This document shows, piece by piece, positions 1 through 64,000 of a stretch of DNA of 64,000 bases. This stretch comes from Aurantiochytrium sp. KH105. Its lineage: Eukaryota; Sar; Bigyra; Thraustochytrida; Thraustochytriidae. The DNA is taken from the NCBI GenBank assembly GCA_003116975.1, contig BGKB01000091.1, positions 186,001-250,000 of the forward strand, in the 5' to 3' direction. The position numbers and the translations under genes are program-made. Within the stretch, counting starts at the first letter, position 1. Each line of letters opens with the position of its first letter. A model generated the notes under the pieces. That model was not told where the DNA came from. It did not search any database and worked only from the letters and a program-made list of their open reading frames with translations.

Positions 1-1414
1 CAAAGAAGAGCATGATAATGTAGAAGATGGGGAAGGCCTTGAAGGTTGCCGCAAGGTTGCCGAGGTTTTTGGCAGCGCGAATCGGAATGGCACGAATGAT
101 CGGGAGCGGGTAAAACATAACCACACCAAGAACGTTGAACATGACATGCACCATTGCCAGCTGGAAGCCAGTCGAGCTGTCGCTGACGAGCGAGGCCAAG
201 ACACCAGTGAGGGTCGTACCGATGTTGGCGCCAAGGGTGAGCGGGAGCATACCCTCGACCGAAAGCGCATCGATGGCAACAAGGGGCGTGAGCACCGAGG
301 TAGTGATGGAGGACGACTGGACAAACATGGTAACACCGCAGCCAACGACAATGGCGAGGTAGCCATTCATGTTGAGCGCCTTCTTGAGAGCGTCTTCGGC
401 AGCCCCGCGCACGGCGATGCCCAGGATCTTGACCATGCAGAGGAGCGAGATGATGAGCATGACGAGGGACAGGACGAGCGTGATAATGCCGGCCTCGCGC
501 TGCAGACCGGCGTCAGCAAAGACACCGGCCTTGTTGAGCTTGTACGAGTTGAAGTGGTCGCGAGCAGCTTCCATGACGGTCTGGTTCACCGAGATGACGC
601 CGTTGTCATAGACGCAATAGTCAAAGCTGGCCTTGGCCTTCTTCTTGCTGTCGCCGCACCATCCTTCGAGGGCGAGCTCGGACTCGGCGCAGCGCTTCTG
701 GTGGAAGACGTACGGGTCGCACACGCCGGTGGAGGCGGCGTCGTCGCAGAGGACATCCTCGCAGTGGCTGAGCGCAGGGCGGCCGTAGGCAAAGTCCTTG
801 ATGACGTCCTTGTCGACCGAGATGATCTTCTTGGAAATGGCCGCGGTGATGGTCTTCAGCGGGCCTTCCCAATCCTCGCAGTTGTCGCCCGAGCATTCCT
901 CGAAGCTCTGGGCCATGGCTTCGGTCATGAGGAAGAGGACGCCGCCGTTGCCGCCGTTGATGGCCGACGAGATGAGCTCGACGGGCAGCCAAAAGATGAC
1001 GTTCATGTAGTTGAACATGTCGTGCACGGTGGCGCCCGAAAATGCGCGGCGGTACTGCTCGCGGTCGCCCACAAAGCTCATCGACACAATAGTGTTGGTC
1101 ACCGAGGTACCGATGTTGGCGCCCATGACCATGGGGATGCCCTGCTCGACAGGGAGAACACCGGCGCCGGCGGCGGCGACAATGATCGAGGTGGTCGTGG
1201 ACGACGACTGAACGAGCACGGTGGCGAGGATACCGACCATGAGGCCGGCGATCGGATTATCGACGGACCCGAAGAGCGAGCCTGCCGAGTCACCGGCGAT
1301 CACCTTGAAGCCATCGCCCAGCAGCGCGAGTCCCACGAGGAACCAGTACAGGAAAAAGAGCACGCCGGCAAAGAGAGCAAAGCCCTTGAGCCACGCCTTG
1401 ACGTTGCAGTCCAT
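1..1414 (-). CDS. SLC34-type Na+/phosphate cotransporter, C-terminus cut by window edge
   Basis: Membrane carrier predicted to couple sodium entry to inorganic phosphate uptake, probably at the plasma membrane. The reading frame starts at ATG 1414 and runs off position 1, giving at least 471 residues. It shows the inverted-repeat hallmark of the NaPi-II family: two QSSS motifs, at residues 69-72 (QSSSTTTS) and 366-369 (QSSSITTS), each followed by a GANIGT segment. Between the halves lies a Cys-rich hydrophilic loop (about residues 170-290) matching the large extracellular loop of SLC34 proteins. Hydrophobic segments at about 12-34, 57-85, 308-330 and 352-380 fit membrane helices. The start is the first Met, with no upstream in-frame alternative of similar character. 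No intron is seen. Substrate preference is inferred from the family. Confidence 0.9.
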   Translation of the reverse strand, partial: MDCNVKAWLKGFALFAGVLFFLYWFLVGLALLGDGFKVIAGDSAGSLFGSVDNPIAGLMVGILATVLVQSSSTTTSIIVAAAGAGVLPVEQGIPMVMGANIGTSVTNTIVSMSFVGDREQYRRAFSGATVHDMFNYMNVIFWLPVELISSAINGGNGGVLFLMTEAMAQSFEECSGDNCEDWEGPLKTITAAISKKIISVDKDVIKDFAYGRPALSHCEDVLCDDAASTGVCDPYVFHQKRCAESELALEGWCGDSKKKAKASFDYCVYDNGVISVNQTVMEAARDHFNSYKLNKAGVFADAGLQREAGIITLVLSLVMLIISLLCMVKILGIAVRGAAEDALKKALNMNGYLAIVVGCGVTMFVQSSSITTSVLTPLVAIDALSVEGMLPLTLGANIGTTLTGVLASLVSDSSTGFQLAMVHVMFNVLGVVMFYPLPIIRAIPIRAAKNLGNLAATFKAFPIFYIIMLFF

Positions 1415-1929
1415 CTTGTTTGCTTTGTTGTAATGCAGGGGCGCTGCGAGACACCCGTGCCTGTGCTTGCTTGCTTGCTTTCCGAATCAAGCTCTAGCAG
1501 ACACGATTCAGCCGCACAAGCTGACTAGCTGTCAAGCTGTCAAGCTGCTGCGCTGCCGCGAGTCTGAATTGAGTTCGAGGTTTGCTTTTTCGGTTTGCCG
1601 AGGCTTGGGTTTTGCCTTGCGGGTTTGTCTGCCTCGCCGCGCGGGACTGGTGGCCGCTCGCTCGCCCAGCACGGCCTCGGGGCAGTGGGCCTGTCCTCTC
1701 GGCGCCACACACTCCCTCAGAGGCGCCGGGGGGGAGGGGGGTAGGCAGGGCGTCGGGCGAGTCGGGGCGAAGCAAGGCCGCGAGAGAGACAAGGAAAAAG
1801 AAAAGCAAGGCGACCGCTAAATGGAAGACACCGCCGGGCCTGCACAAAGAAGGGAGGAAGGAGAGGAAGCTTGGAAAAGCCACCCTCGACTCGCCTCGCC
1901 TCGACTCGCCCGCGCGGACAGAAAGACCG

Positions 1930-1975
1930 ACGTGCGTGCGTCCGTGCGTGCGTGCGTGCGTGCGTCCGTGCGAGC
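1930..1975. repeat. (CGTG)n microsatellite
   Basis: Interrupted CGTG tetranucleotide run with two TCCGTG breaks, in non-coding DNA upstream of the phosphate transporter. Confidence 0.85.
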
Positions 1976-2931
1976 GCGGGCCGGCCGACAGACAAAAAGT
2001 CGACACAGACGGCGGAGCATGCCGCTAGATGCGAAGGCGCACGCCTCTTCAGCGCCGCGCGCGCCATGCGCCGGGAAAAGAAAGTCGCTCTCTCGGCTCC
2101 GTTCTTGCCTCACCTGCATTCTCACCGTGACAACGTGCAGCGTCCATCCATGGCTGCTCCATTCACTCATCCATCCATTCGCACGACATGCACCACGACG
2201 TGGCATGACACTCGTCCCATCCAAAATGGACCGCCAGCAGCCGCAGCAGCCCGCCGGAGCCGAGCAAACTGCAGCAGCAGCCGCCTGGCCGGTTCTCCCG
2301 GCCTGCCGCGGGCGCCGTAGGGTGGCGGCGCCGCCAAGAAGGAATGAACGAACGAACGATGCCAAGTGCGTGAGGGAATGACAATGAATGTGCAGGGAGC
2401 GGCGCCACCCTCGGCGGCACGAGCGCGCGCCACGAGCCGCCTCTGGCGCGCGGCCCGAGCCTAGCCGCGGCCTAGGCCTCTTCTATGCGCGCGCGTTGCC
2501 CCTTGGCCGCGGGCGGAGCGAATCTTCCCGGAGCCTCTCACTTCCTGCACGCCACCCTCCTCGCTCCCGGCTCTGAGGAGGCCGAATCTTATCACTGCAA
2601 AATGTCAGAGGAGACGCAGGATTGGAGGCCCCTCCAGAGCGTACCGCTGCGGGCCACCGCGAGGGTGTAACCTGCGGTTGAAATTCGTCAGGGTTTGATT
2701 GCGATTTTTAGTTTTTTATTTACATTTTTTGTTAGAACTGATGATAACTCGAAGCCTGCGGAAACTGGGCCCGGGTTGATCCCTCGCGGTCGCGGGCTGC
2801 AGCTGCTGCTGCTGCCTCTCTGTTACGGCCGGTAGCGGCCGTCTGCGCCCGGGGCCGGCCTGCCTCCACAAGGATGCTCGTGGCCGAGCCAACGGGTTTC
2901 GAACCTCCTCGCGCTCGTTCGTCCTTTTCGC

Positions 2932-2990
2932 GCAAAAAAAAGAAAAAGAAAAAGAAAAGAAAAGCAAGAAAGAAAGAAAGAAAGAATCCA
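2932..2990. repeat. A-rich GAAA/AAAAG simple repeat
   Basis: Purine-only tract that passes from AAAAG units into (AAAG)n. Non-coding. Confidence 0.8.
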
Positions 2991-3242
2991 AAAGTTAGGA
3001 GCAGCAGCAGCTGCAGCAGCCAGGGAGACGACTCGAGGCACTGGCAGCCAGCCCGAAAGCGACTGACACAGAGAGAGGACGCTGGAAACGAGCCACCCTC
3101 AGCCTACGCTCCCTCTTCTTCCTCGCCCCCTCGCCGTCGCTCCCTGCCTCCCTCTGCCTCCGTCTGATTTCCCGGCCGGCAGCGGGCCGTGCAAGCGCTG
3201 CCTGCCTTCAAGTTTTCGTATACTTTCTCTCCTCCTCCCGCC

Positions 3243-3271
3243 ATCGATCGTTCGATCGATCGATCGATCGA
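3243..3271. repeat. (CGAT)n microsatellite
   Basis: Self-complementary CGAT run. A second run of the same motif lies at 4542-4569 in the same gene-free region. Confidence 0.85.
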
Positions 3272-3696
3272 ATCGCGTTCGGATCAACCCCCGCGCCCGG
3301 CTGAATGGCCCATCGAAAGCGGTCGCAGCAACGCCGCACCGCACCGCATCAGCCATGCGGCAGCGGCATCGATCATTTCTTTCTTTCGGGCTGCCGGGGT
3401 CTGTCTTTCGCGTCCCTTTCGGCGCGGCGCGGATAACGAACGCGAAGCAGATACGAGGCGCAAGTAGATGCGACGCCTCGGCGCCCCCGTCACCCTCGCT
3501 TCGCCTCGCATCACGTCGTGTCGCGTCGCGTCCGTCGCTGCTCCCGAGCCAATCGCCCGACTCGAGCTCGAGCTCAAGCGCCTACGTACGGTGCGCGGGA
3601 GGCTCGGCTTGCAGCGCGGATGCATGCATGCATGCCGCAGCCGGCGAGGAAAAGCCAAGATGCGACGAGCCCGCGACCTCGGTGCGGGAGATTTTG

Positions 3697-3711
3697 AAAA
3701 AAAAAAAAAAA
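3697..3711. repeat. poly-A tract
   Basis: Fifteen consecutive A residues in non-coding DNA. Confidence 0.85.
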
Positions 3712-4541
3712 GCAAAACCAAGCCGAAAGCCAACCACCACGCCACGAGAGCTCGCTCGCTCGCGACAGCTGTAGCCTCTCTGCAACGGCCGCACTCTTCG
3801 TCCTCGCGCTCAGCTTTGCAAGCTCAAGCCCGAGCGCAAGCTCGAGCTCTAGCCTGCCGCCTGCAGCATGGGCAGCCAAGCCAGCCAGGTGACGCAGGCG
3901 CGAGATGACGCCTCGCGCGCCCCGCAGCGGCTGCCCAGGGTGTGTGTACTTGCGTGTATGGCGCGCACACCGCGGGCGGTGCTGGCTGTGGGGGCCGCAC
4001 CCCAAGGAGGGGCCTGGGCCTAGGGTTTCGCATAGTGCGCCGCTAGCGCAGGGTGGCTGGCGGCTGGCGCCCAAGATGGACGGGAGGGCGGCAGCGGAGG
4101 GACGCGGCTGCGGCCAGCCACACCAACAAATGCAACTTGACTTTCGTGCACATGTGGCCATGGTGGCTTGACTTGAATGGCCATGGAGGCACGGACGCAG
4201 GCTGCCGTGGCGGGCTCGAGCGCCCTGGCCTCGCGGCTCGGGGTCGAAGGCAAGGCGAGGCCGGCGCGAGCCTCGCGGCCCGGAGCGAAGGCAGCGAGGG
4301 TGAGTCGGTCGCTGGGGAGGGTGAGGGGCCGAGCGAGGTAGATTCCGGCAGGGTGGTGGTTTTTGGGGTGGGATTATGGGGTGACGAGAGAAAGAATGCA
4401 CGTCGCGCGGAGGCGCCGAACAATCGAGGTCCACGGCACAGGTGCCTGCCCGCTACCACCCAACCCGACCTGCGCCGGCGCCGCGTCTCGACCGGCTACG
4501 CCTCGACGTGACTTGACGTGACTTGCCTTGCCTTTCATGGA

Positions 4542-4569
4542 GATCGATCGATCGATCGATCGATCGATC
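4542..4569. repeat. (GATC)n microsatellite
   Basis: About seven GATC units. The motif is self-complementary and can form a cruciform. It is followed at about 4606-4640 by a GAA/AAG-rich purine tract. Confidence 0.85.
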
Positions 4570-5322
4570 AATTAATCGACCGATTGACTGTCATCCCCGC
4601 CACGACAAAGAAGAAAAAGAAGAAGAAGAAAAAGAAGAAAGGCAGGCCCTCTCCCTCCCTTCCCCCTCAAGACTTGAGAACTCGTCTGTCTCGCCTGGAA
4701 GCCAACGAAGATTCGATCTCTCCCCTCTGACGCGCCTCCAAACTTGAACCCAATCGCAACCAGCAGCAGCCATGGCAGCTGCAGCCAACCCGTGCAGCCA
4801 ACACACGCGCCTGACAATTCGCATCGCAGAGAGCACGAAACAAACGCTACATGTGCCCTCTTTTCTCCTCTCCTCTCCGCGCGTCCGTCCCGGCCGAGCG
4901 CGCGCCCGCTTCCGTGTCCGCTGCAGGTCGACTTGGTTGGTGCACGCTGCGGCGCGAGCTGCCAGAACGAAGATTCGACTATCGTAAGCAAGCGATACGC
5001 AGGAGACTGCAACTTTCACATCGATTCACTGCCAAATTTTGTCCGTGCCAGGCGAGCAGCTGCAGAAGCAAGCAACAGCAAGCAGCGCCAGCAAGCAAAT
5101 AGCGACCCTGTATGTACGCCGTGCGTACGCAGCTGCTCTCGCTGCCCTGGCAATCGGCCGCGTGCGGCAGTCAGCAGCGCAGGTCCTCGGTGGCCGTTTA
5201 TTTCGCCGCAGCTCGCACGACGCTCAAAACCGGCAGCGCACTGCAAGCGCGCGAGAGCTCGCGAGGGGTTGGTTTCCCCTACGTCGATTGCCTCCACGAA
5301 CGGATCAAAGGCGAGGCGGCGG

Positions 5323-5366
5323 CGTAGGGTGGTGCGCCTCGCCGCGGATCAAGGCGCCACCCTACG
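5323..5366. repeat. inverted repeat built on CGTAGGGTGG
   Basis: The left arm at 5323-5339 (CGTAGGGTGG plus TGCGCCT) and right arm at 5352-5366 (AGGCG plus CCACCCTACG) are reverse complements apart from a two-base bulge, with a 12-base loop. The CGTAGGGTGG core recurs at about 2316-2325 and, inverted, at 5581-5590. No function is assigned. Confidence 0.75.
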
Positions 5367-5593
5367 AAGCTCGGCGGCCTCGGAGGGCTCGATCGCGAGT
5401 ATCGATCGCGTCTGTGCGAGCGAGCGAGCGAGCGATCAATCGGGAAACGCGCGCGGCAACCGCCGGCGACAGAGTCTCGCGACCGACGCGTGGCGAGACG
5501 AAACGAGACGACACGAAATGATGAAATGAAATGAAACGCAACGCAACGCAACGAGACAAACTGAAACGAACCGAGATGAGCCACCCTACGCTG

Positions 5594-5619
5594 GGGTGAT
5601 CATCCTGAGGCGATCACCC
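5594..5619. repeat. small perfect inverted repeat GGGTGATC/GATCACCC
   Basis: Eight-base arms at 5594-5601 and 5612-5619 separated by ten bases, directly after another CCACCCTACG motif. Protein-binding palindrome or chance; nothing coding adjoins it. Confidence 0.65.
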
Positions 5620-7425
5620 TGGGACGCGGCACGACCTCACATCAATCACAACAGCCACTGCAACAGACATCGCGTTCGTTACATTCCGCCCTGCTCGGTG
5701 ATCGGCTTGAGCGAACCGCAGCCTTCGCTTTGCTCACCCAGCCCCGCCCGCGATGCCAACGGTCGCGCAAGTATCCATCAATCTGTACGAACCGCGGAAT
5801 GAATTGTCCTTGCATCTAGGACCCCGACACGGTCGTTGCCTCCGGCGACAAAATGCTTGAGCCCCCTAACGTACTTAATTGCCAACCTGCTCTCCGCCAC
5901 TGCGTCGAGCGAGTCTAGCTCGTACATCATTCGCGTCGCACGAGAACAGCGTCGGCCAGATCCCGGGCCAGACGAGTACGTCCGGGTTATTGTTGGCCGC
6001 CGGTGGGGACAGAACCGGGGCTCAATGGTGGTGACAATCGTGCGATGCGGGGCCGTCCGGGACGGCGCACGCGGCAGGCTGCGAGGGTGTCCAACAGCGA
6101 TGGTGGTGGTGTGGGAGGCTCGAACGCGAGACGGAGCGTTTGAATTGCAGCGCAGCCGGCAGGGATGGCGCGGATCGCGTGACCTACATGCTACTTGCGG
6201 CTCTAAAACTTGCGCCTCGTGACGCGTGTCGCAGTCGAGCGAGCAAGGACGCGAGCGAGGATCGAAGTTTCGTTGGTTTCGTCGTTGGATCGATCGACCA
6301 TGATCGCGTCATTCGTCGTACGCAAGCCGGCTTCCCCTTCTCGTGCGAAAAACAGTCCAGGCCGAACTCATTCTCTTGCGATTCGACAGAAACGCCCAGT
6401 GCAGCAAAGCGAACGAGCGCAATTGACACTCTCTCCAGGCCCAGGAGATCAGGCCCGAGAAACCAGGCTCCGAAGTCCCAAGCCTGAAAGGAGTCGCAGT
6501 CCGCGAGGCCGGTGATCCTAAGTGGTCTCGACTCACAGTCTGCAACACTCGCGCTCAAAAAGGGTCTCGGCCTGTGGTTCTTTGACTTCCCGCATGCCCT
6601 CCGCATTCCACAACCCCCACTGGCAGCTGCGGCCGCACCCAGGCGTCGCCCCGGGGGCCCATCCGTCTCCTGCCGCGTGCGCAACGGTCGAGGCCCGGTC
6701 AGCGAGTGTTCATCGGGCTTGGGTCGGCGCTCGGGTCAACGCCGGGGAGGCTCGAGTGCTGGAGGCTAGTTTGCTGCAGCTCCTGCCTGGAATGCCCTAC
6801 GTTCCACCGTATCAAAAAACGTATTGCCCTGGCCGTTGCAGCCTTGTCGCGTGTGGGGCCCCAGCCTCCGAACCTGACCTCCCGACCAGACTTCGGTCAA
6901 CCCCAGTCGAGGCTCGTCAACGAGCGATAGGGGTTGACGATCTTGCACTTGAATAAAGACGCGATCGGCACCGGATGCCGTTTCGCGCCAAATTCAGTCG
7001 CAATCGCGAGCGCATACACACACGTGCGTGGACAGATGGAAATCACTATCAAAGTGGTTCTGGGAACGAGAATTCCTTCATGCCTTCTAGGCCTAGTGCC
7101 TTCTGATGCGGATGCAGCGTGTTTGGTCTCTCAGGAGATTATTTTGTCCACTTTGGTTGGATGTTGCGCTATTTCTTGCTTCGCAATCACTTGGCGAAAA
7201 ATCAGCTTGCTTTAGTGCAAACAATCTTGCCGACCAGTTTGAAAGAACGAGCTTGCAGTATCGTCCTAGCATGCACTTTGTACGGCAATGCTTTCTTCGA
7301 AAAGCAACGAGTTTTTTTTTTTTTTAAAGAAGACTGATCAAGTGGAAACCCAAAGCGAGGTGACAGAGTTTCTATCTCTTTGTGTCAAAAAGAATTCTGT
7401 GCTGAACTATTGCGCCAAAGAAGAT

Positions 7426-8698
7426 TCAAATTGAAGGATCTAATACAGAGTGGTTTCTCGATCGGCGCCGACGGGGCTGAGTGCTCGATGCCGAATTTGA
7501 CCTTGGTGACGTCATTGGCGAGGGACCCATCGACGGCATTCGCGCCACTGATCGCACCCGACGGGGTGTAGCTGATGATGATGTTCGTCGCGGACCCCCT
7601 CGTGGCTCCGTGCCATACTGCGCAGACTCCCCAGACTGCAGCAAGGGATCTAAAGCAGTATCCCCAATTTGCAAACGCTCCTCCAAATCAGTAACTTGGT
7701 CGCTACCCTCGAGGTTTTCCGCATTAGCATCAGCATCAACGTCAGCATCTGCATCCACCTCGGCATCCGTATCCTCATCTTCAGCATTCGCGTCGCGACA
7801 ATCTTCGTCTTCATGATCTGTATCCTTGTAGTCCGGCTGGCCATACAGCCGTGGTCCGTAACGCAGGACGAGTATCGACAGAAGAGAGCCAAAAATACTT
7901 GGAAAATACATTCCGCCGCCTGCAGCTAGTCCCGTGGCCGCAGAAATCCATACACTTGCCGCAGTCGTGAGTCCGCGCACCGCATGACGGCCCTGGTCCG
8001 TCTGGCCCTTCCAAACAATGCCCGATCCAAGAAAGCCTACACCACTGTTTATGTACAAAAGACGGATCGCATCACTCAGATCATGTCAGTTTCTCGTCAA
8101 ATATCTTTTCTCTCTCGCTCTCTCTCGCTCTAACATATGTCCCCCTTTTAACTCCCCTTTTTTAGAAGAAAGGGAAGAAACATGTACTTCAACCTCGCAC
8201 TCACCTCGGAATAGCTGCGCTCACGCGAGAAGCATCCCAGTTATTCCACCCATTGGTAAAGGCCCAGGTCCCGCCAATTGTAAACAGGCACGCTCCCAAG
8301 GAGGCAAGGCTCATGGTACGAATGCCCGCGGGTCTGTCTGCGGATCGCCGCTCGAATCCAATCATGGCGCCACTAAAAACCGCGACTGTCATACGACGTC
8401 CAAGGTCTGCCTCCATGAGCGTCATTCCTAGCAGAAACCACCGCCGCTCGAGGCGGGCTTCATCTGCAATGTAACCGGGGTTGTGCCAAGTTGCTTTGGC
8501 AGTCTCATTATTGAACCGCGGATGTGCCAGCGTGTAGTACATTGCATCGTCGAGCGAGACGCCGCAGCCTGTCTTGGCGTCCACCATGACGCGGCACAGT
8601 GGATTCGCAAAGAGCGCTAGCACCGCCAGCGTCAGCGCCCCGACGAGGACGACGGCCTCAAAGATGTGGTCCTTTTCGACATCAGAGGGAAACCGCAT
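7426..8698 (-). CDS. MgtC/SapB-family membrane protein, spliced
   Basis: Two coding exons, 8698-8205 and 8044-7426, joined across a 160-base intron with donor GTGAGT at 8204 and acceptor ACAG ending at 8045. The join restores the frame and the family sequence (residues SAAIP, then SGVGFLGSG). The product is 370 residues. Exon 1 carries a membrane segment (FEAVVLVGALTLAVLALF) and the MgtC core (GAMIGFERR, AGIRTMSLASLGA). Exon 2 carries GVGFLGSGIVWKGQ and LTTAASVWISAATG. After the membrane domain comes an Asp/Ala/Glu-rich then Ser/Arg-rich tail of about 130 residues, unlike bacterial MgtC. Family role: poorly defined, linked in bacteria to low-Mg2+ survival. The start at 8698 is the first Met close to the domain; further 5' exons are possible. 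Confidence 0.75.
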
Positions 8699-9235
8699 CT
8701 CTCGTGTGCACGCCTTCTCGCCGCGCCAGCGCGCCCCTTCTCCTACCTTTCCGCGACACCCGCTGCTCGCTTGGCCTTGGCCCCAGCCTTGGCCTCGCGG
8801 AGACGCTTGTGGTTGCGGTATGCCACCAAAAGTAAAGCGGTGGCGATGCAGTGCAATCACTGTCAATGCATAACATGTCGAGTGACGACTCACATCAGTC
8901 ACAAAGCGAATCTTGGCGTATTTACCTTTCTATCCCCCTCTTACCGTGTATGATGGTCAAAATATGGCCAAGTCCGTTACGTCCTCGCACACCGTGTACG
9001 CGCACAAAGCTTCCTGCGTACCCATGAGAACGAGGCCCCCGCGCCGCGGAGAGCTTGGCGACGCGTCTTCTGTCTCACCCATGAATCGTGTATACAGCAG
9101 GCAGCGGGGTTCCGCGAGAGAAAAGAAAGTAGAGTGCGACGGACCGAACATAAAGATATTTAGTTAATGTCGTAGCGTGCTGCTGGCGATTTTGGCGTTC
9201 AATCGTGAATTGCAAGAATTCAAGGCGCGTGAAAC
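8699..9235. other. possible 5' exons of the MgtC-like gene and intergenic spacer
   Basis: On the minus strand, 8859-8747 translates in one frame as a hydrophobic stretch (LLLVAY) followed by a basic Ala/Lys segment. It is flanked by an acceptor-like TTGACAG (ending 8860) and a donor-like GTAGGA (from 8746). Another GTAAGA donor lies at 8944. These could be upstream exons of the MgtC-like gene, but the frame joins are not decisive. The remainder is the short spacer to the divergent gene at 9236. Confidence 0.35.
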
Positions 9236-11317
9236 ATGGACGACGGCGACGCGCTCGATCTTTGCGAAGGAGAGATTGTTCGCGACGAGCGAGAAGATAA
9301 TGAGTACGCCCGCGAGGCACGCTGCGGCGAGGCTCGTACAGAACGCAAGAAACGATTGAGGGCAACAAAAGCGTCGCCAACTCCGAAGCAAGAGACTGCA
9401 TATGATGGTGATACGGATTCGCCAAAGATGGGAACGCACGTGAAAAAGCTAATAAAGAAAAAGAAGAAAAAGCTAAAGAAGCGCAAAGACAAAAAGGCTT
9501 CTCTACTTGGTATCGAGGATGAGGTCATGCAGGCCATTCTTGCTGCGGCAGAACAAAAGCAGAAAGCCCTCAATGACCAGCGCAACTCCATCGTATCGGG
9601 AGGCCGCGGCCGCGGATCCACCTCGAAGCGACGAAACAAAAACAGTCACAGCAGTAACAACAACAATCCCAACGAGGATGAGAGTCCGCCAAAGGATCCA
9701 CTCTTGGAACGTCAACAAATGCAAGAGAATGTCGAAAGGTGTCTTCGCAAAACAGAAATTCTTCGAGGACGACTTGAAAGCCTCGGACTCAAAGAGCAAA
9801 TGATTCAGCAGCGCATCATCGAGGAGAAGAAGCGCATGCGGAACGTAGGCGGCGTGCGCGCCACGCTTGATCAAAAGCTTAAAGCAGCCAAACGCACAAA
9901 AATCCTCAATACAAAACTCGAGAGACTGCATCTCCGTCGCAATGACATCAATGTGGAAAACAACGCCCTCAAGGCCTCGATCAACGAGCGACGCAAGGAA
10001 CGAATGGCATTTGAGAGCATTCAATGCAAGCTGCGCGCTGACTTTGAGCAAAAGCAAAAGGAAATGGCAAACCTCCTCCGATCTTCCAATGAGCTCATCA
10101 CGAACCGGATCCGTGCGGAGAAGGACCTCAAGCGCGTCGAACGCGAGGAAAGCATTGCAAAGGAAAAAGCGAACAGCGAACTTGATCGTCTCGAAGGCAT
10201 TGTCCGCAAGCAAGAGGTCATCCAGACAGAAATGCAAACGGCCTCGCTCAAACGTCGTGCCCATCAAATTCGGGAGCAACTTGGTAGAGGACGTCTTGAC
10301 CCCGAGGAAGAGGCCAAGCTCAAGGCGCGTCTTCAGTCGCTCACTGTAAAGATCGAGAAGAAATCGCACGAGATCGATGCCACGCATCAACTCACGCTTC
10401 TCAATTACGAAGAGGCCTTTGAGAAAATTCTTGCAGAGGTTCCAGCACGCTCCGATAAACCAATGACGCTCAGCGAAGTCGTCGAGAACTACGTTGATGA
10501 TTATGACGAGGCGTTTTCTCTGCTCAGCTACATTCAAGGAATTCAGGACGAAAACTTTCAACTTGAAACTGAGATCGCAAACCTTCGCGACGAAATGGGT
10601 CGCCTCACGAGCCAGCAGGGCAAAGAGGACCAGAATAAGGAACGAATTCGTCGAGAGCTGCAAAGGCGGCTCGAAACGCTTCGCCAACAAAATCTCCGTC
10701 TCAACGATTCCATCCAGGACCGAGAAAAGTCGCGCGAGCTCACATTTGTGACGGTCGAACGCATCATGTCGCGTTTCAACACCACACTCGGCGGTCACAT
10801 TGGACTTATTGACGGCACGGTCTGCGATGATCATGTCATGCATGTTCTTGGCCAGGTCGAGCTTAAGGCGCTCCAGCTCACGCAATTGCTCCAGCAAAGC
10901 ATCCGGTTGGGCACTTTTCGCGGCATGCCAGCTCGCGGGCAGATTACAACGCCGAGCGCTGCACTTGTCCGACAAGCCACCTTCCGAGCAGGCAAGATTC
11001 GAATCGGCCCGACCTCGCCACACCGAAGTACCAAGGCGCTGATCCCGAGTGTACAGCCGCTTTCCAGCGGAAAGATTCAAGAGCTTTTCACGGCGCACAT
11101 CAGACTGCTAGAGGACCCAGCTGACGACGAAGCGGACACTCTGGCAAGGACAGAGACGAGGGCTTCTGGCTTTCACGAGCAGGACTTTGGTGGTCCTGGA
11201 TCACCTCTTGAGTCTCGTCCCAGACTCTCTATCCAGTCAGTCGACGACTTGCGTCGAATTATTCAGCAGAATTTTCCGCTTGTGGATACTGTGAAACCCA
11301 AGGCCTCAACTCCTTAG
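9236..11317 (+). CDS. outer dynein arm docking complex-type coiled-coil protein (CCDC63/CCDC114-like)
   Basis: A 693-residue, mostly alpha-helical coiled-coil protein. In cilia, relatives (ODA1/ODA3 of Chlamydomonas, CCDC114/CCDC63/CCDC151 of animals) anchor outer dynein arms to doublet microtubules. Supporting sequence: an N-terminal Lys-rich segment (about 65-90), long heptad-rich coils from about 150 to 510, and the diagnostic module near 388 (NYEEAFEKI). This is followed by a VVENYVDDYDEAFSLLSYI segment and QDENFQLETEI, the positions where docking proteins have a 'nFaLFnyvnElnnEie' block. The C-terminus is less structured. The start is the first ATG in frame. Which docking subunit it represents cannot be settled by eye. 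The next gene is convergent. Confidence 0.6.
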   Translation: MDDGDALDLCEGEIVRDEREDNEYAREARCGEARTERKKRLRATKASPTPKQETAYDGDTDSPKMGTHVKKLIKKKKKKLKKRKDKKASLLGIEDEVMQAILAAAEQKQKALNDQRNSIVSGGRGRGSTSKRRNKNSHSSNNNNPNEDESPPKDPLLERQQMQENVERCLRKTEILRGRLESLGLKEQMIQQRIIEEKKRMRNVGGVRATLDQKLKAAKRTKILNTKLERLHLRRNDINVENNALKASINERRKERMAFESIQCKLRADFEQKQKEMANLLRSSNELITNRIRAEKDLKRVEREESIAKEKANSELDRLEGIVRKQEVIQTEMQTASLKRRAHQIREQLGRGRLDPEEEAKLKARLQSLTVKIEKKSHEIDATHQLTLLNYEEAFEKILAEVPARSDKPMTLSEVVENYVDDYDEAFSLLSYIQGIQDENFQLETEIANLRDEMGRLTSQQGKEDQNKERIRRELQRRLETLRQQNLRLNDSIQDREKSRELTFVTVERIMSRFNTTLGGHIGLIDGTVCDDHVMHVLGQVELKALQLTQLLQQSIRLGTFRGMPARGQITTPSAALVRQATFRAGKIRIGPTSPHRSTKALIPSVQPLSSGKIQELFTAHIRLLEDPADDEADTLARTETRASGFHEQDFGGPGSPLESRPRLSIQSVDDLRRIIQQNFPLVDTVKPKASTP

Positions 11318-11538
11318 AAGTGATCAAACCTTATTCATGTTTTCAATTATTCTGTAGAAAAACGCTGCGCGAGTTCACCATTGCAGCACCCCAAGAGATT
11401 ATTTATATGCCTCGGTGAACTCAATCTGTTCTCGGGGCTCTTTGTCTATTTTGAACACATTTTCATTGAATTTTTTCTTGCCGTGCAATGAACCCGCATC
11501 CTTTGCACTTTTGTCTCTACAGAACAGGGAAACCTTGA

Positions 11539-12849
11539 TTATGAATCATCTTGCACTGCGACTCGGAACGCGGCCATCAAACGGTTGAGCTCTTTCACGC
11601 GCGTCCGCAAGTACGCATTCTCGGTGCGCAAGGCCTCAGATGTTTTTTCCTGCGTCAGGAGTTTGGCCTCCAGAGGTTTGACCACGTCCCTCTCATAGAC
11701 AGCCAACCGGCGCTCACCCCGAGCGCGAGTTTCGTCAATCTGACGTTGCATCGACTGCGCTCGCTGTCGCAGCTGCTCCATTTTTTTCGCATGCTCATGC
11801 TCGGCTGCCGTGCGTGCCTTGGCGTAAAGTCCCGCCCATTCATTGTCAGCGAGCTTTATATGCTCTCGTAGGTCGTCGATTGCCTTGAGCTTTTGCTTTT
11901 GCTGCGCCTCGGTCTCGTGTTTTGCCGCTTCGACGGCGGCCTCCAAGTCGCGCACTCGCCGATGCAATCCTCCGTGCGACCGGTCATGCACCTTGAGCGC
12001 CGCCTCGAGCTTCGAGACTTCCTTGTGATGATTGCTCTCGAGGCGCGTTACTTCAGCGCGATGGGATGATGAGAGCCGCTCGAGTTCTGCAGAGGCCTGG
12101 CTGCGCACAACACGCGCGTAGTCCGCCATTTCTGCGGCGAACTTGCGCTCTCGCTCCGCGTACTTGGAACGCTGTGTTTTCAGCTCTGCGTCAAGACGAC
12201 ACACCTTTTCTACGTACTCGTCGATGAGCGCCTTGAGACGCGCTGGTGATACAATCTGCAAGCTGTCGAGCTGTTTGCCGAGGCCCTCCCTCGTTCCAAT
12301 TGAGCTCGCAAGCATGCGCGCGCCATCGACCACACGAAGTTGTTCGGCTTCCTTGACGAAGGACTTGTCAAGACTCCGTACTGGGCCAAATGTTTCGTCC
12401 CATTCGCGCATGCAAGCCTCAAGATAATTGGTGCGGTCCTCTTGTTGTGCGTGCAGACGCTCAAGATCGTCGGCCTGTTCCTGAACTTCTCTCGCTAATT
12501 CGAAGAGGTAACGCGCCGCTAGACTCTTGCAGTCGTACTTGCCGGCGCACTTTTCCTCGTAAAACCAGCACGTCTCGCGCAGCGTTTCTGGGGAGGCTCG
12601 TCGCCGCGCACGAAGTGACATGCCAATGCGTCCTGCAGGCAGTCGATGCACGGGCTCTGGAATTGGCAAGAGAGACCGTTCAATTTCCTTGTCGTCCACG
12701 CGTCTCGAGTCGTGCCATCTCGCCTTCATCTTGATTTGCGGGCGCGGTCGCGTCGTCGTCTCCGTCGTCGTCGTTGCCGTCGTTGTCGTTGTCGTCGTGT
12801 CCTTTTGCTCCTCGGGAGCCGCACGACGTGCAGATGAAACCCGCGTCAT
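11539..12849 (-). CDS. coiled-coil protein, unknown function
   Basis: A 436-residue frame I cannot assign to a family. The N-terminus has a Thr-rich run (residues about 18-33, coded by an ACG/ACC-type repeat), so the true start may be a later Met (residue 41 or 76). From residue 85 on it is strongly helical. A Cys/Trp-containing stretch (ETCWFYEEKC) comes first, then near-continuous heptads from about 200 to 425, ending in a short acidic tail. It lies tail-to-tail with the docking-complex gene and close to an RCK-type kinase, so a ciliary or cytoskeletal role is possible, but that rests on context only. Confidence 0.6.
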   Translation of the reverse strand: MTRVSSARRAAPEEQKDTTTTTTTATTTTETTTRPRPQIKMKARWHDSRRVDDKEIERSLLPIPEPVHRLPAGRIGMSLRARRRASPETLRETCWFYEEKCAGKYDCKSLAARYLFELAREVQEQADDLERLHAQQEDRTNYLEACMREWDETFGPVRSLDKSFVKEAEQLRVVDGARMLASSIGTREGLGKQLDSLQIVSPARLKALIDEYVEKVCRLDAELKTQRSKYAERERKFAAEMADYARVVRSQASAELERLSSSHRAEVTRLESNHHKEVSKLEAALKVHDRSHGGLHRRVRDLEAAVEAAKHETEAQQKQKLKAIDDLREHIKLADNEWAGLYAKARTAAEHEHAKKMEQLRQRAQSMQRQIDETRARGERRLAVYERDVVKPLEAKLLTQEKTSEALRTENAYLRTRVKELNRLMAAFRVAVQDDS

Positions 12850-13366
12850 GCTGCGAAACGAGTCGAGACGGCCTCTAGGCTGTCAAAACACGGACCTCGT
12901 CTCGCGCGCACGGCTTTGACGTTGTCGTACACGGACACCGAGGGGTGGGAGGCTGGCCTTCCCGTGGGCGCAAGCCTTGCGCCGTCCTCTTTGTCGCTGC
13001 CGACTGCCGCCGCCGACGGCCGGGGGGCTCAAAGAGAAAACGGTTTTTGGAGACGCATTGAATGCGTACACACTACAAAGCAACTCGAGGCAAGGGGAGC
13101 TAAAGTGAGACAAGTGAAGAATCGTGATCGGGTTTGTTTTTATTAGTCTGTTCGACTCTCATCAAAGAGCGAGGCATCCGATCGCAGTCACGAGCGTCTC
13201 ACCTAGCTGGGCCTACAAGCAAAGGTAAAAGGTCAATGGTTTTCATATTCTTCAATCACCAAGCTTTTGCTGACATACACATTCGCATGGCAGACAAGAG
13301 AGATCACTCATTATTACTTTTCTGGAAAGGTTGAGGGGGGGGGGAGTAAATTAAACTTAGATTTTC
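12850..13366. other. intergenic spacer
   Basis: Spacer between two minus-strand genes: 5' region of the coiled-coil gene and 3' region of the kinase. It holds a G-rich run near 13337-13346. No gene is recognised. Confidence 0.6.
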
Positions 13367-15595
13367 TCATACGGGGTTATGCCCGTTTGCCAGCTGCTCT
13401 TGCAGACGAGCAATGATTGCATCGCGCTCACGAACCTGCCTTCGCAGTTGCTCGATGGCTTGCCGGCAACGTTTGCTCGCACAAGTCGGCGCAAGAGGGC
13501 TCTCGAGACTTGAAAGCCCAGTACCATTCGTGCCGCTTTCACTAAACTTTGACTCGATACGCTCATCAGGCCTCTTGCCCTCAATAAGCATGCTCAGATC
13601 GTCTTCACACTCACGACGACAAACCTGTTGTTGCTCGGCTGGCTGTTCTGCGTGTTCAGTGCTCTCAGTAGCCTCGCGCTCACTGTCGTCCATTTGCTGC
13701 AATGGCGAGAACTCAGACCCAATGCTGCAAATCTCAATCGCGTCTTGCTGCTGCTGCTGCTGTTGATCCGCAAAAGAAACGGGCGAGGTTGGTCCCTCCA
13801 CGCCGGTGACCCTTTCTCGCGCCGAATAGGCCTTTACAGGTATCTCCTCGGCCGCGATGATGTCCTGCTGAAGCGCCTGCACACGAAAGGACCGCGCCCC
13901 TCGCATATCTCTTGCCGATTCAGCTCGTCTTGCTCCCTGTTGTCCAGCGTCCGCATCTTCCGCCGCCAAGGTCTCTTGGACCTTTTGACTACAGTCACGA
14001 TCAAGACTCCACTTGGTGGTGGGAGGTGCAGCAAGCCTGCGCGAAATGTCGTCGCTTTCCGCTTTTTCGCTGGTGCTATCGCTCCCACTGTCGCTTTCGT
14101 CATTATCGTCGTCATCGCCATCGTCGTCATCGTCGTCGTCGTCATCAAGCGTCTGCAGGTAAGCAGAAACAACTCTACGTCGCTCCATACTCGAGGTCCT
14201 GCCAAAGGGAATACGAGGCGGCGCAGCTACGCCTGTGCGCATGGGAGAGGGAGGAAGCCCTTCCGAGTCTGTGTCGGTGCAGCTCGTTTCCTCGCTGTCG
14301 TCACCATTTCCATCACTCAAGGCTGATCCTGCAAATTCCCCTAGCTGTGAGGTGTCGAGAACGGAAGAACTAGGCAGCAACGCTTGACTTGCTGCGGCCT
14401 TGCCGCTGCTGGCTCCGTCAGGACTCGTGGAAATGTCTTGAATCTCCCGCGTCAACTCGTCAATTTCTTGCGTCAGAATTTTAAGCTCGCTGTCACGCCT
14501 GCAAATGTTGCGATGAGGGGACTTTGCACGCGTCACATTTTTAGACGTAACTTTGGACTCTTTCTTAGCTTGGTGCTGTAGCCCACTGGGCGAATTGGTT
14601 GTGTCCACCTTGAAATTGTCTGGTTCTGCGTCGTGTTGCAGGCCATCGCGCAAGGTTTGCACGCGTTCATTGCATTCCTTGAGAAAAGGATGCGCCAAGC
14701 ATTGCGGCGCTGACGGTCGGGCATGTGGGTCCAGCTGCAGCATGTCTACAATGAGACTGACGCAATGACGCAGCGCTGGGCTGGCTACTGCCTCTGCAGA
14801 CTCGAGTTTTTCGAACTCAGAGACAAGGTGTGCGGACAAGGGCGCAGAAGCTTTGCTTGGAGGTAGTTGCAGGTGTTGCTTCAGGAGCATTGCGCTTCCC
14901 TGAGGCCACGACTTGGAGGTCACGGGCCCGACGCGACTTGTAATCATGAGCATGTGCTCGACTTTATCCTGAGCTGGAAAGAGCGGCTTAAGGGTCAGAC
15001 ACTCTGCTGCGACGCATGCCGCAGCCCAAATATCAACCGGTGAGTTGTACATTGTCGCGCGCAGCACAAGTTCCGGAGCTCGGTACCATTTGGTTGACAC
15101 GTAAGAGGTGAATGGCGGTCTTGAGCGCACATCCCGCGCCAGTCCAAAATCACAGACTTGGATGCCGTCGTCACTATCCAAGAGAAGGTTTTCAGGCTTG
15201 ATGTCGCGATGGAAGAAACCGTATCTGTGCATATAGGCGAGAGCAGAGACAAGTTGGTATGTCCATCGCGCAATAAGGTCGAGGCCAAAGCAACCGCCGC
15301 GCTGGCGAACCTCTTGGATGCGTGCGTGCAGGTTACGAGGATGGTAGTCGAAGACAAGGTACAGCTTTTTGTTTTCTCGCACGATCTGCCGCAGCACTAC
15401 GATGTTCTTGTGGTTGGACTTGAGCGCACGTAACGCGCGAACTTCTCGGAGCTTGAGGCATTCGTCCCAGGTATCATATCTACGGTTCGAGATGACCTTG
15501 ACGGCCACGCGGTCGCCGGAGACGCGCTCAATGCACTCGGTCACCTCGCCAAAGGCGCCTTGCCCAATGTGTCTTACCACCTCGTATTTGTCCAT
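13367..15595 (-). CDS. RCK-family (MAK/ICK/MOK-like) Ser/Thr protein kinase
   Basis: CMGC kinase, predicted 742 residues. Relatives regulate cilium length and intraflagellar transport (LF4, MAK, ICK). Kinase domain residues 4-290: Gly loop GQGAFGEV 11-18, Lys33, alpha-C Glu51 (LREVRAL, typical of the RCK group), catalytic HRDIKPEN with Asp131, DFG 149-151, activation loop TSY 163-165 then VSTKWYRAPE. The middle of the activation dipeptide is Ser, where MAK/ICK relatives have Glu or Asp. The tail (about 310-742) is disordered, with a poly-Asp stretch, a poly-Gln run and a final short coiled coil. The Met at 15595 is preferred over 15664 because family members start three residues before the first beta strand. 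It is divergent from the gene at 16185. Confidence 0.85.
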   Translation of the reverse strand: MDKYEVVRHIGQGAFGEVTECIERVSGDRVAVKVISNRRYDTWDECLKLREVRALRALKSNHKNIVVLRQIVRENKKLYLVFDYHPRNLHARIQEVRQRGGCFGLDLIARWTYQLVSALAYMHRYGFFHRDIKPENLLLDSDDGIQVCDFGLARDVRSRPPFTSYVSTKWYRAPELVLRATMYNSPVDIWAAACVAAECLTLKPLFPAQDKVEHMLMITSRVGPVTSKSWPQGSAMLLKQHLQLPPSKASAPLSAHLVSEFEKLESAEAVASPALRHCVSLIVDMLQLDPHARPSAPQCLAHPFLKECNERVQTLRDGLQHDAEPDNFKVDTTNSPSGLQHQAKKESKVTSKNVTRAKSPHRNICRRDSELKILTQEIDELTREIQDISTSPDGASSGKAAASQALLPSSSVLDTSQLGEFAGSALSDGNGDDSEETSCTDTDSEGLPPSPMRTGVAAPPRIPFGRTSSMERRRVVSAYLQTLDDDDDDDDDGDDDDNDESDSGSDSTSEKAESDDISRRLAAPPTTKWSLDRDCSQKVQETLAAEDADAGQQGARRAESARDMRGARSFRVQALQQDIIAAEEIPVKAYSARERVTGVEGPTSPVSFADQQQQQQQDAIEICSIGSEFSPLQQMDDSEREATESTEHAEQPAEQQQVCRRECEDDLSMLIEGKRPDERIESKFSESGTNGTGLSSLESPLAPTCASKRCRQAIEQLRRQVRERDAIIARLQEQLANGHNPV

Positions 15596-16184
15596 GTTCC
15601 CAACCCGTCTCTGCACCTTGGTGACTGACGCACAATCCGACCAGCGTTGCTGCGCTTCGATCAATGTGCGCTGCCTTCCTGAACCTCTTTGGGGACCTTT
15701 GTAATTGCGACGACGACTCTCGTCGCTACGTCACGATACGTGCGCCTGCCCGCACGTCTGCCTCGAGCGGCCGCGCAAGCGCGAACGCCGCGCGCCGGTG
15801 GTGCGACCGGTTTTGCTGGCCAAAAACCTTGCCAAGTTTTCTTCCCCTTCCTCCCGAATTGAAGACGTGGGAGGGAAACGTCCTTGGTCGGAAACGTATA
15901 GCCAGCTACAGCTTCGAAAGACAGGAAGTCCACTGGCAGTGCGAAAGCTTTGCAAGTCACATGAAGAACAACAAGCTAGTACATGCCAAGACTTGGACAC
16001 GCAGTCTTTGACAGTCTCATCTGAGTCACGGCGAGTCCGAGTCCAAGTCCTGCAGCTTTCGTAACGGTCACTAAAAAAAAAGAAAAAAAAGTTGGAAAAT
16101 AGAAAAGAATTCGTGCTCGGAGCGACTCGGAGCAAAGAATGGCCCAGATTAGCTTCTTGCATCGTATTGACAACACGTATCACG
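15596..16184. promoter_or_regulatory. divergent intergenic region between kinase and small coiled-coil gene
   Basis: A 589-base head-to-head spacer that must hold both 5' regions. It contains a poly-A tract at about 16073-16090 and no recognised gene. A bidirectional promoter is inferred from gene orientation only. Confidence 0.45.
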
Positions 16185-16736
16185 ATGGCGAGCGCGCGCG
16201 AGTACCGTCATCCGCGTCATATGAAGGGCGAGATTGACGAGCTGACTGAGACGCTCAAGGACCTTGAAAAGCGAGCTAAGCAAGGTCGGGCGCAACTACA
16301 GAACGTCGAACGCGCCCATGCCGAGACCGCCGAGAAGACACAGCGCGCCAACCTCGAGCTCGTGCAGCTCGTGGCTCTGCTAAAGCAACTTGCAAGAGAA
16401 CGAGCCCAAGAGAATGCCAATGACACATCTGCTCACGTGGAGACCAAAACGAAAGACCTCATCACGGTAAAAGGTGTGCCAAACACCCCAAACAAGCATT
16501 TGCAGTCAAGGAAGAGTGTCAACGCAGCAGCAGATGCCGTGAAGATTGACAATGTTGATCGATACCTGCAAAAGACTTTCGCAGAGCTACAAGTAGATCC
16601 AGCTTCACGCGACGTTAGAGCTGTCTCAACGACGCCTGCGAAAAGCCCCTCGAGGTCGATGCCGCTGCCTGATTCGAAGACGCAAGCAAGCACGCGGTCT
16701 ATGATGTCCACGACGAGCTCCGCGCTGGGCGACTGA
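16185..16736 (+). CDS. small coiled-coil protein, unknown
   Basis: 183 residues from ATG 16185 (ACGATGGCG); an upstream in-frame Met at 16092 would add 31 residues with no clear domain. Residues 8-75 form a charged coiled coil (MKGEIDELTETLKDLEKR onward). The rest is Ser/Thr/Lys-rich and probably disordered. I do not recognise a family. The divergent arrangement with an RCK-family kinase hints at co-expression. Confidence 0.55.
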   Translation: MASAREYRHPRHMKGEIDELTETLKDLEKRAKQGRAQLQNVERAHAETAEKTQRANLELVQLVALLKQLARERAQENANDTSAHVETKTKDLITVKGVPNTPNKHLQSRKSVNAAADAVKIDNVDRYLQKTFAELQVDPASRDVRAVSTTPAKSPSRSMPLPDSKTQASTRSMMSTTSSALGD

Positions 16737-16843
16737 TGTAATGGGTTGTAACATGATGTGAGGACGATGATTGTATGTAGGATATTGAGCTGTTAGTTGG
16801 ATAAAGTATGTAAAGTGATGGGTGCAATCCCAGAGCGATGATT

Positions 16844-19800
16844 TTACTGCTTGGTGTCTCGGAGCTTGCCAGGCTCCTTCATGAGCATGATGCGCATCTC
16901 GGTCATGTCCTCGATGGCATAGCGCACACCCTCACGGCCAAGGCCGGAGTCCTTCACGCCACCATACGGCTGGGAGTCGATGCGGTACGACGGCACATTG
17001 TTAATGACCACGCCGCCGCAGTGCATGTTCTCAAAGGCGTAGTGGGCCTTGGAGAGGTTGTTGGTGAAGACACCCGCCTGAAGACCATAGCGGGAGTTGT
17101 TGACCTCGTCGACGATCGAGGCAAAGTCCGAGTACGGCTCGAGGCAGACGGCGGGGCCAAAGAGCTCCTCGTTGTAAATGGTACAATCGTGCGAAACATT
17201 CTCGAGCACGGTGGCCTCCACGAAGTTCGTGCCCTGCTTGTTTCCACCCGTGAGCAGGTTGGCGCCCTTGTCGGTAGCCTCCTTGATCCACTCTGTGATG
17301 CGATCAGCATCTTTCTCGCTGATGACGGGGCCAAGGAAGGTATCCTCCTCCTTGGGGTCGCCCATTTTGAGACTCTTTACTTTTTCGACAAAGGCGTCCT
17401 TGAAGCGGGAGTAAATGGACTCGTGCACAAAGAGTCGCTGCACAGAAATGCAGCTCTGTCCGCTTTGGTAGAACGCACCCGTGGTGATGGACTGGACGAC
17501 TGTGTCGAGCCCCTCATCGAGATCATCCACAACGCAGGCAGCGTTACCGCCAAGCTCGAGCACGACGTGCTTCTTGCTTGCTTTCGCTTTGAGTTCCCAG
17601 CCGACGGAGGCGGAACCGGTAAAGGAAAGAAGCTTGAAGCGGTCATCGGTCGTGAGAGCATCGCCGGACTCACGCGTGCAAGGCAGCACGGAAAATCCTT
17701 CCTTGGGCATGTTAGGGTCGTTGGCGAGAATCTCGCCCACGAGCAAGGAACCAAGCGGAGTGCGGCTTGCGGGCTTGACGACAAAGGGGCAGCCCGCGGC
17801 AATCGCCGGTGCAACCTTGCTGGCCAAAAGGTTGAGCGGGAAATTGAACGGGGAGATCATGCTGACCGGACCGCGCGGGAAGCGCTTGACGATGCCCTGG
17901 TACCCGTGGGCACGCTTGGCAATGTCCATGTCGCCGGCCTCGCCATACATGCGAACCGTTTCTTCGGCAGCGATTTCAAAGGTCTGCACAAGGCGTTCGA
18001 CCTCGCCGCGAGCGTCACTGATCGCCTTACCATTTTCGATGGTGGTCATCATGGCAAGCTCTTCGCTGCGGCGGCGCGCTTCCCGCGCAACGTTCATGAG
18101 GATCTCCTTGCGCACGTAGTGCGGAAGGGCTGCCATCTTGCGGGCTCCCGTGGTGGAGACCTCGTGGATGGCGGTCTCCATGTCGGACTTGGTTGCGACA
18201 GCCACCTTGCAAAAGACTTCGTTGGTGTGCTTGTCCATCACCTCGAGGTCCTCATTGGCGTACACGGGACGTCCCACGAGGTAAAAGGGGACGCTGTCGC
18301 CCTTGTTGATGCTCCACTTTTCGCTCTCCTTGCTGTCGCTCTGCGATGTGGACTTGTTCTCGCTCTTTTCCGATGTCGAAGCAGACTTTGACTTTGACTC
18401 CGAGGAGGACTTGGTGGCCGAAGAGCTGGAAGCTGATTTCTCTTGCTGGGACTCTTCGCAGCCCTTGGTCTCCGATGTCGAGGAGCGCTCCGAGTTGGAG
18501 CGACGCACCTTGTCAAGACGCTTGGTGCATTCCTCGGAAGCCTCCTTGGAGGCCTCGTCAGCTTCTTCCTTGGACGAGGGAGGAAGGGAGTCTCCGAGGA
18601 GAATGTCTTCGCCAAATTCGTCGACGATGCGACGCAAAATCTCCGAAGCCTCAGATGGCACTTTTTCGAGCATGTCCGAGACCCAGCGGTAGGTGACGGG
18701 GACCTCGACGACGTGGACGCCCTTGGTTCCGACGCAGTGGCGCAGAACGTCGGCAAACTCCTCGGTCTTGGACACGCGATGGCCTTGGGCGCCAAAGGCC
18801 TCGGCGTGCTTGACAAAGTCGGGGTTCCGCAGGTCCAAGTTGTACTCGTCAAAGTTCATGCCCTCTTGCTTCCACTTGATCATGCCGAGAGCGTTGTCGT
18901 TGAGAACGAGCACGGTGATGTTGAAGCCGTACTGGACGGCGGTGGCGAGCTCCTCGCTGTTCATGAGGTAGCCGCCGTCGCCGCAAATGGCGACGACGGG
19001 CTGGTCCGGGCTAACCAGATTGGTGCCGATGGCGTTTGGCAGACCGGCGCCCATAGTGGCCAGGGCATTGTCGAGAAGCACGGTGAGCGGCTCGACAGCC
19101 TTGTAGTAGCGCGCGACCATGACCTTATACAGGCCATTATCGAGGCTAAGAATGGCATCGTCAGGAAGCACCTTGCGCATGTCGGTGATGACGCGGGCGA
19201 CGTTCATGGGGAACTGATCATCATCGGTGCCACGCTGCATGCACTCATCGGTGTACTCTTTGATGCGGCGAAAGGGAGCAGCATCAAAGACCTTGTTGTC
19301 GGCGCGCAGCTTTTCTTTAATTTGCCAGACTGCGTTGGCGCAGTCGCCCACAATCTCGACCTGCGGAAAGTACGTCGAGTCGACGTGCGCGGGATCAAAG
19401 CTGATGTGAATGACCTTTCGGGACGAGGCGCCCGAAGACATGATGAAGGGAGGCTTCTCCGTGGTGTCGTGGCCGACCATGATGATGACGTCGCTAATGT
19501 CGAGAGCGGCGTGGATGTAGTCTTTGGAGCTGATGGCGGCGCATCCGAGAAAGAACTCGCTTCGCTCGTCGACGACACCCTTGCCCATTTGAGTGGAAAC
19601 CACATGAATCTTGAGCTCGTCGACGAACTCGCGAATGGCCCGACGTGCGCGGTGGCGGTTGGCAGCTGCGCCGACGATCATGATGGGTCTCTTTGCATTG
19701 CGGAGGATGTCGACCGCACCGTGCGTGCCCTTTTCGTCGGTGACGGGCCGGCGGACAGGCGTGGGCTCAAAGAGATTGAACTCGGTTTGCATGGAGGCAA

Positions 19801-20305
19801 TATCCTCGGGCAGCTCGAGGAGCGTCGGGCCAGGCTTCTCGGTGGTTGCCTCGCGGAAGGCGCGACGGACCATGGACGGCACGAGGTTGCCGTCGGTGAT
19901 GGTCTTGGCATACTTTGTCAGAGGCTGGTACATGGAGACAATATCAACAATTTGGAACTCGGCCTGTTTGGTGCTACGGATGCCCTTTTGACCCGTGAGA
20001 AAGACGCAGGGCATGCCGCCAAGATGCGCAAATGCCGCCGCCGTGGTAAAGTTTGTCGCTCCGGGTCCGAGCGTGGAGAGAGCGACGGCCTTGACTTGGC
20101 CCGTGAGTCTGCCCACGGTGGCGCAGATGAAGCCTGCGGCCTGTTCATGGCGCGTGAGGATCACCTTGATCTTGCTCTTGCGCAGCGATTCGAGCACGTC
20201 CAGGTTTTCCTCTCCCGGGATGCCCACCACGTACTCGACGCCCTCGTTCTCGAGCGCCTTGACCAGCAGGTCGCTGACCTTGATCTTCGACTTGTCGTCG
20301 CCCAT
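16844..20305 (-). CDS. fusion: acetolactate synthase-like ThDP enzyme + aldehyde dehydrogenase
   Basis: One uninterrupted frame of 1153 residues. Residues 1-560 are a ThDP enzyme of the acetolactate synthase/oxalyl-CoA decarboxylase superfamily: catalytic Glu54 in RHEQAA, central domain about 190-340, and ThDP/Mg motif GDG (442-444) ending in LND (468-470). Residues 575-662 are a Ser/Glu/Lys-rich linker. Residues 663-1153 are an NAD(P)-dependent aldehyde dehydrogenase: PFNFP, FTGSASVG, general-base Glu917 in LELGG, nucleophile Cys952 in GQSC, and EELFGP. A plausible reaction is decarboxylation of a 2-oxo acid to an aldehyde (or aldehyde release) followed by oxidation to the acid, with channelling; the substrate is unknown. 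The start at 20305 (MGDDKSK) matches family N-termini. An upstream Met at 20425 would add a 40-residue Arg/Lys-rich extension that could be a targeting peptide. No intron. Confidence 0.88.
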   Translation of the reverse strand: MGDDKSKIKVSDLLVKALENEGVEYVVGIPGEENLDVLESLRKSKIKVILTRHEQAAGFICATVGRLTGQVKAVALSTLGPGATNFTTAAAFAHLGGMPCVFLTGQKGIRSTKQAEFQIVDIVSMYQPLTKYAKTITDGNLVPSMVRRAFREATTEKPGPTLLELPEDIASMQTEFNLFEPTPVRRPVTDEKGTHGAVDILRNAKRPIMIVGAAANRHRARRAIREFVDELKIHVVSTQMGKGVVDERSEFFLGCAAISSKDYIHAALDISDVIIMVGHDTTEKPPFIMSSGASSRKVIHISFDPAHVDSTYFPQVEIVGDCANAVWQIKEKLRADNKVFDAAPFRRIKEYTDECMQRGTDDDQFPMNVARVITDMRKVLPDDAILSLDNGLYKVMVARYYKAVEPLTVLLDNALATMGAGLPNAIGTNLVSPDQPVVAICGDGGYLMNSEELATAVQYGFNITVLVLNDNALGMIKWKQEGMNFDEYNLDLRNPDFVKHAEAFGAQGHRVSKTEEFADVLRHCVGTKGVHVVEVPVTYRWVSDMLEKVPSEASEILRRIVDEFGEDILLGDSLPPSSKEEADEASKEASEECTKRLDKVRRSNSERSSTSETKGCEESQQEKSASSSSATKSSSESKSKSASTSEKSENKSTSQSDSKESEKWSINKGDSVPFYLVGRPVYANEDLEVMDKHTNEVFCKVAVATKSDMETAIHEVSTTGARKMAALPHYVRKEILMNVAREARRRSEELAMMTTIENGKAISDARGEVERLVQTFEIAAEETVRMYGEAGDMDIAKRAHGYQGIVKRFPRGPVSMISPFNFPLNLLASKVAPAIAAGCPFVVKPASRTPLGSLLVGEILANDPNMPKEGFSVLPCTRESGDALTTDDRFKLLSFTGSASVGWELKAKASKKHVVLELGGNAACVVDDLDEGLDTVVQSITTGAFYQSGQSCISVQRLFVHESIYSRFKDAFVEKVKSLKMGDPKEEDTFLGPVISEKDADRITEWIKEATDKGANLLTGGNKQGTNFVEATVLENVSHDCTIYNEELFGPAVCLEPYSDFASIVDEVNNSRYGLQAGVFTNNLSKAHYAFENMHCGGVVINNVPSYRIDSQPYGGVKDSGLGREGVRYAIEDMTEMRIMLMKEPGKLRDTKQ

Positions 20306-20557
20306 CCTCTGCTCTGCAAGCTTCGTCTTTCCTCGTCGCCTTTTTCGCCTCCAATTCGGTTTTGTTCTGCCCGAGACGCCAAGCCAGAAGCCAAGCCCAG
20401 CTAACTCAAGTTCTGATAAGGTCACAGTGACTCACAGTCAGGACCGTTCGTGTGCGCGGAGAAAATTTCGTTCGCTCTGTCGATCATCCAAGTCCTCCAC
20501 CCAGGGTCTGTGCGCCACCTGCTCCGCTGAGTCTTCTTCCTCCTGTCACCCGCTCCC

Positions 20558-20559
<2 letters not shown>

Positions 20560-20591
<32 letters not shown>
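20560..20591. repeat. (CAG)n trinucleotide repeat
   Basis: About ten to eleven CAG units in non-coding DNA upstream of the ThDP-ALDH gene. Confidence 0.85.
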
Positions 20592-20592
<1 letters not shown>

Positions 20593-20662
20593 CCACAAGC
20601 ACCTCCACCAGCTCGAGGCAAAGCCACGCCACGACGTCGACTGCGCACGAGCAGCCAGAAGC

Positions 20663-20689
20663 GCGCACGCACGCACGCACGCACGCACT
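20663..20689. repeat. (GCAC)n microsatellite
   Basis: About six GCAC/CGCA tetranucleotides, non-coding. Confidence 0.8.
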
Positions 20690-21611
20690 CGCGCTCGCAG
20701 CCCGCCCGGGCGGCGCGGCTCCGGAGCCACGGGCGGCGCAGCTCTGGAAACCTTCGCAGCAGCTCTCGTGACTCTCTCCCGCGGGGCTGCGCCTCACCGG
20801 GGCGCGCCTGGGCTGCGTCCCCTCTGCGCTCTCAGCCGGGGCTGAGCTGTGAATGCATGCCATGGTGTAGTACACTGGCTTATACCGCACCACCAAGGGC
20901 CGGCTTGGGACGCACCAGCAGCACAGAAGATGCCATGGATGATGCAAGAGACGAGGCCCACACTACTACACGGGCTGCGGCTGGGTCGCAGGAGAGCCTC
21001 GCGCGGCGGCGGAATCTGCACGGAGCAACCGAGGCGATCGACAGATAGATAGTAGATTGATTGATGCCTTGCCTTCTTGGTGTGCCTCGCCGACGCCGGA
21101 ATCGTGACGCGAAGAAGATGATTCTGCCGTCAACGACCCGGTGTCGCCAGTGCAGCCGGGACGCGATAGTCTCACCGCGTCCCAGCCGGCAATCATGGGC
21201 GAGGCGGGGATGATGACCGTGACATCGACTCGGGCGCGGGGAGTCTCTCGCTACCCGTCGCAGTCGGTTCCGATGCTCGCTCGATCCGAGCTGGGGCCGA
21301 ACGTGGGACGCAAGCGTGCGTGCACTGCGATGAAATGCAGTCATCGTGGCATGGTCAAGTCGCGTCGCCGCCGTCGACTATGACAGAAGACGAGCTTGCC
21401 GACATGACAAAAAGTAGCGTGCATACTTTGATCTTTTACTTAATGGCTGCTTGCGCCACAGACGACATGAAAGTACTTCGCAGCCGTGCGCAAGCTGGAC
21501 TTGACGGCCTGAGGCAACAGGATAAATGAGAGCGAGAACAGCAACGACATCAAAGTGCAAAATGAATGGACATGTATGTGGAGGGGTGGGGAGAATTATG
21601 ATAGATATAAC

Positions 21612-23747
21612 TTAGAGCTTGGCATTGACCTTTTTGGAGTTCTTGGCCCAGTACGCGGCAAGAGACTGGTTGGCGGCAACGCAGTCCTTGAGCAGATTGG
21701 AGGGACGGAGGTGCTCCTTGGGGTTCTTCTTGCTGAATTCTTCGAGGGCCTGGAGGATCTTGGGAAGACCGTAGGCATCAGCCCAGTGCATGGGGCCGCC
21801 GCGGTAGCGCGGCCAGTTGTAGCCATGCACAAGAGCAACATCAATATCCTGAGGACGAATGGCAAAGCCCTCTTCGAGGATCTTAAAGCCCTCATTGACA
21901 ATGGGCAAAAAGAGACGCTGCAAAATCTCCTCCTTGTCAACCTTGCGCGCAGTGATTCCCTTGACCTTGCGAACGGCCTCGATCTTGTCGAGCACAGACT
22001 GGTTCACAGTGCGCTTGCGGTTCTCGTCGTAATCGTAGTAGCCAGCGCCGTTCTTCTGGCCGAGGCGGCCGTTGACAGCGAGCCAATCGTCAACCGACGT
22101 CTCGGTGTTGACCTCGCCGCGCTTCTTGCGAGCCTCAAAACCGACATCACCGGTAAGGTCACGCAGCTGAAAGGGCCCAAGAGGCATGCCATATTCGACA
22201 GCGACGCCATCGATCTCGGTAAGAGGAGCACCCTCCATGAGAAGGCTGCGGGCCTCTGCAGAGTAGTTGGCCATCATGCGGTTCGCAATAAAGCCGTGGC
22301 AGTTGCCCGCAAGGACGCACCACTTGCCGATGCGCGAGCCGACATCCATGGCGGTCGCGATGGTGGCGTCGCTGGTCTTGGCGCCGCGCACATTCTCGAG
22401 AAGAGGCATAACATTGGCGGGGGAGAAGAAGTGCATGCCAATGACGTTCTCCGGGCGCTTGGTGGCGCTGGCAATCTCGTCGATGCTGAGAAAAGAGGTG
22501 TTGGAAGCAAGAACGGCGTCCGGCTTGCAGTGCTTGTCGAGAAGAGCAAAGATCTCCTTCTTGACCTCCATGACCTCAAAGACGGCCTCAATGACAACGT
22601 CCGCGTCAGCGATGTCCTCGTACGAGGTGGTGGAGCTGAAGAGCGAGAGAATCTGGTCGACGCGAGCCTGCGTCTTGGAGCCGCGCTTGACGCTACGGGC
22701 GTAGTTGGCCTTGATGACGCTCATTCCCTTGTCAATGAACTTTTGCTCGCGATCCAGAAGCGTGACGGCGATGCCAGCTTCGGCGAGCGACATGGCGATA
22801 CCGCCGGCCATGAGGCCCGAGCCGATGAGAGCGGCCTTCTTGACCTTGTTGGGCTTAGCCTTGAGGCCCGGGATCTTGGCAGCGCCACGCTCCGAAAAGA
22901 AGACGTGCTGGAGGGCGTTCGCCTCAGGACTGCCAATGAGGGTGGCAAAAAGCTTGCGCTCGGTCTCGCAGCCGTCCTTGAAGGAGGACTTGGTGGCGGC
23001 CTCGACGCAGTCGATGATGCGCTGCGGCGCGGTCTGGCCCTTGCGCTTGGCGGCGTACTGCTTGCGCATCTTGTTGAAAAAGGCGGCATCGACCTTCTTG
23101 CCCGGGACCTGCTTGACCTCGCTGATCTTGCGACCCGAGTTGCTCGGGTTAGAGCTCGCCTTTTCCAGGGCAAAGGCGACAGCGTCCTCGACAAGGCTCT
23201 CGGCGGGAACCACCTTGTCGGCGACGCCCCACTCGGCGGCCTTCTTGGACGGCACGTGGGCGCCAGAGCACATAAAGTCGAGAGCGGCCTCGGCACCGAT
23301 CAGGCGCGGCAGGCGCTGGGTGCCCTGGCCGCCGGGGAGGAGGCCGATGTTCACCTCAGGAAGGCCGATCATGGCGTTGGAGGCCATGACGCGGTAATGG
23401 CATCCAAGGGCGAGCTCGAGGCCGCCGCCCAGAGTGAAGCCTTGAATGGCCGCCACAACGGGGACCTTGAGGTCCTCAAAGTACTCCATGAAACCCTTGC
23501 GCGGGTACCGGTCATGCTTCTTGTTCAGGTCCACGATATCGGCACCGGCGCACAGAGCACGGGACCCAGCACCGCGCACGACGACGGCCTTGATGCTCTT
23601 GTCGGCGTCGATCTTGTCGGCGGCATCCTCGATGCCCAGCTGGACGGCGTTGCTCAACGTGTTCAGCGGGAAGTGGTCCAGCGTCACAATCGCGCAGCCG
23701 TCCGGCCGCACCTCGAGGTCCACGCGGTTCGTGCCGGGTGCGCTCAT
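21612..23747 (-). CDS. peroxisomal enoyl-CoA hydratase / 3-hydroxyacyl-CoA dehydrogenase (MFE-1/EHHADH type)
   Basis: Bifunctional beta-oxidation enzyme that hydrates 2-enoyl-CoA and oxidises the L-3-hydroxyacyl-CoA with NAD+. The product is 711 residues, close to the ~720 of animal MFE-1. The crotonase half (1-190) shows ALCAGADI and the two catalytic glutamates Glu111 (GGGLE) and Glu131 (GLPEV), twenty residues apart as in MFE-1. The dehydrogenase half starts near 295 with a Rossmann motif (IGSGLMAGG), followed by HFFSPANVMPLLE and a duplicated C-terminal domain (GYDDEN-type GYYDYDENR region). The C-terminus ends in AKL, a PTS1-type peroxisomal signal. The start at 23747 (MSAPG) is preferred over 23795, which adds sixteen residues without conservation. 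Confidence 0.92.
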   Translation of the reverse strand: MSAPGTNRVDLEVRPDGCAIVTLDHFPLNTLSNAVQLGIEDAADKIDADKSIKAVVVRGAGSRALCAGADIVDLNKKHDRYPRKGFMEYFEDLKVPVVAAIQGFTLGGGLELALGCHYRVMASNAMIGLPEVNIGLLPGGQGTQRLPRLIGAEAALDFMCSGAHVPSKKAAEWGVADKVVPAESLVEDAVAFALEKASSNPSNSGRKISEVKQVPGKKVDAAFFNKMRKQYAAKRKGQTAPQRIIDCVEAATKSSFKDGCETERKLFATLIGSPEANALQHVFFSERGAAKIPGLKAKPNKVKKAALIGSGLMAGGIAMSLAEAGIAVTLLDREQKFIDKGMSVIKANYARSVKRGSKTQARVDQILSLFSSTTSYEDIADADVVIEAVFEVMEVKKEIFALLDKHCKPDAVLASNTSFLSIDEIASATKRPENVIGMHFFSPANVMPLLENVRGAKTSDATIATAMDVGSRIGKWCVLAGNCHGFIANRMMANYSAEARSLLMEGAPLTEIDGVAVEYGMPLGPFQLRDLTGDVGFEARKKRGEVNTETSVDDWLAVNGRLGQKNGAGYYDYDENRKRTVNQSVLDKIEAVRKVKGITARKVDKEEILQRLFLPIVNEGFKILEEGFAIRPQDIDVALVHGYNWPRYRGGPMHWADAYGLPKILQALEEFSKKNPKEHLRPSNLLKDCVAANQSLAAYWAKNSKKVNAKL

Positions 23748-24574
23748 GGTGTCTGTAGTACTACACGTATAGCCTCGCGACGGGAGCTCGTTCACTCACG
23801 CACGCGCGCTAGCGGCGTCGGCCGTGGGGCGGAGCGGACAAACAACTCTACGCTCGGCTCGGCTCGGCTCGGCTTGGCTCAGCTTGACGTGGCTTGGCAG
23901 GTTGCGAGTTTGCTTGCTGCCGCTACGCGATCGGAGTCCGCGCTTGCAGTCTCTGTCAGTGCAGACTTGTCAGGCCTATCTTGCCCCCGCCCTACGGGGT
24001 CCTACGCGGTACCTACGGCTCGCAGCGCCACGCAGGGACAGACGGTCGGACGACCCTGCGCCGTCTCGGTCCCCGTCGCCTTTCGCCCCGCCGTGCCGCG
24101 CGCGATTTGAGCATGTATTCTTGTAATTATTGCAGCCGGTGCAAATTAGGAAAGGAGCAGAGACTTCAGATACAAGACTTTCGATGAAGGAAGATAAAGA
24201 TACAGAGGAGGTTCAGGACGGAGCAAAACCTGGCTTTTTTTCTTTTCCTCCTTCTTCTTCTTTCTCTTTTGCGCGCAAGGATAGAAAGGAGAAAGCTTCC
24301 GCCGGCCAGGTTGGTTTCTTTCCGGCCTCAGCGCCGCGACTCTGTCGTGCGCAGGAGGAGAAACAGGGCGTGGCGAATGTGGCGGCTGGCTGGCCGGTGG
24401 TGCGCGAAATCGAGGGCGAAGAGGCGAAGTGGAGCACGGGATTTGGTGAGGTGAGGTGAGGTGAGGTGGTATGGGTTACAATGTCATGCCGATCACTGGC
24501 GCACACCGAAGGTGTGCGCGAATTCGAGGACACCTCACGGGGACATCAAAAAGAGAGGCGAGGGAGGACAAAAA
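23748..24574. other. intergenic region upstream of the MFP gene
   Basis: Holds a CGGCT pentanucleotide run at about 23851-23881 and a short GGTGA run at about 24447-24468 just before the tandem array. No gene is recognised. Confidence 0.55.
23851..23881. repeat. (CGGCT)n pentanucleotide repeat
   Basis: Five to six CGGCT/TGGCT units 100 bases upstream of the MFP start. Confidence 0.75.
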
Positions 24575-26612
24575 ACAGAAAGGTGCGAGTATCGAAATGC
24601 CGCCTGCGAGCGGGGCGACCGGTGCGGAAAGATATACATTTCCTGTCCGCGAGTCGTAGCTCACCTTGAATCAGTCAAAATTCGGGCTTCTGTGAAATTA
24701 CTCACTGACGCCGTGGCTCACATTGCACCAATCTGCTCGCCATGCTTATAAAGGCATCTCTCTTCTGAGATGGTGCAAAAAGGGATCCTCGATCGTTCCG
24801 CAGACTTTTACGCGGGCAAAAAAAATGAAGGTGCGAGTATCGAAATGCCGCCTGCGAGCGGGGCGACCGGTGCGGACAGGCACTACCACGGCTAGTAGTA
24901 GGGTGCCCTGTCCACGGGTCGTAGATCCCCTTAAACCAGTCAAAATTGGGACGTCTGAGGCAGAACTCACTGACGGCGTGGCTCACATTGCACAAGCCTC
25001 CTCGCCATGCTTATAACGGCATTTCTCTTCTGAGATGGTGCAAAAAGGGATCCTCGATGGTTCCGCAGACTTTTACGCGAGCAAAAAAAAAGAAAGATGC
25101 GAGTATCGAAATGCCGTCTGCGAGCGGGGCGACCGGTGCGGACAGGCACTACCACAGTTGGTAGTAGGGTGCCCTGTCCACGGGTCGTAGATCCCCTTGA
25201 ATCATTCAAAATTCGGGCTTCTGTGAAATGACTCACTGACGCCGTGGCTCACATTGCACCAACCTGCTCGCCATGCTTATAAAGGCATCTCTCTTCTGAG
25301 ATGGTGCAAAAAGGGATCCTCGATGGTTCCGCAGACTTTTACGCGAGCAAAAGAAAAGAAAGATGCGAGTATCGAAATGCCGTCTGCGAGCGGGGCGACC
25401 GGTGCGGACAGGCACTACCACGGTTAGTAGTAGGGTGCCCTGTCCACGGGTCGTAGCTCCCCTTGAATCAGTCAAAATTCGGGCTTCTGTGAATGACTCA
25501 CTGACGCCGTGGCTCACATTGCACCAACCTGCTCGCCATGCTTATAAAGGCATCTCTCTTCTGAGATGGTGCAAAAGGGGATCCTCGATGGTTCCGCAGA
25601 CTTTTGCGCGAACAAAAAAAAAGAAAGATGCGAGTATCGAAGTGCCGTCTGCGAGCGGGGCGACCGGTGCGGACAGGCACTACCACGGCTAGTAGTAGGG
25701 TGCCCTGTCCACGGGTCGTAGATCCCCTTAAACCAGTCAAAATTGGGACGTCTGAGGCAGAACTCACTGACGGCGTGGCTCACATTGCACAAGCCTCCTC
25801 GCCATGCTTATAAAGGCATTTCTCTTCTGAGATGATGCAAAAAGGGATCCTCGATCGTTCCGCAGACTTTTACGCGAGCAAAAAAAAAGAAAGATGCGAG
25901 TATCGAAATGCCGCCTGCGAGCGGGGCGACCGGTGCGGACAGGTATGGATTTCCTGTCCGCGAGTCGTAGCTCCCCTTGAATCAGTCAAAATTCGGGCTT
26001 CTGTGAATGACTCACTGACGCCGTGGCTCACATTGCACCAATCTGCTCGCCATGCTTATAACGGCATCTCTCTTCTAAGATGGTGCAAAAAGGGATCCTC
26101 GATGGTTCCGCAGACTTTTGCGCGAGCAAAAAAAATGAAGGTGCGAGTACCGAAATGCCGTCTGCGAGCGGGGCGAAGCCGCGGACAGGTATGGAATTTC
26201 CTGTCCACGGGTCGTAGCTCCCCTTGAATCATTCAAAATTCGGGCTTCTGTGAAATGACTCACGGACGCCGTGGCTCACATTGCACCAACCTGCTCGCCA
26301 TGCTTGTAAAAGCATCTCTTTACTGGAATGGTGGAAAAGGGGGTCCTTGGTGGTTCCGCAGACTTTTGCGCGAGCAAAAAAAGAAGGTGCGAGTATCGAA
26401 ATGCCGCCTGCGAGCGGGGCGACCGGTGCGGACAGGTATGGAATTCCTGTCCGCGAGTCGTAGCTCCCCGTAAACCATTCAAAATTCGGACTTCTGTGGA
26501 AGGACTCGCTGACGGCGTGGCTCACATCGCACGAATCTAATCACCCAGCTTGTAAAGGCATCCTTCTCTTGGGATGGTTCCTAGAATAGTTCTCGATGGT
26601 TCCTCTGACGCA
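24575..26612 (-). repeat. eight-copy ~247-266 bp tandem array with SL/Sm-RNA-like units
   Basis: A GCGAGTATCGAAATGCCG-like anchor recurs at about 24582, 24834, 25097, 25363, 25628, 25892, 26141 and 26388. Minus-strand order per unit: TTATAAG box; conserved ~23-base block (GTGCAATGTGAGCCACG then SCGTCA); donor GTGAGT; 17-25 variable bases pairing back on the donor region; AATTTTGA (fits Sm consensus RAU4-6GR); ~25 bases; hairpin GGACAGG...CCTGTCC; T-tract. Donor complements (ACTCAC) lie at 24700, 24965, 25231, 25496, 25762, 26010 and 26258; Sm-like sites at 24675, 24940, 25206, 25472, 25737, 25986, 26233 and 26479. Copy 8 has lost the donor, and copies 7-8 the TATA box. Frames crossing units are not proteins. 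The array lies between the divergent MFP and OSCA-type genes. Confidence 0.85.
24964..25282 (-). ncRNA. candidate SL- or snRNA-like gene, representative unit (copy 3; about 25083-25260 transcribed)
   Basis: Representative unit of the array, read on the minus strand. TATA-like TTATAAG 25282-25276; conserved block ending at 25237; GTGAGT 25236-25231; stem GTGA/TCAC with one flanking A-A mismatch and further TC/GA and GGC/GCC pairs; AATTTTGA 25213-25206; long hairpin about 25181-25137; T-tract 25096-25083. If transcription starts about 20-25 bases below the TATA-like box, the leader would be about 20-25 nt and the RNA about 150-175 nt, an SL-RNA size. An ordinary U-snRNA or a non-transcribed satellite are alternatives. 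No expression data; inference from layout only. Confidence 0.4.
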
Positions 26613-27830
26613 TTGTCGTTCTCCGCTCAAGGGCCAACACTCGCTTCATCGACTCCCGCCAGGCTGCTCTGCTCAGCCGACGTCAAGTTGAACTCACAGT
26701 CTATCCTGGGAGGCTCTCTCCCCTGCCCTATTCGCTTGCGCGACTTGTGTACTAGCCTGTACTTCCATAGACGCGGCCTCGTTTCGACCCTGGCAAGCTC
26801 GAACCGCCCTTTCCCGCTGCGAACCGCAGCCTCGCCTTCGTAGACACCTTCGTCAACATCGCAAATGCGCGCGTCGCGTCTCCGACCAGCCCTGGGGAAG
26901 GAAAGTGTGCAAAACCAGCGCAAGTGTAGTATATACCAATCTCGGCAACCCAGCACGGCACGCAGCCCCGCCGCCTGCAGATACCGGCCCGCGCCCGCCG
27001 CTGTTGCTGCCTCGCGCGCGGGCTCTCGCCGCCGTCGGAGGCGGCGCCGGCGCGGCTCTTCGCCGTCTCTCCGCTCGCGAGCTTGCTGGCGGGCTACAGC
27101 TCGAGCGAGGCGGCGAGCCCCAGCGGCACCGCCGTTAAAGATCTACGGGTGACCTGGGAGCTCAGGGTAGGACCCCCCTAGGCCCCAACCAGGCCCTCGG
27201 AGGCTTGTTTTCTGCGAGTGCACACTTCGCTTTTGTACTTCTTGCGGCGCGCGCCGGGTTTTGTGTGTCTGATCTGCGGCAGCCATCCGTCCTCCCGTGC
27301 ACGCGACGCTGCAGCACAGCTCGCGCAGCTCGCGCAGCTCGCGCAGCTCGCGCAGCTGCAACTGGCGGAGCGCCGGCACGGCTGGCGACGCCCCGACGGA
27401 CGCGGCCTGGCTCGCCTTGGCTTGCTTGGTTCGAGCAACCGGAGGTCCCTGATCCGACCGCCTGCTCTTACCTCACGCGTCGCAAGTTGAATTTTTGCGC
27501 GTAAAGCCTCCATACCGCCGCCGCGAGGGGCGATCAGCCAGCGCGTGCAGGTTGGTTGGTCGCTCCGCGCGGCGACGAGTATACTACGCAATCTACAGCT
27601 TCCTCCTTGGTAGTAAGAATGAGAGGGTGGTAAATGGCGCTGGCAGTGCCGGCGTAAAAGCGGCTACGCTGGACCGCCAGAGGATGTCTGACTGCGCGGT
27701 CCCAATCTCTGCGGTGCTTGTGCGTGCTTTTACTATACATGAACTCGTCTTCCGCCAGGAGAGAAAAAGGCCTGCTCGCCGTCGATGCGGCGCAGACACC
27801 TAATTACTCGCGTCCGCAAGCTTTGCGAGA
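26613..27830. other. intergenic region upstream of the first OSCA-type gene
   Basis: Contains a 9-base direct repeat at 27318-27356. Small frames on both strands are Ala/Arg/Ser-rich and unsupported. The last few hundred bases should hold the promoter of the gene at 27831. Confidence 0.55.
27318..27356. repeat. (AGCTCGCGC)n minisatellite
   Basis: Four or more perfect tandem copies of a 9-base unit, 470 bases upstream of the OSCA-type gene. Confidence 0.85.
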
Positions 27831-30800
27831 ATGAGTTGGCGAAACTGGCTCTGGCGGAGCGATGCCGCCGGAGACGAAGCGAATGAGGCGTCCGGTAGCG
27901 CCAGTCGAGAACGCAGCGACGCGGCGTCCGCAGCAGCGTCATCGAGCGTGCAGCCTCTCAGCGTCCAGGCGGACTCGGACTCAGATCAGGATGATGATCG
28001 CAGCGAGGACGGCCATGATGATCACGACGTCGAAATGGGATCCTCCAGCAACGATGATGACGTATCCACGGTACCTGCCGCGCGGGGCGATGCCGGTGGC
28101 CAACGACAAGTCGCAGTGGAATTCCTTGACGGCCCGGTAGGTGGTCTTGGTCGGCGCGTCGTTGAGCGCAATGAGGACGTCGATACCCCCGAAGAAATTG
28201 AGGCCTCGTTGCGTCGCAAAGGCGCCAATGAGGTCGTTGAGCTTGCCGCGCATGGCGGGAAAATGCAACTCAACGTTGATCTACGCAGCGAATACACCAA
28301 GCCCGTGGTTGAGCTCGCGCTCAAGTACCGCCAGCAGCACCACCCTAGCGATCAGGACGGCAACCCTCTGACCTTTCGGGACACCCCAACGGGTATGTTT
28401 GATTTGCCTTGCAAAAAGAGCAAAGACCCGGGCCTTATTCGCTTTGGAGCCGGCATCTCGAGCTATTTTAAGCTTCTCAAGTGGATGGGCATCATGTACT
28501 TGACTCTCTTCGTGCTACAGATTCCTATTATCGTGATGAACGTCAACGCGGGGTCCCACTACGACGATGCGGTCATGACCATCACACGCACCACGCTGGG
28601 CAACTTGTATCGCGAGCCTCAGGGCAATCTGTCCGAGGCCGAGGTCGTCGAGATCTATGAGGTTAACCTGCCACCGGCCTGCACGGATGGCCGGTGCACG
28701 GTGAGCCGCGACAAGCTCGTCTTTGCATATGGTATTATGGACGCCGTCACGACCCTCGTATTCCTCGTATTTGTTGCGCTGGGAAAACATTTCGTTTTGC
28801 AAGAGCGCCGCAAATTCTCCAAGGAGGTTCTCAAGGTCGAGCACTACACGGTCCAGGTGGAGAAGATCCCGGAAGACTGCACGGCGGAGGTGATCCAGAC
28901 ACACTTTGAAAACCTTGTTGGGGGCGCAATCCATGACGTCCAGCTTGTCCAGGGATCAGGAAATTCGATTGCCCTTTGCGTGCGGCGGGGACGGCTCATG
29001 ACAAAACTTGCGCGTGCGGATGCACGACGCAAATACCTTGATGACATCAACGCTCCTCTGCTGAAGCGCGACAAGGCCGAGGACGAGTTTGACGCCATCT
29101 TTGAGCGTGTCAAGCAGCTCGACGAGGAGGCAAGCCGCAGCGCAGAGGCTGGTGCCGCGCTCTTTGCTTTCGTTACCTTTGAAGACCAGCGAGATCGCGC
29201 ACGGTGCCTTAAAATGTACCGTCGCGTCACCTTTTCCCTACATCAGGATCCAGAACTCAAACTCAATGGCGAGCACGAGCTTAAGGTCACTGCCGCGCCC
29301 CCGCCATCAACCTTGCTCTGGGAAAATAACGAGGTCAGTCGAACATCGCGCCATGTCCGCGCGGCGGGAACCACGCTCATGATGGCCATCCTGCTCTTTC
29401 TCACTATCGTCATCAGCTTTGCCTCCGAGCCCTACAAGATTTCGAAATCGCTTGCCGACGTAGCTTCAGGGCTGTCATCGTACGACACGGTTTGCGACGG
29501 CGTCTTTGCCGTGGCTAGCTCCTTCGAGGAGGCGGTGGCCATTGCCGACGACCCGTCCGAGCAGGACAGCTTCAGCATGGTCAATCGTCCCGATCTTTCG
29601 CTGCCGGACTGCCTCTGCGAGGCCGTGACATCGGGCATCACTTTTCCGAATGGAACTACGCCCGAAGGTCTTTTTGTTGGCGATGGCTATTGCGCCGAGT
29701 ACTGGAGTGATCGTACGTATGCGATTGCGGTCCAGGTATTTGTGAGCTTTGCAACGCTTGTCATGAACACCATCATCTTCTTCTTTCTCACGGGCACGGC
29801 GTACATGATGAAGTACACCAGCGTGGTGCGTCGCGAGCTCGACATCATGCGTCGCCTCTTCATCACCACATATTTGAACACCGGCCTCGTGGTCCTTGTC
29901 GTCAATGCTGATTTCCAGAGCGTGCTGGATACAACATTCAACTCCTTTGGACAGTGGCTTTTTCAGGGCAACTTTGACGACTTTACACAGGAGTGGTTTC
30001 GTGTTGTTGGCGTCGAGATCATCATGTTTGCAGCGCTTAACGTTCTTGCGCCGCACATTTATCCGCTCGTGCTTCAGGCCATCAACTCCCTATACCGCCG
30101 CTACCACATGCCCATCTCGCAGTCTGAGCTGAACGAAATGTACCTCGGGCCGGATTTTGTTCTTTCGTATCGCTATTCGCAGGTGCTTATGATGTGCTTT
30201 TTCCTCATGACGTACTCGACGGGCATGCCCGTGCTCTACATGTTTGGCATCATTTCCATTCCTGTCACCTTTGCCGTCGACAAGTTCTTCTTTACGCACC
30301 TCTGTCGCACGCCCGCCGAATTCTCGGGCGTCCTGGCCACCTGGGCCAACGAGATTCTCCAATGGGCGGCCGTTGTTCACCTCGTCTTTGGCATCTGGAT
30401 GCTCACGAGCCCGTACATTTTCCCGCAGAGCTCGAGCGACATTGCCCTCGGTGCGCTCGCCTCAATCACCGACACGGCGTCGGATGAGGAGCTCGCTGTC
30501 GTCTCCAACATTACGGCCTCGGGGATTACGGTGGTGGACACGAGCCTCATCAACGACATTATCTCCCGTGCTTTGCAGAACCAAGCCATCCCAAACTTGT
30601 TGCTTCTCATTTTCTTTTTTGCGTGGAAGATTCTCCGCAACTTTCGCTACGGACTCGTCATCCTCGAAAAGGCTCGCTTGTACACGCGCGACGCCTTTGC
30701 TCGTGTCTTCAAGAACGACTCGTTGTCGAGTCTGCTCGACGAGTCTTTCGAGGATGATCGTCAGCTCACCTTTGAGCAGGCCCTCGACGCGGGGCTCATC

Positions 30801-31004
30801 TCCGGCATCCGGTCGTACTACATTCTGGCCAACCCCAAGTACGCGCGCGCTTTCCACCGCCGCGACGAGGATCACGACGACACTAGCGAGAAGAGTTTCC
30901 TTGACATTTTGCGCCAGCGGGCCACCGAATCTGACGGCGTCAACGCGCTCTTCTCGCTGACCGGGAACTCCTTCATGTCGGGCCGCAAGTCGCGCACCTC
31001 CTAA
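27831..31004 (+). CDS. OSCA/TMEM63/CSC1-family ion channel-like protein, copy 1
   Basis: 1057 residues. The family forms mechanically or osmotically gated cation channels (OSCA in plants, TMEM63 in animals, CSC1 in yeast). N-terminal 1-90 is acidic and Ser-rich. First membrane segment at about 206-232 after a FGAGISSYFK motif, second at about 295-325. A cytosolic domain from about 335 to 500 has an RRM-like fold signature (YTVQVEKIPEDC... and LFAFVTFEDQRDRARC) and ends in APPPSTLLWEN, equivalent to the 'APEP.DI.W.N' element before the conserved 7TM domain. The 7TM region spans about 510-960 with GPDFVLSYRYSQ and FAVDKFFF. A cytosolic tail follows. The Met at 27831 is the first in frame. A paralogue follows on the same strand after 1.1 kb. 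Confidence 0.82.
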   Translation: MSWRNWLWRSDAAGDEANEASGSASRERSDAASAAASSSVQPLSVQADSDSDQDDDRSEDGHDDHDVEMGSSSNDDDVSTVPAARGDAGGQRQVAVEFLDGPVGGLGRRVVERNEDVDTPEEIEASLRRKGANEVVELAAHGGKMQLNVDLRSEYTKPVVELALKYRQQHHPSDQDGNPLTFRDTPTGMFDLPCKKSKDPGLIRFGAGISSYFKLLKWMGIMYLTLFVLQIPIIVMNVNAGSHYDDAVMTITRTTLGNLYREPQGNLSEAEVVEIYEVNLPPACTDGRCTVSRDKLVFAYGIMDAVTTLVFLVFVALGKHFVLQERRKFSKEVLKVEHYTVQVEKIPEDCTAEVIQTHFENLVGGAIHDVQLVQGSGNSIALCVRRGRLMTKLARADARRKYLDDINAPLLKRDKAEDEFDAIFERVKQLDEEASRSAEAGAALFAFVTFEDQRDRARCLKMYRRVTFSLHQDPELKLNGEHELKVTAAPPPSTLLWENNEVSRTSRHVRAAGTTLMMAILLFLTIVISFASEPYKISKSLADVASGLSSYDTVCDGVFAVASSFEEAVAIADDPSEQDSFSMVNRPDLSLPDCLCEAVTSGITFPNGTTPEGLFVGDGYCAEYWSDRTYAIAVQVFVSFATLVMNTIIFFFLTGTAYMMKYTSVVRRELDIMRRLFITTYLNTGLVVLVVNADFQSVLDTTFNSFGQWLFQGNFDDFTQEWFRVVGVEIIMFAALNVLAPHIYPLVLQAINSLYRRYHMPISQSELNEMYLGPDFVLSYRYSQVLMMCFFLMTYSTGMPVLYMFGIISIPVTFAVDKFFFTHLCRTPAEFSGVLATWANEILQWAAVVHLVFGIWMLTSPYIFPQSSSDIALGALASITDTASDEELAVVSNITASGITVVDTSLINDIISRALQNQAIPNLLLLIFFFAWKILRNFRYGLVILEKARLYTRDAFARVFKNDSLSSLLDESFEDDRQLTFEQALDAGLISGIRSYYILANPKYARAFHRRDEDHDDTSEKSFLDILRQRATESDGVNALFSLTGNSFMSGRKSRTS

Positions 31005-31010
31005 GGTCCG

Positions 31011-31050
31011 GCTGCTGCTGCTGCTTCTGCTGCTGCTGCTGCTGCTGCTA
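31011..31050. repeat. (CTG)n repeat in 3' flank
   Basis: About twelve CTG units with one CTT break, starting seven bases after the stop of the first OSCA-type gene, so probably in its 3' UTR. Confidence 0.85.
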
Positions 31051-31109
31051 CTCCGCTCCTACTATTTGTTTTCTTTGTCCACCATGATGTTTTTCTTTGT
31101 CCCTTTTTC

Positions 31110-31142
31110 TCCTCCTCCTTCTTCTTCTTCTTCTTCTTCTTC
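31110..31142. repeat. (CTT)n repeat
   Basis: Pyrimidine trinucleotide run following a CTC-rich stretch, non-coding. Confidence 0.8.
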
Positions 31143-32109
31143 TGTGGTGCTACGCACGTGCACCTATACACGTACGTACTACCCGTGCTGGAAACTCCAT
31201 CACTCGTCTGCGACCACATCGATCGAGCGAGCGAACGAATGCAATTCCACCAGGCTCGCACTGCAGTCGCGGCCCGGCCGCTGCAGGCCGCATCTACTCG
31301 CGCTCGCTCGTTCTCGCCTCGCCTCGCCTCGAGGTTCTCGCGCCGCGCGCCTGCGGTCCCGGGAACCGCGCTCGCGCTGGAAAAGGGTGAACGGCCTTCC
31401 TTCCGCAGGTGGCGCGTGCACAACTTCTTCGACCGCCTTGGGCAAGGCCCGCGCCAACTTCGATCTGGCCTTCGAGCCCGAGCCGTGGCGCCTTGGCATT
31501 CATTCTTCTGGCCTCGCACGGCATGGCATGGCGCGGCGCGCATGGCATGACGCGGCACGGCGCGGTATGTGTGCACGGCATGCGAGGTTCGACGTGCGAG
31601 CGCGTGCGCGTGTAAGGTAAGACAAAACACGACCAAGACGAGACAAAACACACAAACTCCCAAACGCGACCTCGAGGCAGCAGACCTCGATCGGCACGCG
31701 AGGGCTGGCCGGGCCCCGGGCTGCCAGAGCGGGCGCGGGCGAACAGCGTCGGAGTGGTCTGCGCGTTGTGCGCGTGTGCGTCGAGCGGGCAAGCGCGAGT
31801 CAGTCTCGAGAGACGCCGCCGCGCAAGCGAGGGATTTCAAATTCAAATCCAAGTCATCCATCTCCATCCATTTCCCTCGCCGGGGCGCGCGCGCGCACAA
31901 CGTGCGGAGGGAGGAGAGGAGGAGGCCGCGACGCGCGGCAGCAGCTGCTGCCGCTACTGCTGCTGGCACGCCGCAGGCTTGCGTCGGAGAACGAAGGAAG
32001 GAAACAGACGAGAGGAGGCAAGAGGAGACGAGACGAGCAAGCAGAGCGAGCTAGTACTACTACTCTAGGCTTACTACCAGCATTTCGCCTACACAAGAAG
32101 TAGAACCAA

Positions 32110-35061
32110 ATGCGTTCCCCAGAGGATGACGACCACGGCGAGGACCCCCGCGTGGCGCCCGCCACGAGCCTGAGCACTGACGTCCGACGTATCGGCGGCC
32201 TGGACGAGGCGGAGGAGGCGCGGACACGCCAGGTCCTTGTGGAAATCTTTGGCGCCCAGCTCGGAGGCCTCGGTGTCCGCGTGGTCGAAAGCACGGACCC
32301 AACAAGCCTTGCCGTACGGGAAAAGCAGGCACAAGCTCTGCAGGACCTCGAAGCCTATGAAGTCGCTGAGTTAGTGCGCTCGCTCCACATTGCGCACCTA
32401 AATCAGGATCTCTTGGCCGAGTACCAGCCTCCAGACCGCGCCAAGGCCATCGAATATCGAGCTCTGCACCACCCGCATCAGGATGAAAGTACAAAGAGCC
32501 TTGGCTGGATCTCGACGCCCACGGGAAGCTTTTCAGTCCCTTGCATTGGACGCAAACGGGATCTTATTCGCTTCGGCTCAGGCATCTCGAGCTACTTTAA
32601 GTACCAGAAGCTTCTCGTGCTCATGTACATTTGCCTCTTCCTCATGCAACTTCCCGTGATGCTCACGAACCACTACGTTGGCGGAAACTTCAAAGGAGCT
32701 CAGATCCCGCTCGGCTCGCTCTCGCTCGGCAACATGCACCAGCCTTATGATAATACCACAGACCGGAATAACTCCACCAACTACTACGCGGTCGATACCC
32801 GTATCCTTTGCGCTAGCGATGTACCATCCGAGCTCAATACGACAAAGAACTGCTTTTCGGACAGCGACAAGCTGTCCACCTTTTACGGCGTTATGGACGC
32901 TCTGACAGGCGTCGTCTTCTTGCTTTTTGTCGGATGGCTCAAATATGGTACCTCAAAGGAACGGAAGCGCTTTCGGCAGCGTGTACTCAAGCTTGAACAC
33001 TACTCTGTTATGGTCAAGTCTGTACCGCATGATTGCACGGTGGAAAAGCTCAGGGATCATTTCTCGAACCTGTGTAAAGGCGCGCCCATTTACGACGTTC
33101 AGATCGTTTCTGCTACGGGCGACGCGCTCTCGCTCTGCGTCCAACGTGGCAAACGCATTCAGGATATGGCACGCGCCGACGCGCATCGTAGACGAGCCCA
33201 CCATGGGGTGGCAGACGAGCACGAAAGCGCAGAAGTAGAAGAAGGACAAGAAGAAAAGGACAACGAAAAGAGCCGTAGCTACGCCGATAGACGGTTCCAT
33301 CGCCTCTATGACGAAGTCATCCGTCTCGACAAGATGGCTGCTGAGCGTGCAACGCACGGCGCGCCGCTCTTTGCCTTTGTCACCTTTGAAAAGGAAAGCG
33401 ATCGGGAGCGTTGTCTTTCGCTCTACAACATGTTCCAGTGTACTCCGGGCCAGCACGCGGAACTTCGCTTGGAAGGTCATCCGCTCAAGGTCAGCGCAGC
33501 CCCTCCTCCGAGCACGCTCTTGTGGGAGAATCATGAATTCGATTCCCGCAAGCGCCGCATTCGTCAGTTTGGCACTTTGTTCCTCATGCTCGTTTTGCTC
33601 TTGATCACGGTGGCCATCAATTACTTTTCAGAGCCCTTCAAGCTGTCTCGCGTCTTTGCGCAATTTGCTAGCGGCTCGAGCGCCTCAGAGCCCTGCAAGG
33701 GCGCCTTTGTGGGCGTCACCGATGTGACTACCGCCCTGGATATTGCAAAGAACCTCACCGCGGCTGGTCTGGACATACCAGACGAGACGCGGTCGGATTT
33801 TACCTATCTTGACTGCCTATGCGAGAGCTCCTTCACGGGCGCGCTTCCGTTCAGTATGAGTGACCTGGGCGGCGAGTGCAGCGCGTACATGGCGAGTCTA
33901 GGCCGTTCCGTGGGACTTCAGGTCCTGGTCTCCTTCTTGACCCTTCTCGTCAATACGGCCGTCTTCCTTACGCTGTCCGAGACGGCTGTCTTTCTGCACC
34001 ACTCTTCGGTCGTTGCTCGCGAGATGAGCATTCTGCGTCGTCTCTTTGTGACATCGTACATTAACGTTGCGCTACTCATTCTCATTGCCAATACCGACTT
34101 TGCAAGCACAACGGAGACGGAGTTCTCTGCGGACGCGGAGAGATTCTTTGGCAATGGCAGCTTTACTGATTTTTCTGCCGAATGGTACCGCGTTGCCGGC
34201 GCCGAGGTCACCCTGCTGGCCTTGCTGAACATCATAGCGCCGCATTTCTACCCTCTGCTCCTCGCAACGTACAATGCAGCACGTAGGCGCTTCGGCACTC
34301 CCATTTCTCACGCAGAGCTCAAAGAAATGAGTCTCGGACCTGATTTCGTGCTCAGCTATCGCATCTCCCAGGCTCTTGTGATGACTTATCTGGTCATGAG
34401 CTACGGGACGGGTCTTCCTGTGCTCTACCCGATTGGAGCCATGTGTGCCATGATGTCCTTTGCTGTAGACAAGCTCTTCTTCACCAAAATCTGCCGCACG
34501 CCGGTCGAGTTTTCCACGACCATGCAGCGCTGGGGCAACAATGTCATGGAGTGGGCCATTATACCGCACATTCTCTTTGGCACTTGGATGCTCTCGTGCC
34601 CGGATATTTTTCCTTCCTCTTCCGAATCTCAATTCTCGGATTGGACCGTGTACAGGAATTTGCACGATTCAGGCGGTGTCTTTCAGCAGGCCGCTCAGCG
34701 TTTTACGCGTGTGAGCGCGATTCCGAATATGCTCTTACTCTTTTTCTTTTTGGGATGGCGCGTCTTTACCCTTTTCGGATCTGCAGCCTCTCGCATCGCC
34801 AAAGCCATCTACTTTCGCATCGAGCATGTATTTTCGTACTGGCTGGGCGACGATGCCTTTACGACCCGTCAGAATGAGACATTGACATTTGAACCTCTTA
34901 CCATTTCCGAAGCCATCAATCAGAACAAGCTCAGTGGGATCAAGTCTTACTTTATCCTCGAAAACCCGCGCTATCAGCGGTACTTTCCGGATTTGCATCA
35001 AGAACGCGCTCTGCACGACGAGCTGCGCTCCACTGCCCCCGGAATTGATGTTGAACCCTAG
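32110..35061 (+). CDS. OSCA/TMEM63/CSC1-family ion channel-like protein, copy 2
   Basis: 983 residues, clear tandem paralogue of the preceding gene. Shared blocks, in order: IRFGSGISSYFK before the first membrane helix, LFAFVTFEKESDRERC, SAAPPPSTLLWEN, GPDFVLSYRISQ, FAVDKLFFTKICRTPVEFS, and GIKSYFILENPRY near the end. It differs by a shorter N-terminus, a charged His/Glu/Lys insertion in the cytosolic domain (about residues 365-395) and divergent extracellular loops. Same predicted topology: two N-terminal membrane helices, RRM-like cytosolic domain, 7TM channel domain. The two proteins could form hetero- or homodimers; that is inference from family structure. Confidence 0.82.
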   Translation: MRSPEDDDHGEDPRVAPATSLSTDVRRIGGLDEAEEARTRQVLVEIFGAQLGGLGVRVVESTDPTSLAVREKQAQALQDLEAYEVAELVRSLHIAHLNQDLLAEYQPPDRAKAIEYRALHHPHQDESTKSLGWISTPTGSFSVPCIGRKRDLIRFGSGISSYFKYQKLLVLMYICLFLMQLPVMLTNHYVGGNFKGAQIPLGSLSLGNMHQPYDNTTDRNNSTNYYAVDTRILCASDVPSELNTTKNCFSDSDKLSTFYGVMDALTGVVFLLFVGWLKYGTSKERKRFRQRVLKLEHYSVMVKSVPHDCTVEKLRDHFSNLCKGAPIYDVQIVSATGDALSLCVQRGKRIQDMARADAHRRRAHHGVADEHESAEVEEGQEEKDNEKSRSYADRRFHRLYDEVIRLDKMAAERATHGAPLFAFVTFEKESDRERCLSLYNMFQCTPGQHAELRLEGHPLKVSAAPPPSTLLWENHEFDSRKRRIRQFGTLFLMLVLLLITVAINYFSEPFKLSRVFAQFASGSSASEPCKGAFVGVTDVTTALDIAKNLTAAGLDIPDETRSDFTYLDCLCESSFTGALPFSMSDLGGECSAYMASLGRSVGLQVLVSFLTLLVNTAVFLTLSETAVFLHHSSVVAREMSILRRLFVTSYINVALLILIANTDFASTTETEFSADAERFFGNGSFTDFSAEWYRVAGAEVTLLALLNIIAPHFYPLLLATYNAARRRFGTPISHAELKEMSLGPDFVLSYRISQALVMTYLVMSYGTGLPVLYPIGAMCAMMSFAVDKLFFTKICRTPVEFSTTMQRWGNNVMEWAIIPHILFGTWMLSCPDIFPSSSESQFSDWTVYRNLHDSGGVFQQAAQRFTRVSAIPNMLLLFFFLGWRVFTLFGSAASRIAKAIYFRIEHVFSYWLGDDAFTTRQNETLTFEPLTISEAINQNKLSGIKSYFILENPRYQRYFPDLHQERALHDELRSTAPGIDVEP

Positions 35062-35204
35062 ATTCAGGCTGTTGATCATCTCGCAAGCCGAGGTCTTTTC
35101 TCATCATCTTTCTTCTTTACGAATTTGTAGTACTTGCCAAAGGTAATGCGTGTGGTTCCGGAGACTTGATCGAATTTGAAAAAAGCTGCATGCATGCTTA
35201 TCTC

Positions 35205-36368
35205 TTACGCTCGTACTGCAGCGCGCATTGCGATAATTGCGAAAAGGAGTGTTTGAAATGCTGACATCTGTGACACGCTCGACGGTACGGGCGATGTCCA
35301 ATTTACTCTTGCATTGCCCGCGTTGTCGTGCTGGCGACCAAATGTTGATCCTTGATACACAGCAAACACGATATGATCATCACCAGACGCATCCAACGTG
35401 CGACCGGCAATGCTAGTTGCTGTGAAGGAAACTTCCATCACTCCACCGTCAACTGTCACCGACGCATCGGACATCTCGCTGGATCCCGTGTACAAGGAGG
35501 GCGTTCCGTACGATTTTAACTGGTACTCGCCCACCGAAGCAGGAAGGTCCGAGACGCCTAGACCTCCGATGACTGCATGAGAACCCACCATGGATCCGTC
35601 GTCCGAGAGACCAATGCCAATCCACCCGCTTGTCATCGGATATCGCGCCACAATCCGTGTGGCGCCAGAGGCTGTCACCTGGTATGTGACGTCAAGGTCT
35701 CCATTGAAAGCTTCGATGGTGCCAACCGGGTTGCTAGGTGCATCCGAGGGCTGGGGCGTTGGGGCAGGCGAGTCGATTGGACTGGCGGCCAAAGCTGCAA
35801 AGTTGACGGAGATGCTACTCCTTCTCATAGTCTCCCCGTTGGCGCTAAAGTGACGTTCCAAATGATCATTTGCAGAATCTGTCGTAAGAGCGCCTGCCGC
35901 CCAAATGACGCAACGAGAATCGATGAGTGACTCGGCGCCAATGATGTCCGCTTCAAAATTGAGCGTAAGCACAGTGCCCTCGCGTGAAATCGATGCGTTA
36001 CGAAGCGTTCCGTCTGAGTTCGTGTTGCTCGTCACGCCGCTGTAGCCGTTTGTCTCGTACATTTGCACAGCTGTTGCGTCTCCGCACGTTTCGCTCGAGC
36101 ACAGCCTACCAACGACGAGCGAGCTGGATCCCATGCCGCAGCTCGCCGCTGCGTCCTGGCCCACGCCGAATGCGACCCATTGGTCCTCGTCCTCCACGCC
36201 GCGGTCAACCTGAACTTGAACTCGGAAAAACGACTCGCCTACGGCGGTCACGCTCAGCTCCGCTGCTCCCGGCGTCAGCGTCACCGAGCCCTGCGCGCGC
36301 GCTCTCGTGCACAGTGCGGGCAAGAACAGCAAGAGCAGCAGCTGTGCCGCAGAGTTGTTGAGCATCAT
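35205..36368 (-). CDS. secreted or surface protein with two DOMON domains
   Basis: 387 residues from the Met-Met pair at 36368. Signal peptide about 1-25 (hydrophobic LLLLLFLPALC, then Ala-Gln). The first DOMON-like beta domain covers about 27-180 and includes WVAFGVGQD, a VVGRLC segment and a C.VIWAAG segment. A Pro/Ala-rich linker is at about 190-212. The second DOMON domain covers about 213-355 (YPMTSGWIGIGLSDDGSMVGS, HIVFAVYQGS). A hydrophobic C-terminus (about 365-387) could be a GPI-anchor signal or membrane tail. DOMON domains bind haem or sugars. Unlike two of its neighbours it lacks the b561 membrane module. An upstream Met at 36419 would precede the signal peptide, so it is rejected. 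Confidence 0.75.
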   Translation of the reverse strand: MMLNNSAAQLLLLLFLPALCTRARAQGSVTLTPGAAELSVTAVGESFFRVQVQVDRGVEDEDQWVAFGVGQDAAASCGMGSSSLVVGRLCSSETCGDATAVQMYETNGYSGVTSNTNSDGTLRNASISREGTVLTLNFEADIIGAESLIDSRCVIWAAGALTTDSANDHLERHFSANGETMRRSSISVNFAALAASPIDSPAPTPQPSDAPSNPVGTIEAFNGDLDVTYQVTASGATRIVARYPMTSGWIGIGLSDDGSMVGSHAVIGGLGVSDLPASVGEYQLKSYGTPSLYTGSSEMSDASVTVDGGVMEVSFTATSIAGRTLDASGDDHIVFAVYQGSTFGRQHDNAGNARVNWTSPVPSSVSQMSAFQTLLFAIIAMRAAVRA

Positions 36369-36669
36369 GCCAGGGCGAGCGATTCCCGTTTTGCTTTGGG
36401 GACATTGGCACGGCCGCATTGTCGTCAGTCGAGCAAGTACCGAGAAGTAGAAGGTAGCAAGACACGACCGCGGCTGCGGCTGCGGATACTCTATTTACTA
36501 CCTACTATACACTGGTCGCACTGCACTTGACTGACAGTGAGGCTCTCCACCTTGGTTTTGGCCCAGTACAGTACTGTCCATGATGATCAGACAAAACCGG
36601 AAACGGTCAACATAAGGTACTAGTAAGTAGTTAGCGTCTTGCGGATTTGTTGCCATGAATGGATTCTCC

Positions 36670-36705
<36 letters not shown>

Positions 36706-36816
36706 TTATTCGCCAGGCGAGGGCAATGGGAAAGGTGAGGCGGGAGGAAAGGAAGCCGCCACGTATGACAAAGACTGATTATTATCAATTTGTTATGATT
36801 GATGATGCTCTTTTTC
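36369..36816. other. intergenic spacer with CAGG microsatellite
   Basis: Spacer between two DOMON genes; includes a (CAGG)n run at about 36670-36705. No gene seen. Confidence 0.6.
36670..36705. repeat. (CAGG)n microsatellite
   Basis: About nine tandem AGGC units in the spacer between DOMON genes. Confidence 0.85.
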
Positions 36817-37467
36817 TTAGTACAAGGCGCCGATGAGCATGCCGGCGGCGGCGAGACTCAACGTGGCAGCGCGAGACGCAGTCGAGGGCATATCCGTGGG
36901 CGCAGGCGTAGCCATGGACCAATCGACCATGGCGCTGCCAAATTCTTGGTGAGCCCCGCCCCACGTGCTGCCGCGGTAGACTGCGTAAATAATCTGGTCT
37001 CCGTTGCCCTCAAGATCGAGCGAGCGGCCTGCGATGCTCTCGACCGTGAACTGAACCGTCATGACGCTGTCCTGGACATCGACGGATGTGTTGTAGATAC
37101 CGTTCGTTCCAGAGTAAAGCGTCGGGGTCTCCGACTTGCTCTCCAGAGGGTATTCTCCGACAGGCGCGGGAAGGCCGGTGACGCCCGTACCGCCAATGAC
37201 GGCATGTGACCCGACCATGCCACCATCGTCGGAGAGACCGACGCCAATCCAGCCGTTCGGAGTGGGATAGGTCAGCGTCATACGGACCATGTCGTTGTCA
37301 AGAATCTCGTACATGACCTCGAGGTCACCGTCTTGAAGCATGCCAACAGGGTTCAGCTCGTCATCATCCCACCACATTGTATCGTTGGCCCAATCCGAGT
37401 TGTCTTGAGCTTGGGCGCTCGTGCATGCTGCAGCAAGCACTGCAACTAAGGCGACCTTGCGAAACAT
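36817..37467 (-). CDS. secreted or surface protein with a single DOMON domain
   Basis: 216 residues. Signal peptide about 1-20 (MFRKVALVAVLAAACTSAQA), one DOMON domain about 45-180 and a hydrophobic tail 197-216 that fits a GPI-anchor or membrane signal. The domain corresponds to the second DOMON of its neighbours: LTYPTPNGWIGVGLSDDGG, GSHAVIGGTGV, then QIIYAVYRGS near the end. It looks like a shortened member of the same local family, one domain having been lost or never duplicated. Function (haem or sugar binding at the cell surface) is inferred from the domain only. Confidence 0.75.
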   Translation of the reverse strand: MFRKVALVAVLAAACTSAQAQDNSDWANDTMWWDDDELNPVGMLQDGDLEVMYEILDNDMVRMTLTYPTPNGWIGVGLSDDGGMVGSHAVIGGTGVTGLPAPVGEYPLESKSETPTLYSGTNGIYNTSVDVQDSVMTVQFTVESIAGRSLDLEGNGDQIIYAVYRGSTWGGAHQEFGSAMVDWSMATPAPTDMPSTASRAATLSLAAAGMLIGALY

Positions 37468-38514
37468 CTTGCGCTAAAGTGCTCTTTTATCCAACCCTTT
37501 CTCGTGGCAGGTGAAGACCGCGGTTGTCTTTGTGTGTCTTTGTGGGCTGGATTGCTTCTCTTTGGCTCGGTTGATTGGGCGTTTGGGTTTTGCTTCCCCA
37601 ACGATTACGATCAGACGTCTGGGTTTAGTACGTCAGGGAGAGGAAGGGGGTTGAAGTCTCCCTTGCCTCGCCATGAAAATAAATGACTCTTTTGGCCTCG
37701 CCTTTGCGTTGGCCGCGCGGCTTTCCACGCCCTCGGGACATTTGTCAACGGCTTCCCCACCTTCCCCCTCCCTTGCTCGCTATCCTCTAGCGTGCGGAGC
37801 GGGGCGTCGTCTCACGCAGGCCTCCTGCCCGCCAGCTCCCCGAGCTCTCGTGCCTGCCGTCTGGACCGCGGCCTCGCCTCGAACGAACTCGCTCCCTCGA
37901 GCTCATCTTCGCGGTTGCAACTTTCGCGCTGCGCACACGCCGGCTGTGGAGCGCTGTGGGGGCCTAGGCCCACTCGCTTGCATGACTGCGCGAAGAGGAT
38001 CTCGGCGAGGATGTCGCGCCCGAACCGACCGCCGGTGCTTTCAAACGCGAGTTCGTCCTCGCGCCCAGCTCTTCGTTTTCCTGCTCCTGCTCCTGCTTCT
38101 TCTCCTTCCCCTTCTCCTTTTCGCCCTCCGGCGCCCGGCGGCCGCATTTCGAATGGCGGTCGATGTTTCATTTTACATCAGTTTGCGCGCCTGGTCTCTT
38201 GAAGAAAAACAAACCACCATCGTCACGTCACAGGCCACGCCGCACGAACGCGAGACGCAGTGGGGCGAGGGCAGCCTAAGCACGGTGAACCGGCATTCTC
38301 GCGCCGCCCGGGCTAGCATTCGGCTCAAGATGAAATGCTCGTGCAGCTCGCAGCAGGCGGGCCCCAAGAAGGAGGCGGTGCGGAGATTCGCAGAGCTTCA
38401 GAATGGATAAGAGCTGCCGGGGCCACCCTGAACGCATAATGGCTCTCCCGGGAACGGTCGCGTGTCGAGGGCGTGGCAGCGCGAGGGAGTTCACGGGAGC
38501 GGGTCATTTTGCGC

Positions 38515-38585
38515 TTGGCTGGGCTTGGCTTGTCTTGTCTTGGCTTGGCTTGGCTTGCTTGTCTTGGCTTGTCTTGGCTTGCTTG
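38515..38585. repeat. CTTGG/CTTGT simple repeat
   Basis: Irregular run of CTTGG, CTTGT and CTTG units, non-coding. Confidence 0.75.
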
Positions 38586-39021
38586 TGGTGTGGGGACAGT
38601 CCGGACCGGTGACGAGGCTCGAAGACTGACTGGGTTCTTGGGCAGCTCTTACATCAGTCCGTGCAGCTACTCGTCCGATGAGCACGAACGACTTGCACAA
38701 AGAGGCGGTCTGCAGCTGCTTGCGTCAATCTGCTGCTGCGGCGGAACTCTTCGGCAAGTCTCGGATTGGTCGAGGCCGGTTTCGCAGAGGTGACGGTGCT
38801 ATTTGGAATCCCCGTCGCAGTGCAGCACAGAGTTCAATCACCCGAGAGATGGGTTCGCGAGCGGGTGATTTTCATCGCATGCCGTGCGAGTGACTTGGTG
38901 TCTGAATAAGATGATAGTTTGTGAGCAAGCTCAGGTCGGCCGGCTCAGGGTGGCCTTTTTCCGGTGGGAAGTGCTTCCTTTGCAGCAAAAGATACTGCGT
39001 TTGGGAAGCTTGCATTCACGC

Positions 39022-39050
39022 GGAGAGAGAGAGAGAGAGAGAGAAAGAGA
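39022..39050. repeat. (GA)n dinucleotide repeat
   Basis: GA run with one AAA break. Another GAGAGA tract occurs at about 39350-39367. Confidence 0.8.
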
Positions 39051-39440
39051 AAGTTATTTCTCACTGATGAATGGTGTCGTGATGCAAAGCAGAATGAGAA
39101 GCAACAAGTGGGTGATTTTCATGGCATGCTGTACGAGAGACCTGGCGTCCGAACACAAAAGACTGCGAGCACGCTCAGGTCGAGTAGCTCAAGGTGGCCC
39201 TCCCTCTGAGGCGTGATGGAAAGCGCACCCCCTCGTGGCAAGAGCTGGTCTTTGAGGAAATCTTCAACGACAATAAACACGTAACATACCTAGTACATGA
39301 CCTATGCGTTCTGGGTGATGCCTGCTGATACCATTCACGGTCAGTCCATTGAGAGAGAGAGACAGAGAGGTGGTTCGCGTTAATGGCTGGATGGGGGCTA
39401 AGGATTGTCGTGATTCGAAACACAAGCAATCAGGTCGAGG

Positions 39441-39640
39441 AGCGGGTAATTCAATCGACGTCTGTCATGGTGTCTGATTCGAACTGATTATGATTGATGC
39501 CAGTGGCCTCGTTGGAGTCTGCGGAGAAATGATCGGCTGAGGTAGCGTTTGCCTTGGTCGAGAGCAGCTTGACGGAAGAAAGCACGAAAGAGCACGTGGG
39601 ATTCTTTACGTGACCCGCTGCATTTCCAACAAGCACTTGC
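39441..39640 (-). pseudogene. remnant of a DOMON-b561 gene C-terminus
   Basis: A short frame on the minus strand reads LLSTKANATSADHFSADS near its middle. The intact neighbour ends with VLSPEANSSSDEHFPADS followed by similar residues. The order and spacing match, but the frame lacks a DOMON or membrane region, and upstream sequence shows no haem-binding helices. I read it as the tail of a duplicated and decayed DOMON-b561 gene. Repeats on both sides of it support serial duplication of this 3' end. Confidence 0.55.
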
Positions 39641-39861
39641 GAGACTGATGTTTTGGCTCTTACTGATGTGAGGTAGTACGTGAACTTGCATAGAAAGAGC
39701 CTCCTATCCTGCTTCTTCTTTGTCCGTTCTAGTTGGTCGATGGGGGAATTTCGAGGTGTTGAACAGAGTGCGGGTGATTTTCATTTCATGATTTAGTTTG
39801 AGACTGACTTGACATTCGAACAGAAAAGGCTGCAACTGCGAGCACATACATTCGGTCCAAC

Positions 39862-41688
39862 TTAGGTCAGGGCGACCTGGCGAATGCTAGCATCCTTGCT
39901 TGAGTCTGCGGGAAAATGCTCGTCCGAGGAGCTGTTCGCTTCGGGGGAGAGGACCTCTGCACCCGATGATTTAGGATTCTCATTGATGTCATCAAACGTC
40001 GAAGCCCCCGATGAGGTTGTCGAGGAGGCGTGCTTTTTGTGTTGGTGGTGGTCATGTGATTTGTAGCCGCGCTTGGCAAACATCACAAAGATGATCGCCA
40101 CCACGAACGCCGTCACGGCCGTTCCAATGTATGTGAGGGCTTCGAGTGCGGTCTGCTCGCTGTCGGCAAGATAGCCCTCAATGTCGTCAATGCCCAAGTA
40201 GGAGTTGACAATGCCGCCCACAAAAATGAAGAGGGCAAAAAGGTAATGGCTGATTCGCCAGAGAGAACGGGACTTTCCCTTGCGGAGAAAAAGGGCAAAG
40301 AAGGGCTGCAGGCAGGTCACGATGATAACAGCGAGCCCAAGGCGTTCGTGCGTATTCGTAAAGTGCTCGCCAGAGAACTCGTCGACAAAGTAGATGGCGA
40401 TAGCAAAAGCAGCCAGAGCCATGAGAAGCGCAAGGGTCTGCGCCGCGCGATGAAAGTGAAACCAGCGAGGCTCCGGCGCAAGTTTGTGGCGCAGCGCCGA
40501 AGGCAAGGTGCCCAAGGGGAACAGAAAACCAAAGGCGAGAATCATCATGATGCCGTGCGCAAGGTACATCGCAGTGAGGTCTTTGGCATCACTGCCACTC
40601 ACGGTGCCTGCACTGGACCAGCTGACGAGATCCACAGAGTCGCCAAAGTTGGCGCCGTGACTCGGACCCCACGAGGAGCCCTCGTAGACGGCAAAGATAA
40701 TGCGCTTTCCGGCGCCATCCGCGTCAAGACTTTCGCCAGCGATAGCGTCGGTCGTAAAGGTAACCTGCATCACGCCGTCTTCGACGCTCACGGATGTGTC
40801 TTGTATGCTGGTTTCACCATCGTAGAGACTGGGCGCCTCGTAAGCCGTAATTTCATATTCGCCAACCTCGGCAGGCAGTCCAGATACACCAGTGCCGCCA
40901 AAGACGGCCCGCGAGCCAATCATGCTACCGTCTGACGAGAGAGCAATGGCAATCCACCCGCTGGACATTGCATAGGTCATTGTAATTTGAACCTCGGTGT
41001 CGCTCGCCAGCTCGTACTCGATCGTCAAGCCCCCGTCAAGACCCGTAAGGACACCAGCCGTCTCTGTGCTCGAGGGTGCCGCCGAGGGCTCTGTCGTGGG
41101 CGCTGCAGTAGGCTCTTGCGTTGCGTTGGCCGATGCAGGCGATCCGAGGTCTGCAAAGACGACCTCGTTGTTCGCAGATTTCTTTGCGCCATGGTACGCG
41201 AGATAGTCATTATCGCTGCTGGAGGTAAGGTCTCCCGCGGCCCAGATAACGCACTGCACATCGTCGAGGCTGACATCGCCAATCATGTCGGCGACAAAGG
41301 AAAGCGTGAGAACGGTCCCATCTCGGGTGATGGAGGTGTTCGCGAGGGTCCCGGCAGAGTTCGTGTTTGCCTCTACGCCAGTCATTGTCGGCTCATACAT
41401 TTGCACGGGTTCGCCGTCGGCGCAGGTCTCGCTCGTGCACAGTCTCCCGACGACCATGGAGCTGTCACCCATTCCGCACGAGGTCGTTCCATCCTGGCCG
41501 ACACCAATGGACAGATACTGCTCGTCACTGTCGCTTCCCGAGTCGTACTGGAGCTCAACAAGGTAGAGGCCGTCATCTTCAAGTGTGAGCGACAAGGTCG
41601 CATCGCCGATGTCACCCGAGAAATCTTGCGCCAGCGCCGCGTTAATTGCTGCGGCCCAGGCTATCGCCACAAGCGTCGCGCTCCTCAT
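39862..41688 (-). CDS. DOMON-DOMON-cytochrome b561 protein (ferric-reductase-like), copy 1
   Basis: 608 residues. Signal peptide about 1-20, first DOMON 22-180, Pro/Thr/Ala linker 183-212, second DOMON 215-355, then a b561 core of about five helices from 370 to 540 and a Ser-rich cytosolic tail. Four candidate haem-ligating histidines sit at the expected helix positions: His378 (LAHG), His413 (HFHRAAQ), His447 (HERLG) and His481 (SHYLF). Such CYBDOM/FRRS1-type proteins pass electrons across a membrane from cytosolic ascorbate-like donors to extracellular iron or other acceptors. The exact acceptor cannot be inferred. His-rich HDHHQHKKH follows the last helix. Same strand and family as the genes at 35.2, 36.8 and 44.5 kb. 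Confidence 0.88.
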   Translation of the reverse strand: MRSATLVAIAWAAAINAALAQDFSGDIGDATLSLTLEDDGLYLVELQYDSGSDSDEQYLSIGVGQDGTTSCGMGDSSMVVGRLCTSETCADGEPVQMYEPTMTGVEANTNSAGTLANTSITRDGTVLTLSFVADMIGDVSLDDVQCVIWAAGDLTSSSDNDYLAYHGAKKSANNEVVFADLGSPASANATQEPTAAPTTEPSAAPSSTETAGVLTGLDGGLTIEYELASDTEVQITMTYAMSSGWIAIALSSDGSMIGSRAVFGGTGVSGLPAEVGEYEITAYEAPSLYDGETSIQDTSVSVEDGVMQVTFTTDAIAGESLDADGAGKRIIFAVYEGSSWGPSHGANFGDSVDLVSWSSAGTVSGSDAKDLTAMYLAHGIMMILAFGFLFPLGTLPSALRHKLAPEPRWFHFHRAAQTLALLMALAAFAIAIYFVDEFSGEHFTNTHERLGLAVIIVTCLQPFFALFLRKGKSRSLWRISHYLFALFIFVGGIVNSYLGIDDIEGYLADSEQTALEALTYIGTAVTAFVVAIIFVMFAKRGYKSHDHHQHKKHASSTTSSGASTFDDINENPKSSGAEVLSPEANSSSDEHFPADSSKDASIRQVALT

Positions 41689-42445
41689 GCTTGCCTGGTC
41701 GCTCGCGTTGGTTGTGGAGGCAACCCGGTGGGTCCGGTTGCCTGGCTACTTCCTGGTTCTCTAGTCAGTTGGTATATCAAGTGTCAAGTGATGAGCGAGC
41801 GACGGCGACTCCGCCTGCTGCGACCCCTGAAGCTCTCTCCGTTTGTTCGGGTTTTACCGGCGCGACGCGAGCAACCTCGCGCTCGGCGCACACGCACCGC
41901 CAGTGAGGTACAAGGTCCCGATTAGGCGGAGTTCCTTCCACATCCAGCTAGATTCCGATAGTAAGACAGCCCACGCGGAAGGCCGATTCAGGTACAAGTT
42001 GGCCACGTTCATTTCAACGTGCACCCATTCCTTCCCGTTGCTGATCATCGCCTGCAGCTGCAGCACCTGCATGCTGGCGAGGTGCGAACGAGCGTGCTCG
42101 CGGCTGGCCGCGCCTCCGACCCTCCCTGCCTCCCTGCCTCCCTCTCGCCCTCTCTCTCGCGCCCGGATCCGGAAGCGGCAGAAAACCGCCGCGCGCGGGG
42201 GAGCCAGGCCAGCCGGCGGTCGCAGCGCGGTCGCGAAGAGGACGCAAGAGGACGCAGCCGCGCCGCTGGCTGGCATCGGCATCGGCACGCGCGAGGATGG
42301 CGACGACGACGGCCGTTTCGAGGCGCGGCTTTGACGCCTGCGTCCGAGATGCTCGTATCCGAGATGCTCGTGGAGAATGACGGTTCCAGGGTCTGCGGCG
42401 CCGCCAAGAAAGAAGCCGCTACGAAGCCAACCAGGCTGGGCGCGG

Positions 42446-42505
42446 TCGATGCGATGCGATGCAGTGCGATGCGATGCGATGCAGTGCGATGCGATGCGAT
42501 GCAGG
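42446..42505. repeat. GCGAT/GCAGT pentanucleotide repeat
   Basis: Tandem GATGC units with periodic AGTGC variants. Non-coding. Confidence 0.75.
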
Positions 42506-42696
42506 GCGCGGGCTGGAGGGAGTCGCAGGCGAAGGCGAGCTCGCACTCGCACTCGAACTTGAACTCGATTGAGAACGCGCGGAGCACGATTCGGCGCGCA
42601 GCACGGCAGCGGCGGCGGATGTCGACAGGGGAGCAGTGACCGCTGGAACCGCCGCCGCCGTCTCCTTCAACGCCTCGAAATCGTCGTCGAGCCCGC

Positions 42697-42735
42697 GCAT
42701 GGCATGGCATGGCATGGCATGGCATGGCATGGCAT
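42697..42735. repeat. (GGCAT)n pentanucleotide repeat
   Basis: About seven perfect GGCAT units. Confidence 0.85.
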
Positions 42736-43080
42736 CGCGTGGCGTCGCGAGATGATGGCTTGAGCCGCGGCCGCGAGATCGAGGTATCATTCGCCGACCG
42801 TTGATGAACAAGCGCGCAAGAGGATCTTCACACCTCCGCGCCGATCGCGACGGCAAGCGAGCTTCCCCTTCGTCTTCGTCCTCGTCGCGCACGCGCCCAC
42901 CTTGGACGTCCCGACTGCGCGCGAGGCCGCACGGGCAGTGCAGACAGACCAGCACGCGCAGGCACTCGCACACGCACCGGCGTCCCGGCGCGTCGCGGTT
43001 CGCGGCCGCCCCCGCTCGGCGGGTCGCGCTCGGCGTCCGGCGGCGAGTCGCCGAGTGGGTGCGAGTGGGACGCGCCTCTT

Positions 43081-43082
43081 CG

Positions 43083-43130
<48 letters not shown>

Positions 43131-43133
43131 TCG
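43081..43133. repeat. (TTTC)n microsatellite
   Basis: About twelve perfect TTTC units. The reverse-complement motif (GAAA)n forms the similarly long run at 48864-48920. Confidence 0.85.
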
Positions 43134-43803
43134 ATCTTGTCTTCGCCAAAATAACGCTCCGGCGAGCAGTGCAGAGACCGCCGCTCGCGGTTGCTGCACT
43201 GCGAAGCGGGGCATCTCTCCAGGCCAGGACGAGAGAGCCCGCGCCCGCCTCTGCGCCTCTCTCTCGCGCTGGCCTCGCCTCAGCGCGAGAGAGAAAAACG
43301 GCACGATGCAGGGCGCGGTGGCCGCATCTCGCGCGTCACCGCGCTCTTGAAACGCCGCGACTCAAGCGTTGTAGCGCAGCGAGCGCGGCGGGGACCGCGA
43401 CAGACAGCGAGCGGCACGGGCGAGGGCCTTTCCGCCGCCGCATCGGTCTTTAGCTATCGCGTCGCGGCGGAGGTGATTAGGCAAGCGAGCAAGCAGGCGG
43501 GGCCGAGGCCTTTTCCCGTCTTCGTCTTCGTCTTCGTCCTCGTCCTCATCTCCGACCCTGCCGTGTCGCGACAATGGCGGATCGAGCTGCTGCTCTTGCC
43601 GATGCTTCGAGCTCGAGATGATCGCTGGCCACGACGCCGCGGGGAAGAGCCGCAGTGCGCGTCACGGACTCACGAGCTGCACGAGCTTCGTCCGTGCGCA
43701 AGAGCTCGGCAAGAGCAGAAGAGGACCCGGCAGAAATGGTCCGGGGCCGGTCATCTCGTCTCGCTGCACTTTCGAGCTGCCCTGCAGCGATTGCGAAACG
43801 AAT

Positions 43804-43835
43804 ACGTGCGTGCGTGCGTGCGTGCGTGCGTGCGT
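43804..43835. repeat. (GCGT)n microsatellite
   Basis: Eight GCGT-type units followed by GAGTG variants. Confidence 0.8.
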
Positions 43836-44031
43836 GAGTGCGTGAGTGGGTGGGAGGGCGAGTCGTGCATAAGCAAGTGCGGACCGGGCCTGTCCAGGCT
43901 CGTCTCTGCGGCGCAGGCTCGACTCGGTCAGGATCTCGGTCGTGATCTCGGCCAAGGTCCCAATCTCGGGCGCCGTCGCTGTCGCGGTCTCCATTCGTCG
44001 CGATGATCGCCAGACAGCAAGCAAGCAAACG

Positions 44032-44065
44032 CCAGCCAGCCAGCCAGCCAGCCAGCTAGCCAGCC
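44032..44065. repeat. (CCAG)n microsatellite
   Basis: About eight CCAG units with one CTAG interruption. Confidence 0.8.
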
Positions 44066-44478
44066 GACCGGGACCAACGGACGGCGACCGCAAGGGTCGA
44101 GGCGAAGGATTCTTTGGGCACGCGTGCCCGTCAAACATCGACATCATCGCAGTCAGTCAGGAAACCTGGGACGAGCAAACAGACGCACTCTCGCTCGCTC
44201 GCATACTCGCTCGCACACCTGGAGAGAGAGAGAGAGAAAGAGAGGCTCATTCGCGGTGGGATTGGCGCGGGGTGCGGTTCTGCGCCAGGGTCCCGGGTAG
44301 CTTACCGGGTTGTACTTGCAACATACTCGCGACGAAGGTAGGAAGTTGGAAGCATAGCGCAGTGCAAGGAAAGTCCAGCCTTCGGCGCAGATGGCGAGAC
44401 CCAATCTTGCCGATGAACGTAACGAATAAGAAACTCAATCTTGTTTCGTTCATGATTGGTTAAGTGGTATCGTAACAA

Positions 44479-46302
44479 TTAGGCGCATTCCGGAAGGGAA
44501 ACGCTGTCGCCCGAGGCATCGCTGTCGCCGCTCTTCAAACTCGAGCGGGCATTTCTCTGGCGGGTCTCGTAGGCTGCAAATCCGCGCAAAAGCTGCGAGC
44601 CGAAGACGAGGCATGAACAGCCCGTGGCAAAGAGCGTTCCCATGATGAGCAAGACGCGCAACCCAACGAGACGGTCACTCGGAACGCCGACGAGCTCTGC
44701 GACAACAAGTCCCTCAAAACAGTTTTGTAGGCCGCCCAAAAAGATGATCAGGGCGCAAATGTAGTGACTCACGCGCCAAGTGGAGCGCATCTGAGTCTTG
44801 CGCAGCATGATGGCCGCCATTGGCTGAACAAGCACGAGAAAGATCAAAAAGAGACCGAATAGTCTGTGTGAGCGCGCAGCGGTGCTGCTCCCAGATCCCG
44901 AAAAGAGGATAACAAAGAAGGCAATGAGCACGCCTACGACGCCTGCTCCTTGTACTCCCCGATGAAGGTCGAACCAGCGTGACGGACGATTCACAAAGCG
45001 GTGCCGCATTGTCGATGGCACGGCGCCCATGGGAAAGAGAAATGCGAAGCAGAGGACCATTAAAACACCATGTGCGAGCCGTGCCGCACTGAATGTGTTC
45101 GCAGTGTCTTCCGTCGTAACGGTTCCACCGCTGGCCCATTTGACGAGATTGTGGGTATCCCCTAAATTTGCCCCGTGGCTTGCACTGAACCCGGACCCCT
45201 CGTACACGGCAAAGATGATGCGGTTTCCGTTCTCGAGATCGAGTTCTTGGCCAGCTATCGCCCTTGCGGAAAACGATACCTGCAAAAGTTCATCTACGAC
45301 GGAGACTGACGCATTGAAAATCGATGTCTCTCCATCGTACAGCTGCGGGGCCGCATATTCATCGATAAGGTATTCTCCAATCAAAGCGGGAAGTGCCGAG
45401 CTCGTCCCTGCAATGACAGCGTGGCTCTGTACCATTGCACCCGAAGCCGAGATGGCAATGCCCATCCATCCATTCGACATGGGGTATGTCATGCGAAGTT
45501 GTACATAGGCGTCATCACTACCTTCGGTTACTATACTCTGGAGGCGCCGGCCAGAACCCTGAACAACTTGAAAGGAAATCTCCATTTTGCCCTCGAGCCC
45601 CGTAATGACGCCACCGTCTTCAATCTCGGCCAGTGCTGTAGTTACAGTCGTAGTCGGTGCTGGGGTGTCCTGCGGAGTTGACACTGAGGATGGAGCCGGG
45701 GTGGAGGCGAGCGCATTGTCTTCATCGTATTGTATACTTGCAAAGTCGACAATTACACTATCTCCGGTATATTTGTGTTTGTGCATGTACTCTGTATTGC
45801 CTGCATCATCACTCAACAGTCCCGACGCCCAGGCAACACACTTTGCTTCCTTGAATGCGCGTGAGGCGATTCCTGCTGACTCAAACTCTACGACGAGGAC
45901 GCCATTCTCAAGCGATACAGAAGATTCCTCGAGCGAGAAACCTTCCGAAATGAGAACAACGTCTTCGTAAGAAGTTGCTCTGTATGTCTGCACACGAGCG
46001 ACATTGTTATCTTGACCACACGAGGCGTCAGAGCAGAGATGTCCAACGACGAATCGACTCGACTTCATCTTGCAAGTTGTAGCGGAGGCAGTACCGATGC
46101 CAATTCCAAGCCATGGGTCACCGTTTGCAGGCGGATTTGCGAGCTCGACACGCACGTGGAAGCGATCCTCGTCGAGCCGCTGTACTTGCAGCGAGGCTCC
46201 ATCGCCAAGGTCTTTCCCGAGGATAGATGCCTCGGCGCCTGTCATTGCTTGCATCGCTAGCGCTGCAGCAAGCACGCCTTTTATTGTCGTCAACAAATGC
46301 AT
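44479..46302 (-). CDS. DOMON-DOMON-cytochrome b561 protein (ferric-reductase-like), copy 2
   Basis: 607 residues, paralogue of the protein coded at 39862-41688. Signal peptide about 1-25, two DOMON domains (about 28-195 and 230-385) separated by a Pro/Thr linker, then the b561 core. The haem histidines are kept: LAHGVLM, DLHRGVQ, RSHRLFG and VSHYICA. WLGIGIG in the first DOMON and YPMSNGWMGIAIS in the second match the other family members. The Ser-rich tail seen in copy 1 is shorter here. Likely transmembrane electron transfer at a cell-surface or vesicle membrane. The start is the first Met and gives a good signal peptide. Confidence 0.87.
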   Translation of the reverse strand: MHLLTTIKGVLAAALAMQAMTGAEASILGKDLGDGASLQVQRLDEDRFHVRVELANPPANGDPWLGIGIGTASATTCKMKSSRFVVGHLCSDASCGQDNNVARVQTYRATSYEDVVLISEGFSLEESSVSLENGVLVVEFESAGIASRAFKEAKCVAWASGLLSDDAGNTEYMHKHKYTGDSVIVDFASIQYDEDNALASTPAPSSVSTPQDTPAPTTTVTTALAEIEDGGVITGLEGKMEISFQVVQGSGRRLQSIVTEGSDDAYVQLRMTYPMSNGWMGIAISASGAMVQSHAVIAGTSSALPALIGEYLIDEYAAPQLYDGETSIFNASVSVVDELLQVSFSARAIAGQELDLENGNRIIFAVYEGSGFSASHGANLGDTHNLVKWASGGTVTTEDTANTFSAARLAHGVLMVLCFAFLFPMGAVPSTMRHRFVNRPSRWFDLHRGVQGAGVVGVLIAFFVILFSGSGSSTAARSHRLFGLFLIFLVLVQPMAAIMLRKTQMRSTWRVSHYICALIIFLGGLQNCFEGLVVAELVGVPSDRLVGLRVLLIMGTLFATGCSCLVFGSQLLRGFAAYETRQRNARSSLKSGDSDASGDSVSLPECA

Positions 46303-46956
46303 CGTTCACGCTGCCTCTGTGCGAGGTATATGAGCCCGTGGTCGCGCGTCAATTGGAATTTGCTTGTACCTGGCTGAGGAGATCCCCCCCATGGACTTTT
46401 GGTCGTTTGCTCGAGCGCCCGCGCCCATATGCCCACTCGCGCTCGCTCGTGTGCTGTCCTGCGACGCTCTGAAAATGGACTCTTGTTCTTTTGGGATTGA
46501 ATGTGACTGATGGCCTCGCATCGAGTAAACAAGAAATAAAAAAATGCACGGATAGATCCGTTTTGACATGTTTCGACTCTCGGACTCGGACTCGTACAAG
46601 ACAGTCCATCTTTCTTGGTATAAGCTGTTGTAATTCTTAGTGGCTCTCTATACCTCTCGGTACTTCCAGGGAAGCGCGCGCGGGTACCAGGTCTTCCGGC
46701 TAGCCCTGTCCACACGTGGCAAGCTTTTGACTGCGAGCGAGGGAAAAAAAAGAAGTGGGACTTGCCATATGGGTGATGGAGCGCCAGGTGCTGGGGCCGA
46801 TCAGCGAGTCCAGCGAGTCCAGCTCCTTGGGGAAAGACAGAGTAATCTCTGTCTGTCTTCTGATTCTCCAAACGGATTGCAAAATAATGAAAAGGTAGAG
46901 TTGGAGCCCACAAAACAAGCATAAGAAAAAAAATCAAAGATCTGGTGGTAGGTTGC
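46303..46956. other. intergenic spacer
   Basis: 5' region of the DOMON-b561 gene and 3' region of FCF1. It is less GC-rich than other spacers, with an A-rich tract at 46924-46932. No gene is recognised. Confidence 0.6.
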
Positions 46957-47693
46957 TTAGTTTTTAGGAGCGCCAAAGGCCTCTGGCATGCGTTCAACAG
47001 TGTATTTGCGGCTGGATATATACATGATAGGGACACCAGGAATCTTGCGGAGTCTTCGGCGAAGCTCCTTATCGCACGTGGCCACAATGAAGCAACGGTG
47101 CTGCTTTACCATGCGAACAATGTCGTCATCTGCGTAGTGGCCCTTTTCGAGGTATCCCGGCATGCGGAGAAAGCGAGGATCTTTGGCAAGACGAAGTGCG
47201 ACGCGATACTTTTCACCAAGCTTTTCCAGCTCTGCCATAACGCTGTCGAGAATGACGGGAATGCACTTTGCGTACAAACAGTCCATCATGCTCTTGACAA
47301 TATCGAGTTTGTTTCGGATGCTGCGCAGTAAATCGCGGTAAGTTAGTGAATCTTCGTCCTGAAAAATAAGAATATACATAGCACACGCAAGACTCTTTCC
47401 TATCCCTCTGTGTCTCTCTCTTTGCCTTGGTATTGCTGCCTCGTTGGGATGAAAACTTACCTCATGTTGATAAAGTTGGTGTCAACAATGACATGGTACG
47501 GCGGTCCGAGCTGTTCGTTGTACTGAAAGAACAGCGCGGTGGGGGTCCTTTCCACGAACCTTGGTCCTTCCTTGGCCTTTTGCTCCTTTTCGCGCTTCTC
47601 CTTCTTTTCCTTGTTCTGCTTGAGCCGCTCGTCGCTGGGTTTCATCATCCTCTTGACCTGCGCAAACTTGCGCGTCCGCTTCTCCTTCGGCAT
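46957..47693 (-). CDS. FCF1: FCF1/UTP24 rRNA-processing PIN-domain nuclease, spliced
   Basis: Component of the small-subunit processome that cleaves pre-rRNA at sites A1/A2 in the nucleolus. Two exons: 47693-47461 and 47320-46957, separated by a 140-base intron with donor GTAAGT at 47460, branch-like CACTAAC and acceptor CGCAG ending at 47321. The join gives 198 residues, the same length as human FCF1. Basic N-terminus, [16 protein letters not shown]-domain Asp in [25 protein letters not shown], acidic YADDDIV, and C-terminal [12 protein letters not shown] ending in [10 protein letters not shown] are all FCF1 landmarks. The splice restores the expected [14 protein letters not shown] continuity. 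Very confident. Confidence 0.95.
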
Positions 47694-48863
47694 GGTGGCC
47701 CGCCTGGCTGGCTGCCTGCCTGCCTGCCAATCTGCTGACCTCCTTTACCTCCTCCGCGTCCAAGTCCCCTGGCTCCGCCCTGGCTCCGCTGGCCGCGGCG
47801 CTCCTCTCGTCCCTCCAGTTCTGCTTCGACGACCACCCGCCAGCTGCCCTCGCGCACTCGCGCCTCCACGGCTCGCTCGCGCGCCACCGCGCCCTGTCGT
47901 TCTTTCGTTCTTTTCTGGCGTGCGTGTTCCATCCGTGGCCGCCGCCGGCGACACGAGCGTTCCTCGCGGGTCTCCCGGGAGGCTCCCGGGGGCGCAGGGG
48001 ACGGCGCGACACAAGTATAGCGTGGGCGGCAAGTGGGGAGCGGCCGTCGGGCCGACTGTAGACGGGAGCGTCACAAGTGGGCATTTATTTTTTGCAGGGC
48101 GAATAAAGGGGATGGAATTCGATCCCTGACTGACAGACAGACACAGACAGACTCAAGGAGTGTGTGATGGGGAGAGGGAGGTGCACTGGCACCATCCATC
48201 ACTGGCCATCGACCAATGGAACGGCAAGGCGGAGACGCTCCGAGTCGCGGGCCGGAGGAAGGAGGCGCGAGAGCGAGGCGAGAAGGCCCTGTCTGCGTGC
48301 CCGCACGCCTGGCTGCCCGCGTGCGGCGACAGCTACGAGCCTAGTCGCCTTTTCATGGACCTCCGCAGCGCAGACGGCTGCGGCGAGAAGAGAGAACTCC
48401 GCATCGGCGGGGCTGGCCCGCAAGATCTGATCACAGGGTAATAAGTGAGGCTTCGTAACCGGTCTATGTTCGTGTCACCAAAGAGACCCAACGGTGTGAA
48501 GCTTCACCGGCACCGGCACACCGAACGCGCCGCGCCGCGCCGCTTTGCTGCTGCTGCTGCTGCGCCGCCGCCGCCGCCGCGGTCAGCTGCAGCTTCAGCT
48601 ACAGCTTGCACCCAGCTGCAGCTGCAGCGAGCGACAGCGAGCAACGAATACGTAAGCCGCACGGCAGCGCGTCACTCACGACGGCCGATTCCCAGAGGCC
48701 CAGCCGCAGCCCGCACCGGGTCGCTAGACCTAGCTAAGCTAGCTACAGCAACCCTCGCAAGGAAACAAAAGCAAGGCGGGGCTGCTCCCCCGCGGCGCGC
48801 CATTGCGCGGAGTGTCTGCGCCAGAAAAGGTGCCTACGTCATCTCCTCCTTTTCCCCTTCTCC

Positions 48864-48865
48864 GA

Positions 48866-48920
<55 letters not shown>
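48864..48920. repeat. (GAAA)n microsatellite
   Basis: About fourteen perfect GAAA units, non-coding. Confidence 0.85.
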
Positions 48921-49125
48921 CAGGGCGAGGCCAGGCAGGCAGAGGCGAATCGAGGAACAGCGCGAGAAGGAGTCGCCGCGCACGACCCGCCTTCGCGCGA
49001 GCCCGCGCGAGGCCAGCGCCGCGGGCCAGCTGGGCGCCGCCGGCCGCGCCGCCTCGAGACGCACGCGGCGCGCCGCGGCTGCCGCTGCCGCCGCCCCGGT
49101 GCAGGAGGCGAGAGAGGCGTCCGTC

Positions 49126-49152
49126 CGCGCACGCACGCACGCACGCACGCAC
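49126..49152. repeat. (GCAC)n microsatellite
   Basis: Six GCAC/CGCA units, about 320 bases upstream of the CASTOR-like start. Confidence 0.8.
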
Positions 49153-49467
49153 GAGCCACTAACTTGGCGAGCGCGTCCAAGGCCGCCTTTCCGCGCGCAC
49201 GGACGAAGGGCGGCGAGCGAGAGATAGCCCGGGAGGGAGATCGAGGACGCCTTGGGATCCGCGCGCGAGCTCGGGAAAGCGACCTCCGCGGTAGGCGCTG
49301 CTGCGCGAAATTGCTCTCTTGAAAAGTAGTGGGGAGAGCGCGGCACGTGTCGACGTAGCCGCTGTCGCCACCGCCCAGTCCATCACAGCGTAGCGAGCGA
49401 CGAGCGCGAGGCAGAAGCTGCACCGCCTAGGGTCCCAGTCTAGCGCACTCAGCAAGCGGTAAAAACC

Positions 49468-51087
49468 ATGGAGAGCCTTCAGGAATCTTCGCACGTGGAA
49501 TCGTGGTCCACGGGACACTTTGACGCGACTCTGTTGGCAAACTCGCTAAAGGTGGGCTTCATCCCTGCTGAAAACCTTGTGCATTGCACGCATGCTCTTG
49601 TCAAGATCCTCGTGCAGGACGCAGAAGAGTCAGAATCCACTTCTTTGTACGGAGATGCTGGTGCCGTGGTGGGCGCGCCGTCGAGCCCGCCTGGTTCAGG
49701 CGACATGCTTGATATTGGCGGCTTGGGCGCCAGCAACCCAGAGCCTTCGGGCGTGAACGTTATGCTCGTCCAGGATATGGGTGGCGTCACCGTCATCGTG
49801 AACGAGCGCTACCACGAGTTGCTCCGTCAGTGCGGTGTTCTTGACTTCATGCGCTGGGCGCCCGCGCCCTGGCGCGCGCTGCAAATTCACTTGGGGCCCG
49901 ACAGCGCCGATGCACCAGGCATCATTTCTTACCTTTCTTCGATGCTCAGTGAGCGCAACGTCTCGATTCTCAACTTTTCCACCTTCGAGGCCGACCTCAT
50001 TCTCGTTCAAGATCATGATTTGACGAAGGCTCGCGAGCTGCTTGTCGAATGTGGCCACGATGGCGTCACGGGCCTCAAGGAGCAAATGGCGGAAAAGTCG
50101 CACGGGGTGCACTCGTTTGCCGATGCGGACGGAGGTACCTCTGCCGCGGCTGCCGCAGCAGCAGCGGCCAACTCGCGGACCAAGGCTCGGAGCAACTCTA
50201 CGTCTTCGGAAACGATTTCGTCCGCCTCTCTCAATGTGGTGCAAACGCCCCTTGTCCTGGCAACCATTAAACGCGTCATGCTCAAACAGTCCATGTTTGC
50301 ACTTATGAAGCAGCTCACGCGTAACATCGACGCGCAGCTCGCGCGCAGCCAGCAGCAGAGCGTCGTACCCGACGCGGAAGGCCTTGGCTCGGCGGCAACC
50401 TTGTTGCCGCAGTACCTGCAAGCCTCCAACCTGGAGCAAGACTACCTCTGGGCATACTTTAGTACCTTTGAAGAGGTTTCTCTCCTCATTGACGAGCGCG
50501 ACCTAGTCGAGTTTCCAGAAGACGCGCTCGTCGTCTGCCGCGAACGGTACAAGGCTATCCGTCTGGTGGGCAAGGACATTCCCTTTGACGAGACGGGCAT
50601 CGTTAAAATTATGTCAAGCCCCTTTGACCTAGGCGTCCAGCTGCTCAACATGTCGACATACGGCACAAACATTTCTCTTGTCGTCGAGGATTCCGTCGAG
50701 CGCGCTGTCGAGCGCTTGCTCATGGAGCTTAACGGCAAGGATACCAAGGTCTTTGGGCACTACCGCCGCGCGAGCAGTCTCGGAGTGAACGCCGGGGGTT
50801 TTCATAGCCGCCAACCCCTGCACATGTCCCTGCAGCAGCTTCAGCTTCAGCACTCGCAACAACGTCAGCAGCAGCCTCTGCACGGCTTGCGTTCTGCTGG
50901 TGCTGGAAACGCTGGAGGTCTTAACACCTCACCTTCGCAAAATCATTCTGGCGTGCCCTTTGCAACGGGTGCTTCGCATGGTTCGCGCTTTGTCCATGGC
51001 TCCGACTTTGGAGCTGGGGCTCGAACAAGCGGACTTAACCAGCACTCGCAGTCAAGACCTATGCCAGTCATGATGGAGCATCGGTAA
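49468..51087 (+). CDS. CASTOR1/2-like tandem ACT-domain protein
   Basis: 539 residues. In animals CASTOR proteins bind arginine and release inhibition of mTORC1 by GATOR2. This protein has two ACT-rich halves. The first (about 20-195) contains LILVQDHDL preceded by ILNFSTFEAD, matching the 'LSTYQTDFILVREQDL' region of CASTOR. The second (about 315-425) contains ISLLI-type LLIDERDL, IPFDETGIVKIMSSPF and NMSTYGTNISLVVED, corresponding to the FDECGIV and STFNFD elements. Ala- and Ser-rich inserts (about 215-250) and a Gln-rich disordered C-terminus (445-539) are extra to the ~330-residue animal protein. Whether it senses arginine in this organism is not known; ligand residues need alignment. The start is the first ATG, in context AACCATGG. 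Confidence 0.75.
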   Translation: MESLQESSHVESWSTGHFDATLLANSLKVGFIPAENLVHCTHALVKILVQDAEESESTSLYGDAGAVVGAPSSPPGSGDMLDIGGLGASNPEPSGVNVMLVQDMGGVTVIVNERYHELLRQCGVLDFMRWAPAPWRALQIHLGPDSADAPGIISYLSSMLSERNVSILNFSTFEADLILVQDHDLTKARELLVECGHDGVTGLKEQMAEKSHGVHSFADADGGTSAAAAAAAAANSRTKARSNSTSSETISSASLNVVQTPLVLATIKRVMLKQSMFALMKQLTRNIDAQLARSQQQSVVPDAEGLGSAATLLPQYLQASNLEQDYLWAYFSTFEEVSLLIDERDLVEFPEDALVVCRERYKAIRLVGKDIPFDETGIVKIMSSPFDLGVQLLNMSTYGTNISLVVEDSVERAVERLLMELNGKDTKVFGHYRRASSLGVNAGGFHSRQPLHMSLQQLQLQHSQQRQQQPLHGLRSAGAGNAGGLNTSPSQNHSGVPFATGASHGSRFVHGSDFGAGARTSGLNQHSQSRPMPVMMEHR

Positions 51088-52011
51088 TGAATTCCATCCG
51101 TTCCGAGCTACCAGGCAATCGAGTCATGCGCATGGTACACGGATAAAAGGACGAAAGCGAAGATGGGACCAATTTATTTCGCATCAGACAAACGCAGACA
51201 CACGGAACGGGAAATCGCAGAAGGCTCTCTTTCGACTCTGCGCTAATAAAAACACGTACACACAGCCGTTTTTCAGTAGATGTCCTTTCCACTGGCGATT
51301 CGTCGCATCATTTTGGGAGTAGAATGCGCTAGCAAGAGAACTTTGCCAAGTCTCTTTTCCCAGCAGAAACAATTCTTTGGAACACTTTTGTCCCTCCCAT
51401 CCATTCTTCTCTTTCTCTCGTTTCCTCGGCAAGCAAGCTGTTGCGTCGCCGTCAAGCAATTTGCTCAAGGCGTTCGCACACCCCTCCCCCCCCACGCGTG
51501 GCCCGTTTTACCTTTGACCATGTGGCCGAGACGTGGGCAGCTGAACAAACTCTCAAAGCAATAAACAATTTCTTTTCTTCTACATTTCATGCCTTTCTTC
51601 GCAGGCGGGATATTATAGAAGAGAAGCACATTCGTGGCGCCTGGCCCAGGCATGGGCTTCCATACTAGAATGTATCCGCGTGTATGCAAAGACGCGACGA
51701 AGATACTTTCTCTTGCTGATTCATTGATACTGATTGTGAAATCGCAGGAACATCAACGCAACTGGGGACTTTCTTATTTTTGTGCCGCTTCCGCATTTCT
51801 TTTTGTAAAACGTGGTACGGAAAGTGCTACGAAACGCAAAATAAACAAACTCTCAATTATTCTTTTCATGACGAATGATCCACCTATCATCGCACCTCAC
51901 TCACGAACGAGGGGGTGCCTTTCTTGGGGAAGAAAAAATGTAAGAAATTTACGTGATCCTTGTTCGCAATCTTATTTGTGAAGGCTGCGCGATCCTTGTT
52001 CGTACAAAAAT
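51088..52011. other. convergent intergenic region
   Basis: 3' flanks of the CASTOR-like and PRA1-like genes. More AT-rich than other spacers, with a C-rich run at 51483-51492. No gene or RNA recognised. Confidence 0.6.
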
Positions 52012-53148
52012 TTACGCAATCTTGTTCTTGGCCTGGGGCAGAATTGCGGCAGCACGCGCTGGGATGTGCAAATGCACATTCGGTCGGTTCTTCTGGATGC
52101 CCTTGCTGCTCGGAGCGCCGCCGTTGCTCTCACGTTCCGCATCATCGGTGTCAAAGTTGGGGGTTCGCTTCTGCGCTGCAGTCACCTCATTGATGGCCGG
52201 ACCACTCTCATCCTCGTCTTCGGCCTTGGACTCTTTCACTGTGCCGACCTGGGATAGAGCGTTGGTGGCTTCCTCTGTATGCTCCTCCGGCTCTTCAACA
52301 ATGGTCTGCTCAGCCCACATGTTGCGCGCCGCGAGCCCAGATGCGCGGCTTGCCTTGCGCTCACGCTGAATGACCTGACGGCGACGCGCCGCGTACGCCT
52401 CATTGCGCGCGCGACGAGTGTTCTCGTCCATTGTGTTGTGCATGGTGAAGGAATCCGATGTTGCAGCTGTCGCCGCTGCCGACGTGGTCCCAGATGTGTA
52501 AGAGACGGCCGACCCGAATCCCAAGTCTGCGGATGGAGCGTACAGCTTGACGCGCTCCGTTGAGAGCCCACCGTCCTCGACGTCGAGTGGGCTTGCTTGC
52601 AGTGGAGTTCCCATTGTGCCAAAGCGACTGCGCGTGCTCTGCGGGCGCAACACGGCGTGCGCGCCTACAAGTAGCGCAATCGAAGCGCAAAAGACAATGG
52701 TGGGCAAAAGCGAAGCCCCAAAGACGAGCTCCATGACAATCACTTTGGCCGGCAGCAAGACGGCGAACATGCGCTTCTTCTCGGCGTGGTCAAAGGATCG
52801 ACCAAAAATGCGGAATGGTCGCAGGTACAGATGCTGGAACATGTACACGGCTTGAAAAAATGAACCAAAAATCAGAAAAAAGGGCGTCGTTGACCAAAGA
52901 ATTGTCATTGCGGCCAAGAGACCCACGGTAACGAGCGCATAATTGACACGATAGTAGTGCAAGTTGACCGCAACTCGTTTCTTGAGCACGTCGACGTCAC
53001 GCTTGGGTAGCGTGCGAATGTCCAGGAACTCCAACCAGTCTCGCCTCTCCGTCTTGTAAAGCATCTGTCCGTACGAGATTACCTCGCGAAGGTTCTCCAC
53101 GAAGCGCACATGGCTCGAGCGCCGAAAGACGTCGTCAAACCCCGGCAT
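52012..53148 (-). CDS. PRA1/prenylated Rab acceptor-family membrane protein
   Basis: 378 residues from ATG 53148. The family acts in ER-Golgi vesicle traffic, releasing prenylated Rabs from GDI. Landmarks: FLDIRTLPKRDVDVLKKRV, then NLHYYRVNY (PRA1 signature 'R...NL.YF..NY') at 62-70, followed by paired hydrophobic hairpins at about 71-103 and 127-168 with a basic loop between. The C-terminal half (170-378) is an unusual Ser/Glu/Arg-rich, probably disordered extension; typical PRA1 proteins are about 180-200 residues. In-frame Mets further upstream (to 53754) lead an Arg/Ala-rich stretch that overlaps the neighbour's 5' region and looks non-coding. Divergent from the RGS-DENN gene. Confidence 0.75.
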   Translation of the reverse strand: MPGFDDVFRRSSHVRFVENLREVISYGQMLYKTERRDWLEFLDIRTLPKRDVDVLKKRVAVNLHYYRVNYALVTVGLLAAMTILWSTTPFFLIFGSFFQAVYMFQHLYLRPFRIFGRSFDHAEKKRMFAVLLPAKVIVMELVFGASLLPTIVFCASIALLVGAHAVLRPQSTRSRFGTMGTPLQASPLDVEDGGLSTERVKLYAPSADLGFGSAVSYTSGTTSAAATAATSDSFTMHNTMDENTRRARNEAYAARRRQVIQRERKASRASGLAARNMWAEQTIVEEPEEHTEEATNALSQVGTVKESKAEDEDESGPAINEVTAAQKRTPNFDTDDAERESNGGAPSSKGIQKNRPNVHLHIPARAAAILPQAKNKIA

Positions 53149-53944
53149 TTTCTCCCTTGCGTCTGAAAACGCACAACAAATCGTCGATTGATCGCCCTTG
53201 CGAAATCCACCCGTCGCGCTTGCTCGCCCGCTTGCGTGCCGCGCCGCCCCACGCCTCTTCAGAACTGGTTCTACGTGCCGAGGAGCCCGGCACTGCTCCC
53301 CGAGGAAAATGACGTGGCTGGCGAGTGTTGCACGGCTTCCCCGAGTTCCGACCGCCTGCACCCACCCACGCGCGACGTGCGCGCGCGCGCCTCGCTGCTC
53401 TGCGTTCCTGGTTTCCCGCGCGGTGGTCCCTGCCGCCTTCGTGCGTCCTTTCGTCTCTGCCGATCTCCTGCCGTCTGTCGCTCTGCTCTGCGAGCTCGCA
53501 GCGGTCGCTCGCATCGCCGAAGAAAGCGCGCGGGAAGGAGAGCCGTTGGCGAATCGGGGTTGCGCAGCCTGTGTAGGAAATCCGGGAGCGGAGGTCGGAA
53601 GTCCGGGCTCGTTCGAGGATACGACGCGACGACATTCCCGCTTCGCAGCAAGGCCGCGAGCGACAGCGGCGGCGCGCATCGTGGCGGCGTGTCTTGGAGC
53701 GGCCGCAGCGCGTCGCGGCGCCGGGGAAGCCGCAGAGACCGTCCGTCCAGCCACCTGGCCAGCGGTCGTGGAAGCGAGCGAGCGGGCGAGCGGGCGAGCG
53801 GCATTCGTTCATCCAGCCTGCAGCCATCGGTCGGCTCGCGCGGCGGTTTGAACCCGGCTGGCACCACGGACGTCGAGGTTCTTCTGCGCTGCGCCGAGCT
53901 GCGCGGGGCCGCAGCGCTATTCTGCGCAAGGCGGGTCGGAAGCC
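53149..53944. other. divergent intergenic region, PRA1-like and RGS-DENN genes
   Basis: 796-base head-to-head spacer of high GC. Long frames exist on both strands but are Arg/Ala/Ser-rich and resemble no family. Promoters of both genes are expected here. Confidence 0.5.
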
Positions 53945-56900
53945 ATGGCCCGCAGAGAAGCGGAGTCGTACATGTGGGCTCGCGGCGAGGAAGACCAGCT
54001 GGGACGTCGTGCATCCAGACCTGGGGCTCTAGAAACCTCATCGTTGTCTCATCCAGGGTCAGGATCAGAGGCAGAGATGAGGGGAAGAAGCTTTGTCGAG
54101 TCGAGCTCCGTAATGTCGGGAACTTCGACGTCCGTCATGCACAACGACGAGCTAGGCGAGTTTGAGGATGACGACGAGGAAGCGGAGAGGGCCGCCTACG
54201 AAATGGCCCTCAACGAAGACAGCGGCGAGACCATTGAAAGTCTCGACGAGGTCCCCTTCAACTTTGTTATTCACGATCCACAGGCCAGCCTCTTTCTCTT
54301 TGAATATCTCTCGCAGGGCACCAAGCTGGACCTGCTTATGTTTTGGATGAGTGTCGAGGAGTACAAGCAGTCTGTGGGCCAGATTCGCTCCTTGACGACC
54401 CAGGCCGAGAAAATTTGGGAACGCTACTTTGATCGCGAGCCCAACATCCTCTCTCTTGTCGAGACGCGCGACCCCTTTTACTCGCGGAGCGCTGATCTTG
54501 AGCGCATCAAGAAAATGGTGAAAAGATCCGTGCCTATTCTCGACCTCTTTTCTTCGGCGCAACACTATGTCGAGGCAGAGCTACGATACCTTTATCGCAC
54601 CGGCTTTCGAGAGAGCTCGTCCTTTCGAGCGCTTGTTACCCAACTCAAAGGCTCGCGCAAGGTCAACGTTCACCAGGTACTCGACTCGGAGCGATATTCT
54701 CCGTTTTTTGCGCGCTACATACAGAAAAATTTGCGTGGTCACTTTGGCAACTATCTTTTCCTCGTCGAGGCCAACGATAACTATCGCGCGCGTGCGCATG
54801 CGCGAGCCACTGGCATCCCAACGCGCCTCGGCACGTACAGCTCGACGAGCTCTTTCCCACCGCGGCGTGGATCGCTTGGCAACGCGAGTGGTCTAAGTGT
54901 GAGTATCGGGGCAACATCGCCGGCCCAGACCGCCAAGGCGCCCCTCGGTCGGACGCGCTCGCAAGGCCCTAATGACGCCCCCGGGCGGCCCCTCAGCGCG
55001 CGGCGCTCCGAGGATATGGCCGATGGCCATCGACTTTTACGGCAACGGTCCGAGCTTCCTTCCGTAAATACACCACGCTGCGCAGGCAATGTCGAGGGCC
55101 AAGGCAGGCCACGTTCCTTGATGTCGCGCCGCGACACATTTGCACCGCAGCGCGACCAGAACCGACCTTCGTCCATTATCGACATGCTCCCCGTGAGCGC
55201 CGCGCCCTCTTCCGCGGCGCTAGAGCTGCGCATGGAACGCCAATACCTCCTCGACTTGCTCGATGCCGCATACGGGATCCTCGACAAGTATTTGAGTCGA
55301 AGCTCGAGCGTCGAGGCTACACTTGTGAGCGACAATGCGAAGCGTGCGGCTTCACAGCAGCTCGAGGAGATTGCTGCCGAGCTGGGTGGTTCGACAGGGA
55401 AGCTCGCGTCGGTGAGCAGCTTTGCTTCGATCAGCGCCAACCGAGCCATCCTGGACCAGCTTGCGCATCAGCTGGAAAACGTCTTTGTACTCTCTCAGCA
55501 AGATGTCTTGCGTTGGATGCAAGACACTGTCTTCCCCGCCTTTCGCGAAAGCGAAGGATACGCTGCGCTGATTGCACTTATAGAGGAGGAAAACTCTGAA
55601 GCGCACCGCACGCGAAACCGTCTGAGCCTTATTTTGCACGGACGCATCTACTCGGAACGTCTCTTGGTGCTTCCCCTGCCGCCTCGCCCAGTGTCGGACG
55701 CCAAAGCTGCCGAAGCCGCAGACGCCATGATTCGCGTCGATTCCGAGTCGCGTGGTCTCGCATCAAGTGGAAGCAATTCTCGCCTCAAGGGCAGCAATGG
55801 CGGCATGAAGGGCCTCAATCGAAACAATTCTCTTATGGCAGGGTCAACCGGTTCCTTGAAGAGTTTCTTCAGGTCGCACTCGATGGGCAAGATGAACAAA
55901 CATGCATCCGTCGTGGATCTTGCAACGCTGCGTCGCAGACAAATGAGTCTCGCAAACTCTTCAATTTCGAAGTCGCGCCGGGAACGTGACGGTGTATCGA
56001 CCTCGCGTCGACGCCACTCGAGCTTTCTGTGGAATGGGTCTCGCGAGGGTGACGAGGAGGTCCCCATCGTGTCCGGGGTGGTCAAGCTCACGTGCGACCT
56101 CTTGGCAAACGAACGTCTTTTGGAAGCTAACCCAATGGTTTGTGACTGCGAGTGCCACTTTACATGCTCCGAGGCGAAATGTACGTGCTCGTGCGCGAGT
56201 CCCTCCCTGTCCTTTCGAGGAGGTGGCCTTCTCTTTCGCACGCGGACAGAAATGACGCTCGACCCAAACCACGCCGTGGCCGCTGCGGGTGCTGATGGTG
56301 TCCGGGCAGAGAACCTTGGCGGTTTTCGCGGCCGGAATCACAGTTTTGACGAGGAAGAGGACACAGACGAGGAGGATACGGACGGCTACGATGATGAAGA
56401 GGACATGCTCGATGACGAGGAGGAGGACAGCCCGCATCAGCACGTTGATAGCGCCTCGTCCCATTATGCCAGAGATGGTGGCCGTCACGTCAAATTCGAA
56501 CATGCGCACTTTAAAGGCATCGAAAGTCTCGAAAACCTTTCGGGCCTTCCGCCTGACCTGCACGCGTACATGCTGCCCCTTGGACTCCAGGTCCGCGTCG
56601 TCGATCTTGAGAATGCGGACTGGGCATCAAGCGATCATCTCAAGGTGAATCTTTGGATCCGTCCGAGTGCCGATCCTGAAAATATCTCTGGGTACATTTT
56701 GCCCTCGCCACGACCGCGCCGATCGTTCACCCGCATTACAGTGAGGGATGTGGTTGGAGAAGACGGTCTGCAATTGACGGCGGCAGATATGTCAACGGAA
56801 ATTTGCCACGTGCGCGAGCAGCGCATGAATGCCGCGGAGCGCAAAAGGTGGATCTCGCGTGTCCGGGAACAGGTGATGGCCATGACTCCGGCGCCTACGA

Positions 56901-59713
56901 TTCATCCTGTAACAATGCCTTGCCGCCAACACCATCATCCCGAACGCGCAAGCAAGCTGCGCTTCTGGTATGGCGCGGTGCACACATCGTACAAGCTCAT
57001 GCAGGTTGATTGTCCCATTGCCTCGCAGCGAGATGCAGAGGAAATGGAGATGGAGTCTTCGGAGCCCATGCATGGCCTCGACTCGACGAATGATGAGGCA
57101 GAGGTGTCCACGATGGACAACGGGTACCATGAGATTGTAATCCGCCTTGCCAAGCACAGCAAGTACGGTCTTGGCATGAACCTCGCGCTGACGCAGACCG
57201 GGTTTGTCGAACTTGAGTCGTTCATCACGCGACTTGACGGCAGCATATGCCCGGCCAAGCGCAGTGGAGCGCTCAAGATCCGCGACCTCTTGGTGTCTGT
57301 CAATGACCGTGATGTTTCGAACCGAAAATTTTCTGACGTGATTGACCAGATTGTGCGCAGTCCGAGTCCGGTCAAGTTCACTTTTGTGCGCGGGTACACG
57401 CATAAAGTGGAGCGCTGTCTGGCTTGCGGTAAGACCAAGTGCGAGCCCACATTCGCCTTCGTGCCAGAACCTGTGGCCCTGCTTTCGTATGGTCGACCTT
57501 ACTACCAGCAACTACGCAGGTCCATGGACGAAGTGCTCCCTGCATTCGCAAACTCGCCATTGGAAGTGCAGCCTCTTACGACCACGGTGCGACGCCTCAA
57601 TGCCTATATGCGGCACGAAATTGCCAACGGGGTGCGGGGACGTTCGCCGAATCTTGCGCCTGGTCCCGCCCGTCCTCACTATCCCTTTTCACACCTTTTC
57701 AAGTTCGTGCGCAAGGAGCATGTAGCCGACGTGCTCGCGAGCTTGCTCTTGAACCGTCCGCTTCTCTTGCTCTCGGATAGCGCCTCGGCCGTCGTCTTTG
57801 TCGCCGAGGCGCTGCGGTCCATGCTGTGGCCTTTTGTGTGGAAACACACCTTTAATCCGCTCTTGCCGGTGGCACTCGCGCGCGCTCATGCCGAGCGTCG
57901 TGCGAAAAAGATCGAGGAGCTCGAGTCCATTCGAAGTGACCAGGCATCCTCACGTCAGCAACGGTATCTGAGTGCCCCCTTTTTCATGGGTATGTGCACG
58001 CGTGGACTCGGCGCCCGTGACACTTATTTAGGTGAATTCGCTGGCTACGACGACATCCGCGACTACATGTTGCAGGAGCACGATAATCAGAACCCTATGG
58101 AGCGTTTTCTTGCCGTGCGCGCGCTGGAACCCTTGCTCCTCGATGGCACGCTCGTGCTTGACATTGATTCGGATGTGCTCGATATCCCGCGCCCCTCACG
58201 TGAAGACTTGCAGAACCTTGCGGAGCAACAGCAAAACTATTCGGGCACAAACAAACCTGTGGACCCATCGCAACCCATTGGACCCGAGTGGGTTCACAAC
58301 CGGGACACGCGTCTTGCGCTCACGCGATTTAGTCATCCACTGTTCCGCATGGATGACACTGTGGTTTCTCGTCGTCCGCGAACCTCTTCCATGAGTTCTG
58401 CAACGTCCACCTTGAGCATGGGCATGCCCCCTGTCGCGCAAGAAACGCTGATTCCTAGCTTCCCAGAAAGCCTTCGCGACAAACTCATCGAAGACTGGGC
58501 GATGATTCCGGAGAAAAATGCGACGCTGGCAGCCTATCACGAAAAGCTCATGCAAGTTCACGCCAAGCTGCTCACCAACTACCGTGCTTTTTGTCTCACA
58601 TATGACCTTAACGAGGATGATGAAGACGACGAAGAGGAGGAGGACGAGTACGAGATGCGCTCTCGGCTCCATTACCACCGTGGAAGCAGCAACGGGCTCT
58701 CTCGCGCTGGCCATAATAGCAGCAGCAACCACAACCTTCATCATGTCCCACCTTCGTTCGATTATGCTGGCGGGCACAACATTATGGTGAGCTTTAACGT
58801 TCGCGCTTTTCTTTCGAAATGCATGCGAATCCATCGCCCGTACCTAAATACCTTTCTTCGTACCAAGAGTTTCGCTCTCTTCCTGACCGAGTCTCTGTAC
58901 ACTGGCAGCGAGATCTTTGATGGCATTGCGGCCGCGCCCGGGGCGTCTTCATCTTTGGAGGATGTCGACCTCCTGGCGACTTCGCGCTCGCGAACGCGAT
59001 CACGCAGCAGTTCCGTCGGAGGGCCAGTCAGGCGCTCGAGCCTTACGGTTCTCCGCGAGGAGGAACCTGACAGCGCGGCAAGCTTGCCTGCGTCTCCTCC
59101 TTTGCCTCCTGTCGTCGTCCGTGGCCTTGACGCGCAGCTGAGCGCATCTCTTGATGAGGGGGAGGAAGACGACGACGATGAATATGACGACAATGATGAC
59201 CAAGAAGAGGAAGACGACGAAGGGAATCTGGACGACTTTGAGGAGGACGAAAACAGCGATGAACACGAGGATGTGGACGCTCATTTACGTAACACCGAGC
59301 AGCATGCCCAGGTCGAAGGTGACGAGGAAGATGACGACGAGAGTGATCAAGGAGTCGTTGACCTGGACGATGGTGTTGAAGAAGATGACCGCGTCGATAG
59401 CGAGCAGGAGGTTGTCGATCTCGACGAGGGGGTCGAGGACAGTGATGGCCGCAACGGCGACGAGAATCTCGGTGAGAATGAGAAGGAAGAAGAAGATCAA
59501 GATCAAGATCAAGAAGAAGAAAATGATGAAGATGGAGAAGACAATGATGACGCTAATGATGACGAAAAGGGAACAAACGAACAACAAGATCAAGAGGTCG
59601 GAGACAAAGACGATGATGATGATGATGATGATGGTGATGATGATGTTGATGATGACAGTTCATCACCTCCGGACGAATCAGCCTCTAACGATGGCGTCCC
59701 TGATGACCTGTAA
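53945..59713 (+). CDS. RGS-PDZ-DENN multidomain signalling protein
   Basis: 1922 residues. Order: disordered acidic N-terminus; RGS domain about 101-240 (VPFNFVIHDPQASLFLFEYL, LLMFWMSVEEY, ending in FFARYIQKNL); Ser/Arg-rich region; second RGS-like helical module about 496-570; Cys cluster about 729-755 (VCDCECHFTC and further CxC pairs) that could bind zinc; acidic stretch about 805-835; PDZ-like domain about 1060-1150 (YGLGMNLAL, KIRDLLVSVND); CxxC pair just after; DENN module with uDENN/cDENN about 1176-1415 (LLLNRPLLLLSDS, LWPFVWKHTFNPLLPVAL, VLDIDSDVLDIPR) and dDENN about 1505-1662; and an Asp/Glu tail about 1738-1919. RGS domains speed GTP hydrolysis by G-alpha; DENN domains are usually Rab exchange factors. 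Several internal Mets near the N-terminus make the exact start uncertain. No intron. Confidence 0.85.
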   Translation: MARREAESYMWARGEEDQLGRRASRPGALETSSLSHPGSGSEAEMRGRSFVESSSVMSGTSTSVMHNDELGEFEDDDEEAERAAYEMALNEDSGETIESLDEVPFNFVIHDPQASLFLFEYLSQGTKLDLLMFWMSVEEYKQSVGQIRSLTTQAEKIWERYFDREPNILSLVETRDPFYSRSADLERIKKMVKRSVPILDLFSSAQHYVEAELRYLYRTGFRESSSFRALVTQLKGSRKVNVHQVLDSERYSPFFARYIQKNLRGHFGNYLFLVEANDNYRARAHARATGIPTRLGTYSSTSSFPPRRGSLGNASGLSVSIGATSPAQTAKAPLGRTRSQGPNDAPGRPLSARRSEDMADGHRLLRQRSELPSVNTPRCAGNVEGQGRPRSLMSRRDTFAPQRDQNRPSSIIDMLPVSAAPSSAALELRMERQYLLDLLDAAYGILDKYLSRSSSVEATLVSDNAKRAASQQLEEIAAELGGSTGKLASVSSFASISANRAILDQLAHQLENVFVLSQQDVLRWMQDTVFPAFRESEGYAALIALIEEENSEAHRTRNRLSLILHGRIYSERLLVLPLPPRPVSDAKAAEAADAMIRVDSESRGLASSGSNSRLKGSNGGMKGLNRNNSLMAGSTGSLKSFFRSHSMGKMNKHASVVDLATLRRRQMSLANSSISKSRRERDGVSTSRRRHSSFLWNGSREGDEEVPIVSGVVKLTCDLLANERLLEANPMVCDCECHFTCSEAKCTCSCASPSLSFRGGGLLFRTRTEMTLDPNHAVAAAGADGVRAENLGGFRGRNHSFDEEEDTDEEDTDGYDDEEDMLDDEEEDSPHQHVDSASSHYARDGGRHVKFEHAHFKGIESLENLSGLPPDLHAYMLPLGLQVRVVDLENADWASSDHLKVNLWIRPSADPENISGYILPSPRPRRSFTRITVRDVVGEDGLQLTAADMSTEICHVREQRMNAAERKRWISRVREQVMAMTPAPTIHPVTMPCRQHHHPERASKLRFWYGAVHTSYKLMQVDCPIASQRDAEEMEMESSEPMHGLDSTNDEAEVSTMDNGYHEIVIRLAKHSKYGLGMNLALTQTGFVELESFITRLDGSICPAKRSGALKIRDLLVSVNDRDVSNRKFSDVIDQIVRSPSPVKFTFVRGYTHKVERCLACGKTKCEPTFAFVPEPVALLSYGRPYYQQLRRSMDEVLPAFANSPLEVQPLTTTVRRLNAYMRHEIANGVRGRSPNLAPGPARPHYPFSHLFKFVRKEHVADVLASLLLNRPLLLLSDSASAVVFVAEALRSMLWPFVWKHTFNPLLPVALARAHAERRAKKIEELESIRSDQASSRQQRYLSAPFFMGMCTRGLGARDTYLGEFAGYDDIRDYMLQEHDNQNPMERFLAVRALEPLLLDGTLVLDIDSDVLDIPRPSREDLQNLAEQQQNYSGTNKPVDPSQPIGPEWVHNRDTRLALTRFSHPLFRMDDTVVSRRPRTSSMSSATSTLSMGMPPVAQETLIPSFPESLRDKLIEDWAMIPEKNATLAAYHEKLMQVHAKLLTNYRAFCLTYDLNEDDEDDEEEEDEYEMRSRLHYHRGSSNGLSRAGHNSSSNHNLHHVPPSFDYAGGHNIMVSFNVRAFLSKCMRIHRPYLNTFLRTKSFALFLTESLYTGSEIFDGIAAAPGASSSLEDVDLLATSRSRTRSRSSSVGGPVRRSSLTVLREEEPDSAASLPASPPLPPVVVRGLDAQLSASLDEGEEDDDDEYDDNDDQEEEDDEGNLDDFEEDENSDEHEDVDAHLRNTEQHAQVEGDEEDDDESDQGVVDLDDGVEEDDRVDSEQEVVDLDEGVEDSDGRNGDENLGENEKEEEDQDQDQEEENDEDGEDNDDANDDEKGTNEQQDQEVGDKDDDDDDDDGDDDVDDDSSSPPDESASNDGVPDDL
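59160..59700 (+). repeat. GAC/GAA-rich coding low-complexity tract
   Basis: Coding sequence for the C-terminal acidic tail of the RGS-PDZ-DENN protein; GAT/GAC/GAA/GAG repeats, including a pure GAT run near 59612-59634. Confidence 0.8.
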
Positions 59714-60786
59714 AAAAAAAACACATTTTGGTAAGCTGTAGTTTCCGTTCTCTCACCACCCCGCCATCCAAGATACAGATTCTTTTCTCCTTTCCGAGAA
59801 AAGCAAAAGGAGGACGGACATTTTCGCACTTCGATTTTTTGTTTACCATCGCAAACGACAAGAAGCAACCCTGGTTCGATTCTCAATCCTTCTCCTCTCC
59901 CATCTCTCATTCTAAATAGACACCATCCTCCTCATCCTCATCCTCAACCTCCCTGGGCTCGCTCGTTGCGCGGCAAAATGTTCCCTGCATTCCCTTCCTG
60001 TTCTGTTCTCTACGTTTTGGATTCGCCGCCAGGGGCAGGCCCCTTTTTTTTCTTTTTTTCTTATTTCTTTTTTTCAATCTTTCGCGCTCTCGGCCCCGCT
60101 CGCTCCCCTCCTTTCAGGGCCGGCCCGGCGGCGCCCAGCGAAGCCGCTGCGGCTGCGCTTTTTCGACGTCGGCGCGGCGCAGCGGGCAGGTCTGCCTGGG
60201 CGCCCGCCCGCCCGCCCGCCCCCCCGCCTGCCCGCCTAGCTCGCCGGCAGGGCGGCCGGATCTTGGTGGCTGGGCCGCCCGTCCCCTCTCGGCGCGGCGG
60301 CGGTTTGCGACCGTAGAGGGCCGAAAGCGGCGGGCGGGTGGCCCGGGCGGCGGGCGCGAGTGGAGAATGGCGCGCGCAAGTGGAGCAAAGCGCGCGCGCA
60401 AGTGGAGCAAGCGCGCGCGCAAGTGGGCAGTGGGTGGACGGGCGGCGGCAGGCGCGGCGGCGGGCAGGCGACGGCGAATGCGTGGCGCCGGAGCCGCAAC
60501 CAGACCGACCGCCGCGGCCGCGCGAGCAGAGCAGCGCGAGCAGCAGCGGGAGCACGGCGCGCAGCGCGGCAGGGCGGGCGAGGGCCGCGGCAGACGCGCA
60601 GGACGCGCGCGCGCTTCGCGGCTGCGCCTCTGGCCCCGCGGCAGCTTGCTGGCTGGCTGGCTGTGCGAGGAGCGCGACGGCGAGCACAACCACCGCGAGC
60701 AGCTCGCGAGGAGGAGCGGCGAGGCTAGCTAGCTGGCTAGGGCCCGGCAGGGAGTCTGCGGCGAGGGAGCGAGAGCAGCAGAGAGG
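59714..60786. other. intergenic region upstream of eIF3 subunit L
   Basis: Begins with a poly-A tract after the stop codon and has a T-rich stretch at 60042-60075. From about 60100 it is extremely GC-rich (CCCG and GGC runs) up to the eIF3l start, suggesting a promoter/5' UTR. No gene recognised. Confidence 0.55.
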
Positions 60787-62373
60787 ATGTACGGGGGCGA
60801 GGACTACGGCGACTATGGCGAGGGCGGCGACTACGGCGACTACGGCGAGGGCGGCGACTACGGCGGGTACAACGACGGCATGGAGAGCGACTTCAACCTG
60901 CTCGACAGGGTGCGCGTGTTCGTCCAGGACTTTCACGCCAAGCTGAATGCCAACAAGGTGCTCGACGTCCGCAACCTGTACTCCAAGGAGTGGACGAGCA
61001 TCACCAACGCGTACTACAAGGATACCGAGTGGCCCCGCGCCGACGAGGTGGCCGGACTGTGCGACAACGACCAGACCTTTCTCCTCTTCTACAACGAGCT
61101 CTACTACAGGCACATCTTCGTGAACTGCGAGCCGCTCATTCACCACCGCTTCGAGTCGTGGAACAACTACCGGGCGTTGTTCGACAAGGTGCTCGAGGGC
61201 GACGAGCTCCGCAACCGCCTCGTCCCGAGCGAGTGGGTCAATGACATGATCGACGAGTTCCTCTACCAGTTCCAGGACTTTTGCAGGTACAAGCATGACC
61301 TGGGCAACCTCTCGGAAGACGAAAGCCGCCTTCTCGAGGAAAACCCCAACGTCTGGGCCACCGAGACTGTGTTGGGCTACCTGACCTCGTTTATGCAGCA
61401 GTCTGGCATTGTCTCCATGCTCGAGACGAGCAAAAACCTCCAGGGCGCCCGCCTCAACATTCTGCAGTCGCTCGGCTACTTTAGCATCTTCGGCCTTTGC
61501 CGCATGCACTGCCTCCTCGCCGATTACAGACTGGCGGCCGCCGTGCTGGAGCCTATTGACACCGACGACAAGCGTGCGCTCTTCACGCGCGTCCCCGGTT
61601 GCCACGTGACGCTCTTCTACTACCTTGGCTTCTCTTACCTCATGATGAGGCGGTATGCGGATGCCATGAGTGTCTTTTCCGCCGTCCTTTTGGCCCACCG
61701 CGGCTCGTCCAAGGACAGGAACACCTCTTTCGCGGACGGCCAGATCCACGGCAAGTACGACCGTATCCGTGCGCTTTCGGCCATGTGCATCTCGCTTAGC
61801 CCTGGCATGCGTGTCGATCAGCAGGTACAGTACGTCATTTCGGAGAAGCACGCTGACAACATTGTTCTTCTCAACAAGCGTGACGAGGCTACCTTTGAGT
61901 CTCTCTTTAGCTACGCTTGCCCCAAGTTCATTGTTCCGGGCAACCCCAACTTTGCCGATCTCGCCAACCGTCACCAGGAGGCGTACCGTCTGCAGCTCAA
62001 GCTCTTTCTCTACGAGGTGCGCCAGCAGTCGGCTCTGCCCACGATTCGGTCTTACTTGCTTCTGTACACGTCCATTCCCATTACTAAGCTTGCCAAGTTC
62101 TGCGAGATGCCCCCGGAGAGGTTCCGGGAGTACCTCTGCCTCCTCAAGTCGACGGCTAACCAGGTTGTGCACCAGGACGGTACCCCTGCCCTCGAGGGCA
62201 CCCTTCAGGTTGTGAACGACATTCACTTCTTCATCGTTGGCGACATGGTCTTTATGGATGAGACCAAGCAGCCCCAGCGCTTTGCGCAGTATTTCATGAC
62301 GTATGCCCTCAAGTTCCAGCAGACCATTGACGACATGGCCGAGCTCAAGACCTCTCCGGCAGCCGCGCGTTAG
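60787..62373 (+). CDS. EIF3L: translation initiation factor eIF3 subunit L
   Basis: 528 residues, close to the ~560 of animal eIF3l. Part of the PCI/MPN octameric core of eIF3 on the 40S ribosome. The N-terminus has tandem DYGEGG-like repeats (about residues 5-30), absent or different in most homologues. The conserved part starts at FNLLDRVRVFVQDFHAKL and continues through NELYYRHI, NYRALF, PSEWVNDMIDEF, FQDFCRYK and SIFGLCRMHCLLADYRLA. Further on come TFLLFYNELY-type helices, then a C-terminal PCI/winged-helix region (KSTANQVV, GTLQVVNDIHFFIVGDMVFMDETK). Start at the first ATG; the frame is open throughout. High GC at third positions creates a long antisense frame that is not a gene. Confidence 0.95.
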   Translation: MYGGEDYGDYGEGGDYGDYGEGGDYGGYNDGMESDFNLLDRVRVFVQDFHAKLNANKVLDVRNLYSKEWTSITNAYYKDTEWPRADEVAGLCDNDQTFLLFYNELYYRHIFVNCEPLIHHRFESWNNYRALFDKVLEGDELRNRLVPSEWVNDMIDEFLYQFQDFCRYKHDLGNLSEDESRLLEENPNVWATETVLGYLTSFMQQSGIVSMLETSKNLQGARLNILQSLGYFSIFGLCRMHCLLADYRLAAAVLEPIDTDDKRALFTRVPGCHVTLFYYLGFSYLMMRRYADAMSVFSAVLLAHRGSSKDRNTSFADGQIHGKYDRIRALSAMCISLSPGMRVDQQVQYVISEKHADNIVLLNKRDEATFESLFSYACPKFIVPGNPNFADLANRHQEAYRLQLKLFLYEVRQQSALPTIRSYLLLYTSIPITKLAKFCEMPPERFREYLCLLKSTANQVVHQDGTPALEGTLQVVNDIHFFIVGDMVFMDETKQPQRFAQYFMTYALKFQQTIDDMAELKTSPAAAR

Positions 62374-62944
62374 ACAGACACATACCTCTTGACTCAATGA
62401 CGAGAATGTTTTCCCCGAATTCTGCTCTTGCTTTGCTTTGCTTTGCTATCTTTTCCATTGTCGTGCTTGTTTGTTCCGTTTCATGATTGACGAGGCGCTT
62501 TGCTTGAGTTTGATTTATTTTTCTATGCGACAACCAATCCGACTTTCGCTTCAAAATGGTGATCACTTTTACTGGAGAAGCCAAGGCACATTCGCTGTCA
62601 CGTCCATCAAATGGATCTTGCAAGAGTTGCACCACTGCAGTGCCTCGACCAATGCCACAGTGCCTGTGCAGAGCCAGTGCCAGTGCCAGTGTCATGCCGA
62701 TGTGTCTGGCTGTGAGAAAGTAGTCACCGTCACGGTTGTAGCTCAGGCTGACATCAATCTCAAATCCAAGTCGTTCTTTCTTTATTTCTTTCGTAGTCTT
62801 TCGTTCTTTCTTTTGTTTTCAAGTTTGTTCTGTGTCCGAGTCGTTGCCACACCAAACAGCCAGGGGTGGCGCAGCGCTGCAGGGCTCGCAGCGCAGCACA
62901 GCGCAGCGCAGCGCAGCGCGAGACACGTGACGCGTGGCGGGGCG
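62374..62944. other. intergenic spacer, eIF3L to CBP20
   Basis: 571 bases with a CTTTG run (about 62431-62447) and a GCAGC/CAGCG run (about 62885-62920) just upstream of the CBP20 start. No other gene recognised. Confidence 0.6.
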
Positions 62945-63685
62945 ATGGCGACGCTTCTTGAACAAACACGGCCGCGGCCACTGCGCGAGTACTTTGACAA
63001 GACCGTCTTTTCGTCGCTTGCGGCTCATCGGGCAGCCAAGGCCAAGTCCAGCACCGTCTATGTCGGCGGCCTCTCCGAGTTCACCATGGAGCAGCAGCTG
63101 CATGCGCTCTTTTCCATGTGCGGTACCGTGCAACGAGTCATCATGGGTCTGCACCGTGTTGATCGCAAACCTTGCGGCTTTTGCTTTGTCGAATTTGAGA
63201 AGCGACAAGCGGCCCTCGATGCTGAGCAGATTATCTCTGGACTTGAGATTGACGGCAAGCAAATCAAGGTTGAAATCGACCCCGGCTTCACCGAGGGCAG
63301 GCAATTCGGAAGAGCACGTAGTGGTGGCCAAATGCAGGATGAGCGTCGCCAGCATGCATTCGGATTTGGAGGGGCTCCCTCTTCTGTGGCGCCACCGCGT
63401 GGTCGCCGTGGCGGACGCAACAGGAACAGGGACACGCGAGGCCCTCGGTCGCGTGGGCGCGACTTTCCCCGCCAGCCCGACGTGCCTCTTGCGCGCACAT
63501 CGCATGTTGCGCCGCCATCGGCTCAGCCTCCAGTTGCAGAGCCTCCTGCTGGCACGAAGCGCTCGCGTTTGGAGTCAAATGATGGGCCTGACTCCGATGA
63601 TGAGGAGGAGCTCCGTCGTCGGAGAGATCGACGCAGGCGGAGAAGACGTCGCGACGATGATTCGGACTCGGATGACTCCGACTAA
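62945..63685 (+). CDS. NCBP2: nuclear cap-binding protein subunit 2 (CBP20)
   Basis: 246 residues from ATG 62945 (human 156). Binds the 7-methylguanosine cap of Pol II transcripts with CBP80. Single RRM: RNP2 in STVYVGGL and RNP1 in PCGFCFVEF. The CBP20-specific C-terminal hook DPGFTEGRQFGRARSGGQMQ, which folds over the cap, is very well kept. Aromatic Tyr in LREYFDK and in VYVGG occupy the places of the cap-stacking tyrosines. After residue ~130 comes an added Arg/Gly-rich then Pro-rich and Arg/Asp-rich tail. Upstream in-frame Mets from 62438 give Ser/Cys-rich low-complexity and are not used. Confidence 0.93.
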   Translation: MATLLEQTRPRPLREYFDKTVFSSLAAHRAAKAKSSTVYVGGLSEFTMEQQLHALFSMCGTVQRVIMGLHRVDRKPCGFCFVEFEKRQAALDAEQIISGLEIDGKQIKVEIDPGFTEGRQFGRARSGGQMQDERRQHAFGFGGAPSSVAPPRGRRGGRNRNRDTRGPRSRGRDFPRQPDVPLARTSHVAPPSAQPPVAEPPAGTKRSRLESNDGPDSDDEEELRRRRDRRRRRRRRDDDSDSDDSD

Positions 63686-64000
63686 AAGGCTGGGTCGGCA
63701 CTGTTTTATTTCACAAATCACATCTTTGACTCTACAGCTTTTTCCTTGGACTCCTTTGGTAACATGCCATGTTCAAAGGAATCACTTTCTTTTGCCACAA
63801 GCCAGCCTGTCTCACCTCTTGTTTTCCCCTCATTCGGACCAAAACTCATGCGTATTCTGAATGGACGAAAACGACGCACGAAATAACGCCTCCTTCGAAA
63901 ATTGCAAGTGTACATTCGCAATTTCGGAACACACTTTGTTTGTTTGCTTGTTTGCTTGTTTGTTTTTTTCTGCAAGGGAGATGATTTTTTGTTAGAGCTT
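63686..64000. other. 3' flank of CBP20
   Basis: AT-richer 315 bases after the CBP20 stop, with a TTTG-type run near 63936-63968. No gene seen before the window ends. Confidence 0.6.

What the first reader, a model, noticed from the sequence alone, without database searches (positions are those of the whole stretch)
24575..26612. Tandem array whose units have the layout of spliced-leader or other Sm-class small RNA genes
Read on the minus strand, units carry the same order of elements at fixed spacing: TATA-like box, invariant ~23-base block, perfect GTGAGT donor, stem-loop over the donor, Sm-type AATTTTGA 17 bases on, 3' hairpin, T-tract. This is the plan of SL RNA genes in trypanosomes, dinoflagellates and nematodes, which are also tandemly repeated. 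I know of no described spliced leader in this type of protist.
Basis: partly seen in the sequence, partly recalled or inferred. Interest (0 to 1): 0.82.

Follow-up and report, generated by a model that had tools for sequence, protein, structure and literature searches.

The report
Tandem array of small structured RNA genes
A protist chromosome carries eight head-to-tail copies of a small gene that most likely makes a folded non-coding RNA from a U6-like promoter; it resembles a spliced-leader gene, but the evidence points more to a new, otherwise ordinary, small RNA family than to a spliced leader.

Summary
Window 24570-26603 (minus strand) holds eight units spaced 246-266 bases, with TATAAG (6 of 8), GTGAGT (7 of 8), AATTTTGA, a 3' hairpin and a T-tract (8 of 8 each). 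The other haplotype has four. Two distant paralogue loci hold five B and two C units over both haplotypes. The putative leader was found nowhere else in the 76 Mb assembly.

The spliced-leader interpretation is not supported, though not excluded. The first 27 bases, leader and donor together, are complementary to the last ~28 before the T-tract. That 3' strand is at least as conserved as the leader; the stretch with the "Sm" motif is, outside the apical hairpin, the part of the RNA body least alike between A and B units. CCATCG 45 bases before the TATA box also lies 44-46 bases before it at both U6 loci, not at U4 or U2. This suggests RNA polymerase III, whose products have no cap to donate.

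Best reading: a new family of small structured non-coding RNAs with a U6-type promoter, in plan like Dictyostelium Class I RNAs. Against me: 8 of 12 A units fold best with a local hairpin over the donor, and 3 of 5 B units read GCAAGT, a possible alternative donor, there. Spliced leader: about 0.13. RNA-seq would decide.

The parts
24570..26603 (-). whole tandem array: 8 units, each upstream block + TATA-like box + RNA-like body + T-tract; edges coincide with complete cassettes
26385..26530 (-). RNA-like unit 1 (GCGAGT instead of GTGAGT; TACAAG instead of TATAAG)
26139..26284 (-). RNA-like unit 2 (TACAAG instead of TATAAG)
25892..26036 (-). RNA-like unit 3, short apical hairpin; minimum-energy fold has the local donor hairpin
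25626..25788 (-). RNA-like unit 4, long apical hairpin; minimum-energy fold has the long-range terminal helix
25361..25522 (-). RNA-like unit 5, long apical hairpin
25095..25257 (-). RNA-like unit 6, long apical hairpin
24829..24991 (-). RNA-like unit 7, long apical hairpin
24581..24726 (-). RNA-like unit 8, short apical hairpin, last of the array
25586..25591 (-). CCATCG of unit 5, 45 bases upstream of TATAAG (same element 44 and 46 bases upstream of TATAAG at the two U6 loci)
25541..25546 (-). TATAAG of unit 5, 24 bases before the unit start
25365..25391 (-). unit 5, 3' strand GCTCGC A GACG ... CTCGC, complementary to the 5' strand; highest A-to-B identity of the segments measured
25349..25360 (-). 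unit 5, T-rich tract just after the 3' strand (terminator-like)

Best explanation
The array is a set of tandem gene copies for one small non-coding RNA of about 145-170 nt, transcribed from the minus strand from a U6-type promoter (upstream CCATCG element 45 bases before a TATA box, start ~24-28 bases after the TATA) and ended at the T-tract, most likely by RNA polymerase III. The RNA's first ~27 bases pair with its last ~28 bases to form a long, interrupted terminal helix. Inside it sits a second helix (GGGG/CCCC, then CGACY/RGTCG) carrying an apical hairpin free to vary in length and sequence. The 'leader' is conserved because it is one strand of that helix. The RNA most likely works as an abundant scaffold or protein-binding RNA, with dosage raised by tandem copies that vary by unequal exchange (8 against 4 units in the two haplotypes; 3 against 2 at a paralogue locus). 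Shown: array, promoter-like elements, complementarity, partial covariation, family and copy numbers. Inferred: transcription, polymerase, start and end, unequal exchange, and the role as a protein-binding RNA.
For: (1) Three loci of one family, each with a counterpart contig at 89-93% identity over the flanks; array edges are whole cassettes. (2) RNAalifold, given no structure, returns the long-range terminal helix on 17 A+B units and on the 12 A units alone. The 30 pairs of that structure are standard in 92.9% of 507 cells, against 28-51% when slid by 1-3 columns; 18 cells change on both sides (shuffled mean 8.5, 0 of 500 as high), covariation score 0.151 (shuffled 0.120, 0 of 500). The 18 pairs of the terminal helix alone: 93.8% of 306 cells, slid 19-49%. 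The rival local hairpin over the donor, as I wrote it: 58.0% of 119 cells. (3) 55 G-U against 16 A-C cells on this strand. (4) A-to-B identity: 3' strand 0.81, 5' strand 0.69, stretch with the Sm-like motif 0.46, apical hairpin 0.31. (5) CCATCG 45 bases before TATAAG in 7 of 12 A units and before TATAGG in B1 and b1; 44 and 46 before TATAAG in the two U6 loci; not seen upstream of U4 and U2. (6) T-run of 4 or more in 12 of 12 A, 4 of 5 B, 0 of 2 C units; TATA in 10 of 12 A, 4 of 5 B, 0 of 2 C: both missing in C, as in pseudogenes. (7) The model built without the C units still finds both of them (E 8e-7 and 9e-6). (8) Folding z-scores -3.8, -3.1, -2.9.
Against: No transcript evidence at all. 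The minimum-energy fold has the donor in the long-range helix in only 7 of 17 units; in 8 of 12 A and 2 of 5 B units it is in a local pairing, and constraining to the terminal helix costs 1.3-6.5 kcal/mol in those 8 A units, 7.2 and 16.0 in those 2 B units, and 3.5 in unit 1. Among A units alone no pair has a two-sided change (0 of 40). For the terminal helix alone the shuffles are not beaten (percentage paired 74 of 500, covariation score 63 of 500), since many pairs vary little. For the whole structure the number of pairs with a two-sided change (4) equals the shuffled mean (3.9) and further pair types (14) fall below it (16.0). The shuffle control ignores relatedness, and the slid control favours a structure taken from the same sequences. 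In 5 of 5 B units column 24 changes G to A, which breaks a pair of the helix but in 3 of 5 makes GCAAGT, a possible GC donor. The CCATCG link rests on one U6 gene in two haplotypes, was noticed after looking, is absent from 5 of 12 A units as a CCATCG+TATAAG pair, and the loose pattern has 7 control hits. T-tracts also follow SL RNA genes of Dinozoa (PMC9399869 passages), so they do not discriminate.
Confidence: 0.62

Rival explanations
1. Spliced-leader RNA genes: a Pol II small RNA whose ~20-base 5' exon (AATGTGAGCCACGSCGTCA or one base more) is joined to mRNAs at GTGAGT, with AATTTTGA as Sm site.
Against: Leader and donor are complementary to the 3' end and conserved with it; U6-type upstream element and spacing, whereas an uncapped Pol III RNA could not give a cap; no leader copy elsewhere in 76 Mb at up to 2 mismatches; pyrimidine-AG tracts before 21 ORF starts are no commoner than in shuffles (2 of 21 against a mean of 3.35; 0 of 13 against 1.04 in the overlapping set); the Sm-like motif is AAACTT-GTTGG in 5 of 5 B units.
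Confidence: 0.13
2. Another Sm-class or spliceosomal-type small nuclear RNA made by Pol II, not a leader donor (GTGAGT accidental).
For: AATTTTGA in 12 of 12 A units followed by a 3' hairpin; U1 and U5 were not found by their Rfam models, so some U RNAs of this genome are unassigned.
Against: Rfam at E up to 5 gives only sR47 (E 3, far below its gathering score, at 26602-26653, outside the units). By my reading of the aligned units there is no U1-type 5' end and no U5 loop in them (motifs recalled, no call). Sm-like motif not kept in B.
Confidence: 0.12
3. A short tandem satellite or decayed non-autonomous element that keeps a promoter and hairpins by descent only, without function.
For: Copy number differs between haplotypes (8 and 4); some units have lost TATA or T-tract; no exact match to the 3' block in viral contigs or to the 5' block in prokaryote genomes, and eukaryote relatives could not be searched.
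Against: Three loci found, each with a counterpart in the other haplotype; unequal conservation by segment that follows a structure; strand-specific wobble pairs; constant 24-base TATA spacing in 14 of 14 units that keep TATA, of 19 examined.
Confidence: 0.1

Closest known systems
Dictyostelid Class I RNAs (PMC7919456, passages read)
   Same: A stem joins the 5' and 3' ends; conserved motif beside it; variable middle; upstream promoter element (DUSE) about 60 nt before the start; T-runs downstream of many of them, from which the authors suggest Pol III; many gene copies; known from dictyostelids.
   Different: Class I RNAs are 42-65 nt in D. discoideum and have an 11-nt motif; here 145-170 nt, a longer interrupted terminal helix, another motif, a TATA box, and head-to-tail arrays. 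No homology shown; likeness of plan only.
Spliced-leader RNA genes (eustigmatophytes PMC8570151 section 13; Perkinsozoa PMC9399869 passages)
   Same: Small RNA units with a GT donor after a conserved 5' block, a T-rich Sm-like motif in some, stem-loops, a T-tract in Dinozoa, and tandem repeats in one Perkinsozoan agent.
   Different: No leader found outside the array; leader complementary to the RNA's own 3' end; U6-type upstream element; no acceptor signal at the ORF starts tested; 8+4 copies against 24-239 candidate SL genes in the eustigmatophytes.
U6 snRNA genes of the same genome (loci L021, L022)
   Same: CCATCG element, TATAAG 44-46 bases on, T-tract.
   Different: The RNA itself is unrelated; U6 gave one hit on each of two contigs.
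Y RNAs / nematode stem-bulge RNAs (recalled, no call)
   Same: Pol III external promoter, ends paired in an interrupted stem, short T-tract.
   Different: No useful Rfam match of the array to any family; no TROVE (Ro60) domain found in this genome.

Membership tests
Spliced-leader RNA | 5' exon found at the 5' ends of many mRNAs | not testable with these tools
   No RNA data. The leader pattern was found only in the 12 array units of the genome, which by itself neither proves nor refutes.
Spliced-leader RNA | 5' splice donor after the leader | tested here: met
   GTGAGT in 11 of 12 A units; GCAAGT in 3 of 5 B units. Sequence only; use as a donor not shown.
Spliced-leader RNA | single-stranded Sm site conserved in the intron part | tested here: inconclusive
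   AATTTTGA 12 of 12 A, AAACTT-GTTGG 5 of 5 B; it lies in or beside a small predicted hairpin in many units. Sm binding not testable. Some published SL RNAs lack the motif (PMC8570151).
Spliced-leader RNA | Pol II transcript with a cap to donate | tested here: inconclusive
   Upstream element and spacing match U6 (Pol III), not U4 or U2; polymerase not shown directly.
Spliced-leader RNA | acceptor sites (pyrimidine tract-AG) before genes | tested here: inconclusive
   2 of 21 ORF starts at 12/16 pyrimidines or more, shuffled mean 3.35; 0 of 13, shuffled 1.04. No excess, but no positive control for acceptors in this genome, and ORF starts are mechanical.
Pol III gene with U6-type external promoter | upstream element at fixed distance from TATA, shared with U6, and T-run terminator | tested here: met
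   CCATCG+TATAAG at 45 in 7 of 12 A units, CCATCG+TATAGG in B1 and b1; T-run in 12 of 12 A and 4 of 5 B; one U6 gene (two haplotypes) is the only comparator.
Dictyostelid Class I RNA | 42-65 nt, conserved 11-nt motif next to the 5' stem, DUSE | tested here: not met
   Units are 145-170 nt long. The 11-nt motif and DUSE letters were not compared; no useful Rfam match. Plan alike, not a member.
Spliceosomal U1, U2, U4, U5, U6 | match to the Rfam covariance model | tested here: not met
   None in the array; U2, U4 and U6 lie elsewhere; U1 and U5 not located.
Y RNA | Ro60 (TROVE domain) partner in the genome | tested here: not met
   0 candidates for PF05731 in six frames; the control rang in 1 of 14 genomes. 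Introns could hide a split gene.

The most novel reading that the evidence does not exclude
The array is the SL RNA locus of a protist in whose group my searches showed no described spliced leader, with a leader that can switch between a hairpin over the donor and a long-range helix with the RNA's own 3' end; the paralogues would be a second leader type with a GC donor.
Probability: 0.1. Interest if true: 0.85.

Novelty: new member of a known kind. Interest (0 to 1): 0.42.

Why it matters
If the best reading holds, this is a structured RNA gene family without an Rfam match, with a readable promoter and three loci, in a protist genome where U1 and U5 also escaped the Rfam models: a compact system for learning the Pol III promoter of this lineage and what the RNA binds. 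If the spliced-leader reading held, it would add a lineage to the scattered list of trans-splicing organisms and change how transcript starts in it are annotated. RNA-seq of the organism would settle which, at little cost.

Tried and rejected
Rfam scan of the window at gathering score and of 24500-26700 at E up to 5: nothing useful. tRNA scan: none. U5 and U1 models on the genome: no match, but the first look is filtered and the 14 control genomes rang in 0, so absence is not shown. Pattern CCATCGNGN{36,38}TATAWR on the genome to find further Pol III genes: 18 rows, of which 7 are array units and 3 are U6 rows; the other 8 rows (7 places) are about the control count of 7, and Rfam found nothing at the 7 loci scanned. 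In one haplotype U4 has CATCGCG nearer its TATA; the other haplotype lacks it, so dropped. Viral contigs (3' block) and prokaryote genomes (5' block): no exact match. Telomerase RNA, RNase P/MRP, SRP, 7SK and vault RNA were considered from recalled motifs only and not pursued beyond the Rfam scans. Naming the organism: not possible with these tools. Size (76 Mb holding paired haplotypes at the loci compared), 57.7% G+C in the window and long open frames would fit a thraustochytrid such as strain CCAP_4062/3 (38.7 Mb, 57% G+C; start of abstract seen in the listing), but this is a guess. Paper searches for a spliced leader in thraustochytrids or labyrinthulomycetes gave nothing relevant by their listings; also searched. 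PMC8163842 was opened and holds the term only in its reference list. Rows dropped: the truncated copy L028_4850 from all structure counts; the 2 C units from alignments A1 and A2 and so from the structure counts (17 of 19 units used). In the per-segment identities my TATA segment was cut a few bases off, so I quote no value for it.

Full report
WHAT IS THERE. The window is G000:C91:186001-250000 of a 76.0 Mb, 367-contig assembly. TRF reports one array, 24642-26436, period 266. Anchored on its blocks the array runs from 26603 down to 24570 on the minus strand and has 8 units, spaced 246-266 bases. Each unit is a compact cassette: an upstream block like GGAACCATCGAGGATCCCTTTTTGCACC; TATAAG; a body of 145-163 bases beginning GCAATGTGAGCCACGSCGTCAGTGAGT in most; AATTTTGA; a hairpin that is either short or long; GCTCGCAGRCGGCAYTTCGATACTCGC in most; then a T-tract. 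'Invariant' and 'perfect' are slightly too strong: unit 1 has GCGAGT, units 1 and 2 have TACAAG in place of TATAAG, position 16 is G or C, and CCATCG itself is kept in 5 of 8 window units (alignment).

HAPLOTYPE AND FAMILY. Contig C79 carries the same neighbourhood at 91-93% identity with 4 units, so it is the other haplotype of the place. The leader+donor pattern with up to 3 mismatches occurs 12 times in the genome, all in these two arrays, control 0; the leader alone with up to 2 mismatches gives the same 12, control 0. The 3' block with up to 3 mismatches occurs 18 times, control 0: the 12 array units and 6 places in two paralogue loci. The paralogue loci are B (C20:538 kb, counterpart C131:176 kb, 93% identical over 9 kb) and B/C (C20:570 kb, counterpart C254:3.8 kb, 89-90% over the flanks). 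B and A units are 67-69% identical over ~250 bases. Copy number differs between haplotypes there too (three units on C20 against two on C254).

STRUCTURE. RNAalifold on 17 A+B units (A1) and on the 12 A units (A2), given no structure, pairs the first 27 bases with the last 28: TGTGAG/CTCGCA, CG/CG, CGTC/GACG, GTGAGT/GCTCGC (one pair fewer in A1), then GGGG/CCCC and part or all of CGACY/RGTCG. Counted over A+B, 92.9% of 507 cells are paired against 28-51% for slid partners; 18 cells change on both sides against a shuffled mean of 8.5; the number of pairs with such a change (4) does not exceed the shuffled mean (3.9). For the terminal helix alone it is 93.8% of 306 cells, slid 19-49%, but the shuffle control is not beaten; within A alone there is no two-sided change. 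The shuffles ignore relatedness and the slides favour a structure taken from the same rows, so I call the covariation modest. Unit 1's GCGAG turns a U-G pair into C-G; 4 of 5 B units turn U-A into C-G at column 5, and 4 of 5 turn U-G into U-A at column 27. On the minus strand 55 cells are G-U and 16 are A-C, which favours the minus strand as the RNA strand. The rival local hairpin over the donor, as I wrote it, is formed by 58.0% of 119 cells. Against my reading: by minimum energy the donor is paired locally in 8 of 12 A and 2 of 5 B units; constraining to the terminal helix costs 1.3-6.5 kcal/mol in those 8 A units, 7.2 and 16.0 in those 2 B units, 3.5 in unit 1, 1.4 in B1, and nothing in A4, A7, a3, b1 and B3. 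The two folds share strands (GTGAG and CTCGC each occur twice), so the RNA may be bistable; that is inference.

CONSERVATION. A-to-B identity by segment: upstream block 0.67, 5' strand (leader+donor) 0.69, stretch with the Sm-like motif 0.46, inner helix 0.80 and 0.72, apical hairpin 0.31, 3' strand 0.81; among A units the 5' and 3' strands are 0.95 and 0.96. The Sm stretch is 0.91 among the five B units. A spliced leader predicts a conserved exon; it does not predict a still more conserved complementary 3' strand.

PROMOTER. U6, U2 and U4 genes of this genome were found, each on two contigs that match each other at 92-95%. U6 has CCATCGCG, kept in both haplotypes, 44 and 46 bases before TATAAG. 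In the family CCATCG stands 45 bases before TATAAG in 7 of 12 A units (4 in the window, 3 on C79) and before TATAGG in B1 and b1. U4 has TATATAAG without the element and U2 has neither. The loose pattern has 7 control hits genome-wide and the motif was noticed after looking, so the link is suggestive. With the T-tract just after the 3' strand it points to Pol III; T-tracts alone do not, since SL genes can have them.

SPLICED-LEADER TESTS. Leader elsewhere in the genome: none found. Pyrimidine-rich tract ending in YAG before 13 starts picked by eye in the window: 0 of 13 at 12/16 or more, shuffled 1.04; before 21 mechanical ORF starts found when the window and six held loci were scanned, an overlapping set: 2 of 21 against 3.35. 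I have no positive control for acceptor shape here, so this is weak. The Sm-like motif is fixed in A but reads AAACTT-GTTGG in 5 of 5 B. In favour of SL, B units read GCAAGT where A reads GTGAGT (3 of 5), and that change breaks a pair of the terminal helix; this is hard on my reading and is why SL keeps 0.13. Trans-splicing is published for eustigmatophytes, which are stramenopiles (section 13 of PMC8570151), so whether 'none in this kind of protist' holds depends on the exact group, which I could not name.

VERDICT. A real tandem family of small structured RNA genes, most likely non-coding RNAs made from a U6-type promoter. In plan it is nearest to dictyostelid Class I RNAs (PMC7919456 passages): ends joined by a stem, conserved motif beside it, variable middle, upstream element, T-run. 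By length it is no member of that family. Protein-scaffold function is inference. A model built from A and B units alone also recognises the two C units (E 8e-7 and 9e-6 over 129,784 bases), which lack both TATA and T-tract and look like pseudogenes.

Noticed in passing
window 16844-20431 (-): One 1195-aa open frame joins a thiamine-pyrophosphate enzyme (N, M, C domains) to an aldehyde dehydrogenase.
   Followed up: no
window 27804-31004 and 32104-35061 (+): Two neighbouring PHM7_cyt genes (10TM; the CSC1/TMEM63 likeness is recalled), probably a tandem duplication; the first is the nearest long frame on the high side of the array.
   Followed up: no
genome G000: U1 and U5 snRNAs were not found by their Rfam models while U2, U4 and U6 were, each on two contigs; U1/U5 may be divergent here, or lost to the filter.
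   Followed up: partly
L028, unit start at 4851 (C20): A truncated extra copy with TATA and the 5' block only (GCAACGTGGGCCACGCC) follows the B1 unit.
   Followed up: partly
window 62393-63685 (+): RRM protein whose N-terminal part looks like the nuclear cap-binding protein CBP20 (name recalled; Pfam gives only RRM_1).
   Followed up: no
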